Notes under the pieces: model-generated | What the model was told of the DNA's origin: nothing | The model's database searches: none | The model's input: only the letters and a program-made list of their open reading frames with translations | Program-made: the position numbers and the translations under genes | Shown here: one piece after another, positions 1-64,000 of the stretch | How the letters are laid out: each line of letters starts with the position of its first letter | Numbering within the stretch: the stretch's first letter is position 1 | Source: Isoetes taiwanensis | Lineage: Eukaryota; Streptophyta; Lycopodiopsida; Isoetales; Isoetaceae | Length of the DNA stretch: 64,000 nt | Assembly (NCBI GenBank): GCA_021234155.1 | Contig: JAJEKV010000053.1 | Coordinates: forward strand, 5,672,488-5,736,487 | Reading direction: 5' to 3'

Positions 1-52
1 CTCTTTGGCTCTTATCGAGAAGACCCATTTCAATTTGCTCATCGGCCACCAC

Positions 53-724
53 TCAAAGCATTTCTCCCGCCCTCTGCAATTTTCGGGTCAGGTTGTGGGC
101 ATATTTATAGTCCGGATCCATGCTTCGCCACGTAAATCTTCGTGATAACTCCTCTTCACGCTGATTGGCATTCGTCTTGGCGGGCTCTGCATTGGGCAAA
201 TGAATTCGATTTGGAATCCTCCCCCTCGACGCATCAGGAACCCGAAACCTATCATACAAGGCATGCACTCGAATCCTGTGATTTTCGAGCTCAACCTTCC
301 TGGAGTAAGTTTTAGTGCAGTCCTCAATTAAGCACTTCCATCTCTTTGCCGGTGATCGTGAAATCAGAATCGGGGGCCTCTTGGTTCTCGAAATACACTT
401 GGCGGTGTTTGGGCGGCTTGTTGTCTATGACTGACCCTTTCTTTGCCCCTCCTCATTGAAATCACCGAGCAGTTGAGCGTCCACAAAAACTCTCGAGATC
501 ACCTCCACCTCTGGATTCTTCTCCACCGCCGATTTTTGCTGCCCTACATCCGATTTTTGTTGCCCTGTCGGCTTCGGGGACTCCACCTCGGCATCCGATT
601 CCGCTTCAGTGCGCAGGAACTCCGGAATCTTGAATGCATATGAAGCAGCGCCTGAGTCAAGACAAACATTCTCGCCAAAATCGGTGTTGAGTGACTTCGT
701 GGTTATGGACTCGTCCATCTGCAA
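53..724 (-). pseudogene. Unrecognised minus-strand coding-like remnant
   Basis: Three minus-strand open frames lie here: 425-724 (99 aa), 88-327 and 53-268, the last two overlapping in different frames. The 99-aa frame begins MQMDESITTK and is rich in Glu, Lys and Gln, with a short internal repeat (GQQKSDV / GQQKSAV). The 53-268 frame has a charged, helical-looking composition (REEELSRRF, DYKYAHNLTRKLQ). I recognise no domain. The frame changes between segments suggest a decayed gene or a gag-like piece of a retroelement whose remainder lies left of the window. Function is not assigned. Confidence 0.25.
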
Positions 725-1018
725 GCCACAGTAAGATTTAGTAAAGAATAGTAGGAAATAGTAAAAAACTTGATAAAACAGAGGGAAAGGGTTGATTTTA
801 CCTCCGTAACTTCGTTAATACAGGAGGTAAACGAAGTTCCTTGATGCCAACGGTGCCGCCGCCTCGACAAAAAACTGCGGCATCCGGAACCGAGCCGTCC
901 TCCCAGTATCCTCAGCGCCACGTGGCAAACGGCGATTGGCCACGTACGCATCATTAATGGCCTGTCCGAATTTAATTAAAATTAAAGGTGCTGCTGCTTC
1001 TGGGATCCCGGAGGACGG

Positions 1019-1025
1019 TATAAAT
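1019..1025 (+). promoter_or_regulatory. TATA-like box before the GC-rich array
   Basis: The heptamer TATAAAT sits about 70 bp before three CCACGTCGG repeats and the long GC-rich array. The stretch from here to the A-run at 2025-2037 could be one transcribed unit, such as an LTR or a retroposon. That is inference from layout; no transcript or reading frame supports it. Confidence 0.25.
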
Positions 1026-1091
1026 CACCGGATCTAACAGCTAACAGCAAACTAGCTCGGTGTGCATCTAACGACGGAGAATAACTCCCGC

Positions 1092-1133
1092 CTCCACGTC
1101 GGCGACCTCCACGTCGGCGCTCTCCACGTCGGA
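1092..1133 (+). repeat. Three tandem copies of a CCACGTCGG motif
   Basis: The motif CTCCACGTCGG occurs three times in a row at about 15-bp spacing. It borders the larger GC-rich array and contains the ACGT core of plant bZIP-type sites. A regulatory role is only a possibility. Confidence 0.6.
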
Positions 1134-1136
1134 CAT

Positions 1137-1775
1137 GGACGGACGATCCCGGAGGACGGGATCCACTCACCCGGGCGGATGATCCCGGAAAGGGGGGATC
1201 ACCACGGCGATAGCCCGCCAGAAATGCCACCACCCGCAGAACAGATCCACGCCACGATCCACGCCACCCGACGGGATCCCGGAGGAGGGGATCACCTCTA
1301 CGGATAGCGCCCGCCGTTATCGCCCACGGGCGGGTGATCCGTGAGGAGGGGATCCATCGCCCGGTGAGGGGGATCCCTGAGGAGGGGATCACCTCTGGGG
1401 ATAGCGCCCGGCCCGCTATCGCCTACAAAGCGGGTGATCCCCGAGGAGGGGATCCACGTCCAGGGTGCCCGGGATCCCGGAGGAGGGGATCACCCTGCGG
1501 ATAGTGTCCGCCGTTATCGCCCACCTACGGGTGATCCCGAGGAGGGGATCACCGGTGCCGGGATCCCTGAGGAGGGATCACCTCGGGCACGATAGCGCCC
1601 ACGTTATCGCCACTACTGGTGATCCCCGAGGAGGGGATCCCGGGTCCGGTGCCGGGATCCCGAGGAGGGAATCACTTCATGGATAAGCCCCCGCCATTGC
1701 CACCAAACCGTGGGGATCCCGGAGGAGGGGATCGCGTGGATGATCCGGGAGGCGGGGATCTCTGAGGCGCGGACG
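1137..1775 (+). repeat. GC-rich minisatellite of alternating palindromic motifs
   Basis: About thirteen copies of a motif like GATCCCGGAGGAGGGGATC occur here, with variants such as CCTGAGGAGGGATC. They alternate with five or six copies of GATAGCGCCCGCCGTTATCG-type sequence. Clear copies of the second motif start near 1304, 1400, 1500, 1591 and 1682, giving a repeat period of roughly 90-100 bp. Both motifs are imperfect inverted repeats (GGATCC...GGATC; GATAGCG...CGTTATC), so each unit could form two hairpins. The ORFs crossing this stretch are low-complexity translations of the repeat and are not called as genes. Confidence 0.8.
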
Positions 1776-2037
1776 GCCGCGATTGCACAGGGGTTTGGAC
1801 GGCGGGGATGGACCGGGCCGACGTGGCGTGTGCCAGACCTAACGGGGTCTCTCCAACGGACCGCCGAGAGCTCCCCGATCCCGGGAGGATCGGATATTTA
1901 TCTCGGGATCCCAATCAAGGGTAAAAGTATCCTGAGCCCCTTCAAACATGTTCAAAAGGGTGTCTATCTACTATAAGGCTTTGTAAAACTTCCCTTGTAA
2001 ATAAGAATTCTTTATCCTCCCCCCAAAAAAAAAAAAA
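1776..2037 (+). other. Possible 3' end of a retroelement, with A-run
   Basis: After the array the sequence falls from GC-rich to AT-rich and reads CTATAAGGC, then GTAAATAAGAATTC, then 13 A residues (2025-2037). Such a TATAAG and short leader pattern resembles the R/U5 part of a plant LTR, and the A-run could be a retroposed tail. No partner LTR or target duplication was found. Confidence 0.25.
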
Positions 2038-2469
2038 GCTTACAAATACAACCTATAATGGTTATATTTTGCATGTCCCAGTAAACCACTTATTCAAAAT
2101 TTAACATGTCATCATAAATGTGACACATTAATACCCCACACATTAGTACTCCACACTTCATGCACAATCACATGGAGTGCCCACCAAAAGTGGACAATTT
2201 TCTAGTGGATATGTAGTCATGGCCAATAGACTAATCAATTATCCAAAAATGGGGTGAGATTTGGTTTGTCTTCCTTCCTTTCTTTTAAAGGATCTTTTGA
2301 AGAATATCTATAATTTTAAACATGAAATCCCTAGAGTGGTACGTTCACTATTTGTTTCTTCATTTTTTGTTGGTGTTATAGTTAAGTATGAAAATGACTT
2401 CAAACCTTATGCGTGAAATAGAGTTTAAATACCCATCCCTTACTTTCTACCCATCCCTTCCTTATATGA
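2038..2469. other. AT-rich spacer, nothing recognised
   Basis: No reading frame of note and no repeat matching the rest of the window was found. Confidence 0.5.
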
Positions 2470-2514
2470 AATAATAGAATAGAATAGAATAGATTTTTTA
2501 ACGTCCACAGAGAA
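2470..2514 (-). mobile_element. 3' tip of a (TTCTA)n-tailed LINE
   Basis: On the minus strand this reads CTGTGGACGTTAAAAAATC followed by repeats of TATTC. The same terminal block occurs at 3852-3902 and, in longer form, at 7240-7352 and near 57060. It is a 5'-truncated copy only about 45 bp long, ending in the pentanucleotide tail rather than poly(A). Confidence 0.6.
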
Positions 2515-2627
2515 TAGATTAGCAAAAATCCTTATTCATGATGAGAAATATATGTAAAGGATAAAGGATGTAATGCATCAAAAAGATAAGATTATTTGTT
2601 TATTTACCTCTTCAATATATAGATTAC

Positions 2628-3347
2628 TCATAGAAAAGCATGCCTAGTATCCAACATATTTTTGATGAAATGAGATCCAAACTCAAACCCGTCAGCAATA
2701 GCAACTTGTTGAAAATCCTGACGGACAACTTTAACTGCACGATGGAGCCATTTATCATCATCCCAACGAAGGCAAATGCCTTCTGCAAGTCCATCATAGT
2801 AGTTGGAATTACAATTGGACCCAGCCAAAACAAATCCCTCTCGATTTAGATTTTGGGTGCAAATAGCAACTTCGGGTACCATAAGTAACACAGGTTCATT
2901 AGGCCAACATTCTAGCTCATTTGCCCTGTTAATCTCATCTCGAAACCTCTTCCTTGACAATAACTTTCCTTCCTTTGTGTCTAAAATATCGAACATTAAA
3001 AAATAATCGGGTAGTCTGTTGTAGTGAATAGCATGTTTGGCAACTAACCATTCCCCAAATAATATCCTCTCATTTGGCTCACTGCCCAAAATAGAGACAA
3101 CTCTTTGCTTTCGATTCATTAGCCAAGTCCGTAAGGTTTGGAACTGTGAGTGCCTCATAAAATCTCTAACTTGAGATCTGTAATGTGTCTCAAATTGGTA
3201 ATCCAAGCCCAAGCTTATTCCAATGTTAACTCCATCAAGCTTCTCTTCTGCGGTAAAAAATAGAGAGTGCTTGATTGTTAAGGAGATTAAGCCATCCAAC
3301 TCTTGCTCTGTTAGTTTTTGAAGATATGGAGTCCTTGCATACCTCAT
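2628..3347 (-). CDS. RNA-ligase-like protein (nucleotidyltransferase fold)
   Basis: An uninterrupted 239-aa frame with the ordered motifs of the covalent nucleotidyltransferase / RNA ligase family (PF09414-type). Near the N-terminus is RYARTPYL, like the YPRTPHL opening of bacterial and phage members. Motif I is EEKLDGVNIG with the predicted adenylated lysine K36. ILFGEWLVAKHAIHY (95-109) and YFLMFDILD (115-123) fit motifs around III. AEGICLRW (188-195) fits motif IV. RAVKVVRQDF (203-212) fits motif V. Family members seal RNA ends using ATP. The start is the first Met after an in-frame stop. A splice acceptor just upstream (CTATCTGTAG) is possible, so a 5' exon could be missing. It lies between two LINE tails and no partner gene (kinase, phosphatase) is adjacent. 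All key residues look present, so the gene could be functional; substrate unknown. Confidence 0.72.
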   Translation of the reverse strand: MRYARTPYLQKLTEQELDGLISLTIKHSLFFTAEEKLDGVNIGISLGLDYQFETHYRSQVRDFMRHSQFQTLRTWLMNRKQRVVSILGSEPNERILFGEWLVAKHAIHYNRLPDYFLMFDILDTKEGKLLSRKRFRDEINRANELECWPNEPVLLMVPEVAICTQNLNREGFVLAGSNCNSNYYDGLAEGICLRWDDDKWLHRAVKVVRQDFQQVAIADGFEFGSHFIKNMLDTRHAFL

Positions 3348-3349
3348 TT

Positions 3350-3851
3350 TGGCCTTGATATCTACAGATAGAAGGATGCATTTTTATCATTGAGACTGCT
3401 AGTACGGATTTACGGAATGCACTTACGTGGCATTGTCGGTGTTATACACCGTCTTGTCCTTACCTCTAGACACGGCGTACTTACCGTCCAATATTGGACC
3501 AATTAAGCACATGTTTTTTTTTATTGTAGTTTTATCTTTAAATGAGTTCGTCAGTCTTTTATTTAGTACTATGACAAGCGACGTTGAAAGGTAACCACCC
3601 TAAGGGTAGATTACGACCAATACACGCATGCATTATCCAACACCACCGTCCTTCTATTTGCCTTGTTTCATTTGATGATTTGGTTTGGATCTTAAATACA
3701 CAAACTATAGCTAATCTTCAATATATTAAAATTGAATACAAAAATTCTAGTTGCATATATGCTTAATTTTTGTTGTGTTTTTTAATTAAGAAGAGAAAAA
3801 GTAGAAGGGTGAGATGAATTTGCTTATGTCCTTTGGGATCCATGGGTGTAT
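3350..3851. other. Spacer upstream of the RNA-ligase ORF, nothing recognised
   Basis: This stretch should hold the promoter or a first exon of the minus-strand RNA-ligase ORF. A 60-aa plus-strand frame (3584-3766) has no recognisable content. No clear TATA box or splice pair could be assigned. Confidence 0.4.
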
Positions 3852-3902
3852 GAATAGAATAGAATAGAATAGAATAGATTTTTTAACGTCCACGGAGACC
3901 AA
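3852..3902 (-). mobile_element. 3' tip of a (TTCTA)n-tailed LINE
   Basis: Minus strand reads TTGGTCTCCGTGGACGTT, then AAAAAATC, then several TATTC repeats. It matches the 3' ends at 2470-2514, 7240-7352 and 57060-57110 and is a heavily 5'-truncated insertion. Confidence 0.65.
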
Positions 3903-3917
3903 CTATTTTTCGGTGAA

Positions 3918-4030
3918 CTATTTTTTGGGTGTTTTTTTTTTTTTTTTAAGAACTGTGTCATCAATATATTAAAAGAATGGTAATGTTACAAAGCAAGTGA
4001 GGAGGAAGGAGAACTGCCCCAAAGAGACAG
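3918..4030 (-). mobile_element. 5'-truncated LINE (family A) with 15-bp target duplication
   Basis: On the minus strand this is the last ~95 bp of the LINE seen at 24921-27727: it shares GGGGCAGTTCTCCTTCCTCC and CTTTTAATATATTGATGACA, then runs into poly(A) (T-run 3931-3949 on plus). The 15-mer CTATTTTTCGGTGAA flanks it at 3903-3917 and 4031-4045 as a perfect target-site duplication. A short CACCCAAAAAATAG follows the poly(A) before the duplication. Confidence 0.85.
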
Positions 4031-4045
4031 CTATTTTTCGGTGAA

Positions 4046-4599
4046 GTTTGCTTATATCCTTTGTGATACGGGACATACACAACTATTTTTGAGTCCTACA
4101 CTAATAAATGAATTACATTCATGCCTTAATATCTTCATATATTATGTAAGTATGGTAAATAAAGAAAATGAAATGTAACAAACTATGATGTAGGAAAGGA
4201 GATTTTGATATGCCTTGGAATAAGCTCGGGCAATGAGTTGAAAATGGTGTATTTCACACATAGAGATGCTTTTCTTGTAAGCTTTATTATAAGAGCTTGC
4301 ATCTTATCGTACATGCTTACCTACATTTCTTTACTACGTTGATGTTCAATTGTGTTCATGACAAGTTTGAAAGAAGTATTCAATTCGAAGAGAAATACAA
4401 TATCTACTTTTCCGTACTTGGCCTTGACTAAAAGGGTAATATTTAATATTGAACTTCAATCTTTGTACTTCCTATAGATCATTTTTGACAGGTGGACATC
4501 TCAATTCTTACAGTTAGTCAAGCATTACGAAATTATACCTAAATTTTGTCTCGAAGAAGTACTTTTTAGTGGATTTTTATACCTGAGAATACATGGTCC
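4046..4599. other. AT-rich spacer, nothing recognised
   Basis: No supported reading frame or shared repeat was found. Confidence 0.5.
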
Positions 4600-4960
4600 T
4601 TGAATGTGATCATGACATGAGAAAAGCATTGAAATCCAAAGTATGGTCTAGAAAATTAAAATTCTACTTTCAAGTACTAAATTAACAGATGGCATCATCT
4701 AAAAATGAATTTAAACTTCCATATTTTATTAGATCTTCTTTGGCACAACTAGTGCACTACTTTTTCTTCTAGAATCTGTCAAATGTGATCATGGTAGGTT
4801 TAAAAAGAGCATTGAAAACCTAAATTATAGCTTAGAAACTAAGTTTTTACTTTCAAGTATTGAACTAACAGATGCATCGACTTAAAAGTTTGAACTTTAT
4901 ATTTCATTTGATTGATATTTGACAACTTAATGCACCATTTTCTTTTTTTTTTTCTTCTTC
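4600..4960 (+). repeat. Two diverged tandem units of about 179 bp
   Basis: The block starting AATGTGATCATGACATGAG near 4603 recurs near 4782 as AATGTGATCATGGTAGG. Matching sub-blocks follow in order: AAAGAGCATTGAAA, a TAGAAA segment, TTTCAAGTA, and AACAGATG. Similarity is clear but imperfect. No coding content was found. Confidence 0.6.
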
Positions 4961-5640
4961 TTCTCGTACTACTCGGGACATCTTTTTTCCTTCATCTACT
5001 AAGCTATAAAATTCCCTTCCAAAGAAGTATTTTAGCAAAAATATGCCACATTGAGAAGGTATGTCCCTATGACAATAGAAACTATATAAACAAGTGGCAA
5101 GTGGTATAAGAAGCTGATGTTATCTCTCTTAAATGGTCCAAAACTTGCTTCAATATCTTCAGATAAATCTTTTATATTTAGTAGTACTTTCTCACAGCCT
5201 AGACCTCATGGACATACTCCATCTGCTACGCCACTTCAGGATCCTTGTCTTGCACCTCGTACCAACACATTCTCATATATGGTTGAATGTTTTGTGACTC
5301 TCTCATCTAGGATTGAGTGTCTAATAATTTTTCCTTCTGTGATTGCTCCTAATATTGAATAATCCACTAACTACATCATCAATTGTTGTATCTCTTGGTA
5401 TAGCTTTATCTCCCACTACATTATCTGCTCTTCCATCTCAAGAGCCATCTCTTGATAATGTATTGTTTAGTATGTATGGCAATCCCTCTGATATGGATAT
5501 GATAAAATCATCTTCCTTAAATCTAGTTGTGACAAGGCCACATGAAGTGACTCCATCTATGAAATTTTCTTTTGTATTTCAGTCATCACAATCTCCACAA
5601 ATTCCTATCCGTGAGTTGTTGGAGATCTTCTAGCCGAATC
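4961..5640 (+). other. AT-rich region with two unrecognised weak frames
   Basis: Plus-strand frames at 5117-5362 (81 aa) and 5343-5633 (96 aa) overlap in different phases and are Ser/Pro rich. They could be frame-shifted parts of one old coding sequence, possibly retroelement-derived. I recognise no domain in them. Confidence 0.25.
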
Positions 5641-6301
5641 CGGGTCCTTAGCGCCTAATTTCAGCCTCTAAAGCATCTTGGTGGCGGCTTCATAGCAGGA
5701 GAAAATCCGGAGCTATTGCTTGCAAGAATTAATTGCAAAAGTTTCTCTTGTATTTGGAATACAAGAGTTTTGCTTGCATTTGATTGCGGTATTGGCAATT
5801 GATTGCAAGGTTTATGCTTGCATCATAGGAATTATCGTAGGGAGATAATTTATCGGCCTTAATTTTCAAGGTCATTTAATTCTTTTGCAAAGAATCAAGA
5901 GGAAGCCTGATTAGTTCCCTGGAAGACTAAATCCCAACTGTCGTGAGGAGTTCGTAGTGTGGGAGGTAGATCGTTGGCCATTTGCCATTCTTTGGGAAGC
6001 TACATAATTACTCCGTGACATCTTTGGTATTTAAGCCCAGGGATTGTATAAGAAATCTGAGAGTTCTGAGATTGTAGATCTTTGGGAATCTCTTAGTCTT
6101 AACATAGAGCTATGATTTTAGATTTCAGAATTTAGATCTAGAAAATTTTCACAGAGTGTTGTGAATCTAGTTTTCTGGAAAAATCTAGATTGAATTTTGG
6201 GAATGAGATTCTTAAATTTAAAATACAGAGTGGAAATTCTATTTAATTGAGAATCATAAGAAATACTTTGCCATTATAGATTTGTGGAAATCTAGACTTT
6301 A
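5641..6301 (+). other. Possible 5' LTR or leader of a gypsy element
   Basis: The stretch precedes a gag-like ORF and contains TATTTAAGCC and TTGTATAAGAAATCTGAGAG, resembling LTR promoter and leader sequence. The 3' LTR of the element (10794 on) is cut after about 80 bp, so the two cannot be compared over a useful length. Inference from position only. Confidence 0.3.
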
Positions 6302-6658
6302 ATGGCAGAATTGGACGAAAAAAGTTTTGTCTTTCAAACCACTTGGGAAGTGGGGAAGCGTAAACTTGAGAGTGTTTTAGTCCAAGGGCTGGCTGAAAAC
6401 TTAGCATATCTTCAGGGGAAGATGGCATTCATTGAACAAGAAGTTAACAACAAGTTAGTCACTAAGCAATGTAGTTTAATTATTGAAGTACTTGAGGAAG
6501 ATATCAAGGGTATTTATTCACAGTTTTCATCCCAGGGAGGTTTTGACAGTTTGAATGAACTCATGACTTATCGTAAGTTGCATAAATTGCAAAAAACTGG
6601 AGAATTAAGGATATATGGGCAAGAGCTTCGAAGCTATTTGCAATTGTTCAGCCTCTAG
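6302..6658 (+). pseudogene. Gag-like N-terminal ORF of a gypsy element
   Basis: This 118-aa frame begins MAELDEKSFVF and is mostly charged and helical. It lies directly before gypsy RNase H sequence with the rest of gag, protease and reverse transcriptase missing, which implies an internal deletion. The gag assignment rests on position and composition, not on a recognised domain. Confidence 0.35.
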
Positions 6659-6700
6659 ATGATGGAAGTCAGGTTTTTTATCTTATGCTTGGGATAAATG

Positions 6701-6867
6701 ACATTCAATGAACCCTCTGTTTATACTGATGCTTATGGTCGAGTAGTTAGGGATGTATTAATGCAGCAAGATCGGGTAGTGGCTTATGAAAGCCGAAAGT
6801 TTAATTCTGCCGAGCGGAATTATGCATATATGAACAAGAACTATTCGCAATAGTTCGCATAACGCTG
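6701..6867 (+). pseudogene. Ty3/gypsy RNase H, N-terminal part
   Basis: Frames here read VLMQQDRVVAYESRKFNSAE and RNYAYMNK, the conserved RNase H segment of plant gypsy polyproteins. The frame breaks at ELFAIV, where a (TTCTA)n LINE is inserted. The continuation (KFVLYMDHKLLRFL) lies beyond it at 7391. Confidence 0.75.
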
Positions 6868-7352
6868 CCAGGTTGGAGCTGTGGAAGACGAATGCCACAC
6901 TCTTCAGAGTTGCCCGGCATATGATGATATTCGGATATGCTATGCTGAGCTGGTCCGTCCTGGCCAGCCCCTACATGAGATGCTGAGCACGAGCTCGGTA
7001 CTGAGGTTGGGCTCATACATTCAAGAAATCATGGATCGCCGAGATCAGCTCGTCCTCGGGCACTTACCTGATACATGTACATATTTCTGTCCCCCATGAG
7101 ATATATTTGTATTTGTATTCGTACAGTTTGACAGCAACCCTATTCCTGTCACGGTTTTTTCCCCAAACAACCCTTTAAGGCAGGGAGGGGTTTTTTTTAA
7201 CCCGGACAGTAATATGCTTGTTGCGCCTCCTTTTTGGGTCCCATAGGCCAATTGGTCTCCGTGGACAATAAATACTCTATTCTATTCTATTCTATTCCAT
7301 TCTATTCTATTCTATTCTACTCTACTCTATTCTATTCTATTCTATTATATTC
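6868..7352 (+). mobile_element. (TTCTA)n-tailed LINE, 3' part
   Basis: The coding 3' end reads VEDECHTLQSCPAYDDIR, then LVRPGQPLHEML and STSSVLRLGSYI. This matches the minus-strand LINE at 57255-57488 (IEDESHALR, LVVPHRALHELL, STASVGLLGS). Both continue into a 3' UTR containing GGGTCCCATAGGC and TTGGTCTC and end in TTCTA repeats (7274-7352). The copy is 5'-truncated and interrupts gypsy RNase H. Exact ends are approximate. Confidence 0.75.
7274..7352 (+). repeat. (TTCTA)n microsatellite, the LINE tail
   Basis: About fifteen TTCTA-type units with a few substitutions (CATTC, TACTC) form the 3' tail of the LINE. Smaller versions occur at the other three copies. Confidence 0.9.
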
Positions 7353-7459
7353 TTAAGAAGTGGTACAAGTAAGGAAACATGCAAGTTTGTCCTCTATATG
7401 GATCATAAACTGTTGAGGTTTTTGCAAAGTCAAGCTGAGATTATCTCTCGGCAGGCTAT
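7353..7459 (+). pseudogene. Ty3/gypsy RNase H, middle part
   Basis: Sequence from about 7391 reads KFVLYMDHKLLRFLQSQAEI then ISRQA, the TDHKSL...SxRQARW segment of gypsy RNase H. It ends at the target duplication of the MITE at 7460-7697. Confidence 0.75.
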
Positions 7460-7697
7460 CCCGGGGGATCCACCTTCTTTATAAGGGATATGCCACTTGC
7501 GTGCATAGGGTAGCCAAAATATCCCTAGTATACATGTTTCTGATAGGCGAATTTGACCCCTTTCCGTATGGTTTTACAACTAGAAGAACATCCCAAAACC
7601 CCTATGACCCCTAGTATACATACGAAAAAGGGTGGAAAATTGCCCCCTCCCATTGATGCACGTGGTTTTGGCAGGTTCCACAAGGTGACGCCCCCTT
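7460..7697. mobile_element. 238-bp MITE with 9-bp target duplication
   Basis: The 9-mer GCAGGCTAT occurs at 7451-7459 and 7698-7706 and splits the gypsy codons for RQA/WLDFLHEF. Removing one copy and the insert rejoins the coding sequence in frame. Inverted ends are weak (GGGGGATCCACCTT against GGGGGCGTCACCTT). The 9-bp duplication and small size suggest a Mutator-like non-autonomous element. Confidence 0.75.
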
Positions 7698-8634
7698 GCA
7701 GGCTATATGGCTTGATTTCCTACATGAATTTCATTTTAGTACTGAGCATACACCTGGGAAGAATAATCCAGTAGCAGATGCTTTATCTAGGATTAAGCAT
7801 TTGAATGCTCTTGCTATCATGGAAAATGATCTTTTCCAGAGGATTGAGGATGTTTATTCAAAGGATCAACAAGACCCCCGTAGTCCCCAAAACTGGGGAT
7901 TGGTGGATCGACCAAGAAGGGGGGAGAGTATATGTTCCTTTGTACGAAGATTTGTGAGAAGCTTGTGAGCATTATGATACTCCACAAGCCGGATATGGGG
8001 GTGAATGGAAAACCTATTTGTTGTTTAAAAAGCAATACTAATGGCCGGGTTTGCAAGACCAAGTGAAAGAAATGGTTTCACATTCTCTGGTGTGTCAGGC
8101 TGCAAAAGCTGATCAATCATGGCTAGACTCCGAGCCTGCCGCAATCCATTTCCGTACTAAATGAAAAGTGGGAATGTGTGAGTATGGACTTTGTAGTCTC
8201 ATTACCCTGAACTGCTAAGCAACATACCCAGATTTTGGTTATAGTTGATTGCTTGACTAAGTATGTTAAGTTCATACATCTAAAGGGTGATGTTAAGGAT
8301 TCAACGTAGCTGCAGCCTATATGCAGTACGTGTTTCTGGCTTTTGGGTTTCTCCTATGTATTTGATAGGGATACTAAGTTCACAGGTCAATTTTGGAGAG
8401 ATTAAAAGTTTGGTTGTGTATGAGTAGTGGTAACCATCCACAGGTCGATGGGCAAACTAAGAGAATCAACATGATCCTTGAGGATATGTTGAGAAGTTTT
8501 ATTCATGAGAAACGGTCTAAGTGGAAGGATTATTTGCCCTACTTGGAATTTGCCTACAACAGTAGCCATCATACGGGGATCAATATGACGTCTTTTGTGG
8601 CTATGATGGGTAGGCCCATTGGTGCTATATTAAG
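7698..8634 (+). pseudogene. Ty3/gypsy RNase H end and integrase
   Basis: WLDFLHEFHFSTEHTPGKNN, PVADALSR and a linker lead into a decayed integrase. The zinc-binding part is broken by frameshifts. The core end survives as GNHPQVDGQTKR, DYLPYLEFAYN and VAMMGRP (8393-8620). These are standard plant gypsy integrase landmarks. The frame stops where a LINE segment on the other strand begins. Confidence 0.8.
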
Positions 8635-10035
8635 TTCTTGTTTCGTTTCGATTTCAACATCCTTAGATATGCTGCCCTTTCTGTTTGATATGTTTCCGTG
8701 CCTCTATACTCTCTGACTCTTCTTTTCTGTTCCCTACACTCCTCGTCATACTATACCGAGGCCCTAAAAGCATTGCTTTCCCTGGGTCTCTTGCGTTTTT
8801 CGAAGACATCTGTTGCCACCTTCACTATTATGTCATTAAGCATTTTCCCATTCTCATCTGCCTCATGTTCCTCCCATGTCCAATTCCCCATTTCTGATCT
8901 GACTTTTCGTGTGAAGGTATCTGCATACCTATTCTAGAATTGTATTTTCACTTTCGCGTTATTTTCCTTCTCTGTTGTATCTGTCTGTGCTTGTTCGCTC
9001 TGTTTGAGCGTTACCTGAATGGGTTTGCGGGTCTCCCTCTTCCCAGTCGGCCACTCCAATAACACGAAGCTTAAGATGTTTGTCATTGCTTGGTCATTTA
9101 GTATCACATAATCAACTATGCTTTTCCCATGTGTGTTCTGGCTTGTGAATTCCCCAGATCCACACCATTTTTGTACCCCGTTGGCTATAATGGCCCCTGT
9201 CGGTGTGATATTTCCAACAGTAACTCACCTTTGGCATTGATCTCTGCCTTGTCTTCTGTACTTCTACACCAATCCTGTGACCTCACAGTATGTATCCATT
9301 GTCCATCCACTTCGTTTATGCTCGTGATTTGTGCTTGCTCCTGATATGTTCTGGCATTCAGGTCCCCTATCAGTATCATAGGTCCCTGGTCTTTCCATTT
9401 CATCATACTCTCCCCCAGGTCCAGCAGTTCCAGTTTGTCGTTGTTTTGTCGTTGTTTGGCAGGTAATACACTATAATCAGAGTTAAATCTTTTTTGTTTT
9501 GCAATTGTATACTTAGCATCATGTATCTTTTATTGATATCTGAATGTAAAATACATGCATTGTTGAATATACTCTCTTTCACATAGCAGGCTAGGTCTGC
9601 GCTCCCTCTTCCTATCTTAAAGTTCTTATCATTCCAACCTGGTAGTCGCTTGATATTTTGTTCCCATGTCTCTACCAGACATATTATTCTGTGTGTTCTG
9701 GCCTTCTGGATCGCCCCCTGGTTTTTGTGATCGAGGTTGGGCCCATCTGTCCACTTTGTTGCACACGATCCTCGTCGACCCCGTTTTCGTTTCTTCCTCC
9801 TGTCCTAGGTTGCATCACCTCGAGAGCTCTCTCCACCGGTGCTCCCCCCGATGCTCCCCCATCCTGTCCCTGTGTCGTCACCATCGGGGGGTCGATGTCC
9901 TCCCCCTCTGACACTTTTGACCTTATGACATCCAGTCTCTCCACGTTCTGCTCTTGTCCCAGGAGTGGCTGATCCCTGATCCGTTTGTGCAGGTACACTC
10001 CCATTTCTGACTCTCGTATGTATCCCTGCCTGATT
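8635..10035 (-). pseudogene. LINE endonuclease segment inserted in the gypsy element
   Basis: Read on the minus strand, 9660-9385 gives ICLVETWEQN, DLACYVKESIF, LIIVYYLPNND and GDLNART, the order of the apurinic-endonuclease-like domain of non-LTR elements (catalytic Glu in VETW, Asp/Asn in GDLNA). Further on come ADWEEGD, VKVATDVFE and DEECREQKRRVREY, the linker before the reverse transcriptase. Upstream, 9684-10004 is a Gly/Glu-rich frame with no recognised domain. Reverse transcriptase and 3' tail are absent, which is unusual because LINE copies normally lose the 5' end. Confidence 0.7.
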
Positions 10036-10039
10036 CAAT

Positions 10040-10370
10040 TTCCTGCCTATAAAGAGGGTGATTATGTCTTTCTAAGAGTGGTCTATCCTTCATCTCTAAG
10101 GGTGAATAGTTTACGATCTTTAGTGAAAGGAGAGTGCTTAAGATTACTCCAGTTATGTCGGACCCTTTAAAATTATGAAAAGAATAGGTCCAATGGCATA
10201 TGAGTTGAGCTTACCGCAAGACCTTGGGATCCATCCCCTGTTTTATGTAAATCAACTGAAGCGTGCTATACTAGACACGGATAACGTGGATATCTCTGAG
10301 CGTATACCGTCTGTAATGCCAGAATGTCTTTTGGATAAAAGTGTTCGGAAGCTGCGCAGTAGAGATGTTG
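10040..10370 (+). pseudogene. Ty3/gypsy integrase C-terminal region
   Basis: Resumed gypsy sequence: YKEGDYVFLRV, then GPFKIMKRIGPMAYELSLPQ, then IHPLFYVNQLK, and SVRKLRSRDVG. These match the GPY/F-type module of gypsy integrases that contacts DNA and helps target insertion. Stops and frame changes interrupt it. It shows that 8635-10035 is an insertion into the gypsy polyprotein. Confidence 0.8.
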
Positions 10371-10640
10371 GATCTTTTTTTACTAGTGATACACACTTTA
10401 GCATGTCGTGACACAGGTGCTGGTTTAGTGATGATTGCCCTTCAAGCTACCCTTCATTGCCCTTCCCTTGCCCTTCATTTCCCTTCAAAAAATATTGGGA
10501 TGTTCTTTATTTATGTACTACACAATGAGCATATTGGCAACGTGATTACTGATCACATATGTTACCTATGAAGGTGTTGATTTAGTGCTTGAATTTTTTC
10601 TCTCTTTTTTTTTTTTTTTTTTTTTTTTTGTATACCACTA
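10371..10640. mobile_element. T-rich insertion splitting the gypsy chromodomain
   Basis: This block separates SVRKLRSRDVG from VEHLVLWRGQ, which are adjacent in intact gypsy polyproteins. It contains five GCCCTTC-like units near 10437-10485 and a run of 25 T at 10605-10629. The T-run would be a poly(A) tail on the minus strand, so a retroposon is possible. No target duplication was resolved. Confidence 0.4.
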
Positions 10641-10775
10641 GCAAAAAAACACCCTGTTGTAGAACATTTGGTCTTGTGGCGAGGCCAGACTCCCGAGAAT
10701 GCCACATGGAAGTCGGATGAGTTTGTGCAGTGGTTTCCTCACTCTGAACTAATTAAAATACCTTGAGAATAAGGT
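10641..10775 (+). pseudogene. Gypsy chromodomain-like C-terminus
   Basis: The frame reads VEHLVLWRGQTPENATW, KSDEFVQWFPHSEL and then a stop. This is the VLVKWKG...ATWE pattern of the chromodomain at the end of chromovirus polyproteins. It is followed immediately by a polypurine tract and an LTR start. Confidence 0.8.
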
Positions 10776-10778
10776 CTT

Positions 10779-10791
10779 AAAGGAGGGAGGA
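10779..10791 (+). other. Polypurine tract of the gypsy element
   Basis: AAAGGAGGGAGGA lies just after the polyprotein stop and just before TGTTACAGG, as expected for plus-strand priming of an LTR retrotransposon. Confidence 0.7.
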
Positions 10792-10793
10792 AT

Positions 10794-10875
10794 TGTTACA
10801 GGTGCTTTCGGGGGTATGGTCGATATTAATAGACTCCTGATGGACTTCCATGAGCATGGGAGTCCTACCGGAAGG
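10794..10875 (+). mobile_element. Truncated 3' LTR of the gypsy element
   Basis: The LTR begins TGTTACAGGTGC with a canonical TG. It seems to stop after about 80 bp at TACTACAAAAGG, where a CACTA-like terminus begins. No complete second LTR was identified. Confidence 0.5.
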
Positions 10876-11330
10876 ATTCCTACTACAAAAGGGGGAGTTA
10901 ATGATGTCATTAGCGACGTAAAATCAACGTATTAGCGACTCTGAACGTCGCGTTATAAAAATCTTGAAAACATTGCACAGACACTGCAAATGACGTCGTC
11001 TAGGATTCGTCGCGGCGTGACATCATGTCGCAGGTGAAACGTCATTAGCGACATCCATGACATCAATGCAATGTTTCTTAATATGTCGATATTACGTTGT
11101 TATCTCGTTGCTGTCACATTGCAACATGAAACGTCATTTATGACGTAACACACGATGTCTTTGCAACGTCCAGGACATCGATGTAACATCCTTAATATGT
11201 CTACGTTGTTATCTCCTTTCTCTCACGTCGCATATGAGACGCCGTTTACACCGTAACATGCGACATATTTGCAATGTAAAGGACGTCGATGTGATGTGCC
11301 TCATTACGTATTATAAATAAATACAATCGA
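10876..11330. mobile_element. CACTA-like terminus with subterminal repeats
   Basis: Starts close to CTACTACAAAAGG, a near match to the CACTACAAAAA end of plant CACTA (En/Spm) elements. It continues with TTAGCGACG-type motifs and three diverged units of roughly 110-120 bp, each with an ACGTC or GACGT core, ATATGTC(G/T)A and ACGTTGTTATCTC. Such arrays of short inverted motifs are typical of subterminal transposase-binding regions. No transposase or opposite end was found. Confidence 0.5.
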
Positions 11331-12309
11331 ATAGTGTGAGCGGCCAGGGATTTGAATCCTGGAGCATCCATGCTCATCATTCATGAAATGATAAAGATCA
11401 AGCGCTTTTGTGTAAGCCTACCCTCCAATAAAGAGGAACAATAAATGTTACCTATTTAATATTTCAAGTTGTCAACAACCTTAATAAATGCTAAGAACAA
11501 AAATAAAAGGCAGCCTTCTAGAGTTTGCAAAAGGATTCCAGAAGCACAAAGCAGTAAGCAAAAACATCATATAAAAAAAGAGGAGATACAAATTACAATA
11601 ACTGAAAAAAGAAATCACGAGAGAGCTTGGGGCTTTGGCAGCTTATTTTCGTGTAGCATCTTCAAATACCTTCAAGAACCAGACTTATGAGAACTAGCTC
11701 TATGAGAAGCTTTATCATAACCATAATAAGGAATGCGCACAAGGTTGAAATATGAGTGTCCATTTATGGTCAACCCCATTCCTTTTTCTCACACAAGGAA
11801 CCCTGCAAATACAAACAAGTACGAAACCCAATATGAAAATACTAACCTTCTAGAGAGAAGTGCATTATGCGTATGCATATTCATTAAAATCTAAAAATGC
11901 TTCTATGAATGTGACGAGCCTGCCGAGTTGACCCTCCTGGCAACTCAGGATCTTGTCAAAACTTGCACTAATTCCAGGTGCTTGTGTTAATGGTGAAGAA
12001 AGAAATCTTCCTTTGTGATTGAATTTAAACCATTCTTATATTTCTTATACCTTAATACATATACAACCTAACATAGCAACTCAGTCCAGAATCTTCTAGC
12101 TCAACCATGCTCCCCAGCTAGACTACTGCCATTGCCTTGCTCTTTCACTGTATTTGCACTAAAGGGGATTAGTCCTTGTGACTAAGTGGGGATCCCTAGC
12201 AGCCACTGCATGCATGGAATATCTTGGAAATCTTGGATACAAGAACATAAACAACACAAATAAAGACACAAAATCCTATGTGAGTACAGTGCTAGACAAT
12301 GATAACATA
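11331..12309. other. Non-coding spacer, possible LTR start at 11911
   Basis: No gene is recognised. TGTGACGAGCCTGCC at about 11911 resembles the first bases of some plant LTRs. GGATTTGAATCCTGG near 11347 resembles a tRNA T-arm or pol III B-box on the minus strand. Neither could be extended to a full element. Confidence 0.3.
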
Positions 12310-12764
12310 ATCCAGGGAAATACCTTACATGAGCATCAGAAGCAGAGAAATATATCAAAACATCACAACATACCTCCGGGACAATGGGAAGCTCAGCCAG
12401 CCTACATGCAGGCCCTGTTAGCAGAAATATGCCCAGCCAGCTCACATTCTGAGCCCTGTAGCGGGAGTGGTGGGGTGAATCTCGTATGCGCATACCTTTC
12501 CTAGCCCATGTCTGGCGCTAGAGGTCCTCTTATCATGGGGTCACAAGAGTTGACGTAGCCTCCTGATTAGGGAAACTATGCCCGATGTCACAGAGCACAA
12601 ATATAGAGAACACAGATGACATGAGAATGCCGGAGCAACCTAGGCCATCAAACCTAGAAGCCCGACCCCGGAGGGTCCAAGTAAATAATAAAATGCCAAG
12701 ACAACAGTGGAACAATACCAAAGACCAAGACATGTGATATTCATTAGACATTCACTATTTACAT
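12310..12764 (-). repeat. Repeat R, copy 1, first half
   Basis: This stretch matches 38993-39436 in reverse complement: CACATGTCTTGGTCTTTG, the GGTCGGGCTTCTAGGTTT block, GGTATGCGCAT and TGGGCATTT segments occur in the same order. It ends at the TACAT duplication of the copia insertion, and the repeat resumes at 18130. Confidence 0.75.
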
Positions 12765-13331
12765 TGAAGAAATCTATAGAGTATTCAAGATTTACTACAA
12801 CTTACACTTATGCTTAATATATTAAGCAACTTAAGATCTTATCATGATCAAATAGTTTAACTAGAACTTACAATGTTCTCTAAGGTAATATAATAAAATA
12901 AAACCTTAGACCTTGCTACAGTAACACATGACTTGTTCAGCACTTAGTCCTTCTTCACAGCCATGATTGTAACCTCATCAGCACTCCAATCCCTGTCGAT
13001 AATCATGTTAATCTCATACTTCTTAATTTATGCTATCGATCCGACCACAATGGCGGACGATCGAGCTCAGGAATTCTCCATCGAATGAAGATTCAAATGA
13101 TCAGTCTCCATGTATAGCTTTCAAAATAAAATTCGACCCTAAATATTTCAGTTGTTCAATGGTTCACATACCATTTATAACAATTTCGTGCTTGTCACTT
13201 GGTGCAACATGCACCTTCAATGAACCTATGAGTTTCAACTGAACAATTTAACTTGCTCTCAACCGAATAATTTAACTTGCTCCTTGATCACTACATTCTG
13301 CATCACTGATATAACATGACCTATATTAATA
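12765..13331 (-). repeat. 3' LTR of copia-1
   Basis: Aligns along its whole length with 17561-18129. On the minus strand it starts TATTAATATAGG (the 5' LTR has TGTTAATATAGG) and ends TTTCTTCA. The canonical TG has changed to TA in this copy. Confidence 0.92.
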
Positions 13332-13341
13332 TCCCCCCTTC
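13332..13341 (-). other. Polypurine tract of copia-1
   Basis: On the minus strand GAAGGGGGGA directly precedes the 3' LTR start. Confidence 0.85.
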
Positions 13342-13375
13342 ATGTTATATCAGATCCTTGAATTTGTTTCTTTAA

Positions 13376-14927
13376 TTATGTGAACCTTTTCTCTGGAAGT
13401 GTTTTAGTTAAAATGTCTGCTATCTGATCATTGGTGTTGATAGAGATGATCTTGACTACTCCCTTTTGCATTGTTTCTCTGATAAAGTGCATCTCTAACT
13501 CAATATGTTTGGATCTTTCATGTAACACAAGATCCTTAAACATAGCAATACAACTAGTACTATCATAATACATTTCAGTAGCTTGTGGTTGTTCAAATCC
13601 CAGCTCAATGATTAATCTTCTCTCTTAAACAAGTTCTTTAGCACACAATATAGCAGTTGCATATTTTGCTTCAGCACTGGACATAGCTATAGATCCCTGT
13701 TTTTTGCATTTCCAAGCAATAGGTGCACCTCCCAAAAACATAAGGTATCTAGATGTGGATTTTCTCATATCAAGATCTCCTCCCCAATCTGCATCACAGT
13801 AAGATTTCAATTTTACATTATCTGAACAATATGTAATACCTTCATCAATTGTCCCTCTTAGATACCTCATGACTTTTTTTAGCAGCAATCCAATGATCCT
13901 TACCAGGATCATGATTGTATCTACTCAACAAGTTAACAATGTGAGCTATATCAGGCCTGGTACAATTAGCAACATACAGAAGGCATCCAATCAATGACCT
14001 ATATGGAGTTCTGCTCATCTCTTCTCTTTCAGCTTCATCTTTTGGACACATTTGTTCAGATAATTTGCAACCTGGTACTGCAGGGGTCTTATTGATATTG
14101 CAGCCTTGCATGTTAAACTTCTTCAGCATACCTTTAATTTGTCCTTTCTAAGTGAGGGTCAAGGTCTTACTGTCCATGTTTCTGCATACTTCTATGCCTA
14201 ATTTTTTTTGAAGTTCACCAAGGTCTGACATCTTAAACCTCTTGTTTAGCAGGTTCTTGCAGTGTTCAAGACACTTTACACCCTTTGATATCATTATGTT
14301 ATCATCAACATAAAATGCAATTATGCACCACTCATTCCCAGTTTGAAACTTATACAAGTTGCCATCATTTTTGAGCTTGATAAATCCATGTTCTCTCAAG
14401 AAGCCATCTATGCACTTATACCACTCTCTAGGAGACTGCTTGAGGCCATAAACAGCTCGATTAAGTTTCCACACCTTATTTATTCCATGTTCAAATCCTG
14501 GTGACTGCTTCATAAATATTTCCTCTTCTAATTTTGCATTCAAAAATGCTATAGTGACATCCATGTGATGTATCTCAAGGTCACATGCATTAGCAATTAA
14601 TAGCAACATTCTTATGCCATTCATTTTCACAAGAGCTGAGAATGTCTCTTCATAATTTTCTCCCCATTTTTTAGAGAACCCTTGTGCTACGAGTCTAGCT
14701 TTATATTTAGGGGTTTTTCCATCAGGTCATATTTTAATTTTAAATAGCCATTTGTTTCCTACTATGTTCTTTCCATCAGGAACATCAACAAGTTCAAATG
14801 TATCAGTCATTTTGAAGGCTGTCATTTCATCATTCATTGCTTTGAGCCACTGTTCTTTTCCAGGTCTTGTACAATGCATCATCATAATTTTTAGGTACAT
14901 TAGGATCAAGGTGCATAAAGATTTCAA
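13376..14927 (-). pseudogene. Copia-1 reverse transcriptase and RNase H
   Basis: RT landmarks on the minus strand are KAMNDEMTAF, GNKWLFKIK (14727-14927), MDVTIAFLNAKLEEE, VYGLKQSPREWY and the catalytic YVDDNIMIS (14148-14630). Then DIAHIVNLLSRY, YCDADWGGD, AIAWKCKKQ-like and SSAEAKYATA mark RNase H (13625-14129). The end (13376-13573) reads KHIELEMHFIRE and TNDQIADILTK. The two catalytic Asp of YVDD are kept. Frame changes between blocks and a loss around 14630-14727 disable it. Confidence 0.9.
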
Positions 14928-15252
14928 ATAAGCTATTTAACTCACCTTCATGCTCTTGAATCCTTTTGCTTCTCCCATGTTCATCACGTCAAAATTTGCT
15001 TGTGTCTGTATCAAGACCATCTTGCAGCCTTTGTGCTTCAGAAATTTTCTTCCTCCTTGGTTGTCTAATGTCTTGTGCCTCTTGGGGTTCTTCTGGTTCT
15101 GCAATTTGATTGGCTTGTCCTTCATCCTCCTGCACAGATTTAATTTTAGTACTTGCTGGCCACATAGATGATTGATTCTCCTCTTCATCTTCATACATAA
15201 CTGGTGGATTCTCCTCGTTTGCATCATCAAAGAGATTAGTATTTTTAATAGT

Positions 15253-16560
15253 CTAGTTTGTGATGTATTCCGCACCTTTAACTTCTGAAATCTCTTCATT
15301 AGTGTTTATTTTTGGTAGCACCTTATGAAACTGCTTTTCATCAAAAAGGACATCTCTGCTAATTACAATCCTTCTTTTGCTTGGATCATAAAGTCTGTGG
15401 GCCTTTGACTGATCGTCATATCCTACTAGATAAGTTATTAGAGACTTATCATCAAGTTTTTTCCTCAATTGGTCTGGAATGTGAACAAAGGCCAAACATC
15501 CATAAGCTATCAAATGAGGGTTTCTTAGAAGACCATAACATTTCAAGTATGGCTCCTTGTATACTTATGGAAGGCAAGTTGTTTTGCACAAGCACAGCAG
15601 TCCTGACTGCTTCTTCCCACAAGAAATTAGGTAGTGCAGAGTATTTCAACATGCTCCTGACTGCATTTAGAACTGTTTTATTTTTCCTTTCTGCAATTCC
15701 ATTCTGATGTGGTGAATATCTGCATGTGAGTTGTCTTTTGATACCTTTTATTTTGCAATATTGCTTAAACTCTCATGAGAGAAATTCTCCTCCTCTGTCT
15801 GATCGTAGGCACTTAACTCTTATCCATGTTTCGTTTTCGACCTCATTTACATATTGCTTAGATGCCTCAAGAGCTGCATCCTTTGTTTTCAAATAATAGA
15901 CCTTTACTTTTCTGCTAAAGTCATCAATTATGGTCATGAAGTATCTTTTTCCATGCAAACTAGTTACATTCAATGGTCCACACAAGTCTGCACGAACCAA
16001 GTCCAGAGTGTCCTTTGCTCTTTTATAGGATTTCTTAAATGGTAGCCTACTGTGTTTTCCAATAATGCATCCAACACATTTGAAGTCACTATATCCATCA
16101 TCTGAGGTTTTTATAAGCTAATAACTCCACTGTCTTGGAATTAACATGGCACAGCCTCTCATGCCAGGTTTTTATTGAAGGACTTCCAACATAGTTAATA
16201 TTTGGAATGTAATGATTCTTGTGTAATCCAAATAAATTGCCAATTCTCTTTCCAATAAATTTGACTGTATTATCATAAAGAACTTTACAGTGCAATTTTT
16301 CAAAGACTACCTTGTAACAAGATTTACAAGTTGGCAAATTGAAATCAGGTTTCTAACTAAATCTGATACACATAGTACTTCTAATTTAATTGTCTTCCCA
16401 TCAAGGTCAAATAACCCGAGCATCCCTACATCTTGAATCTTCTGAAGATTCCCATTGCCAAACTGCAATGACCCCCTTTTCTTCCTTTGCATGCCTTGAG
16501 CATATTTGGGGATGATGGTACTGTCCTTTCAGCTCCAGAATCTAGTATCATCAAGTCACA
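15253..16560 (-). pseudogene. Copia-1 protease and integrase
   Basis: Near 16550 the minus strand reads DLMILDSGAERT, holding the DSGA active site of the aspartic protease. WHERLCHVNSKT (16098-16337) is the pre-integrase zinc region. DLCGPL, FMTIIDDFSRKV and LRSDRGGEF (15773-16000) form the integrase core with two catalytic Asp. FLWEEAVRTA and YGCLAFVHIP (15253-15652) are the C-terminal part. Stops break it into several frames. Confidence 0.88.
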
Positions 16561-16818
16561 ATCGTTTTTAGCTGTACTTAAAGCAAGAGTGTCAGAACAA
16601 GTTACCTCAACATCTTCGTCTTGTTCATCTTCTTCTGTACGAGATTCTTGAGCAATGTTGAGAGTTGGATTTCCCCTTTTTTCTTTATGATCATATGATC
16701 TTCTATTACCTGCAAGCTTTTCCTTTTCCTTGCCTTTGGCCAGCTGCCTTTTTAGGCTTGAACAGTCTGATGCAAAATGCCCCTTACCTTCACAATTGTA
16801 ACAAATAATATCTTTTCC

Positions 16819-17396
16819 TTATTTAGGGCAATCAGCCTTGAGATGGCCATAATTGTCACAATTGTAACATGGTCCTACCTTCTTTTTTCCAAATGAATTG
16901 TTATTTCTTTTGCCTTTGTATTTTCCAGTGAACAAGACTTCAACGTTATCATCTTCATCATTTCCTAATTTCCTTTGCTCAAACTCAGTTCTTACCATTT
17001 TAATGGCATGCTTCTTTGATTTTGCCACATTTCTCACGAGTGTGGCTAAGTATTCATTATGTGAGACTGCCCTGGATATTGCAAGAAGCTGGTGTTCCTC
17101 ATTTAGAATAAATCTGCAATAATTGAATCAAACTTCTCAAAGAAGTCAGTGATATTGTCTTTGTCATATAATTTTAACTTCCTTAATTGTTTCTCCAAAA
17201 CTTCAATCTGAGATGATGATTTAGCTTCATAATTTTGAATCATGGAAGTCCACATCTCCCTAGGAGTCAATCCCCTAAGTTTCAGTTTGATAATTGTACC
17301 TACCTTACAACATATGATTGCTTGGGCCTCCATTATCCTAGTCCTTTCATCTGCATCCACTTCAGTTGTTATTGTGTCAGTTACACTTCTTCTCAC
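16819..17396 (-). pseudogene. Copia-1 gag with CCHC zinc knuckle
   Basis: The upstream piece (17103-17396) reads REMWTSMIQNYEAKS and LRKLKLYDKDNITDFFEKFD, the UBN2-like copia gag domain. The downstream piece (16819-17037) ends with CYNCDNYGHLKADC, an intact CX2CX4HX4C nucleic-acid-binding knuckle. A frame break separates the two. Confidence 0.88.
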
Positions 17397-17546
17397 AGTA
17401 CTACCATCACCTCCACCAGCTGTAAGTTTTCAAATTCCAATACTTCCCTAATGCCTTGCTTCCAAATCTGGAAGCCCCCATCACCCTTGAATACCCCTAT
17501 AGAATTTAACAGGTTAGCAGCAAATCGAATAGACATTGTGCAACTT

Positions 17547-17560
17547 GGCTCTGATACCAA
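17547..17560 (-). other. Primer-binding site of copia-1
   Basis: On the minus strand TTGGTATCAGAGCC immediately follows the 5' LTR. It is the plant initiator-methionine tRNA complement used by many copia elements. Confidence 0.9.
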
Positions 17561-18129
17561 TAAAGAAATCTATAGAGTATTCAAGATTTACTACAACTTA
17601 CACTTATGCTTAATATCTTAAGCAACTTAAGATCTTAAATAGTTTAATTAGAACTTATAATGTTCTCTAAGGTAATATAATAAAATAAAACATTAGACCT
17701 TGCTACAATAATACAAGTCTTGTTCAACACTTAGTCCCTCTTCACATCCATGATTGTAACCTCATCGGCACTTCAATCCCTGTTGATCACGTGGATAATC
17801 ATGTTAATCTCATACTTCTTAATTTATGCTATCGATTCAACCGCAATGGCGGACCGATCGAGCTCAGGAATTTTCCCTCCAATGAAGATTCAAATGACCA
17901 GTCTCCACATATAGCTTTCTAGATAAAATTCGACCCTAAATATTTCAGTTGTTCAATGGTTTACATACCATTTATAACAATTTCGTGCTTGTCACTTGGT
18001 GCAACATGCACCTTCAATGAACCTATGAGTTTCAACTGAACAATTTAACTTGCGCTCAACTTAAATAATTTAACTTGCTCCTTGATCACTGCATTCTGCA
18101 TCACTGATATAACATGACCTATATTAACA
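17561..18129 (-). repeat. 5' LTR of copia-1
   Basis: Aligns throughout with 12765-13331 apart from scattered substitutions and small indels, among them an extra GATCACGTG block near 17785. Minus-strand ends are TGTTAATATAGG and TTTCTTTA. The next five bases are the TACAT duplication. Confidence 0.92.
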
Positions 18130-18620
18130 TACATGTGCCTAGATTTTACCCTTGTCGAGGTTGCGCATACAACCTAACCGTATTGGGGTAGCTAGCCTAC
18201 CAACGAAAGATCATGATCACAATTCAAACATGAAGAAATCTCAAGTCTTAGTATCATATTGATGTGACCATGTACTTTGCTGAACAAATAGAGAAATCGC
18301 ATTTTCCAGTGCAAAGCTTGCCTTCAAATCACTTCTTTCCATAAGCACACCATTTCTTGTGAGAATCCACTAGCTATATCAATTAGCTTTTCTTAGTAAA
18401 TCCACCAACCTATACTTAGGTCCCTTAATAGCCAAACAGTGTCACATGCTTTAGCCATGTTATGCAAGCCCCCATAAGCTTCACATAGCCCTCTTGGCCC
18501 AACTTCCTTTGATCTCCAAGCTTCTACCATTTTATTTATCCTTAACGATCGTTAGCTAAGGTTTTAATATTTCAATTTAAAAATCACATTCCTTAGCTAG
18601 CAATTTAATGATAAAACTAT
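18130..18620 (-). repeat. Repeat R, copy 1, second half
   Basis: Continues copy 1 after the copia insertion. It matches 38120-38990 in reverse complement, including CTTGTATG.GCA.C.TCG.CAAG, the CTTGGAGATCA segment and TATTAAAACCTTAGCTAAC. This copy lacks the LINE fragment that interrupts copy 2 at 38436. Confidence 0.7.
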
Positions 18621-19354
18621 TTGGCTTCCTTGAAATCACATCTTCCAGCTTTATGATTCCCATCACTCCATGATCGTAACTGTTGGTTACATCTGCCAAC
18701 TGATCCCTAGGCTAGGCCTTGTCTCCACGATCCTACCAAATTTCAAGAGTTCTAGACCTTTTAATCCTAATTCCAAATTATTCTTTATTTCTACAAATTC
18801 TTACATATTTTTGCCCTTCTGTTTTACCAAATCTCTTGCAGCTTGCCTCGGCTTTCTCGGTAGAGGGTCTGTGCTAAATTCCAGACTCCTTTACTTCCAT
18901 GTTTTCCCTTTGGACTATTTGTATTTGTATATTTATTTACTATAAAATACCAATTTCTTAACTAATAAGCAAATGTATCAACAAAATAAAGGAACCAAGC
19001 AAATGACTAACAACGAAAATAGACCAAAACCCTTCGTTGAAGAACCTGCTTATAAGACCACTTCGGATCTGCTTTGGCATGGCCCTAATAGATCGATTCA
19101 GCATGCCCCATATATTGACATAACATTTACTCTGTTTCAGAATAAAAAAAAACAGCTTATTTCCTTGATATTCGATCCGTTGGAGCTGTCGTCCGAGTTC
19201 TCCATCCGAATTCTCTAGATGCTGCCTAATGAGCAAATTGGCTCTTGAATCCTTCAAAACGACCCTCTAACACTAATTTCGGCCCTTTTCCATGCATTTC
19301 CGGCATGATTTAATCTGTAACTCGTGGGTTTTTCTTTCTTATATACTGCATATT
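18621..19354 (-). other. Probable interior of a decayed minus-strand LTR element
   Basis: No clear gene. A 99-aa minus frame (18958-19257) has no recognised domain. On the minus strand the right edge continues the LTR-like sequence that resumes at 24302 beyond copia-2. Confidence 0.3.
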
Positions 19355-19359
19355 GCGCA

Positions 19360-19581
19360 TATTGGAATTGTATTTGGCTGAACACGACAAGTGGCATGTT
19401 GTCATTTGTAGTTTGTTAAAATTAATTTGTTAGGGTTATATAGGATATTTTGGGTGCTTTCGGTGAAAGCGGTTCACGAGTTTTGAGGAGCTAATGGTGG
19501 AAGCAAAGATGGTCGTGTATAAGAAAAGGAGATCAATACAAAACATCGACTTTTCGGTCCCAATGATTTGTTTTTCCTTTA
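19360..19581 (+). repeat. 5' LTR of copia-2
   Basis: Nearly the same as 24083-24301, with about two dozen substitutions and small indels by eye. It starts TATTGGAATTG and ends TTTTTCCTTTA. The next base begins the primer-binding site. Confidence 0.95.
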
Positions 19582-19593
19582 TGGTATCAGAGC
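19582..19593 (+). other. Primer-binding site of copia-2
   Basis: TGGTATCAGAGC, complementary to the 3' end region of plant initiator tRNA, directly abuts the 5' LTR. Confidence 0.93.
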
Positions 19594-20189
19594 TTCGGGG
19601 AATCCTTGAAGATAAAGGATTGATCTTGGCGGAGAAAGCGGAATGGGAGAATCCAGAAATCGTCTCATGACAATGCCTTTTCTTGGTTTATAAGGTAAGG
19701 GAAAATTGTCGACAAAGGATTGTGGTACGTTGTCTCGGGGAGATGAGCCTCGTTTTGTGATCTCTGCCTCAAAGGCTCAAGCTCCTACCGCCGAGGTTGT
19801 GAAGGGAGTTGTGAGCAAAGGGGAAGTGAAAGCTCAAATGAATGGGAAGGCGTGCACTACTTAAATGGCTTTGAGGAAGGATTGGGAGGCTAAGACGAGA
19901 ATGATGAGATATCTTGCGATACCTTGATAGCTCGGGTTGAAGCTGCCGAAAGTGCAAAGGAGGCTTGGGAGCAACTTGTCAAGATGTACAAGAAGAAGCA
20001 CTTTCGCGACAAGCTAATCTGTATGCAACCATTTTTCACAACCAAAATTTGAAGGATTGCATGATTGCCAGAGGAATTTATTTCAAGATAAAGGCTACCT
20101 GCAATGCGGTGAAAGGCATGGAAAAGGCCCCCTCGATGATGATCTCATAGTTGGAGCTTTGTTGCTAGGACTCCCTTCTTCCTATAACA
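19594..20189 (+). pseudogene. Copia-2 gag, frameshifted N-terminal part
   Basis: Short frames contain EAAESAKEAWEQLVKM-like and LPSSYNNVKNVIG-like sequence in different phases, which are copia gag landmarks. Many single-base indels prevent a continuous ORF. Confidence 0.6.
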
Positions 20190-21356
20190 ATGTCAAAAAT
20201 GTCATTGGGTGAACAACGTCTGCAGTTGGAATGGGCATGCCAACAGATCCTCATGGAGGAAATGAACCAAGCGGGAGGAGGAAAGAAGCGGGGAGTAAGG
20301 AAAATCAAGCCTTCCTTGGAAGGAATGATGGAACCAAAACACTGGAAGTGTTATAAGCGCAACAAGCTAGGCCATATAGCGGGGACCGCCATGAACGTCC
20401 CGAAGGAAAAGAGGAAGCAGAAGGAATCTGAGGCAATTGATTCTAAAAAACACAAGAAAAAGCAAGCACATGGACACAAGGCCTCAAAAGCACCACCCTC
20501 TGAAGACTCAGATTCAAAACAGAATTCGAGCAGCAGTGATTCAATTGTGTCTGTGACCAGAGCATTTGTGGCACACACTAAAGCTGACAGCGCAATGTGC
20601 TTTCTGAAAAATAGGGTGAAGAAGAACCTTGAGGTATTTCGAATGCTTGTGGTTGTTCTTGTCAGTGTAATGTCCAGAATTGTTCTCATGGTAAGAAGAT
20701 TCATGGATCCTTCAGATGATGGACATCCTTGGGACAAGTTGCATCGTGGCCTTGTTGCAGAATTGTCTCATGGTATCTGGTACCTGGATTCAGGGGCAAG
20801 TGACCATATGACTGGTAAGAAAGAATGTTTTGAAGACTTTGTTGATTACACAGGCTATAGGACTGTCAAGATTGGAAAAGGAAAGCTTCCAATTAAAGGA
20901 GTTGGAACATCCATTCTTGATCTGCCTACAGGGAAAGTTAAGCTTCCAAACACGCTGTACGTATTTGGACTTGAGGCAAATCTGTTGTCTATCTCAAAAA
21001 TGGATGATGCCCAATTGTTTGTCACCTTCGAAGGAGGCAAGTGCATCATTAGAAACAGGGTTCACGTAGTGCTTGGAAAGGGAGACCGAGAAGACAACAT
21101 TTATAAGCTGAGCTGGTGCAAGAAAGAACACATTGCACTCAATGCAGTCATGTCTGTGGACACGAATCAGATGTGGCATGAAAGGTTAGGCCATGCTAAC
21201 TTTCATTTGCTTCAGAAAATGAAGAAAGAGAGCTATGTGAAAGACATGCCCAAGGTTCACACTCCAAAAGGGATCTGTGAAGGGTGTGCATTGGGCAAGT
21301 TGAGTAGAAAACCGTACAAGAAAGTCAAAGGGCACGAGGGCATCACGACCCCTTGA
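20190..21356 (+). pseudogene. Copia-2 gag end, protease and pre-integrase domain
   Basis: A 388-aa frame. Residues ~53-64 read CYKRNKLGHIAG, a zinc knuckle that has lost its second and fourth ligands. Around residue 194 WYLDSGASDHMTG holds the protease DSGA active site. The end reads MWHERLGHANFHLLQKM and GICEGCALGKLSR, the GAG_pre-integrase zinc region (H..H..C..C). The frame stops at the start of the integrase core. The damaged knuckle argues against a working gag. Confidence 0.88.
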
Positions 21357-22270
21357 CTTGCACATGGGCGATGTGGGGGACCATCTCGTGTCGGTCATTA
21401 AGAGGATCAGGTATTTCTTGCTGATCATTGATGATTTCACAAGGAAAAAATTGGGCATACTTTATGGTTCTTAAATCTGATGCATTTCGATTCTTCAAAC
21501 AGTGGAAAGCATTGGCAGAAACTTTTGTTGATAAAAAGATAAAGACGGTCGGGGGTGACCAAGGGGAGAGTTTGTGAGTGAAGAATTTGGCGCCTACCTT
21601 GCGATTGTGGTATTAGTCATGAAACCTCCATTGCATATGAGCATCGTGAGCGAATTGGTCGAGCGGAAGAATAGAACCGTTCTTGAATGTGCAAGATCTA
21701 TGATATTGTCCAAAGGAATCCATCATAGATTTTTAATTTGAAATGTTATACTTGCTTGTTTATTTGCTTAACAGGCTGCCCACTAAAATTTGTTCGGATC
21801 AAGTCCACGAGGAGGGCGTGGGCGAGGGGTAGAAGCCCTCTTGTTGAAGGGTTAAAGATTTTTGGGTGCAAGCATATGTCCATCTCTCCAAAGACGGCGC
21901 AAGTCTGGTAAGTTCTCAAATCGTCTTTGTCCCTTGTATGTTTGTGGGATATGGGGATACGGTGAAAGGGTACAAATTTGTATGTCCCATCTACCAAGAA
22001 TGATTGTAAGAAGAAGTGTCATTTTTCATGAACATGATTTTAGTATTGGTAGTGGGCTCACGGCGGGCTGATGACCCCTTGCAAGCGATCCACGAGAGCG
22101 GTGTGGAAAGTGAAGCGGATTGGACAATGATTCCCATGATGAGTACCTTTCACGATATGCGGACCTTCCATCTGAACGAAGTGTGAGGAAGATGATAATG
22201 GAGCAGATGATAATGGAACTGCTAGTCCTCACCCCACTGTTCCACTCTGACAGTCCAGCAGACAGCCCAA
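21357..22270 (+). pseudogene. Copia-2 integrase core, heavily frameshifted
   Basis: Pieces recognisable in all three frames include FLLIIDDF, ALAETFVDKKI, CGISHETSIAYEH and LLNRLPTKI-type sequence in the expected order. The catalytic segments are present but scattered among indels and stops. Confidence 0.8.
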
Positions 22271-22283
22271 AAGGACAGCCAGA

Positions 22284-23072
22284 ATGATTGAATACCTGGA
22301 AACCCAGAGACCTCGTAGTGCAACCTACATTGCTCTTCATAGCCAAGCATCGTTGGATGAGCCAAGACATTATCAAGAAGCCATCACTTGCCCTGAGAAA
22401 CTAAACTGGCAGAAGGCAATGGATGAAGAGTACAATTCACTCATGGAGAATCAGACCTGGGAATTGTGTTCCCTTCCCCCTGGAAAGAAAGCCATCACTT
22501 GCAAATGGATATACAAGCTGAAATATGATGAAAACAATAATATTTCCAAGTTCAAAGCACGTTTGGTAGCTCGAGGTTGTTCCCAACATGCTGGTGTTGA
22601 CTTTCATGAGACGTATGCTCCTGTAGCACGTTTGTCTTCAGTTAGAACAGTTCTTGCCCTTGCCACGGCAATTGACATGGACATCCAGCAGATGGATGTC
22701 AAATCCGCCTTTCTCCATGGCAGATTGGATGATGAGGTTTATTTGAAACAACCTCCTGGCTATTGTGCTCAGGGAGCTGAGCACCAAGTCTGCAAATTAA
22801 AAAAGGCCATATATGGCTTAAAACAATCTCCGAGATTGTGGTATAAAACAATTCACTCATTTTTCTCTGCACAAGGATTTGTGAGAAGCGAAGCGGACTG
22901 GAATGTGTACATTAAGCAAGCAGGCAGCAAACGCATCATCATTGTGCTGTATGTTGATGATTTAATTCTGGCATCTAATCACCCTTCTATGATGCAGACC
23001 ACCAAGCACAGTCTGGAACAGCGGTTTCGCATGACAGATCTCGGGCCCTTAAAATATTTTCTAGGCATATAG
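22284..23072 (+). pseudogene. Copia-2 reverse transcriptase
   Basis: A 262-aa RVT_2-type frame with KAMDEEYNSL, TCKWIYKLKYDE, FKARLVARGCSQ, MDVKSAFLHGRLDDEVY, YGLKQSPRLWY and the catalytic YVDDLILAS (YVDD codons at 22950-22961). The frame ends KYFLGI followed by a TAG (23070-23072) where family members have Glu (GIEV). The same frame then runs on into RNase H, so one nonsense change separates the two domains. Confidence 0.92.
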
Positions 23073-23909
23073 GTTGTCAGAAATCGCAAGGAGAAAACAC
23101 TTGTTCTGCATAAGTCCAAAGCCATTGAGTCTCTTCTTGCACGGACAAACATGCTTGCGTGTCGTGAGGTGAGCACCCCTGCTGTTGCCCACAACTCTTC
23201 CCCTGTGATTAATCAGGAGCATCTTGGAGTCTCTTATAGGAGCATAGTTGGCTCGCTCTTGCATCTGATGGTCTGCAGTAGGCCAGATCTAGCAGAAAGT
23301 GTCATTACTGCTAGTCAACATATGGAGAATCCTCAGCCCATCCATTGGCAGCATGTAAAACGGATTTTGAGGTATTTAAAACATACCTCCTCTCTAGGAC
23401 TCAGTTATCATGGTGCTCCAGACGTTCCTCATCTGCTCCTTGAAGGATATGTTGATGCAAATCATGCAGGTGAGGCTGATTGCAGAAAATCTCGAACTGG
23501 TTTCCTTTATATGCTGCAAAGGGGAGTGGTCAGTTGGTCCAGTCGGAAACAAAAGGCCATAGCTGTCAGTACATGTGAATCCGAATACATGGCCATATGT
23601 GCAGCAACAAAGGAAGCAATTTGGCTTCGAAGATTGATGAAGGATCTTTGTGCAGAACAGAAACAGCCCACTGTGATCTTTAATGACAACAAAGCTGCTG
23701 TTAGCTTGGTAAAAAATCCCAGCAATTTCACCAAAGCTAAGCATATAGAGACGCAGTATCATTTTTCCAGAGAAAAGGTAGAAGAAGGAAAGGTAAACAT
23801 CAAATACTTGAGCACTCATCTCATGACTGCTGATGCATTGACCAAACCCTTGGCAAGGAAACGGTTCAATGAATGCCTTAGTGAAATGGGCATGGAAGCA
23901 AGTGGATAA
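23073..23909 (+). pseudogene. Copia-2 RNase H
   Basis: In frame with the RT after the TAG. Contains SYRSIVGSLLHLMVCSRPDL, YVDANHAGEADCRKSRTGF, VSWSSRKQKAIAVST, CESEYMA, FNDNKAAV and HIETQYHFSREKV, ending with MTADALTKPLARKRF. All expected acidic active-site positions of copia RNase H appear present. Confidence 0.92.
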
Positions 23910-24068
23910 ATGGTTGCAGCTAAAAAGGAGCCTCTGTTCTTTAGTGGACAGGGAGTTTCTCTTGAAGGGGAGTTCTGTTTACAGGTTGAATGGTGTGTTT
24001 ACAGTTTGTCGTATTTCATGTTGGTAGTCTGTTTGTTTCGTTTGGTTCTGTTATCAGTGACAAACATG

Positions 24069-24082
24069 CACTTGAAGGGGAG
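24069..24082 (+). other. Polypurine tract of copia-2
   Basis: CACTTGAAGGGGAG immediately precedes the 3' LTR. A similar tract, CTTGAAGGGGAG, also occurs about 110 bp upstream (from 23962). Confidence 0.85.
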
Positions 24083-24301
24083 TATTGGAATTGTATTTGG
24101 CTGAACACGACAAGTGGCATGTTGTCATTTGTAGTTTGTTAAAATTAGACTGTTAGGGTTATATCAGATATTTTGGGTGCTCGGTGAAACGGTTCCTGAG
24201 TTTCAGGAGCTAATGGTGGAACCGAGATGGCTGTGTATAAGAAAAGGAGATCAATACAAAACATTAGCTTTTTCAGTCCCAATGATTTCTGTTTTCCTTT
24301 A
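24083..24301 (+). repeat. 3' LTR of copia-2
   Basis: Partner of 19360-19581 with the same unusual ends, TATTGG and CCTTTA. It is followed by the duplicated GCGCA. Confidence 0.95.
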
Positions 24302-24306
24302 GCGCA

Positions 24307-24760
24307 GAATTCCAACAGGTACAACAGAAGATCGATCCATGACTTTTACAAATTCTCCTGACTGAGAGAGCTGCAAGACCTTTACCTCCTCAACTACAAA
24401 TTCATCGCTCAAAATTCCTTAATTCAAGCTTGGTTGCCATCCACCAGGAAGCTACCTCCAGAACTATGGATTTACATATCAAGCTTCTTACAATCAATAC
24501 AAGATGCAAGAGAATCTCAATTGAATCCATAGAGAAAATCACCTGAAAAAGAAGAATGATTGATGCCATACTAGGCGTCTTTATCTAATCCCTCTGGTGC
24601 AACCCAACCCTTCTAGCTTTACAAAACACCAAAAGCTCTTTCCTGTAAAAATCCTCTTCCAAGAGGTAAAACCCTTGCTTATAAGCTCTCCATGCTGCAT
24701 GCATGCCTAACATGTGTATATACGTACATAAGTATATATACTCGCCCATCAAGCATTACA
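24307..24760 (-). mobile_element. LTR of a minus-strand element that received copia-2
   Basis: On the minus strand a purine tract (CAGAAGGGGAGATA, 24763-24775) precedes TGTAATGCTTGATGGGC, a canonical LTR start, and the sequence continues to the copia-2 duplication and beyond into 19354. Thus copia-2 sits inside this LTR. The upstream GGGTTAAATTTCAGAAGGGG matches that of the gypsy 3' end at 28367-28386, so the two elements are related. Confidence 0.55.
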
Positions 24761-24860
24761 ATATCTCCCCTTCTGAAATTTAACCCATGTCCTCATGGGT
24801 TGATTATAGGTCTACTGACGCATCCTTTGATTCAAATTTCTCAGATCTTTACTGAAAAAA

Positions 24861-24920
24861 TGTAACGAGCTTGGAACGTTAGCAGGCATGTAATTTACAT
24901 TTCATCATTGATGCTTATGG
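24861..24920 (+). repeat. Gypsy LTR fragment, left of the LINE insertion
   Basis: Begins TGTAACGAGCTTGG and matches the LTR start at 28390 through GCTTATGG, with an extra ~20 bp. The match resumes at 27729 after the LINE. Confidence 0.75.
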
Positions 24921-27727
24921 ATCGCGTTTGTTCTTCGTGAGAAAGCTTAGGCGTGGCGATATATGCAAGATCTATGACGCCCCGCTTTGCCTGATGGCCG
25001 GACTTTGGAGGATCCCGCTGATTTGCAGAGGTATGTGCATGCCCATTTCTCAGGGTTTTTCGCACAGCGCACTCTTCCCTATGAGCAGGAGATGCAGGAG
25101 CTTGTTTTGGGGGTCATTAAGCCATCTATTACGCCTCACCGGTGTGGAGAGCTTGGAGCAGAGCTCTCGAGAGAGGATTGAAGCGGCATGCATGTATGTG
25201 CATGGCCAAGGATAAATGTCCTGGGCTGGATGGCATCCCTGTGGAGTTCTTCGGACTTATTGGGAGTGGGCTGGTGAGTCGGTGTACCGGGTGTACCTTG
25301 AGTTGCCGCTTGGTCTTCTCAAATGGATAGGATCTTGAATACCACATGCATTTCCTTGATTCCTAAGGTTAAGCGACCTTCTCTATTAATGATTGGAGGC
25401 CTATCTCCTTGTTGTCCTCTGTGTATAAAATTATTGCGAAAGCCCCTGGCGCAGAGAAGTTGAAGCCGGTGTTGACTTCTTCCATTAGTAAGGTGTACCT
25501 GGGTTTGTCCCCGTGAGGAACATTTTGACTAATGTTGCCGAGCTTATGAGGGCCTTTATTGGGCGAAAGAGGGGCAAGGCATTGCCTATCTTAAGCTTGA
25601 CTTTGCCAAAGCTTACGATAGTGTCCGTCGGGGAGTTCTTATGCGCCATGATGTTAGCGTTGGTCGTGGGCCCACGCTACTGAAAACGATCATGAAGCCG
25701 CATAGGTCAGCCACGGGCTCACGGTGGTGTGCGGGGTGAACCCTCCGCCTTTTCTCCTAGGCGGAGGGTGCGTCGGGGGTGCCCTTTGGCCGATTTTTTG
25801 TTTCGATTGTGGCGGAGGCCTTTGTCTCGATTGTTTTTGGCTGCAAGGAAGGAGGGAGTGGTGGATGGGCTTGGATGCGGGATGGTAGCCGCCAGATTAT
25901 TAACCGGTTTGTCGATGACACTTTCCTCTTCTTGGTGGCGGAAGAGAGGAATTTGCAGAATGTGAAGGGTTTGTTGGATACTTTCTCCTTGGCCTCGGGC
26001 ATTCTTTGAATTGGGGGTAAGTGCTCGCATTATGGGCCCGGTGACTCCGCCTCCCCTTGTTTGGCTCTATTCCCTTGGAAGGTGCTTCCGGTAATGTGTG
26101 TACTAAGTCATTGGGTATTCCCTTTGGAGGGATGTTGCCATGGGGAGGGTGTGGGATGAGATTTTCTGGGGGTTGAAACACCTCAATTGGTGGAAGGGTA
26201 GCAAGTTGTCCATGGCGTGTAGGATCACTATTGCCAAGTCGGTACTTTGTGGCACTCATGTGTATCTGACATCTGCGATGCTAGCTCCTAAGGGTAAGAT
26301 CTGAGGCTTTGGATAAGATTGTTCAAATTTTGTGTGGGGGCGGGGATGATGAAGGGCGGTTGTTAAAGTGGCTTGGTGGAAGTGTCTACGCCCTCGGGGA
26401 GGATGGGGGCTTGGCCATTTACGGATTTAGCCGCATAGTAAGGTGTTGGTCTCCAAGTTTGTTTGGAGCATTCTGCCGAGGATGGAGCATCTTCTCACGG
26501 TGCTTATTTGTTGTTGCGATCTCTTCGCCATTGTGTGGCGTTTGGGGAAGCCGTCTGTGCATGTGGAGTTGCCACAGGCCTTTGTTGTATGGTCTCGGCC
26601 TTTTCCACATGCATCCCCTTTTCTCCACCAGGAGTGTTGCGGGCTTGGAATCATGTGCGTGTGCTCTTCCGGCTAGATTATGCCTCGGTTTATCACCACT
26701 CTTCTCCTTTCTTGTGGGTTCCTTTACCCCGCGCACTTGCCCTTGGTCGCCATCTGCATGCATGCCGGTGAGCCGCTGGAGATGAGCTGTCAGGCTCACC
26801 TTGGAGGATTGGTATTGGGGTGGTCAGCTAGCTTCGTGGGAGTTCTTCGAGCCGCCGCCTGAGGGGCGATGACCGGACTATCACGGGAGCGTGGCGGGGA
26901 GTATTCCGCTACACATACCTATAGTCCCTCGGGATGATGTGGTGGTGCAGGTTTGGAAGGTTCATCAGGATGTTGTGTCTTCTTGCTTTGTGCGGTCTTC
27001 TTACCGGGCGGCTATTCATGACACCGCCCTTCGTGCAAGTGGTCTTCGCGCTTCCAGGGTTTCGATGGCGTTCGGTTTGGGCGTGGACATGGAGCTCACT
27101 TCCCCAACCGAAGGTTAGGGTGCTTCGTGGCGGTGGTGCACCGTATCGGGGTGAATGCCCTTGTGAGTCGGTTTAGGCGGTGTGAGCCCTCTCGCCCTTG
27201 TTGTGGCCTTCATCATTGAGACTGTGGAGCATTGTGCGGTTTTATGCCCTCACTTGCGGTGCCGGGATTGGGTTAGGGCTCTGCTTTGGATGAGATTGAC
27301 TAGCCCGGTGATTCTTCGCTTCATGTGTATCTCGGTGCTTGGCCGCTCTTGCGGCAGCAAGCCTTGCATCTGTGCGTGGCTTGGTTGGTGTGGTTGATTT
27401 GGAAGCGGCGGTGGTTGTGGATCTTTCAGGGGATTCAGCAGCCTGCAGCCTCTCTGATTCCTCGACTCAGGTACAAGCTATTTCAAAGTTTTCTGGTGTT
27501 CCCGGGAGTAGTAGAGCGGAAGTTTGCCATTTGGCGGGACTTCTTGGGTGTTGTAGATGGTGATGGTCGGTTTGTACAGCAGTAGAGTTGTAGTTTTTCT
27601 GTGAGTTTGTTGTGGAGTGTCGAGGTATCGCTGTCTCTTTGGGGCAGTTCTCCTTCCTCCTCACTTGCTTTGTAACATTACCATTCTTTTAATATATTGA
27701 TGACACAGTTCTTCAAAAAAAAAAAAT
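24921..27727 (+). mobile_element. L1-type LINE (family A), long decayed copy
   Basis: Frames on the plus strand give LEDPADLQRYVHAHF, DKCPGLDGIPVEFF, INDWRPISLLSSVYKI, GCPLADFLF and RFVDDTFLFLVAEE, the standard order of LINE reverse transcriptase blocks including the catalytic FVDD. Later pieces resemble the zf-RVT C-terminus. Dozens of indels scramble the frame. The 3' end (CCTCACTTGCTTTGTAACAT, then ~12 A) is shared with 3918-4030 and, in part, 38436-38827. It interrupts an LTR whose uninterrupted copy is at 28390. Confidence 0.88.
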
Positions 27728-28389
27728 ATTCCAATTGATCATCACATGAGAAGTACATACTATGTATGAGGATTTTATACTAAATTCATGTGATAAAAAT
27801 GTTACAGATCATGAAATATAGTTAATTTTGAAGAAGCACCTTAATGAATTCCATTAGTGAGATAAATGGCATTTTGGTGATGTTCAGAGGAGGCATAAGT
27901 AGCCAAGATTATTTATCATGAGCATGAGCTAGTTATGGAGAAAGTGTTTATTGTCAAGGACTTCAAGACAAATATGGTTTAATGGCATAAGTGGTTCATA
28001 ATGATATGTTGAGAAGAAGAGCAGTTCCTTGCAGATTGGTTTCAAGCTTGTAATTTCATTTGTTACAATTCATGTATGCTTTCCATTCAACTAAGGAAGT
28101 GTGATGCTCCAATGGGAAAATGGAAGTCTAGATGGGTTTGATTCCTTGGGATAGAGATTTTAATGCTTGAAAAGATTGAGGCAGTATAAGCAAGCCCAGT
28201 CAACTCATTGATTGTGTAGGAAGAAATTATTATATTCATGACAACTAGCAAGGGAAAAATTAATAATTATGGTGATAAGTTGGCGCTATTATATAGTTGG
28301 TCATGAAGGTTTAATTCTATGATCGATTGGATACTCCGTTATCTTGGAATGACCCACGAGGATATGGGTTAAATTTTAGAAGGGGAGAA
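27728..28389 (+). pseudogene. Gypsy LTR and 3' coding debris, ending in a purine tract
   Basis: 27729-27785 continues the interrupted LTR (TATTCCAATTGATCA, TACATACTATGTATGAGG). The remainder is non-LTR interior. Its last codons read RGYGLNFRRGE, and TTTTAGAAGGGGAGA (28373-28387) forms a polypurine tract before the next LTR. Most of the polyprotein is missing. Confidence 0.6.
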
Positions 28390-29049
28390 TGTAACGAGCT
28401 TGGCCCATTAGCAGGCATGCTTATGGAGAATATTCCAATTGATCATTACATGAGAATTACATACTATGTATGAGGAGTTTATACTAAATTCATGTGATAA
28501 AACTGAAGGGCATGAGTTTCTATGAGGGTTTCTAAAAAGAGGCAAGAAAGAGCATTTTTTTGGCAGTTTTGATGGCTGAACTTTGGAGCATTATATCTCG
28601 GCAACCCGAGATCCAATTCAGATAATTCGTACTTTATTGAAAATACTTTCAAATCAGCTCTCCGGATTGGGTCTGAGAAGGCAGAAATTCATCTTTACGA
28701 GGGAGATATGGCTGAAAGAGTGAAACTATATCAGAATTGACTGCACTATTGTATCTCTTTGTGCAGCTTGCTTCCTGGAGCTAGAAGCTGAAAGGAGGGG
28801 ATATTTTGAGAAGAAAACAGGTACAAAGAGTCAAAAGATCATCGTTGAAGTGGTTTTCAGGTGGGTGGTTTGCCGCTTACACCAGGGGAAGTTGAGATTT
28901 CTTAGATTGTTCTTGTTGTTGAAAGAGAATCGGGATTTAATGATTTGAATTAAGAGTATAAATGAATCTGGGTGATTATGAATGTGATAATGTGGGATTG
29001 AATGTCTTTTGCTACATATTCTAAAAGAGGTGCACCTTGGATTACTACA
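28390..29049 (+). repeat. Gypsy-like 3' LTR
   Basis: Starts TGTAACGAGC just after a purine tract and probably ends GGATTACTACA, giving TG...CA termini and about 660 bp. Its first 110 bp align with the split copy at 24861 / 27729. The right end is inferred from the terminal dinucleotide and not from a partner. Confidence 0.6.
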
Positions 29050-29304
29050 GTCGTCAGATTCGTCGATCCTACGACCCAGATCGTATGTTGGAGCCTCTGG
29101 GCACCTCCCGTTTCTCTTATAGTCATTTATGATTGGAGGCGCCTACGATTTTGAAATATCAAATACGGTTTTATCTAAGGTTTTGAAGGAATATCGAACC
29201 TCTATACGGTTTTGCCTAAGATTATAGAATATGAAATACGGGGGCTCGAACTTCTACGAAAATAACTCAATGTCCTAATTTAACCAATGTATCCGGTGAG
29301 CTAA
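29050..29304 (-). other. tRNA-like pol III promoter boxes, possible SINE
   Basis: On the minus strand TTAGCTCACCGG (near 29303) resembles a pol III A-box. About 40 bp on, AGTTCGAGCCC resembles a B-box (GGTTCRANNCC). The spacing suits a tRNA-derived SINE. The 3' end and target duplication were not found. Confidence 0.35.
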
Positions 29305-29420
29305 CACAAGGCCCCCAAAAATGAACTTGTATAAAAAATTAGCATGAAAACCATTATATATGTGATTTTTTTATACGACAATACAAAATGTAAAGAAAAA
29401 TCATGTGTTGTTCCTAGTTT

Positions 29421-30140
29421 TGCAAAATCAATAGTGGTTCATATCATATTATTTGTACTAATTCATAAATTTACAGTAGTTTTTAGAAATCATCATTAGT
29501 TTGTATGATTGTTTTTTAATGTACAATGATTTAGCAAAATCATATCCTGTTTAATTACATGACTTCTACGATTGTACAATAGGTTTTTGAAATCATCAAT
29601 AGTTTAGAAGAGGTGTTTTAAGCATATATTGATTTTGAAAAACCAATAGTGGCTAATATCATATTTTTGTACTAATTCAAAATTTTACACTAGTTTCTAG
29701 GAATCATTATTAGTTCATAAGGTTGTTTTTAAGTGTAGATTGATTTAGCAAAATCACTAATAGTTTATATCATGTTTAATTACATGAATTCCATAATCAT
29801 ATAATAGTTTTTTGAAATCATCCATAGTTTAGAAGATATATTTTAAGCATATATTGATTTTGCAAGACCAATAGTGCTTCATATCGTATTTTTTGTACTA
29901 ATTCAAAGATTTATAGAAATCATAATTAATTTGTGAGATTATTTTTAAGTGTATAGTTTTTTAGCAAAATCATTGCTAGTTCATATCATGTTTACTTACA
30001 TGAATTCTACAATCGTACAATTGTTTTTTGAAATCATCAATAGTTTAGAAGATGTGTTTTAAGCACATCTTGATTTTGCAAAACTATTCCTCGTTCGTAC
30101 TATATTTAACTTATGAATTCTAGAGTTTATGATGGTCTTT
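29421..30140 (+). repeat. Left subterminal tandem repeats (~220 bp, about 3.3 copies)
   Basis: TGCAAAATCAATAGTGGTTC-like starts occur at 29421, 29636, 29861 and 30077. Shared blocks within each unit include GTACTAATTCA, TTTAATTACATGAATTC and GAAATCATCAATAGTTTAGA. The units are AT-rich and non-coding. Confidence 0.8.
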
Positions 30141-30762
30141 GAAAATCATCATTAATTTAATGGAATGATTTTTCTATATACATTTTTAGTATCATAATTT
30201 CAGATGCGTTTACATGCTAGTTGTCACAAATTTGTATTCTACCACATTCTTCTTATTAGTTTGAGAACCACGTTAAAATTTGCAAATATGCTAAGGTTTT
30301 CTTTATGTGGTTGTTTACTATGCTCGTTAATAGTTTATTCTTGTGTTAATCGTGTTGTTAATATTGTGTTTTTCCAAATGCAACTGTTTTGAGCCTTAAT
30401 AAAGATGCAAAGCTTCAAAATATATAGGAAGCGTACGCATGTAAGGCTTCATAGAATCAAATGAGCCTTATCAATAAACTTTACAAAAGAAAAATAAACA
30501 ACGTGTCACTAATGACATAGATTAAAATCAATGTGTTGCTTCGCAATAAAAAAAAACCTTGTAATGAATTGATATCTAGCTTGTAGCTTCATAGCAATAG
30601 TAGAAATTTGTGATTAGTGCAACGTCAAAAACGAAAGGTGAATGCTTTGCCTCCGTTACTTAATATTGTAAGAAACCTTGTAATGTCATTTAGCCAAGAA
30701 ATTGGCAATTGCTTTGTGAGGTTTAGCGCAGTAATAATGACCACTCATATGTAAATGATATG
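30141..30762. other. AT-rich stretch between arrays, nothing recognised
   Basis: A 62-aa frame at 30204-30392 is hydrophobic but not recognisable. No repeats shared with other parts were found. Confidence 0.4.
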
Positions 30763-32752
30763 AACATTGTGCGACCGGAGCATGCCGGTTGGCATGCAAC
30801 GACATTTCGACTGTGCGGTTGCATCCAAAAGGCCAGAGTTACCCTAGGACACATGTCTGAGGAGTAGAGAATCGATGAAACGACCGGACTGCCAAGTACG
30901 TGCTAGCTTTACATTATAGCACTAGGCTAGAGTGCACCGAGTGAAAGATAGACTAGTTGCTTGTAGCAAATCGAGTTTAGCTTTGTTGGTCATAATCACT
31001 GGTCCCTATAATAAATTAGATGCTCTGGACTCATGCCCAAAGTCAAAATCACATTTTGAGCTAGCAAGAATGGCCGAACTGGAGGGACACATCATTTCCC
31101 CCTCTTATCCTATGTCCGTAAAGGGGAACATTTGGGGGTTGGGACATCCATGCGGTGGATGTCCATTTTTTCTTTTTGAGAACGTTTCCTATAACATGAA
31201 CTACTATTTGAACAGTGGGATTAACAAATGGAGCTGTTTTATTCCCCCGATACCTAAACCCTAGTAAATCTGTAGGGTTTAGGTTTTGGCAGCCTTCTTT
31301 GCCTCTGAAGGGGTCAAGAGCTTGCGTGCAGGGTTCCTTCGAGGGTTCGAAGAGAGAACTTAAGAAGGAGAACAAAAAACCCTCCCCAAGTGCCAGTTCC
31401 AAACTTGCTCCGTTGTGATGGCCCGCGAGTTCTGAACATTGTGCGATCGGAGCATGCCGGTTGGCATGCAACGACATTTCGACTGTGCGATTGCATCCAA
31501 AAGGCCAGAGTTACCCTAGGACACATGTCTGAGGAGTAGAGAATCGATGAAATGCCCGGACTGCCAAGTACGTGCTAGCTTTACATTATAGCACTAGGCT
31601 AGAGTGCACCGAGTGAAAGATAGACTAGTTGCTTGTAGCAAATCGAGTTTGGCTTTCTTGGTCATAATCGCTTGTCCCTACAGTAAAGTAGATGCTCTGG
31701 ACTCATGCCCAAAGTCAAAATCACATTTTGAGCTAGCAAGAATGGCCGAACTGGAGGGGCACATCATTTCCCCCTCTTGTCCGGGGAACAATTGGGGGTT
31801 GGGACATCCATGCGGTGGATGTCCATTTTTTCTTTTTGAGAACGTTTCCTATAACATGAACTACTATTCGAACGGTGGGATTAACAAATGGAGCTGATTT
31901 ATTCCCCCGATACCTAAACCCTAGTAAATCTGCAGGGTTTAGGTTTTGGCAGCCTTCCATGCCTCTGAAGGGGTCAAGAGCTTGCGTGCAGGGTTGCTTC
32001 GAGGGTTCGAAGATAGACCTTAAGAAGGAGAACAAAAAACCCTCCCCAAGTGTCAGTTCCAAACTTGCTCCGTTATGATGGCCCGCGAGTTCTGGACATT
32101 GTGCGATCGGAGCATGCCGGTTGGCATGTAACGACACTTCGACTGTGCGGTTGCATCCAAAAGAGCAGAGTTACCCTAGGACACATGTCTGAGGAATCGA
32201 TGAAACGCCCGGACTGCCAAGTACATGCTAGCTTTACATTATAGCACTAGGCTAGAGTGCACCGAGTGAAAGATAGACTAGTTGCCTGTAGCAAATCGAG
32301 TTTGACTTTGTTGGTCATAATCCCTGGTCCCTACAGTAAACTAGGTGCTCTGGACTCATGCCCAAAGTCAAAATCACATTTTGAGCTAGCAAGAATGGCC
32401 GAACTGGAGGGGCACATCATTTCCCCCTCTTGTCCTATGTCTGTAAAGGGGAACATTTAGGGGTTGGGACATCCGTGCGGTGGATGTCCATTTTTTCTTT
32501 TTGAGAACGTTTCCTATAACATGAACTACTATTTGAACAGTGGGATTAACAAATGGAGTTGTTTTATTCCCCCGATACCTAAACCCTAGTAAATCTGTAG
32601 GGTTTAGGTTTTGGCAGTCTTCCCTGCCTCTGAAGGGGTCAAGAGCTTGCGTGCAGGGTTCCTTTGAGGGTTCGAAGAGAGACCTTAAGAAGGAGAACAA
32701 AAAACCCTCCCCAAGTGCCAGTTCCAAACTTGCTCCGTTGTGATGGCCCGCG
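30763..32752 (+). repeat. Three tandem units of 660-670 bp
   Basis: Units begin at GAACATTGTGCGA or GGACATTGTGCGA (about 30763, 31433, 32093) and are over nine-tenths alike by eye. Each has GCATGCCGGTTGGCATG (a palindrome), a stretch with CTTTTTGAGAACG, a telobox hairpin and a GGTTCGAAG-type segment. Unit 2 lacks a few bases around TCTTGTCC. The last unit stops at GATGGCCCGCGA and passes into the Pumilio fragment. ORFs of 64-139 aa recur in every unit on both strands but shift with small indels, so they are not called as genes. Confidence 0.93.
31253..31283. repeat. Telobox hairpin in tandem unit 1
   Basis: CCTAAACCCTA and TAGGGTTTAGG are separated by 9 bp, giving an 11-bp perfect stem of plant-type telomere sequence. 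The same structure recurs at 31913-31943 (one mismatch) and 32578-32608. Confidence 0.85.
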
Positions 32753-32757
32753 ACCGG

Positions 32758-32930
32758 AGTGGTAATGTGTGCAGTTCCTTGCTCATGGCCAATGTTTTGC
32801 AGCATGCATTAGACTATGGCAAACCTTATGAAAGAAGTGAAATTCTTACCAAGTTTCCTGGACAAATTGTACAAATGAGCCAGCCCAAGTTTGCATCAAA
32901 TGTTATAGAGAAATGTCTTGATGTGAGTAG
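32758..32930 (+). pseudogene. Pumilio RNA-binding domain fragment
   Basis: The frame reads NVLQHALDYGKPYERSEI and GQIVQMSQPKFASNVIEKCL. This is the C-terminal repeat region of plant Pumilio proteins (PUM-HD), which bind mRNA 3' UTRs in the cytoplasm. SNVIEKCL is the characteristic helix. Only about one and a half repeats are present, with no flanking Pumilio exons. It follows directly after the 660-bp array and is followed by a piece of a different gene, so it is a captured fragment. Confidence 0.85.
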
Positions 32931-32989
32931 AGGACTCCAATATGCATCTGCTGCATTTGCACAAAAGACGCAAGGAAAAATGCTTCTTG

Positions 32990-33121
32990 GTGATTGCTAT
33001 TAAGCTGGGAAAGCAAAAGCATGTATATTATGAGGCACTAGATATCCAGAAGAAAGCATTGGGAGATTTACATCCAGAAGTTGCAAATATATGCAGATAC
33101 TTAGCAGAAGCACACCTTCAG
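32990..33121 (+). pseudogene. Kinesin-light-chain-related TPR exon fragment
   Basis: In a shifted frame this reads YEALDIQKKALGDLHPEV then ANICRYLAEAHLQ. It matches the tetratricopeptide repeat of plant kinesin light chain-related proteins (ETCRYLAEA...). The last codon, CAG, is followed by GTAAAA, a retained splice donor. Retention of a donor indicates capture of genomic DNA and not of processed mRNA. Confidence 0.75.
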
Positions 33122-33800
33122 GTAAAAGAAACTTTCTTGCTCCATTGATTTTCTGATGACTTTTAATCTCTCTGCTCATGGACATAATTACAATTGAATA
33201 ATTATTCTGCTTAAAGACATAATAAAACCAAAAATCTCTATTTATCTCAACAATTATTAAAATAGCCATTAATAATGTCTAAAGCTTTAGACAGGAATAG
33301 CCATCCTGTATTATGATGACTCAGTGATTTGGTGAAGGAATCCAACAGTTCTGTCTATCAAGTTCTGTTTCGACCATTTAAGCACTAGTTCGTCAGGTTC
33401 TAAAACAGAAGCTGCAGAGTTTGAAATTTCATTACCTAGTCTTTGCTTGGAGGTCTTCCAGATACAAGCTCTTCAAGGAGATCTCAGAATGCATCCCTAC
33501 TCATCGACATTGCAAATTGACAGTCAAAGTACAATCTCACAAATCGACAGTCGAATACAATCTCATGTACCCTCACAAAGATCGGCGACAACTGCGTGCC
33601 ACTTGGTCACGGTGGCTATGCGGCTCTATTTTTCAATCGCAACCGTCAAAATGTCACTTCAATCGGCAACAGATGGCATATACCACCAGGCCACCTCCCC
33701 ACTTCCAAGGGTTTGCCCCCTTCAGGCAACCCAAAAGCCACTAGTCACACAACTGGGCTTATCTAAAGCTTAACGAGGAGGATTTTTTACGTTGCGTGGC
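33122..33800. other. Spacer between captured fragments
   Basis: Contains intron-like AT-rich sequence followed by a more GC-balanced stretch (33421-33773) with two overlapping ~108-aa frames that I do not recognise. Confidence 0.35.
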
Positions 33801-33806
33801 CAAGCA

Positions 33807-33821
33807 TAAACCCTAAACCCT
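33807..33821 (+). promoter_or_regulatory. Double telobox before the CRM-gene start
   Basis: TAAACCCTAAACCCT lies directly before ATGGCGTTTCC. Teloboxes are common near the starts of plant housekeeping and organelle-protein genes. This supports capture of the CRM gene together with its 5' end. Confidence 0.55.
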
Positions 33822-34665
33822 ATGGCGTTTCCACGTTTCTTTGGCGCTTAAGCTTTTGCCCGCCCACGGACCGGCTCATAAGTTCGGGCGCCTGTTTTCC
33901 TAAATGATCTATGCCTCGGTGCACATTTTACATTCGAGATAACTCCTCTATACCTTCCGTCTTCTCCGGATCCTTCTACCTTAACTAGAGAACAGAGGAA
34001 ATTGATGGCTATGCAGAAAGTTAAGGAGGAGCGGAAGATGCGAATGAGAAAAAAGTACATGGAGACGGCAGAGGATAAGCTAATGTGGAGGATACGAAAG
34101 GTATTTGATTGATTTCATTCTGCAAAGACCACTTTTCATAGCAATGCGTAGAAGATTAGGCTTGAAAATGTCCTTCCTTGGTTGGATGTCTATACCTAAG
34201 TAGTAATGCGCTTGTTTTATGTATTGTTCCTTGGGTTGATGAACTACAAATCTCGGACAAAGAGAAAAATTGCAGATAATGACCGGAGGATGAAGAAATA
34301 TGAGCTGCCAAGCCCGACATAGAAGGAGACCACGATCCCGAGATCCTTATACCGAGCAACTCCATGCACTTAAGAAGATTGGTTACAAGAACAGAAACTA
34401 TGTACCAGAGGGGGGCAGCGTGGAATATATGGAGAAACCATTGAGAACATGCATATGCTTTGGAAGAAGCAAAAAGCTTGATTCGGTTGGATTGCCACAT
34501 GTTCCCTAAGGAAGTAATTAAGGATATGGCCAAAGAACTTGCAAGGCTCAATGGGGGCATCGTGATTGATATTCATCAGGCAACAACTATTATTTTGTAC
34601 AGGGGAAAGAACTATCAACAACCTGAAGGGCTCATACCTAAGAATCTTCTTGACAAAAGAAAGGT
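33822..34665 (+). pseudogene. CRM-domain (CRS1-YhbY) gene fragment
   Basis: Pieces in order: ATGGCGTTTCC start; EQRKLMAMQKVKEERKMRM and KYMETAEDKLMWRIRK (33982-34098, then GT); ADNDRRMKKYELPSP; RSRDPYTEQLHALKKIGYKN then RNYVPEGG (34330-34412); CHMFPKEVIKDMAKELARL, NGGIVIDIHQATTIILYRGK and NYQQPEGLIPKNLLDKRK, then GTGTGT (to 34665). The last part is a CRM RNA-binding domain, as in plant organelle splicing and ribosome-assembly factors. Introns and boundaries are kept, but frameshifts near 34310 and 34415 and an early stop break the gene. Confidence 0.85.
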
Positions 34666-35685
34666 GTGTGATGGTATTTTCAAGCAGTTAATGCGAGCGG
34701 CTTGTCTTGTTATTCTTTTATCAAATATAATAATGTGCAGGATTACTTTATTCCAGGCCACTTGCATCCATCTGTCGAATGTATGTTTGTAAGTCGGGAG
34801 CGCTCTTCGTAAGAATGGGCAAGAAAAGAGAAGCAAAGGCCTGCTGTCAGAGGTCACACAGTTAATGACATTATTAAAGAATTAAGTGAAGTTGCATTTG
34901 TATATGAAGGTATGCATGAGCAAGCAATAGGCTTATTAGAAAATTCAGAGTCCTGTTTTTCAAAACATAACTTCATTCTTTCTACTCCATGTTTTACTTT
35001 CAATTTACGTCAGAAGCATACCGCTCCGCATTTTTGTGCAATGTCTTAATGGTTGCAAATTTTATCTTTGCTTGAGATTTGCAGCAATGTCTTATGAATT
35101 CTAAAATTCATAAGTTCGGAGAACGTTTTTTGGGAGTTGTGAAGGTCATTTTGGGACCAATAAGCGACTATCCTAATGACTTTTTCGTGGATATCTAGCA
35201 AAGGTTCCATGGATATATGATTCGCATTTCAATTTAGATTGTGCAGTATGTGAGGCTAGGTAATACTGAATGATCAGATTTGATGATATTTTGTTGTTTT
35301 AATCTGTTTGTTATGTTACATCTTAACACATGCCGTTCTTTAACTTTATTTAGATGAATGCTGGAGTCTTAACAGGGGGGGCCATGTCTGCGTCGGTAAG
35401 TTCGGAGGCGAAGCGATGGTCTGAATATTTGCGGGAAGGGTAACGATGCATGATTTACTCCAAAGATGACCAGATGCAGACTTGAGATTCTCGGTAAGAC
35501 TTATAGGTCACCATATGTGCACACTCTTCATTCTTATTGACAACACCTTTTGACATGCTCCATTCACCTTATCCTAATTGCAAGGGTTTCTTTGTTGGAA
35601 CATACATCATGATATCACTTAGCTCCAATTTTCAACTTCTTGAACTTCATGTTCCAAAAGAGTAGTGTAAACCGAAAAGCTTAAT
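34666..35685. other. Intron-like sequence with a possible short exon
   Basis: A short frame near 34845-34905 reads VRGHTVNDIIKELSEVAFVY and then GTATGC, like an exon end; I do not recognise it. The rest is AT-rich with no gene seen. Confidence 0.3.
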
Positions 35686-35970
35686 GTGCTTTGTCTGTTT
35701 ACAGTTTACAGGGCAGATACACTCTCAAAAAAATGGCAGGCAGTAACAAATCTGTTCAATAGATCATATTACAACAGCAAAACATGTAGGCCTGATGTAT
35801 CGCGTTTTCAGGCGAGTGTTCTTTACTTACTGGGTTATTTTGTACTACAGCTCCATCAATCAAGTCGACAGAAACTGTTCCATCAAGAGATGCTACGTCT
35901 TGTTGAAGAAAGTATGTTGAGCCGCCAATCAGAAGCACCCACATACTTCTCAGAGATGAATGTGAAATAG
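35686..35970 (+). other. Exon-like frame of unknown origin
   Basis: A 94-aa frame includes YRADTLSKKWQAVTNLF, HQEMLRLVEESMLS and TYFSEMNVK, with a normal coding composition. It may be a further exon of a captured gene. No family was recognised. Confidence 0.3.
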
Positions 35971-36428
35971 CCTATGAATGTTCAACCACTTTTCCAGACT
36001 CACTTTACCAATTATGAAGTTCAGTTTTTGCCTTGTAGACTTTACATTTTAACAGTCGAGTGCTGGAAGTTAATTAATTCAGAGATATCCAGAGGCTATT
36101 GATTATGAGAAATTAATATTTCATGTTCTCCTTCCCATGTACCATTGCCATATTTCAATGTAATAACATCAAGAAAGCGAGGATAATCCTTCAGCCAACT
36201 CTAATCACGTTTGGTTAAATAAAAACATTATTGTTTTATAAGCGAAACTTACGAAGGAATAATCATTACATATAATATTACTTCGTGATCATATTAGTAG
36301 AAACTAGGTATACCTACATCATTTCCAAATCGTAATGATTAACTATTCCAAATTATAGGGAAAAAAAATCATATTCAAACCCCGCTTTATATGTTGTCCA
36401 TTAATTGCTACAAAATATCCAAATAATT

Positions 36429-36810
36429 TACCATGTCAATATACCGAGGAAGATAGATACGATCAAATACCATTCCATTAAACTTGAAATACTAATCATT
36501 AGTTCGTATCAGACATTTTAAGTTGCTAGAAAAATTAGCTGAAATAATTATGTTTTAGTACCATAGAAAATAGGGTAAAAAAAGTCGTATTAGCATATTT
36601 AAACCAAGATTGTTTACCAGGTTGTGTATTGATGATTAATCACTATAAAATGTCATGATAATTATGCGCTTAACATTACCATGTCAATATACTGAAGAAG
36701 ATAGATGCGATCAAATACCAGTCTAATAAATGTGACCTATTAAACAGTAGTACATATCATATAGTTTAAGCTGTTACAGAGACCAATTAAAATTGCCATG
36801 TTTCAGCATC
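36429..36810 (+). repeat. Right subterminal tandem repeat (~248 bp, two copies)
   Basis: TACCATGTCAATATACCGAG at 36429 recurs at 36677 as TACCATGTCAATATACTGAA. AAGATAGAT.CGATCAAATACCA and later TTAAG.TG blocks follow in both. Together with the left array this gives tandem repeats near both ends of the element. Confidence 0.75.
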
Positions 36811-36990
36811 ATGTCATAAAACAATGTTGTCTTATCACCTATAAAAATTATGTTGATGAACCATATTAGATAACTAGACATGGTTTGTAAACTTTTGAAC
36901 CCACAAACATGTACTGATTTATGGATTTGGTTTTCACCAACAAACCATTAAAAAAAATTATAATGGTTCAATTTTGGGGGCCTTGTGTAA

Positions 36991-37524
36991 TGTGATTATA
37001 TTTTATCTTGAATCTATGTTTTTTTTATAACAACCCATTCAATTGTTTTAGGGATATATGGTCTATGATTTCAGGAATTGTTATTTTTACATCCATATCA
37101 AATCCCCTTGGAACCCCCTGTTATTTTGCTACATATTGGTATATAAGAGGAAGTAAGAACTAAGCTAAGCTTATTGTAAGAAGTCCAAGAATAGTCCTTA
37201 GAATTGTAGATAGTAGGGCAGACCTTGTATGTAGTAAGCAAGATCCTGGCAACAACAATATAGAGATTATTCTGCTTGAAGAAGCCAGAACTCAATTGGA
37301 ACCTTGAGATCATGTAGCTTATGGGGGTTGCATGGAGGTTTTAGCAAGGGCACGAAAGGTGCCATCGGCTCCATGAGACAAGAAGCTAATATAGAAGATA
37401 GACAAAGATGTATATATACCTTTGGTGATTCGATTGAAGATAAGATGCTAAAATAAACTATGATAAGGAATTGCACTGCTAAGAAACATAGTAAGAGGAT
37501 GTATGCCAAAGCGGCCTAAAGAAG
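36991..37524. other. Non-coding stretch with LTR-like promoter motif
   Basis: TTGGTATATAAGAGG near 37136 and a following transcribed-leader-like segment resemble a plant LTR. No partner LTR or primer site was found. Confidence 0.3.
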
Positions 37525-38119
37525 CTGTGACGCCCGATGTCAAGAACGAGAACAACCGCGAGTCCAAGCCACCCGCAAATGGACTCCGGCCCCGGAGAAT
37601 ATGCACTCATGTATCAGCGAAGAACTTAGCACATGCCCCACGTGTCAGAGTTTAAACCATGTTTATCATCATATGATCCAAGAATCAAAAGTCATACGAT
37701 CTCAACATCATCATTAGTTGCTTTCATTGCTCACAAGGAGAATTCTCCTTTAGCACCTTCATGCTAAACACAAAGCCTCTAGATACTGCTCCTTCTCCTG
37801 AGGATAACATATCCAATTATCTCTGAAAAAAGAACTATTAGCATCACAATAGCACCAATATCATGAATCTAGAATTACATGAGTTTGTCAAAGGAAGTAA
37901 AGTCATGGAGGAGAATGAGTTCATGACATTGAGTTAGCCGGAAATACCCCACAGTTAAACAAATAGGATAGGATAACTCTATGACAAATGGATTGATTGT
38001 AGCTAAACTCCTTGGGATGAGGTGGCACTGACGAAGATATGGTGATGAAAATACGAAGATATGGTGATGACAATATGGTGCTTGGGTTCGAGGTGGAAGC
38101 AATCTTTGGTTGGTAAGGT
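37525..38119 (+). other. Possible LTR start leading into repeat R
   Basis: TGTGACGCCCGATGTCAAG resembles the start of several plant gypsy LTRs and may be the true left end of repeat R. It includes two copies of ACGAAGATATGGTGATGA near 38032 and 38055. No coding sequence is seen. Confidence 0.35.
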
Positions 38120-39436
38120 AATAAAGTTTGAAGTTGTGAACATTAGTTGTGATATTTATTTGCTAGCTAAGGAACTTGGGGGTTTTAATAAGAAAATATT
38201 AAAACCATAGCTAATGATTATTTGTAAATATGGAGATGGAGCCATGCTAAGGAATGTTAAGGAGTGGCCTCGTACAAATATTGGACATACACGGTTTCTC
38301 GGCATCAAAGGTAATTACGGTGATATGTGGATAATTTCAGTACGTAACTTAAGTTGGGAGCTATGGAAAGTGGGTTTTTAATTGGAATATTAAAAACCTT
38401 AGCTAACAATTGTTAAAAGATAACTTAAATTCAGGTGAGATTGACTAGCCAACAGTTGCTGCTTCATGTGTATCCTGGTGCTTGGCCGCTCTTGCGGCAA
38501 CAAGCCTTGCATCTGTGCGTGGCTTGGTTGATGTGGCTGATTTGGAAGCGGCGGCGGTTGTGGATCTTTCAGGGGATTCAGCAGCCTGCAGCCTCTCTGA
38601 TTCCTCGACTCAGGTACAAGCTATTTCAAAGCTTTCTGATGTTCCCGGGATTAGTAGGGCGGAAGTTTGCCATTTGGCGGGACTTCTTGGGTGTTGTAGA
38701 TGGTGATGGTCGGTTTGTACAGCAGTAGAGTTGCAGTTTTTCTGTGAGTTTGTTGTGGAGTGTCGAGGTATCGCTGTCTCTTTGGGGCAGTTCTCCTTCC
38801 TCCTCACAAAAAAAAAAAAAAATTAAATTAAATTGAGGAATCTTGGAGATCATGAGAAGTTAGGCAGCGAGAGCTATATGAGGCAAATGAGGGTGTATTT
38901 ACTTAAGAGATCAGTTGTAGCAAGCTACTTCAACATGGTTCTTGTATGGGCAGCATCGGCAAGAGTATGATTTAGACACATGCTTGGAAAATATCTAATG
39001 AATATCACATGTCTTGGTCTTTGCTCCACTATTGTCTTGGTGTTTGATGTATATTGGATCCTCTGGGGTCGGGCTTCTAGGTTTCGTGGCCTAGGTTGCT
39101 CCAGCATGCTCATATTCATCTGTGTTTCTCTGTTCTATTCTTGTGCTTTGTGACACCAGGAGTAGTTCTCCTTGCGAGGATGCTACGTCACCTCTGTGAC
39201 TCCATGGTAAGAGGTCCTCCAGCACTAGACGTGGGTTGGGAAGGGTATGCGCATGCGAGGTTCACCCCACCAATTCCGTCAACGGGGCTCTGGATGTGAG
39301 TTGGCTGGGCATTTCTCTGGTAACAGGGCCTGCATATAGGCTGACTGAGCTTCCCATTGTCTCGGAGCTATGTTATGATGCTTTGGCACTTTGATTATAT
39401 TTCTTTGCTTCCGATGCTTGTGTTTGGTATTCCTTA
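38120..39436 (+). repeat. Repeat R, copy 2 (inverted relative to copy 1)
   Basis: Reverse-complement match to 18130-18620 followed by 12310-12764, that is to copy 1 with its copia removed. The sequence GACACATG...AATATCTAATGAATATC here is the unoccupied equivalent of the copia-1 target. This copy has instead gained the LINE fragment at 38436-38827. Confidence 0.75.
38436..38827 (+). mobile_element. 5'-truncated LINE (family A) with 11-bp duplication
   Basis: Matches 27290-27660 of the long LINE closely (for example CTCTTGCGGCAACAAGCC and GGGTGTTGTAGATGGTGATG) and ends in a 15-bp A-run at 38808-38822. TTAAATTCAGG (38425-38435) and TTAAATTGAGG (38828-38838) form a target duplication with one mismatch. 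It lacks the CTTGCTTTGTAACATT piece of the other copies, so its tail was added about 60 bp earlier. Confidence 0.88.
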
Positions 39437-42400
39437 GATTTTTAGCACGCCAGCTTAACCAAGGTTGCAGCCCTCCTTGCAATTCTAGGCTATCCACGTA
39501 GCAGTTCCAAATCAGCCAAACCTTAGGTGGCATGACACTAAGCCATTGGATCTGTATTTTCTTAAATCGACGGCCGTGAAAATTAGAAATGGCTAAAATT
39601 TGACCCGGAGAATTGGAAGGACATTCTTGCAACCACCTCATATTCTTCCGGCTTTCTTGCAAGCACCTCATATTAAGAGCCGAAACAACGGTGGAGCTGC
39701 TTCTGGAGAATCAAAGCTTACAATCTTCTCTTATATCATTAGCAGAGTCCAAAAATCGGCAAGGATCACATCCCATAGAAAGCCAGTATCGCCTGCAGCA
39801 ATTTTATAGTCGATTTCTTTCTCCTGGTGCCTGATCTTCGCATTTTATATATGGAACTTTCGGAAGCCCTTCAATCTCCGAGCCTGACCCTGATTTACCA
39901 CAAGAATCTGTTACGATTATAAGTCACAATCAAATGAGACTTCTCATTCTTCTCGTCTGCGTCATTTTTTTTTCTCCCAACTTGCCTCATACCCACAAAG
40001 CAAAACAGCTCCACTGTCGCTGCAACAACAAATTTCTCACGATTTGGCACAGGCCGACCAACAAAACTGAATTTAGCCGAGAAAAACCACGAGCAAAATA
40101 GAGCATTCAGAATTCAGGAATATGACGAGCCACCTGTGAAGAAATATCGCCCGCTAAGCCAAAGATTTAAGAGCTTTTACTGGCTTATTCATAATTCTTG
40201 TAGTGCTCAGTCAGAATAGCTTCACCACAGCTATGCTATCAATATTTGCACAGATCCCACTCGCTACTCCGTTAACTATCACCCTGTCATTTTCTTTCTG
40301 TCTATTCACTTCTTCTTTTTGGCCAGCCAGACTTTTAATTGGGCAGTGCTCGACCGGACGAAATAAGGACTTACACGCTTCCTTCTTCAAATCCACCAAA
40401 AAAAGGAAGCTTTCCCATTTTGGCTATGGCTTGCTTGTGGGTTGGTTTATCTCTGTTCCGTTTTACAGAAATCAATGCGATATACTTGAGCCAATACCCC
40501 AAAACAGGCTAATCATCCATGTACCCATAGGTTTGCCGAGTACTAGAAACAAAAGGGCATACGTCGTAAGCTCAACATACTCAAAAAGGGCAAAAGAGGT
40601 ATTGTTTCAAGGTAAGAAATGGAGGGTTTTCTGTAGCCGGAAGCGACAGAACAGACAAGAATTTTTATCCTTGAACAGAAGAAGTAGAAGAATTGTAAGA
40701 TAAATTACTCAACACAGAGATTTTGGCTATGGAGTAGTGCGGTAAGACAAGCAGAGCCACAGATTTGAGGCTTTTACAAATGCTCTAATTTGTTTTTACT
40801 GAAAATTCCAAGGGGAAGAGGAAGAGGGCTTTCTTTCGGAGACCCGACCCTTTTTTTTCTGTGCCGGAGCAAATCCAAGCATACGATCTGCCATATCCAT
40901 TTTTCTAGTAATCTGTGATCACCCCCAGCCTCGGAGAAGGACTGATTCTTCCTACTTAGAAACTTCTTTTCTTCTTGGGTCGTGTATTCGGGATTATTTT
41001 AATCCTAAACCCATTACAGAGCAAACTCCTTTGGCAGTTCAACATGTTAACCTATTTGAGACATGACCTTATCTACTTCATGCATGGACAGCTACCTTTG
41101 TCTCTTCTGTTTCAAACATTCAAGAAGGAAATACAAAAATATGCTCCTTTATCAACAGTTACGTTTTTGTTGTCTTGGACGATTTGAACCCTATTTTATT
41201 GAGGGCTTTTGTTCTTGCATCAGCAGGTTGATTCATTCATGTACCAATGTTTCTGTGATAGTTCTGTTTGAAGTTCTGGCTTTATTGGTTTCATGGGCTT
41301 GGGTTACGTGAAACCTTTTTATCTAGAATATTAAAGTCTTCCGGGCCAGCATTGGAGGCACCAGGTCTGAAATCTGTTTCAATTTCAAAATTTCTTCTTG
41401 CATCAGCGTCCGTGCTATGGTTAATTCAGCACCTTGCCTGTGTTCTGTGGATATCACAGTTTGCATCCTGGAACAATTTCTTGAGGTTTGATATTTTCCT
41501 TTTTCTCACATCTCGACGTTTTTTGAGAATCTAGACGGAGATTGTTGGCATCTTCTCTGTCCCTCATTTTGTTGGTGCATCTTTGATACCCAATACTTCG
41601 CAAGCTCTGATGTTTGTAAGCTGTGGGCTGAACTTATTTCAAGAAATTTATGCTGCAAATCAAGTACGTAGTTCTTCGAGCTTTTTATCTTGTGCATTGG
41701 GGCACAGAGATTGACGCCAGATTATGCTATTTCAGATAAGCTCTCTTGTTGTCCTATGCCCTTGTTATATTATAATAAGTTTTAATAAGTTAGTCTGCCA
41801 AGTATGTTCTCAGTTCTTGCTTATAAAATATGCCAGTTCTTGCCTCTACCATATCTTTGCTTTTGAAGACATTAAATTGGGATCAAGTTGTTCTATTCTT
41901 CAATTTGTTCTATGTCTTGCATTCGTTTCTTTCAGTGTTGCAACTTGGGGAGTCCAAGCAGTTGTGTAGAACTGTCTTGTTTTACGAAACCAGTGCAGTA
42001 TAGTTCTATTGATCTTATGAATTTTTGCATCCTTTGCAGCTTGAGTACATTTTCTTTTTTCCTTTTTTTTTTTTTTTTAATCGTGGTTCAGAGGACAGAC
42101 TTTTCTAGACATAGAATGTTTCCTGATGTATACTTAAGTTCTATGTGTGAAGATCGTCTTTGTTGCTTTATGATACACATTTGGATGTTGTGTATTGAAT
42201 ACATAGATTTTTAACCAATGTGTAAGAGTCTTGGCTGTGCCAACTACAGTCCATATCCTAGTGAAGAAGTCCATCAAATGAGCCATGGCACTTTGTATTC
42301 TTTACATTTGTAATGCATTCCTTCGCATTTGTAAAATGTTTTTGCAGATGGATGTGCCTTGCATAAATAGTATTACACCTCTAAAAATGCTACAGAATTA

Positions 42401-42655
42401 TTATTGGTGACATGGAGGAAGCTGGGCATATGTTTGGGATCTATTTGAAATGATATATTCATTTATTTATTCTGTTATCCTTCTATTCAAACTGGTCCGC
42501 TCATTCGGCTAGGGGTATTAGAAGTAATTTTTGCACCTGCCTAAATATTACTATTATCTGCCATTATTAGAGACAGAATAGCATCCTCAATACTGCAAGT
42601 TTTATCGAACCTTCAAATAGATCACTTGTTATACATCCCTTTGATGGTGACATTT
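39437..42655. other. Region without a recognised gene
   Basis: Several plus-strand frames lie here: 39600-39834 (two phases), 40203-40703 (166 aa), 41268-41534 (88 aa). The 166-aa frame has a hydrophobic N-terminal half and a very basic C-terminus (KKRKLS, RNKRAY, KRQNRQEF, RRSRRIVR), but I recognise no family and it may be chance. Intron-like T-rich tracts (42060-42078) suggest old host or intronic sequence. Confidence 0.3.
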
Positions 42656-42668
42656 GATTATCAGTACT
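42656..42668 (+). other. Left target-site duplication of LINE-B
   Basis: GATTATCAGTACT is repeated exactly at 59812-59824, just after the 3' poly(A) of the LINE. This fixes both outer ends of the insertion. Confidence 0.92.
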
Positions 42669-42790
42669 ATAGGTATGGATATAGCAACCTGCCATGAAGT
42701 TGCGGGGGTGCGCCTTGCCACGTCAGCAATGTGCGCCATTTTTCTTGATTGCTTTGTCCTATCTGATTCAAACACAAATCTTGATCTCCT

Positions 42791-43177
42791 GTGCTAATTC
42801 AAGCTGTTTCTGAAGGCAATTTGTGGGATTTAGATTGCCAGCCTTGCAATTCTCATGATTCCCCTCATCAAATGCCACAAATGGATACCAATGTCTTCAC
42901 GATTATCAAACATAATTCGAGATTGACCTGTGGATATCTGAAAGGCTCTCCCTCTGACTTGTGGAATTCGCTAATATCTGAACAGCATTTTCCAGAAGAA
43001 TTATTTGCTCTAGAATATTCATTTGTTCCGAGTTCAGTAGAATTTGAAGTCGAAATTGTAGAATCTTGGCTACAGGAGTTCATTGGAAAGAAAGAAGTCT
43101 CAGCTTCGGGCATCTTTCATGTTCATTGTGATTGGGCTACATCCAAGATTGTGGTGAAAGTCTACTCTGAACAATGA
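42791..43177 (+). CDS. Small ORF in the LINE-B 5' region
   Basis: A 128-aa frame ahead of ORF1, starting MLIQAVSEGNLWDLD, with FPEELFALEYSFVPSSVEFE and HVHCDWATSKIVVKVYS. The composition looks protein-like and the frame is uninterrupted. I recognise no domain. It could be an upstream ORF of the LINE or captured sequence. Confidence 0.35.
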   Translation: MLIQAVSEGNLWDLDCQPCNSHDSPHQMPQMDTNVFTIIKHNSRLTCGYLKGSPSDLWNSLISEQHFPEELFALEYSFVPSSVEFEVEIVESWLQEFIGKKEVSASGIFHVHCDWATSKIVVKVYSEQ

Positions 43178-43346
43178 TTCATGTCTTGCCGTCTGGTTTC
43201 TTTCAATTTGGTTCTGAGTGTGGCTTTCCGACTTCTCAAATTTAGATAGGCTCTTCCCCTATTTTCTTCCTTGCCCTTTGTTTTCCCCTCCTGCCAATTC
43301 GCACATGTTCCTTCTGCTTTTGTAGTTTTCACCTGGTTCTTTCTGC

Positions 43347-45815
43347 ATGGCTCTTAAAGGCAAAAATTACCCTAAATTTCTCTCCATTCTTCACGCTTTT
43401 GCTGAATTTGCACCCTCTGATCGACCCGAGCTTCTCAAACAGTTAAGATCCTTCCATGAAAATCCTAAAAATTTCATTTTCTTTGGTAATTTTGCTAACT
43501 CATGCATTGGGCAGTCTTCAATGGATCCTTTATCTTTTAGAGTCCCATGCTGGGATAATCTTTCCAAGCACCCGGATTTTTTAGGCCGACTACCAAGCAT
43601 TGACCCCGTCCTCCAAATTCCTGTTGCTTATGGGGACAAAAGATCGGATCAACCAATGTCTTCGGATGCTACTATGGACAAGATCCTGGGGGATATCCGT
43701 CCTTTCAAGGGACCATTCAGTGCCACAAAGAAGGCTATTTTCAATGGTATTTCCTTAGATCTCCCTTCTGTTCATGCAAAATTAAATTCATTCCATGACT
43801 CTACAGTAATTGTTAAAACAAATAAGCATGGAATAAAATTAGACAAGCTTTGGTCTTTCTGCTTGAACCTTCAGAAGGGTATGCTAATAAATGCTGTATA
43901 CTGGCTCCACTTTCCATATATTATGATTGAATGTGGCAGTAAAAGATCTGCCAATTTCCTTCTTAATCATGGTCCCATGGCCTTTGAGTCTTTCCAACTT
44001 ACCTTTCTTAAATGGGATCCCAAATTTGAGGTAGCCAATTTGGACAATCTTTGTGTTGCATCTACCACTCTCCATGGCCTAAACCCAATATACTGGAATG
44101 AAGATTGTCTTAAACTCTTATTTGACTCAATTGGTTCCTACATTTGCACTGAATTCTCCCCCTATAGACCACCCCGCTCCATTGTCCAGCTTGATATTTC
44201 CAAAAACATTCCTCTCCACATTCCCTTTCAAGATGTTTTCGAAAAAGAAGCCTCTCTAGATTTGAGATGGTCAGGCCTGCCACCTCAGTGCCAAAATTGC
44301 AAGATCAGACACTTTTGGTATGATTCCTGCAAGGAGTTACCAGCTATTTGTGAGCAGAAGTCAAATGCTCCTATAAAGTTATCTGATATCTGTCGAGTCA
44401 ATGAGCAGGTCAATCAAAAAGTCAATATCAGTAATGAGGTCAACAGTCAGCAGGTTATGCAAAATTCAAAAGGATCAATTATTGATCATCATGATTTTGA
44501 CCTTGGTGACTCAGGCATTATCTCCAAGGATAACAATTTTCAGTGGACTAAAGTTAATGGCAGCTACAAAAGAATTAAAAGGAGAAAACAGTTAAGAGAG
44601 GCAGAACTCAAGAATGGGGAAGCATCTAAGACTAGAGGTGATGTGAAGACCTTTAGGACTGGTAAAGCTCAGCAAGTCAATGTGTTGCAAAACCATGAAA
44701 ATTCTGCTAAAATCACTGAAAAGGATAACAGTTTGTCAAAAGTCAGTAATCTTTATGATACATTGAACAAAATAATTATGGATGCTAAGTTTTCTGCCAA
44801 GAGTAAGGAGAATGCTGATATTCTCAACTCCTACATGGTTAAGAATGGTCCATTAAGCAAGAAAAAGAATTATCGTAAATCTCTGATACAATCCAGGATA
44901 GAAAATGAAGAGTTTATGATTGATCCCAAGGATACTTTGGTGGAGGTTGTTCCAGCACCTGTCCCTGCTATATCAATGGAGAATAATCAAATTATTCCTC
45001 CAAAAAATGTTGCTGAATCAAGTTCTGTTCATGAATCTCAGATGGCTGCTGATCACTTAAATGGTAACTCTAATCAATTCCAGGTATTAGCTAACCTTAA
45101 CCCTGAACTTGATTTGGATGTTTTGTTGAGCAAACCATGTGAAGGCAATTTGAACCCTACACAATCCCCAATTATTGATCTCTCACCAGCCCCTGATCCC
45201 CCTCCCCCTCAACCTTCAAATATTGCCTTTGACATTGCTCAGCAGCTGGCATCCTTGCAAGAGGGCCTCAGTGCACATGGCCAGCATTTCTATCAATATA
45301 ATCTTATGGATGAAGAAATTGTACAAGATACTCCAGAAAGGGATGCAATTGGCCTGGAATTTGACAATCAGTGGTTGGCTAGTGACAAAAATATGACAGT
45401 TGATTCCACTCAAGAAAATGCTCAAGAAAATGCTGTTGTCCTGCAAGAAGACTTAACTCAACCTGAGGAATTTAACAATTCAGGTCATGTTTCTTCTCTT
45501 TCCCCATCTTTTATGCATAATCTTTTAAATCTTCCTGTTTCTCCTAAAAATAGAATGTTTGAATTCATTCCTGGGGGGTCCTCAGATATTAGTGAAGATG
45601 AAATTGAAAATGCAAATGATAAGGAAAATTGGGAAGGGGACAAATTTCTTGTTGCCTGTTCTAATGCTGGATTAACTACCAAATTTGAATCCTCTAAATC
45701 CAATGCCTCTAAGTATAAGAAGCATAATTCAACTCTTGCTGATCTCACTAATACTCCTGCTGCTAATACTAGAAGTAAGCAGAGAAAAGGGAAAAAGAAA
45801 AAGAGATATATTTGA
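43347..45815 (+). CDS. LINE-B ORF1 protein (DUF4283 / zinc knuckle)
   Basis: An intact 822-aa frame. Residues about 130-240 fit DUF4283, the RNA-binding-like domain of plant L1 ORF1 and related proteins (FCLNLQKGMLINAVYWLHFP, then GPMAFESFQLTFLKWDP). At about 315-328, CQNCKIRHFWYDSC is a zinc knuckle with spacing CX2CX3HX5C, one residue off the usual CX2CX4HX4C. The C-terminal half is long, acidic and low in structure and ends with a basic tail (KQRKGKKKKR) that could be a nuclear signal. ORF1 proteins coat LINE RNA. It precedes ORF2 by 56 bp. It is the best-preserved retroelement ORF in the window. Confidence 0.9.
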   Translation: MALKGKNYPKFLSILHAFAEFAPSDRPELLKQLRSFHENPKNFIFFGNFANSCIGQSSMDPLSFRVPCWDNLSKHPDFLGRLPSIDPVLQIPVAYGDKRSDQPMSSDATMDKILGDIRPFKGPFSATKKAIFNGISLDLPSVHAKLNSFHDSTVIVKTNKHGIKLDKLWSFCLNLQKGMLINAVYWLHFPYIMIECGSKRSANFLLNHGPMAFESFQLTFLKWDPKFEVANLDNLCVASTTLHGLNPIYWNEDCLKLLFDSIGSYICTEFSPYRPPRSIVQLDISKNIPLHIPFQDVFEKEASLDLRWSGLPPQCQNCKIRHFWYDSCKELPAICEQKSNAPIKLSDICRVNEQVNQKVNISNEVNSQQVMQNSKGSIIDHHDFDLGDSGIISKDNNFQWTKVNGSYKRIKRRKQLREAELKNGEASKTRGDVKTFRTGKAQQVNVLQNHENSAKITEKDNSLSKVSNLYDTLNKIIMDAKFSAKSKENADILNSYMVKNGPLSKKKNYRKSLIQSRIENEEFMIDPKDTLVEVVPAPVPAISMENNQIIPPKNVAESSSVHESQMAADHLNGNSNQFQVLANLNPELDLDVLLSKPCEGNLNPTQSPIIDLSPAPDPPPPQPSNIAFDIAQQLASLQEGLSAHGQHFYQYNLMDEEIVQDTPERDAIGLEFDNQWLASDKNMTVDSTQENAQENAVVLQEDLTQPEEFNNSGHVSSLSPSFMHNLLNLPVSPKNRMFEFIPGGSSDISEDEIENANDKENWEGDKFLVACSNAGLTTKFESSKSNASKYKKHNSTLADLTNTPAANTRSKQRKGKKKKRYI

Positions 45816-45871
45816 CTTTCTGTTTGCTGTTTCTTTTTTCTTTCTGCTCAATTTTCTAAGCTCAAAATATA

Positions 45872-46717
45872 ATGAGAATTTTATCCTGGAATGTTAGAGG
45901 AATTAAAGGTCCTATTAAAAGGAGAAGAGCCATTTCCCAAATCAAAAGCTATAATGCTGATGTGATCTTGCTTCAAGAGCTTAAACTCCCAAAATTTGAA
46001 ACTTCTAATCTTGGTGACTGGATTTATCCAGGATCTCACTCCACCTAGATTGAGGCCACTGGGAGAAGTGGTGGTATCATTATGATTTGGAAAAGCCTTG
46101 AACATCTTAGCTTTTTCAATTCCCAATTCTAAATTGTGGCAAGCTGTTACCTTCAAATATCAAAATTCTATTTTTAGTATCATTAACATTTATGCCCCCA
46201 CTTGCCCAAAGGATAGGGAGTTGCTCTGGACTGACATTAGCTCCTGATGCTATCTCAGATTGGATTGTTGGTGGGGATTTTAATAACACCCCTTCTTGGA
46301 ACATGAAATTAGGGAATAATATTAATATGTCTGTCTCTGAAAGATGTATTTGGAATAGTTTTATCTCTGATTCTTCCCTTGTACATGTCCCTTCTTCTCT
46401 GACTTCCTTCACTTGGTCTAACAAACAAAAAGGGGATAAAAAGGGTCTATTGTGCACTTGATAGGTTCTATGTCTGCAAAGTCCTAACTCTTCTCTTTGG
46501 GATAATTGTTTTGTTACAAGTGATGAAGGGAATATAATCTCTGACCACCACCACAATTCACATTGCACAAGGCGGTTGACTCAAATTCCAAGAGATGGAA
46601 ATATTCCCTACAAATTCAATTGTGCTCTTCTAGAAAATGAGTCATTTGTGAATGATTTTAAGGCTTTCTATCAAGATCTTTGATCTAATTTCAATCATCA
46701 GTCAATGAAAAGCTTTT
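45872..46717 (+). pseudogene. LINE-B ORF2 endonuclease domain
   Basis: Starts MRILSWNVRGIKG, the classic opening of plant L1 ORF2, then DVILLQELK (catalytic Glu). A TAG at 46046-46048 and later frame changes break it. Further pieces are GRSGGIIMIW, WIVGGDFNNTPS (46268-46303), SFTWSNKQ and, near 46540, SDHHHNS with the catalytic His. The order is complete, so the domain was whole when inserted. It nicks target DNA to prime reverse transcription. Confidence 0.9.
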
Positions 46718-47950
46718 ATGCTAAAATCAAGAAGGCCAAAAATTTGGATTAAAAGAATGGTTAAGGAAGAAGCATCTTGCAGATTGAAGGAGAAGGAGGA
46801 TTTGTTGACACACATGAGAAACATAAGATCCCTCTGCGGGGATGATCCCTACAGCCTTAATTTGCATGTAGATGAAGAATTAGTTGAAAATTACCTCAAA
46901 AGTATTGAGGAGGCTGAAGCTAAAAGCTCAACAATCAAATGTAAGGTCAAGTTTAACAAAGAAATGGATAGTGGTAGCTCAAGATTCTTTTTTAAAGTAG
47001 CCAAGGCTAGGCTGCTTAGAAATTCTATTACTGAAGTTAGAACTGATGCTGGTTTATGCTTGAATGATCCAAAAATTATTAGATCCTTCTTTCATGACAA
47101 TTATGCCTCTCTTTTCTCTAAAGTTCCCTCTCAACATATTGACTCCTCAAGAGAGAGGGATTTCCTTGATCTGTTAGACAGAATTATCCCTTCCCCTATT
47201 GACACTATGGATGATTCTTTTATTGTTCCTCCTACTGAGCATGAAATTTTTAAAGTCTTGAGATCTTTTGGCAAATGCAAATCCCCGGGACCTGATGGCT
47301 TTCCTAGTGAATTCTACATCCACTTCTGGGATCTTTTGAAAGATGATATTATCTCAATGGTGAGAGGCTTTTGGGAAACTAATCACTTGCACTCTTCTAT
47401 CTCTGCTGGCCTCATTGCTCTTATTCCTAAGATAGACAATCCCTTTGCTTTTTCAGATTGGAGACCTATTTCTCTCACTAATACTTCCTATAAAATCTGT
47501 GCCAAAGTCATTGCCAACAAAATTAAGGAGTATCTTCAGAAAAATATTTTCCACTATCAATCTGCCTTCTTATCCAAGAGGTTTATTTTAGATAACTATA
47601 TTACTGCCATGGAAGGTCTTCATTGGAATAAAATCTCCAACCAAAATTGTGTGCTCTTAAAGTTAGACTTCAAAAGAGCCTTTGACACTGTAAGATGGGA
47701 TTTCCTCGACAACGCTCTCACTAAGTTTGGATTTCATCCTAAACTCAGGCTTTTAATTCATGGGCTGAATATTCACTCAAACTCTGCTGTCATTGTCAAT
47801 GGGTCTCCTTCTCAATTCTTCCCTCTTTCTCGTGGTGTGAGACAAGGCTGCCCCCTTGCCCCATACCTCTTTTTGATTGTGGCTGAAATGCTTACAAGGG
47901 CTGTAATTCATTTAAAAAATCTTGGGGAGATTAGGGGCCAAACAAAGTGA
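46718..47950 (+). pseudogene. LINE-B ORF2 reverse transcriptase, first part
   Basis: A 410-aa frame with CKSPGPDGFPSEFYIHFW, LIPKIDNPFAFSDWRPISLT, LKLDFKRAFDTVRWDFLDNA (first catalytic Asp) and LSRGVRQGCPLAPYLF. It ends just before the YADD box because the DNA transposon inserted there. TATGCTGATGAT for YADD is found at 55721-55732, directly beyond the insert. Confidence 0.93.
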
Positions 47951-47971
47951 GGATTGCCTTACCATTTCTCA

Positions 47972-47975
47972 ATAT
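47972..47975 (+). other. Left ATAT duplication of the DNA transposon
   Basis: ATAT here and at 55720-55723 flanks the inverted ends. The interrupted LINE codons (CAATATGCTGATGAT, Q-Y-A-D-D) are rejoined if one copy is removed. A 2-bp TA duplication with longer inverted repeats fits equally well, since the site is palindromic. Confidence 0.75.
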
Positions 47976-48006
47976 GGGTGAAAGTATCTTTGGTGGGTAG
48001 CAAAAA

Positions 48007-48770
48007 CAGCGACCCAAACACAAAGACCAAACACCCAAAATACATTTTTTCCCACCCGTCATACATTTTTTTCCCACCCTTCACCTATATAGTACCACCT
48101 ATATTACGCCGATCTATTCGTCTAGCGGCACCGTTTATACAATCATTACCGTTTGCCGCCCAATGAATGAAAGCGACCCCGCAATAACGGAACCACTAGA
48201 CAAACGAACGAACTTTTCGAATTTGTATTTTTCCAAATCTCTCTTCCCCAACTTTCTCTACTCGGCCAAGCAACCCGTGAATTTGCGGCTTTCGGTTCCA
48301 CTTTATACAAACGGATCAACCATGGTAAAGAAGGTGATTGATCCGCCCGGCTCAAGCGATAATTCCAACGGAACCCATTATCGGGTAAGCAAAAAGCAAC
48401 AAAACAAAATTTCAATGGGTTTAGGGTTCAACCCGATTAATTCGATTTTCTTGCATTCTTCCGGGCCGGAAGAAGCGTTCCCTTAAGACCGGACTGGCTG
48501 ATTGCCGAACCGAAGAAGACTTCCATGCGTATGCAGTTCCGCCAAACGAGGGCGTTCATCCCTCTCAATTTGAACGGACCTCATATCAGCAAAAGAAAGT
48601 ACAATGAAGTTTGGGATACCAACGGGGTCATTCCTGGCAAAACTTCCATTGACAAGGTGAGGCCAGAGCACGAAGAAGCTCTAATAGAGCTTCTGAGCAA
48701 AATATACCCGGACGGGTTGAAGAACAGAGAAGTTAGAAAGACGAGTATCATACCTATTTGCATTCAATAA
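48007..48770 (+). other. Left interior with weak frames
   Basis: Plus-strand frames at 48163-48486 (107 aa) and 48525-48770 (81 aa, with RPEHEEALIELLSKIYPDG) look coding-like but match nothing I recognise. They may be exons of the same plus-strand gene as the phosphatase-like domain. Confidence 0.3.
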
Positions 48771-50320
48771 CTGCCTCAGAGCAAAGCAGGATCCACAGAA
48801 GTTCAAGGTTAATTGGGCAGCAGTTGCAGCAAAGAGTAGAGCCTACAGCAGCAAGGTTAAAAGTGAACCGGCAAGCAGTGCTCAAAGCAAAGCGAGGCGA
48901 GAGGCGGCAAATCTCGGCAAACCACAAACACTGAAAGCATAGCAGAAAGGCCAGTTTCAGGAGGCACTGGTATTAAATTAGAAGGGAGGCCGTCCATAAG
49001 GAGCTTTGCATCAGGCCCAACGGCTTACGGCTTATGGGGAGAACATATCACGCTGGAAGTCCTATGCAAAGATTTGCGGGAAACCCTAGACACGCAAAGA
49101 AGGCTGATTTAGTCTCCAAGAAGGAGCTAGTTGTCCAGTCCCGTGCTAAGGGAGCTTTCTTCTTAGCCGTAAGAGAAATTGCGTAGTAAAATTAAAGACA
49201 ACATCTCACGTCTTCAAGCAGTCCACAGGTCCCGATCTTTGGTGCCTCTCACGAGCCTCTCGAGCTTGAGAGAGAAAGACATGGCGAAAGTACATGCTCA
49301 AAGCCCTTGTTGAAATGGGGGTGGCCCAATAGATGAGGGGATAGTTCAGGGTGGCCACTATAGCTGCCGAGGTTGCAAACACCGAAGTGCAACTTGCAAA
49401 AGCCAAGCGGCATTTCTGTAATCTCAACAGGGCTTAGGGAACTTACAAGGAGAGTCGGCCGGCTTGTGAGCATCTATCCCGTGATATTGGGTTGCTAATT
49501 GGAGATGAGGGCGATGCTCCACATGCGGCCGGCATTCCGTGATGATTACACCCTAAGTCGAAAGCTGAAATGTGGCCACGTATATCATGTCACCGCCCGA
49601 GTTTGCTTATGGAGAAGACACTTGCCTCGAATGCTCGTAAAGCAGTTCAAAGAGGCTTAGTGGAGGAATTGGGGAAGACACAGTCAAGCGGGAACCCTTA
49701 CATGTTTGGCAAAGCACACAAACAAATAGTTGAGACAATTGACCTAGATGAGGTGGTAGCTACAACTCCGGATAGCAACAGGAAAAGGAAGCATGTCAAA
49801 ACACCTCTTAGTAAAAGGACCCAGGACACAAGTCTACAAGGACTCGAACTCCACAAGCAAGAAACGGCCAAAAAAAAGGTACACGTTTGTTTCTCAAGTG
49901 GGTACATTAGAAGCTTTGTAGGAGATTAAAGCGGCCAAAGACGAGGCAAGCAACATGACACATTGCGGCACGAAAGCACTGCGTGCTAAAGACACCAACA
50001 CGGTCCAAAGCGATTCAAAGTAGTTCGACGATCTTGAGAAATACAATATAGTTCCAAATTCTGCGGCAACCTCTACAAAGGCCTCCTCTAACACTTGTTG
50101 ATGCAGGGGCGGAACAAGGATGTTGAAGACGAATATAGTGGATAAGGGTGAACAAGGTTGTGAGCCGAATCACAAACTCACAAGGTCGGGACCAAAAAAG
50201 GTCCCGGACCGAAGAGTGAGGGTGAGTCGGATGATTCGGTTGATGAGGGCGTGCCTATAGGCGTGGCACTAGGAAAAAAAACAAATTATCTAATGTAATT
50301 TATATGTACTTTCGTTTAGG
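48771..50320 (+). other. Degraded sequence with short plus-strand frames
   Basis: A 119-aa frame at 49570-49929 contains RKAVQRGLVEELGKTQ and a basic KRKHVKTPLSKR segment. Neighbouring frames are short and shifted. Probably a decayed part of the plus-strand gene; not recognised. Confidence 0.3.
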
Positions 50321-50328
50321 GGCCAATT

Positions 50329-51719
50329 TTGTTTGCACAAGACTTGGCAAAGCGATCGTTTAAAAGGTTTTTGTGTAATACCATAATATATGTTTTTTCC
50401 CCATTGTGTCCTTGTAAAATTTGTTTTGAGTTTCAACCTAGGGATCAATATGCATTTGCATGCGAGAAGGAGAAGGCGACCACAAGTGGTGCTATTGAAT
50501 CGAGGTCAAGATAGTGAGAGAACCCAGGGCACGGATAATGAAGAAACCAAAGTGCAAAAACAAACTCTTACATATAAAAGGTGCAATCCAATATTTAAGT
50601 TCAAGCGGTTATTTTACTTGTCTTATTTCACTTGGCATAATGTCCGCCCGGTTCAGGTTGGTAATTGTAGCACCACTTTTGATTTTGCGAGGAGACCAAG
50701 GACCCTAAGCCACCACTTGGTGCAGTTCGCGATAGCCAGGAAACACCCATACATTGGGGACAGGGAGATACTAGTAAGGATGTATCTAGCTATGGCTATC
50801 AGCACTCTCCATCACCTGGTAGCAAAGATAAACCAGAGTCCAGCAGGTCGCAGCAACTTCCAGCACGTCCAGATAGCACTTCCAAAGTCCAAGCCCAAAG
50901 ACGATAAGCAAGCGATGCGGCCGCCCATCGGCGGTGGTTGCAAGCGTCGAGGGATGGACACCCAGGCCGGAAGTGCATGGTGCTTGACATAAATGGTGTC
51001 TCGCACGGATAATAACAGAGGAGAATGAATCAAAAATCTTGCATCCACCACAAGCGAACCATGTTGTAAAAAAAGCGCAAGTAAGTACCTCATTTGCAGA
51101 CCAGGGTATCATGAGTTTGTGGAGTGGGCACTGCAGAGGTTTGATGTTGTGATTTGGAGTGCTTCTCTACTTCGGAATACAAGGGATATGGTGGATGCAT
51201 TGTTCCCTGATCTGCAGACCAGATTCTTGAAGATATATGGTCAAGAGCATTGCTATGCATGCGAGCATCCAACCAGCACAGAAAAGCAACTATTTTTCAA
51301 GGAGTTGAAGGTTGTTCTTGAGGATTTTCCTCAATATCATGGTATGATTTTCTTGGTTGATGACGAACTGCACAAAGGGTTTCTAAACCCCGCACACACA
51401 ACCGTTCTGTTATGCCTTTCAGGGGGCAAGAAGAGGACAATTTTTTGAGAAGTTTGTGTGTCCTGGGCTTTGGAATACTTGGCCTCTCATACGGTGAGGA
51501 AACGATCTCACAAATTGATTTCACCGATGCATGGTTGGCCCAGGAGGCGATTTGCGATCTTTGGATTCTTGTCTCAACAACTACCTTGTCTCGACCTACT
51601 ATATCCTCAATGCTCCTATTGAAGTACAAAGGCATTTCTTGGGCACCCTTCTGGCGGCGAGCATAGATTTGAGGACTTCGATGACTTATGAAGTAACCAT
51701 TGTACACTACTTTTTGTAA
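50329..51719 (+). pseudogene. FCP1/NIF-type phosphatase-domain gene, decayed
   Basis: Upstream frames (50390-50992) are Arg/Lys-rich. Near 50973 the strand reads KCMVLDINGV, matching the catalytic Asp loop of the HAD-type FCP1/NIF family (here D-I-N-G). After a break, 51091-51448 reads RPGYHEFVEWALQRFDVVIW, SASLLRNTRDMVDALF, GQEHCYACEHP, LFFKELKVVLEDFP, LVDDELHKGFLNP and AHTT. This is the conserved NIF domain order, including VIWSAS and the late acidic DDE loop. Stops near 51030 and 51447 break it. Such domains dephosphorylate protein Ser/Thr. It lies inside a transposon, so it is captured or element-borne. Confidence 0.8.
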
Positions 51720-52858
51720 TATATGCGAGATTACTTTGTGTTATATCTTGAGTATTGAGTGATCTTGTAAGATGTCTCAAATGTTGAGTGTACAATTTTT
51801 ACGTAATATATATCAAGCTTACTCTGCAATACTACAAGCATTGTGTCGATACTAAAATACTCCAATACAAACACTACTACAAGCATTGTTTCCAATACTA
51901 AAAGACTCCAATACTCACAAGCATTGTCTCCAATATAATGATCAAAATTTGAGACAAGTACACAAGTAACTTCTGAGACTGTTAAAATGATAAAACAACT
52001 AGGTCAAAGCATATTCAACCTTCATATGGCGGGATCGTCAAGGATCATCGGTGAGTAGCCCGATCAAGGGAAAATACGTTAGTGCGTGGAATCGATTCAT
52101 CTCAAACTTGATGGTCGATACGTGATGATCGTCTTTGGAAGGTCGGACCTTTGTCTTCAAGTAGCTCCCAAAGTACCATCGGCCGGACAAAGATAGTACA
52201 AACCAGCCAACACATGTTCATCGACATTGAAGGTCTGACCCTAGCTATCCTTGACAATTGCGTCAAGGATATGCCTCAAACTTAACACATTTGACCACAT
52301 AGAAATCTGCATTCTCCGATTTCCCCCCTCGCTACAACAAGCGACAAAGTTATCACCTTCCTCTATGTTTCCACTAAGCCATTCTCCATCACCTTCAAAA
52401 ATGCCTCATCGATTTCGGTCTTGATAACTTCACCAAGAGACTTTTACGGCTTTAGAGTAACATATTTCCAATTCTTTAACCTCGCTTGTTCACACAAGAT
52501 GACCGATTTCCTTTCAAACGGTTACCACGAAACAACTTAAACCTCTATGAGCCACCCCTTGTGCTTGATTTGGCCAAGTATGTCCCGATCTTTGTGTATT
52601 TCCTTCGTCCCTTCTACCCCGCGCAGTCCAGCGTAAATGGTCTCGTCCTATCAACATCATCCTTTCCAATGAACCAAAAGTGCCTGCAAAAAGCCAGAAC
52701 AACTATTGCAGTTCACATACAGTACAGAGGCACATTACAGCATTACACAGCAGATAAAAGCAGATAAAAGCACTTTGTGAAGCAGATGAAAGCACGTTAA
52801 AAGCAGATGAATGCAGATGAAAGCATATTACCTCTTGATGTCCCCGTTGCTGGCACCT
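51720..52858. other. Spacer between the two convergent genes
   Basis: AT-rich, with short repeats around ACTACAAGCATTGT (51830-51930) and near 52745-52830 four AAAGCAGATGAAAGCA-like units. No supported gene. Confidence 0.4.
52745..52830 (+). repeat. Short tandem AGCAGATGAAAGCA-like units
   Basis: GCAGATAAAAGCA or GCAGATGAAAGCA occurs about five times in 86 bp just downstream of the transposase-like frame. Confidence 0.6.
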
Positions 52859-55210
52859 TCATTCCAACTCATAGCGAATTCCATGTGCATCAAGAAGCAC
52901 CCTAAATCTCACTCCATCATACTTGAGCTGCTCTCTAGTGAATGCCCTTTGAGGACCCGCCCCTTGCCCATCGTGCTCTCCCTTACCATGGGCTGTCCCA
53001 AAGAAATTCCATATTATTTCCTTCCCTAGCTCGTGGTGATATCTTGGTAGGAAATAGAATGGTCGGGCAGATTTGAATTGGCTAGAACAACCATCTGACC
53101 AAACTATATGCCTGGAGAATTCTACACCATTTGATACTAGCCATGAATTGTGCTTTCTAAGACACGGTGTTGCACAAAAGAGTGTCATGAATCTTGTCAT
53201 CACTCAAGTAAAAATGGGTTTCCTTCAATAGCTTTCACGATCCCAGGCTGCTGTCCATCCCATCCTATGATGTGATGTGGACGAGAATTGTTATTTGGTC
53301 ATTGTGCCAATGCCGGCTTTGAACCTCCCTTTGTATTTTGATGTTGTAATTTCAGCAAAATCAATTACGTAAACAATGGTGCCATCTTGGATATTGTCCA
53401 AGAAACTCTTGAATTGCATGGCCCCGCCACCTAGCCCCTGTAATTGTGTGACATTTAATATCTTCAACGTGGAACACAGATATGAAATGAAAGCCTTCAC
53501 CGCCGTTCTCTTGTAAGACAATCTAAGAACCGGCTTTGGTCCTTTCTTTTTTTCCCTTGCCATTTGAGGTCTCATCTTGTGCCGCAGCCTTGTTGGTCCC
53601 ACCAAATGCCTTTGGATTTCTTACTTTTGTTTCCCTTCTTCTCAACTTGTGCCGCAGACTTCAGCCGTGGTCCTACCAGTGCCTTGGATTTCTTACTTTT
53701 GTTTCCATTCTTCTCGGCTTGTGTTTGCAGCCTTCGAGCCCGGTCCCACCAGCTACCTTGGACTTCTTACTTTGGTTTCCCTTCTTGGTGGCATTAGATC
53801 TTTTCTTTTCTGCCGCCACCGGCACTTCCTTGGTAACGCAAGGTGCAACTCCATCAGCTTCTTCGTCTCCACGGAATCAGAACAAGGTGCAGAGCATAAA
53901 AAAGAAGATCGGCGCAAGTTGAAAGCACAAAAAGAGAGTCGGTAGCATGACAAAGACATATCAAAGATGTTTCAAAGAACAATAAAGAGAGTATTACCTT
54001 TTCAAACGTCTTCCATTCAAGCAAGAACTCGTGATTCTCTCTTTCTCTTGGACATATAGGAAGACTTTTCGTGCCACACTCTCGACATGTATACGCATCA
54101 AGCGGTCATGTTTATACCATTCTTCACCCCGCTCTTGTTGCAAACCCACGACCTCCGTGAGCTCATTTGGTTGAGTCATAATTATGTTGGTTGGCCGTGA
54201 CACTTCTCACCAGTCCATTGGACCTCGCAGGTGCACTTGCACTCTTCACCATGGAATCGGTTTTTTTGACCTTAATGCATTCGGTGCTACCCGGCATACT
54301 CCAACTTCATATGGTATATGCAACAACGGGTTTCCTTTTCGATACTTTCTTCACATAAATAGGCTTCAACTTTCGAAAAGCCTTTAAGCAAACAGGTGTT
54401 CGGGATGTGCCTTTTTGTATTGTTGATATAGCTGCGGTGAATGGTGGCCTTTGGTTAGAAATAGCAAAAAAAAAGTTTGTATGGAAACTTATAATTGTGA
54501 CCTCCGTATAAGGTGCAAGGGATAAGAAATTGAAGCCTTGACTCTCCAACAAGTGTTCACAACATCTTTCTTGCAAGGAGAGACTCTCACTGCTTTCTTT
54601 CCCACGGTATGCTTTGCTTGCAAGCGGGGTGAGAGAATCGCACCTCAACCTCTTTTGAAAGCGGACCACGGACCATTTCAAGGAAGGCTTCCGATTTCCT
54701 TAATGCGCTAGCTTGCAATTGTTGACCTCATGCAACCTATCATAAGAAATATTGCACATGTATCAATGAACATATCCCAGCCAAAGATCACTGCCAGATA
54801 CAAGCACTTGAAAGCATGAAGAAGCACGTGCATGAAGACAAGAAATAGATGTACCTAACAGCCCACCGCCATAGTGGAATTGCATCTCGAATTTGTGGAA
54901 GAAGCCATCACAAGTGTTGAGGTTCGGCTCTCCAAATATCATGGTTCCTTTGCCTCTTTGTGGCTGCCATTGTCCGTTTTCAAGTTGTTGAGCAAGCACT
55001 CCGGCCGCCTTGCACTCCTTTGGATTTGGCAAAAGTCCGTGTTCCCGAGATTTCCATTTCGTTGTGATGAACCACCCTCTTCATCACATCAGCCTTTGAG
55101 TTCCGTGAATGCTTTTTGGTGAGCTTATTGAAGTAATCAACTACTTGCTTGGCTATTTCTTGCCGCGCCTCATGCTCGAGATCCTCCCGCTCAACCATTG
55201 CTCTTTTCAT
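52859..55210 (-). pseudogene. Transposase-like gene of the DNA transposon
   Basis: Minus-strand pieces from N to C: 54980-55210 (KLTKKHSRNSKADVMKR), 54307-54681, 53994-54203, 53291-53605 and 52859-53203. The last two carry TIVYVIDFAE, RHIVWSDGCSSQFKSARPFY and WNFFGTAHGKGEHDGQGA. I know this DFAE ... SDG.x.QFK ... HGKGEHDG signature from uncharacterised transposase-like proteins of plants and animals. The two Asp (DFAE, SDG) would be candidate catalytic residues. Introns or decay separate the pieces. Position inside inverted repeats supports a transposase role. Confidence 0.6.
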
Positions 55211-55719
55211 CTTATTCCTTAATCAGATTCTCTCTTTTTCTCTCGCATCCAATTTCTTGTAAATTGCGAGGAAACCGGATCTTCACGTGATATTTTTCCG
55301 TGTTGGATTGACATCCAACAAATTTTTTTCTTGTATTGGGATTCATCAGCCGAAAATCCAATGCTAAACGCGTGATTGCCTCCGTGCCTGTGATCGGGGG
55401 AGCCATGAAATTCGAGAGAGGGAGGATAATTGAATTGGAGGGAGAATTTTCGCGCCCATGACTTAAGTAATCCATTTGCAACGTACTACCACACCACCAC
55501 TCGGCGAAAATCCAGCCAAAACCCACAATCATTATCCTAATCTGGCTCATTCGTGAGGTGGACGTGTTAGTACATGAAGGGCGTAAAAAAAATGACGGGC
55601 AGTTACGCTTAAAGCACCCCAAATTAAGCAAAAGCAGGGGTGCTTTAAGCGGGCTAAAACCCTGCTATAAGCATGCGTCCGGACGCATGCTTTTGCTACC
55701 CACCAGCATACTTTCACCC

Positions 55720-55723
55720 ATAT
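55720..55723 (+). other. Right ATAT duplication of the DNA transposon
   Basis: Pairs with 47972-47975. The following bases resume the LINE ORF2 codons for YADD. Confidence 0.75.
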
Positions 55724-57060
55724 GCTGATGATACCTTTGCTTTCCTTGATGCTGATCTATCTAATATTGAAACTTTCTTGGAAATTATTAAGCAATTCTC
55801 TGCTGCCTCTGGAGTGAACCTAAATTTGGCCAAATCTGTTATCATTGGGGATAATATCCAGCCAAACTTTGCTGACATCAAAGGTCCTTAATTGTAACCA
55901 AGCTTCTACTTTATTGGGAATGCCTCTTTCTCTAAATCCTTCCTTGAAAGGTCTTTGGCAGTCTATCATTGATAGAATTAAGAAGAAATTGAACCATTTT
56001 AGAGGGTGTCTATCTTTTGCAGGTAGGACTATTATTGCTAATTCAGTCCTTGCTAGCTCTCATATTTACTTCTCTTCTGCCCTAGTGGCTCCTAAAGCTA
56101 CCTATCAGGAAATTGAGAAACTTATAAGAAGATTCATATGGAAAGGGTCTCATTTAGTAGGTTGGAATTATGTTGCCAAGCCAAAGAAAAATGGTGGCCT
56201 AGGATGTAAGGATCTTCATCTGCAAGCTTGTGCCCTGGCTGGGAAATATGTGTGGAATTCTCTTGTGTATAATTATAGTCCAGCTTCTCAATTTATAAAA
56301 CTCTGGCTCCAGAGCTCTCATGTGGATGGTCACCCTTCCTTAAATCATATTTTGCCTGATTCATGCTTCAATATTCTCCACCCTGGTCCTAATACTTCCC
56401 CTCTCATGAGGAATATAATTATGGCATGGAATAGAGTTCAATCTTGCTTTGAATATGATGCCCCCATTGATCTGGAATCCTATCCTTAGTGATCATGCAA
56501 ACAATGCAAACAATGTTATGGCCCTGAGGCACCCAAGAATTTATAAAAAGTGGACTGATCATGGTTTCAGGTTACTGAGTGACCTATATTTGGATGGTAA
56601 ATTTATTTCTTGGACTGCCCTTAGGAGAATTTTGCAAGGTACCTCGAGTGACAAAAAGATATATTTCCATCTTAGATCCATTCTGCCTTACCTGTGGCTT
56701 AATAATGTAGTGCCCAAAGCAACTAACTGGAACTTGGATGGCAGATGTCATTATACGGTAAGCAAAGTTTACTCAATCATTAATGAATCTGCTGCCCCCT
56801 CAAAAGCTTCTTCTAAATGGTCTATTTCTGATGAGGATGGTAGGATTCTGTTTTATGAAGTATGGCACTCCTATTGTTTTCCTAAGGTAAGTTTCTTTAT
56901 CTGGTTATTGGCAAATAAGAGTATTTCTACATTACAAATGACCTCCAGAAGATATGAGAACATTTCCCCAAATTGTCAGCTTGGTTGCAATATGGAAGAA
57001 AGCACTGAGCACATTTTTCTATGTCCAAAGCTTAATTCTTTCTGGTCTTGGTTTAATAGA
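55724..57060 (+). pseudogene. LINE-B ORF2, YADD box and C-terminal region
   Basis: Resumes with YADDTFAFLDADLSNIETFL and FSAASGVNLNLAKS (to about 55890), then after a frame change LGMPLSLNPSLKGLW, LSFAGRTIIANSVLASS and KPKKNGGLGCKDLHL (to 56489). The last frame (to 57060) holds the zf-RVT-like part: FFIWLLANKSIS and CQLGCNMEESTEHIFLC (C-C-H-C). It breaks at SFWSWFN, where a minus-strand LINE is inserted. Confidence 0.92.
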
Positions 57061-58650
57061 ATAGAATAGAATATGATTTTATCGCCCACGAGACCAACCG
57101 CCTATGGGACCCAAGTACAAAGAGAGAGCAAGCAGCGTGATACTACTGTGATTAAAAACCCTCACCTCAAGGGTTTTCGGAAAAACCTTAGTAGCAATAA
57201 GGATGTTTTGACATACCGCACGCTTATATACATAATCACAAGTACAATTTGAGATTAATGCCTGGATTGAGGGGGCATAATCGAAGTCCGCTGTGATCCA
57301 TTACCTCCCCGAGGTATCGATCCCAACAAGCCTACAGAGGCCGTGCTCAAGAGCTCATGCAAGGCCCGATGGGGCACAACTAACCGAGCATACCGAGCCC
57401 GGATATGCTCAGACACGGACAGCCCGGAGGGCGTGACTTTCATCCTCAATGGCGCTCGCTGACAAAGATTGGATGCACTCGCCCTCACGCGGCCCCGGAA
57501 TCCATCTCCCCTCGCTCAATGCGGAGGTGGTGTGCACTGTCTTGTAATGGAAGCAATCACCCCCGCTTTTTTCATGGGTAGATGGGTGCAATGTAGTGGT
57601 GTGGGCCCTCGTGAGCATGGGATTAACTCGTTGCCGATAATTTGCCACCTTGACATGTGATGTGGCCCTCTGATCCCAAAGCTTGGACATGAAGCAAGCA
57701 TCCAAGCATCGCTTCAAGGCGGTAGCGTTCCTTGGGTGTATGCAACGGGTCCACATCGTGTGCCTCGCACATTCCATAGCGAACCACCGGGCTTGCTTGT
57801 CTTTCCAAGAAGCTTTGAGTCGCCGCGGGCCCATCGCCACCGCCAAAGCAAGGTTGGGGCCGGGCTTCATCCATAGCCACCACCTTCCCCGAAGTAAATA
57901 ATGTGACGCTCCAGCCATGACCCTCTCAGAATGGAAGGAAGCCGCCTCCGGAGCAAGATCTCGATATGGGACCGTGGATTTCCACTCCCATTGTGTCGGG
58001 CCAAGAAGGCCTTCAGACCGCTCTAGATCGCTCCAAGTGGTGAGGGATATCACCGGCCCCCTACACTTCTGCCCCATAGAGGAGGACCGGCTCAACCAAG
58101 CCCCCAACAAGTGTGCCTAGTGACCCCATGCATACTGCCTTGACTGTTGTTTTGCATTGCATACTGTGGCTTTCGGCAGCGACCTGTGAACCCGATGGAT
58201 GCATCCCGGTGTGTGGTAGTAGAAAACTCAATGCCCAAATACTTATAAGACTGAGCCACCTCCACACCGCCGGTGGGTAAGTGAATGAGGGAAGGCGTGG
58301 GTGCCGGGATGATGGGGACCAAGCCCGGCACCCTTTGTCTTGGCCAAGTTAACTCTCATGTCGCTGAATTTGGCGAAAGTGTCCAAAGCATCCGTGGCGC
58401 TGTATGTCCTCTCCGGGGTATATGCGAAAAGTGTCAACATCATCAAAGGCATATATGAGTTGCTTGGGATTATGTGGTGCATCAACTGAGCCTCCCTGTG
58501 CTCACCTAGCCATTCTTCTAGCTGGTCAATGTACAAGCCAAGAGCCGCCGGGGATAGAGGACAGCCCTCGGCGCACCCCAATGTTACTAACAACGGCTCC
58601 CCGACAAAGCAGGAGACTAACCAGAGCAAGCCTCAGATAGTCTCAGATAT
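57060..58650 (-). mobile_element. (TTCTA)n-tailed LINE inserted in LINE-B
   Basis: On the minus strand, 58629-58243 reads GCAEGCPLSPAALGLYIDQL and DMRVNLAKTKG, reverse transcriptase blocks with YAFDDVD in a shifted frame for the catalytic box. Next come VEVAQSYKYLGIEF and long C-terminal frames (57409-58110). The end (57255-57488) matches the copy at 6868-7352. The 3' end has GGGTCCCATAGGCGGTTGG and stops in TATTC repeats at 57060-57075, not poly(A). The copy is 5'-truncated within the RT. Exact edges are approximate. Confidence 0.82.
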
Positions 58651-58652
58651 AG

Positions 58653-58888
58653 CATTCTATGAGAAGCTAGGCTTTCTCTTCCCTACGAGAGTTAATGGTA
58701 ATCTCTTATCATATATTCAAAATAATTGTGCCTTTGCCAATACTATTATGTTCATTGCTCTATGGAATATTTGGAAAGCAAGAAACAGAGTTGTGTATGG
58801 TAAAAAGAACTTTTCTATCTTCTCGATTAAGATGCATTTCCAGCTTGACATTGAATCTACAAAGAATAAATACAAAAAAAGAAATTAG
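58653..58888 (+). pseudogene. LINE-B ORF2, final segment
   Basis: Continues ORF2 after the inserted LINE: FYEKLGFLFPTRVNGNLL, FIALWNIWKARNRVVYGKKN and KMHFQLDIESTKNKYKK. The WNIWKARN motif is typical of the end of plant L1 ORF2, and the same block occurs on the minus strand at 62400-62612. Confidence 0.9.
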
Positions 58889-59153
58889 GCGACAAATATA
58901 ATGTGAAGTGGGACTCAATTGGTGCCTTTAGGGGGGCCTTTGATTTGTTTGTCTCTAATTTATGTGTTTTTAATTCTAACTCTGTTTTTTGTGATGATGC
59001 TAGCATATCTGAGAGTTTGTAAAGAAAGCCTTGGGGAGTTGGATGACACCAAGAAGGATGCAGATCAAGATCTTGAGTTTTTTTGGAGCAGTATGAATAC
59101 ATCTGAATCTGGTATAGGCATGAAATCAGGTTTACCCCAAGCCTTTCAGAGAA

Positions 59154-59417
59154 GTGACCCGTGATGTTCTCGTGATGTTTGACTTTTTGTCCATGTACCA
59201 CTACTACATGTTAGTGAACCAGTTCATAAAATACAGGGAACAGTACTATACGCATAGACTTCTGGCAGATCTATATGGTTCATTACTCTGCTTATGTGAA
59301 TCTGAATCCTCTTGCATTGATGACATTGCTGACAAGATCGAAGATTCCTACATTTTTGGATCTGTTGCGCCCTTCTATGCATACTATAATGCCAAACTGG
59401 ATTCCCTTTGCTCTTAA
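59154..59417 (+). CDS. Small third ORF of LINE-B (ORF3-like)
   Basis: An 87-aa frame 265 bp after ORF2. It reads FREV just before the Met, then VMFDFLSMYHYYMLVNQF, IKYREQYYTHRLLADLYGSL and FGSVAPFYAYYNAKLD. The other LINE-B copy has a homologous frame at 61984-62256 on the minus strand (REVMQMYYLFEF, LSRYREMYYSHKLLADLYGT, GDFYMHYNEWFDAQLD). Both lie between the ORF2 end and the poly(A). I know no family match. It appears to be helical and Tyr-rich. It may be part of a conserved 3' gene of this LINE group, with a spliced or frameshifted upstream part (58919-59164). Confidence 0.55.
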   Translation: MTRDVLVMFDFLSMYHYYMLVNQFIKYREQYYTHRLLADLYGSLLCLCESESSCIDDIADKIEDSYIFGSVAPFYAYYNAKLDSLCS

Positions 59418-59769
59418 GCCTGCCAAAATCCCAATCCTATATTGGAACTCCTGGGTTTGTTTTCCCACTAGCCTGAACATCTTTTGCTCAACCTTGCATC
59501 CTAATCTTGTTTTGGATCTAGCTAATGTGTAATTGCCTGAGTTTGTCGGGTCGTGACTCTTTTTTCCTACATCAACAAGTCGCTTTATTGTTAATTTTGA
59601 CTTATTAACAGTCAAACTTTAAGTCCGATTACACCTTTTTTTGAATTTTTCTCCATTCACCTAATGGTGGTGGACACAATTTAGGGACATTTTGTTTCAT
59701 TGATCTATGCTATGTTTAGCAGATCAGCCATGTACTCTTTTTCTTGATTAATGGAAAAACCAATTCTTA

Positions 59770-59774
<5 letters not shown>

Positions 59775-59809
<35 letters not shown>
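59775..59809 (+). other. Poly(A) tail of LINE-B
   Basis: A run of about 35 A residues just before the right copy of the 13-bp duplication. Upstream it reads TTAATGGAAAAACCAATTCT, which matches the 3' end of the second LINE-B copy. Confidence 0.9.
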
Positions 59810-59811
<2 letters not shown>

Positions 59812-59812
<1 letters not shown>

Positions 59813-59824
59813 ATTATCAGTACT
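59812..59824 (+). other. Right target-site duplication of LINE-B
   Basis: GATTATCAGTACT, identical to 42656-42668. Confidence 0.92.
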
Positions 59825-61570
59825 TATATGACAATGGCTTGGGAAAGCGTTATGTGACATGACTCTACGTAGCAATAGTTACAACGAAGCAGAGGAAACG
59901 GTATGCAATGTTATGTAGATACACGACAGTATCAGCAAAGCGTAGTAGATAATCTTGTATATGCTGGATTGTCTCTAGTTTTAAGTGATAGGGAATTTAT
60001 ATATTGTGAGCTCGAACTTGAGATGTGCTTCTTATATAAGGTGTACCTTCTTACTCAATGACTTCACTAAGTGTGCTTTTCTCAATGTTCTGTGGTTTGG
60101 TGGAAATACAATTAATTTGACTTTACCTCTGCTTTCTGTGGAGAATTGTATTATGTACTCATACATACAGGTACCTTTTCACATAATCCAGAAGGTCAGC
60201 CAGATGGTTTTGTAGCAGCTGCATTGGATCTTTTGTAATGTTATCAAGGTCATAAAGAATCATCTCTGATACCCTTTCTATGACTGAGAATATAACAGAT
60301 TAATCAAGTTGGAGTTGGAGTTGCATTGTCAAACTCAATGCTTAGTTTATCCTGCAGAATTCTCTTTTAACTGTGGTACAAGCTACACATGTCTTCAAGT
60401 GTGGCAATTTTGATACATAGGATGATTATAATGAACTCCGGATTGGCAAAAAATTACTATCTTTGGTTGTGGTTTTGGGCCATTTGTCTTTTCTATCCTT
60501 TGCATGCTCTTTTTTCGCCACGCTAATTTTATTATTTCTCTTATTCCAGGCTTCTTGCTCCTAGCCTTCATCTCTCATGCTCTCTTTTTATGGGCAATTT
60601 CATACTACAGTTAATCCAGTACATTTATCGACATTTATGGAAAATGGAGCATCTACATGTCTTTATTATTCAGTTGATTATATACTTCTAGAAAGTCAAA
60701 TGAGTAAATATACCATGCCGAATATGTATATTACTGAGGGATCCATTCTCCAAAATATTGACAAATAGACCTGAATGAATAATAAAACAAACATAATGCA
60801 GTTTAACATTTCAGAACATTCAAGTTTATCTGCAATCATTTTTAATGCAGTAATTATGCAATTCTCATGCATCAACAAAAATTTCGAACTTAAAAAAAAA
60901 AAACTCTTTGATCATCTTTCATCTGCACATACAAAAAATGTGCAAAAATAACTCCAACATACCCAATGTGACAAAGATGGAATTCTTCATTCTACTATAG
61001 TGAACGTTAGGATGACTAAAATTAAAATTTCAAAGTTAACATACGCTTTTTAAAGATGTCTCCAACTAAATATGGTGACCTAGAACCGTGAGCATACATT
61101 TATCTAAGATGTCAACTTATATATTACAACCTCCCCACGATAATTTCCTCACAATGTACTCAAAACATGCCAACTGGAAGTACATTAGTCAAACTATACT
61201 TCAAAGAAACGATATTCTATTTATAAATAAAAAACATTTGAGAGCTTGAAGTCCTTAAGAGCCTTAAGCCTGAACATCCTTATTTGTGATCAAACATTTC
61301 AAATGCAATCTTATTTTCAATGTAGGAAGGAAAGACCAAGTAATATTGGTTCCTCAAAGCAAAGAAAATAAGGTACTCTAAACATGCCATTCAGAATAAC
61401 CAAACACTCAAACTCTTTCTAATTTGCTAGGAAATGCAATCGATGCAACACTAATCTTTTAATTACAACAATGATTTACTTTTGCAACTATCATGGTCAA
61501 GCTAAAAATACCCTATATTTAAATGCCTAACAAATTAAACCTTGCTAAAGCCTTCGACGGCCTTCTTGCT
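59825..61570. other. AT-rich region without recognised genes
   Basis: Only short frames (60-76 aa) with no recognisable content. It should be the continuation of the locus left of 42656, into which LINE-B inserted. Confidence 0.45.
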
Positions 61571-61983
61571 AGATTTTTTTTTTTTTTTTTTTAAAGTAAG
61601 AGTAGATTTTTTCGTTAATTAGAAAAAGCCATAAGTTTAAGCCGTAGCAAGATGCTAAGTGAGCAGAGCATTATGATAGAGGTCCTCATAGAACAAGAAC
61701 CATTATCATCAAATGTTTTCAGAATTGATTCCTTAAACTGGAATCAGAGCTATAGAAATACAGTAGCAGTAAAAGTGAAGTACAAGATCTCCAAGTGTAG
61801 AGTATCCTCTGAAATACAAAGTTTGAAGCTGCAGCAGATATATGAGAAGTCTTCAAGATCCCTTAAAAGCAAAAATCAAAATACCAACCATGACCTTGAG
61901 TTGAATGAGAATTGGAATTAAAATAGGTCGGGATTGTGGAAATGTGTAATGGAAGGAGTAGGTGATGGAAGGCAGTATGAGAG

Positions 61984-62256
61984 TTAATTATGTTCATCCA
62001 GCTGAGCATCAAACCATTCATTGTAGTGCATATAAAAATCTCCAGTCGAACCATGGATGAATCTGTTATGGCCAGAATTGTTTTGGATGAGGAGAGATGA
62101 TAAATTTTCTTTTGCCATCAGCAGGAGCAAAGTGCCATACAGATCTGCCAAAAGCTTGTGACTGTAGTACATCTCCCTGTATCTACTCAACTGTCTCTCA
62201 GTCATGTTGAAATGTGTTATGTATAGGAATTCAAATAGGTAATACATCTGCATCAC
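61984..62256 (-). CDS. Small third ORF of the second LINE-B copy
   Basis: A 90-aa frame homologous to 59154-59417. The identical core is YRE.YY.H.LLADLYG.LL, and the two frames also share REV before it and FY.(H/Y)Y N....LD near the end. An in-frame extension upstream of the Met (RAREADWARIYCREV) aligns with VYPKPFREV of the first copy, so translation may start earlier or be joined to an upstream exon. Confidence 0.55.
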   Translation of the reverse strand: MMQMYYLFEFLYITHFNMTERQLSRYREMYYSHKLLADLYGTLLLLMAKENLSSLLIQNNSGHNRFIHGSTGDFYMHYNEWFDAQLDEHN

Positions 62257-62399
62257 TTCTCTACAGTAGATTCTAGCCCAATCTGCTTCTCTTGCTCTAG
62301 ATTGTCCATATCTGTGTCGAATTTAGTAGATCCTTGACCCTTAAGGAAGTCCAGATATTCTGTCACAATCAGAGTAAGGAGCATTAGAATCAATAATGT

Positions 62400-62612
62400 T
62401 TAAATTAGATACAAAAATATCAAAGGAGCCCCTGTAAAGCCCAATGAAGTCCCAATTTCTATTGTAGTTCTCCCTTGCTTTCTTTTATGAGAAGTAGCAA
62501 TGGATTCAATATCAAGCTGAAAATGCATTTTTATCCAGAAAATGGAAAAGGATTTGGAACCATAAAGAAGTCTATTTCTAGCTTTCCATATATTCCAAAA
62601 AGCAGTGTACAC
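62400..62612 (-). pseudogene. ORF2 end of the second LINE-B copy
   Basis: Reads FWNIWKARNRLLYGSKSFSI then KMHFQLDIES, homologous to 58740-58860. It supports family membership and orientation. Confidence 0.85.
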
Positions 62613-64000
62613 AAGAGTGTTTGCAAAAGTATCCTCTTGTTGCAGGAAAGAAAGAATATTATTAATATCTTTGTAGTGCAGATATCTATCAAATCTTCCA
62701 GAGAACTATGACCAAAATGATATCAGCTTTGGACAAAGGAAAATGTGTTCCATAGACTCTTCCTGTAAGCAACCAAAGTGGCAAAGAGAGGAGACATCAT
62801 ATCTCTTAGACAAGGATAGTAGATTAGTCAAACTTTTTTGAGCCACAAGCCAAATAAAGAAGCTGATCTTTGGGGGTACGTGAGGAATTCAAAATGTTTT
62901 GAAAAAGAGAAATTCTGTATGAGCTAAGGACCATTTTGCATGGCTTTGACAGTGCATCGACTTGACTCAAAAGTGGAATAAATTTCATTTACCTTTGCGA
63001 GATATATTTTCCTTTTTAAAGTCCATCCCAAAGTACTTTGCTATAAGCAATAAAATTCTTGAAAGGAGCAAAGAATATTCTTAAAGTGAGCATACAATTT
63101 CTTGTCACTAGATGTGCCTTTAATAATCGATTTCAAGGAAGTCTAAGAAATAAATGAATTATTATCTTTGTAGAGGTCTTTTATTCTTAAAATCCCTTTC
63201 TCAGCTCATTTATTATAAATCTTTGGATGCTTGATAGCTAGCATTTTAGAGTGTTGACTTTGGAAGATGGGGGACCAAAAAAGATTTGTATTCATAGTAG
63301 CATCGGTGACTTTATCACTCGAAAACAAAGATTAAACTTTGTTCCAGGTCATAGTCAAATTTTTGGATTAGAGGAGAAGATTTTGGGCAAAGTGCGGTCA
63401 TGCACAGAAAGCGGTCAGTGGAGGCAATGCTTAATAGTAGGATGACTCGAGGGATAGAAAATATTCAACCAAGAATTAATGAATTTAGAAGCGGAGAAGC
63501 ATTACCCATATGGTGTTGGAGAGGTCGGGGTTCCTTTGTGCTTCTACATGCTCAACATTCTCATTATTTCATCTCCTAGAGCCATGAGTTGAGTTCTCGG
63601 ATATATTTCCACCGCCAAGGAACAAGCACGAATATGCAAATTCTTACAACCTAACCCTCCAAACTTTTTTTTTGGCCTAGATATTGAATTCCTAATTGAC
63701 TAAGTGAGAACCATTCCGGATAAATTTCCTTATGATTTTTTTAAAGTCAAGATAAGTAGATATCTAGGGGCAATTAAAGCAGAAGAGAAATACACATGAG
63801 ATGAGGTCGGATGAGCTTGCAATCAATACAAAGCAAAGGGTAAACAACCCTGTAGTTATTCAATTTCCTTTTAATTTTCTCCTGCATTGATTCCACAATC
63901 CTTTCGGGCTTGGATTTAGGAAAGAGGCATACCAAGCAAGTTAGAGGGGTGAATGAGAACATGGATGCCACATATGGAAGTTTGATTGATGTCACCAATA

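What the first reader, a model, noticed from the sequence alone, without database searches (positions are those of the whole stretch)
47976..55719. DNA transposon pairing a transposase-like gene with an FCP1/NIF phosphatase-like gene
Seen: inverted ends of about 33 bp, ATAT on both flanks, a minus-strand gene with DFAE, SDGCSSQFK and HGKGEHDG motifs, and a plus-strand gene with LDING and RPG...FDVVIWSAS motifs of the FCP1/NIF fold. Known: NIF domains are protein Ser/Thr phosphatases acting on RNA polymerase II tails and other targets; I do not know of a described element that carries one. Inference: the phosphatase was captured or is a working accessory gene, for example acting on host transcription at the insertion site. 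This is my leading candidate for an undescribed system.
Basis: partly seen in the sequence, partly recalled or inferred. Interest (0 to 1): 0.85.

Follow-up and report, generated by a model that had tools for sequence, protein, structure and literature searches.

The report
Jumping gene with NIF partner gene
This is a decayed copy of a large family of DNA transposons in a plant-like genome that carry, besides their cutting enzyme, a second gene with a phosphatase-like (NIF) domain that selection has kept intact in other copies, which suggests the jumping gene uses it for its own spread.

Summary
The finding holds. The 7.7-kb unit (47976-55719) is a DNA transposon inserted with a 4-bp duplication (ATAT) into a LINE; without it an open frame runs on through the reverse transcriptase motif ..LTISQYADDT. 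The minus-strand gene is a transposase: a relative gives a confident RNase H/integrase-fold model with a D-D-D triad. Duplication length, triad and size fit the Sola superfamily, but no Sola sequence could be compared. The plus-strand NIF domain is real (PF03031). Both genes are broken in this copy. The host genome (1.66 Gb) holds many more copies. NIF is in 19 of 20 fetched element loci (1 partly deleted). 61 of the 150 best NIF hits pair convergently with one of the 150 best transposase hits (0.2 expected); 9 of 10 further unpaired ones also carry transposase sequence. NIF is under purifying selection between subfamilies (dN/dS 0.14-0.17 for in-element copies). Some copies are open; there the plus strand also has a RING-like finger. 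Motif I is D-x-N, not D-x-D, in all 19 copies where it could be read, so phosphatase activity is doubtful and a binding or anti-silencing adaptor more likely.

The parts
47972..47975 (.). target-site duplication, left (ATAT)
   Evidence: empty-site junction; 4-bp duplications of other sequence at other copies
47976..48014 (+). left terminal inverted repeat (GGGTGAAAGTATCTTTGGTGGGTAGCAAAAACA..)
   Evidence: 46 exact end matches in the genome and 0 for the reversed control pattern
48064..48083 (+). subterminal inverted repeat arm (partner 55575-55594, 85%)
   Evidence: pair I5
48525..48770 (+). first conserved part of the accessory gene, as an 81-aa open piece (..NEVWDTNGVIPGKTSIDKVRPEHEEALIELLSKIYPDGLKNREVRK..)
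   Evidence: matching 177-aa frame in L030; dN/dS 0.11 between subfamilies, dS 1.19
49500..49660 (+). decayed RING-like finger region of the accessory gene (approximate limits, read by eye against L030)
   Evidence: Open in L030 as CSTCG..KCGHVYHVSCLSLLMEKTHCLEC; zf-RING_2 20.8 bits, below its cut-off of 27.3
50977..51650 (+). NIF domain region (PF03031), broken by a stop and frame changes; motif I LDING at 50983-50997
   Evidence: open and selected in other copies
52193..54596 (-). transposase gene, decayed, three frames (the weakest end piece, 54596-54372, has E 0.044)
   Evidence: tblastn of homologues
52901..53422 (-). transposase catalytic core (DFAE, SDG, HDG aspartates)
55575..55594 (-). 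subterminal inverted repeat arm
55606..55692 (.). two right-end palindromes: 55606-55651 (15-bp arms) and 55669-55692 (24 of 24)
55682..55719 (-). right terminal inverted repeat
55720..55723 (.). target-site duplication, right (ATAT)
43347..47975 (+). host LINE, left part (ORF1 43347-45815 open for 822 aa; RT PF00078 in 46718-47950)
55724..57069 (+). host LINE, right part (RT continues at YADDT)

Best explanation
The unit is a cut-and-paste DNA transposon with a D-D-D (RNase H fold) transposase, making 4-bp duplications, provisionally Sola-like. It belongs to a family whose fuller copies have two convergent genes. The minus strand carries the transposase, in several open pieces that look like exons. 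The plus strand carries a conserved N-terminal part, a RING-like finger with a basic segment, and a NIF domain. SHOWN: the ends, the duplications, co-occurrence of NIF and transposase in most copies tested, purifying selection on NIF and on the N-terminal part, and D-x-N in place of D-x-D. INFERRED: the N-terminal, RING and NIF parts form one protein; that protein helps the element persist; with motif I altered it binds rather than cleaves a phosphorylated target (such as an RNA polymerase tail or a silencing factor) and uses the RING to mark it. The window copy is broken in both genes and could move only with proteins made by other copies.
Against: No Sola reference sequence could be compared. 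RING Pfam scores are below cut-off. A RING-NIF fusion rests on possible splice sites only. dN/dS that includes decayed copies is weaker: NIF 0.50 between and 0.58 within subfamilies (shifted frames 0.73-0.90), RING 0.45, transposase core 0.47. A search with the decayed NIF piece found no relative at E<=0.001 among 9 candidates. Diverged lineages of the same transposase in this genome (65 scored) show no NIF of their own in the truncated lists (compared by eye; one lies 6.7 kb from a NIF hit that has its own transposase hit on the other side), so NIF is not needed by the transposase in general. Of the 12 NIF copies, only L029, L030, L032, L035 and L041 were shown to lie beside a convergent transposase.
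Confidence: 0.77

Rival explanations
1. The NIF gene is a passenger: a host gene piece captured once by a founder and copied along with the element, with no role in it.
For: Plant transposons often capture gene pieces (PMC13317346 and PMC8903248, starts of abstracts seen in listings). The window copy is broken. Other lineages of the transposase seem to lack NIF (by eye).
Against: A passenger drifts at dN/dS near 1; in-element NIF copies show 0.14-0.17 between subfamilies and the N-terminal part 0.11. 113 of the 150 best NIF hits have no stop in the match (counted by eye; the list is selected for score).
Confidence: 0.12
2. The accessory protein is an active phosphatase acting on the RNA polymerase II tail.
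For: Full-length NIF domain match, 72.4 bits over 1-155/160; the nucleophile Asp and the DD pair (FLVDDSL) are kept in the clean copies.
Against: The second Asp of DxDx(T/V), which helps the nucleophilic attack in CTDSP1 (PMC7281111, passages), is Asn in 19 of 19 copies where it can be read and Asp in none. Changing both Asp to Ala abolished activity in TbTim50 (PMC8546626, passages).
Confidence: 0.12
3. The element is a Tc1/mariner type (TA duplication) rather than a 4-bp type.
For: At the window insertion alone ATAT can be read as a TA duplication; Mos1 is among the fold matches.
Against: Duplications such as TAGA, ATTG, TCAT, ACTT and AAAT next to GGGTG..CACCC are 4 bp without a fixed TA; no mariner family among the Pfam matches of 92 homologues.
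Confidence: 0.02

Closest known systems
Sola superfamily of DNA transposons
   Same: D-D-D transposase, 4-bp duplication, mostly 2-9 kb, TIRs (PMC10741241, passage); Sola2 elements with AT-rich 4-bp TSDs incl. ATAT (PMC3627910, passages)
   Different: No sequence comparison with a Sola reference was possible; a NIF or RING gene is not mentioned in the Sola passages seen
Sola2-Fanzor elements of slime moulds (PMC3627910)
   Same: a Sola-type element carrying a second, unrelated protein gene (passages)
   Different: there the second gene is Fanzor1; here it is NIF, convergent with the transposase, and under selection
MuDR (mudrA/mudrB) of maize (recalled, no call)
   Same: two convergent genes, transposase plus an accessory protein
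   Different: different transposase superfamily, TSD and accessory protein
FCP/SCP (CTD) phosphatases, PF03031
   Same: NIF domain, full-length match
   Different: D-x-N instead of D-x-D in motif I

Membership tests
Sola DNA transposons | 4-bp target-site duplication | tested here: met
   of 17 copies with both ends found, 13 match exactly, one (L009) in 3 of 4 bases, three (L011, L024, L025) do not
Sola DNA transposons | D-D-D transposase with RNase H fold | tested here: met
   on homologues; the window copy keeps the three Asp. Catalysis itself not tested
Sola DNA transposons | sequence homology to Sola1/2/3 transposases | not testable with these tools
Sola DNA transposons | length mostly 2-9 kb with TIRs | tested here: met
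   7.7 kb, TIRs of about 43 bp
FCP/SCP phosphatases | NIF domain (PF03031) | tested here: met
FCP/SCP phosphatases | catalytic motif DxDx(T/V) | tested here: not met
   D-x-N in 19, D-x-D in 0, motif not in the read frame in 6 of 25 copies; LDING in the window
RING-type E3 ligases | RING finger | tested here: inconclusive
   Cys/His pattern by eye in L030; best Pfam score 20.8 against cut-off 27.3
Pack-type captured gene fragment | no selection on the captured piece inside the element | tested here: not met

The most novel reading that the evidence does not exclude
A plant DNA transposon lineage evolved its own RING plus NIF pseudophosphatase, which recognises a phosphorylated host factor (an RNA polymerase C-terminal tail or silencing machinery) and marks it for ubiquitin-dependent removal or relocalisation, as a transposon-encoded anti-silencing or transcription-coupled factor; related D-x-N NIF genes are recurrent cargo in other repeats of the same genome.
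Probability: 0.3. Interest if true: 0.88.

Novelty: new variant of a known kind. Interest (0 to 1): 0.74.

Why it matters
Few DNA transposons are known (recalled) to carry a selected non-transposase gene. A NIF-domain gene kept by selection inside a multi-copy transposon is a concrete, testable candidate for how such elements influence host transcription or silencing, and a natural D-x-N NIF protein with a selected role. My literature searches (open-licence PMC, capped listings, judged by titles and starts of abstracts) showed no description of a transposon with a NIF gene.

Tried and rejected
A first structure model from 9 sequences was poor (pLDDT 42.9); the 92-row alignment gave 89.7. Foldseek alone gave no match at E<=0.001. 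Scans of viral and prokaryote contigs found no relative. Of 92 homologues none matched a transposase family in Pfam at E<=0.01; three other families, two of them of unknown function, matched one member each. I considered, and dropped, the claim that the window genes decayed before insertion: counts of breaks made by eye against the LINE gave p 0.003-0.06 depending on counting, introns confound it, and the LINE's endonuclease part reads as broken as the element. Homology of the window's transposase upstream of 54600 was not supported. The context of another NIF class (L067) stayed unclear. PF03031 and P0008 hits were compared by eye only.

Limits of counts: score only the best 150 of 3952, 8458 and 3261 first-look candidates, 65 of 11215. 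Twenty of 39 element loci implied by the 46 ends were fetched (besides the window), as stretches of 7.6-9.0 kb; L017 and L019 run off their stretch. The ten unpaired NIF hits were taken from the top of the score list, not at random. The 12 NIF copies for one search were picked by eye for an open domain from 25 with a readable frame, and that script also required MVLD[IVL]NG; the motif count without that requirement is.

Full report
OBSERVATION. The ends are real: 16 of 16 and 17 of 18 matching bases, about 43 bp with gaps, score 61 against at most 37 in 500 shuffles. The unit sits in a LINE reverse transcriptase (PF00078). With 47976-55723 taken out, that is the element and one ATAT, an open frame crosses the junction through the YADD motif..EDCLTISQYADDTFAFLDADLSNIETFLEIIKQF. 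The long RT frame just upstream (46718-47950) lies in another frame, so the LINE has a break of its own there. Both genes are broken in this copy: the transposase core runs in two frames with two stops, and the NIF reading has a stop after LDINGVSHG and several frame changes.

COPIES. The host genome is 1.66 Gb and unnamed; that it is a plant is my inference from the LINE type and gene content. The end pattern matches 46 times and the reversed control 0 times. Of 39 implied element loci I fetched 20 besides the window. By blastn NIF is covered in full in 18, partly deleted in 1 (L023), and absent in 1 right-end fragment (L021). Copies fall into two subfamilies. In one, identity to the window is about 85-91% (L025 79-82%). 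In the other (L011, L012, L015, L017, L020, L027) it is about 80-87% over the right half and mostly 67-69% over 48.3-49.9 kb (a part of L027 74%). L011 and L020 keep NIF but have lost the transposase core. Of 17 copies with both ends found, window and L030 included, 13 have an exact 4-bp duplication, one has 3 of 4 bases, three none.

CO-OCCURRENCE GENOME-WIDE. The NIF piece scored 150 hits from 3952 first-look candidates; by my count 113 of 150 have no stop in the match. The transposase core scored 150 from 8458. 61 of 150 NIF hits have a transposase hit on the opposite strand 0.6-4.6 kb downstream, two others have one in another arrangement, and 0.2 would be expected by chance. Ten unpaired NIF hits from the top of the list were fetched: 9 of 10 have transposase gene sequence convergent downstream, L060 does not; in L054 the catalytic core is missing. 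Other lineages of the transposase (65 scored) show no NIF of their own in the lists, compared by eye; one lies 6.7 kb from a NIF hit that has its own transposase hit on its other side. The lists are truncated.

ACCESSORY GENE. In L030 (duplication TATA) the plus strand has, among others, open frames of 177, 301 and 348 aa. The minus strand has frames of 164 and 348 aa with homologues, 254 aa matching the transposase C-terminal part, and a 249-aa frame without a homologue. The plus-strand 348-aa frame matches PF03031 over 1-155 of 160, 72.4 bits. The 301-aa frame has a RING-like finger below Pfam's cut-off (20.8 of 27.3) and a basic segment. Splice sites that would join the two in frame exist, which is weak evidence. 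Whether RING and NIF form one protein is inference.

SELECTION. With 12 NIF domains open over about 223 codons in four groups, dN/dS between groups 1-3 and group 4 is 0.15, 0.16 and 0.18 at dS 0.73-0.88; between groups 1, 2 and 3 0.31-0.35; within groups 0.22-0.57 on few changes. These copies were chosen because they are open, and only five of them (L029, L030, L032, L035, L041) were shown to lie beside a transposase. Those five alone give 0.14-0.17 across the deepest split. With 22 copies including decayed ones, NIF gives 0.50 between subfamilies (shifted frames 0.75 and 0.90) and 0.58 within subfamily A (shifted 0.77 and 0.73), RING 0.45 (shifted 1.07 and 0.99), the N-terminal part 0.11 with third-position differences 0.405 against 0.151 and 0.121, and transposase core 0.47 (shifted 0.96 and 0.71). 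dS between subfamilies falls from 1.19 (N-terminal part) over 0.63 (RING) and 0.26 (NIF) to 0.14-0.23 (transposase pieces), so the subfamilies are mosaics.

MECHANISM. Shown: ends, duplications, fold and conserved triad, linkage, selection. Follows from family knowledge: cut-and-paste by the D-D-D enzyme. Inferred: the accessory protein serves the element. Of 25 copies with a readable NIF frame, 19 show motif I and all 19 have D-x-N. In CTDSP1 the first Asp is the nucleophile and the second helps the attack (PMC7281111, passages). In TbTim50 changing both to Ala abolished activity (PMC8546626, passages). I therefore favour a binding role over catalysis. The target is unknown; an RNA polymerase tail or silencing factor is my guess from the NIF family's known substrates.

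PLACE AMONG THE KNOWN. Sola elements encode DDD transposases with 4-bp duplications and are mostly 2-9 kb (PMC10741241, passage), and Sola2 elements can carry Fanzor genes (PMC3627910, passages). The unit works like a Sola element; membership is provisional because no Sola sequence could be compared. Literature searches showed no NIF-bearing transposon, judged by titles and starts of abstracts in capped listings of open-licence papers.

VERDICT. A real, multi-copy, two-gene transposon family with a selected NIF gene, a new variant of a known kind. The window copy is a broken member.

Noticed in passing
G000: L061 (C1051:7004500-7005700), L065 (C1007:8793000-8794200), L062 (C1027:14502500-14503700), L063 (C961:1012100-1013300), L066 (C1100:9760100-9761300): The genome holds further dispersed D-x-N NIF genes (LDLNGVL, LDMNGVL), 25-33% identical to the transposon NIF; L061 and L065 on different contigs are 95% identical, and in L061 the frame is continuous with a stretch that looks by eye like a retroviral-type aspartic protease (no domain search). 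They may be cargo of other repeats.
   Followed up: partly
43347-45815: The LINE's ORF1 is open for 822 aa although its ORF2 reads as broken about ten times by eye, mostly in the endonuclease part.
   Followed up: no
57100-58650: A second insertion seems to interrupt the same LINE: ORF2 breaks off near 57069 and a LINE-like C-terminus resumes near 58664; A-run at 59775-59809.
   Followed up: no
55669-55692: A perfect 24-nt palindrome just inside the right TIR; none was seen at the left end.
   Followed up: no
53570-53786: About 74-bp tandem repeats inside the transposase gene encode a Lys-rich repeat (EKKGNKSKKSKVAGGTQPEAAAQ in L030); they differ between copies.
   Followed up: no
G000 C1018:22907501-23033811: Five high-scoring NIF matches (142-172 bits) clustered within 130 kb, with one diverged transposase match (63% identical) at C1018:22925229 between them.
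   Followed up: no
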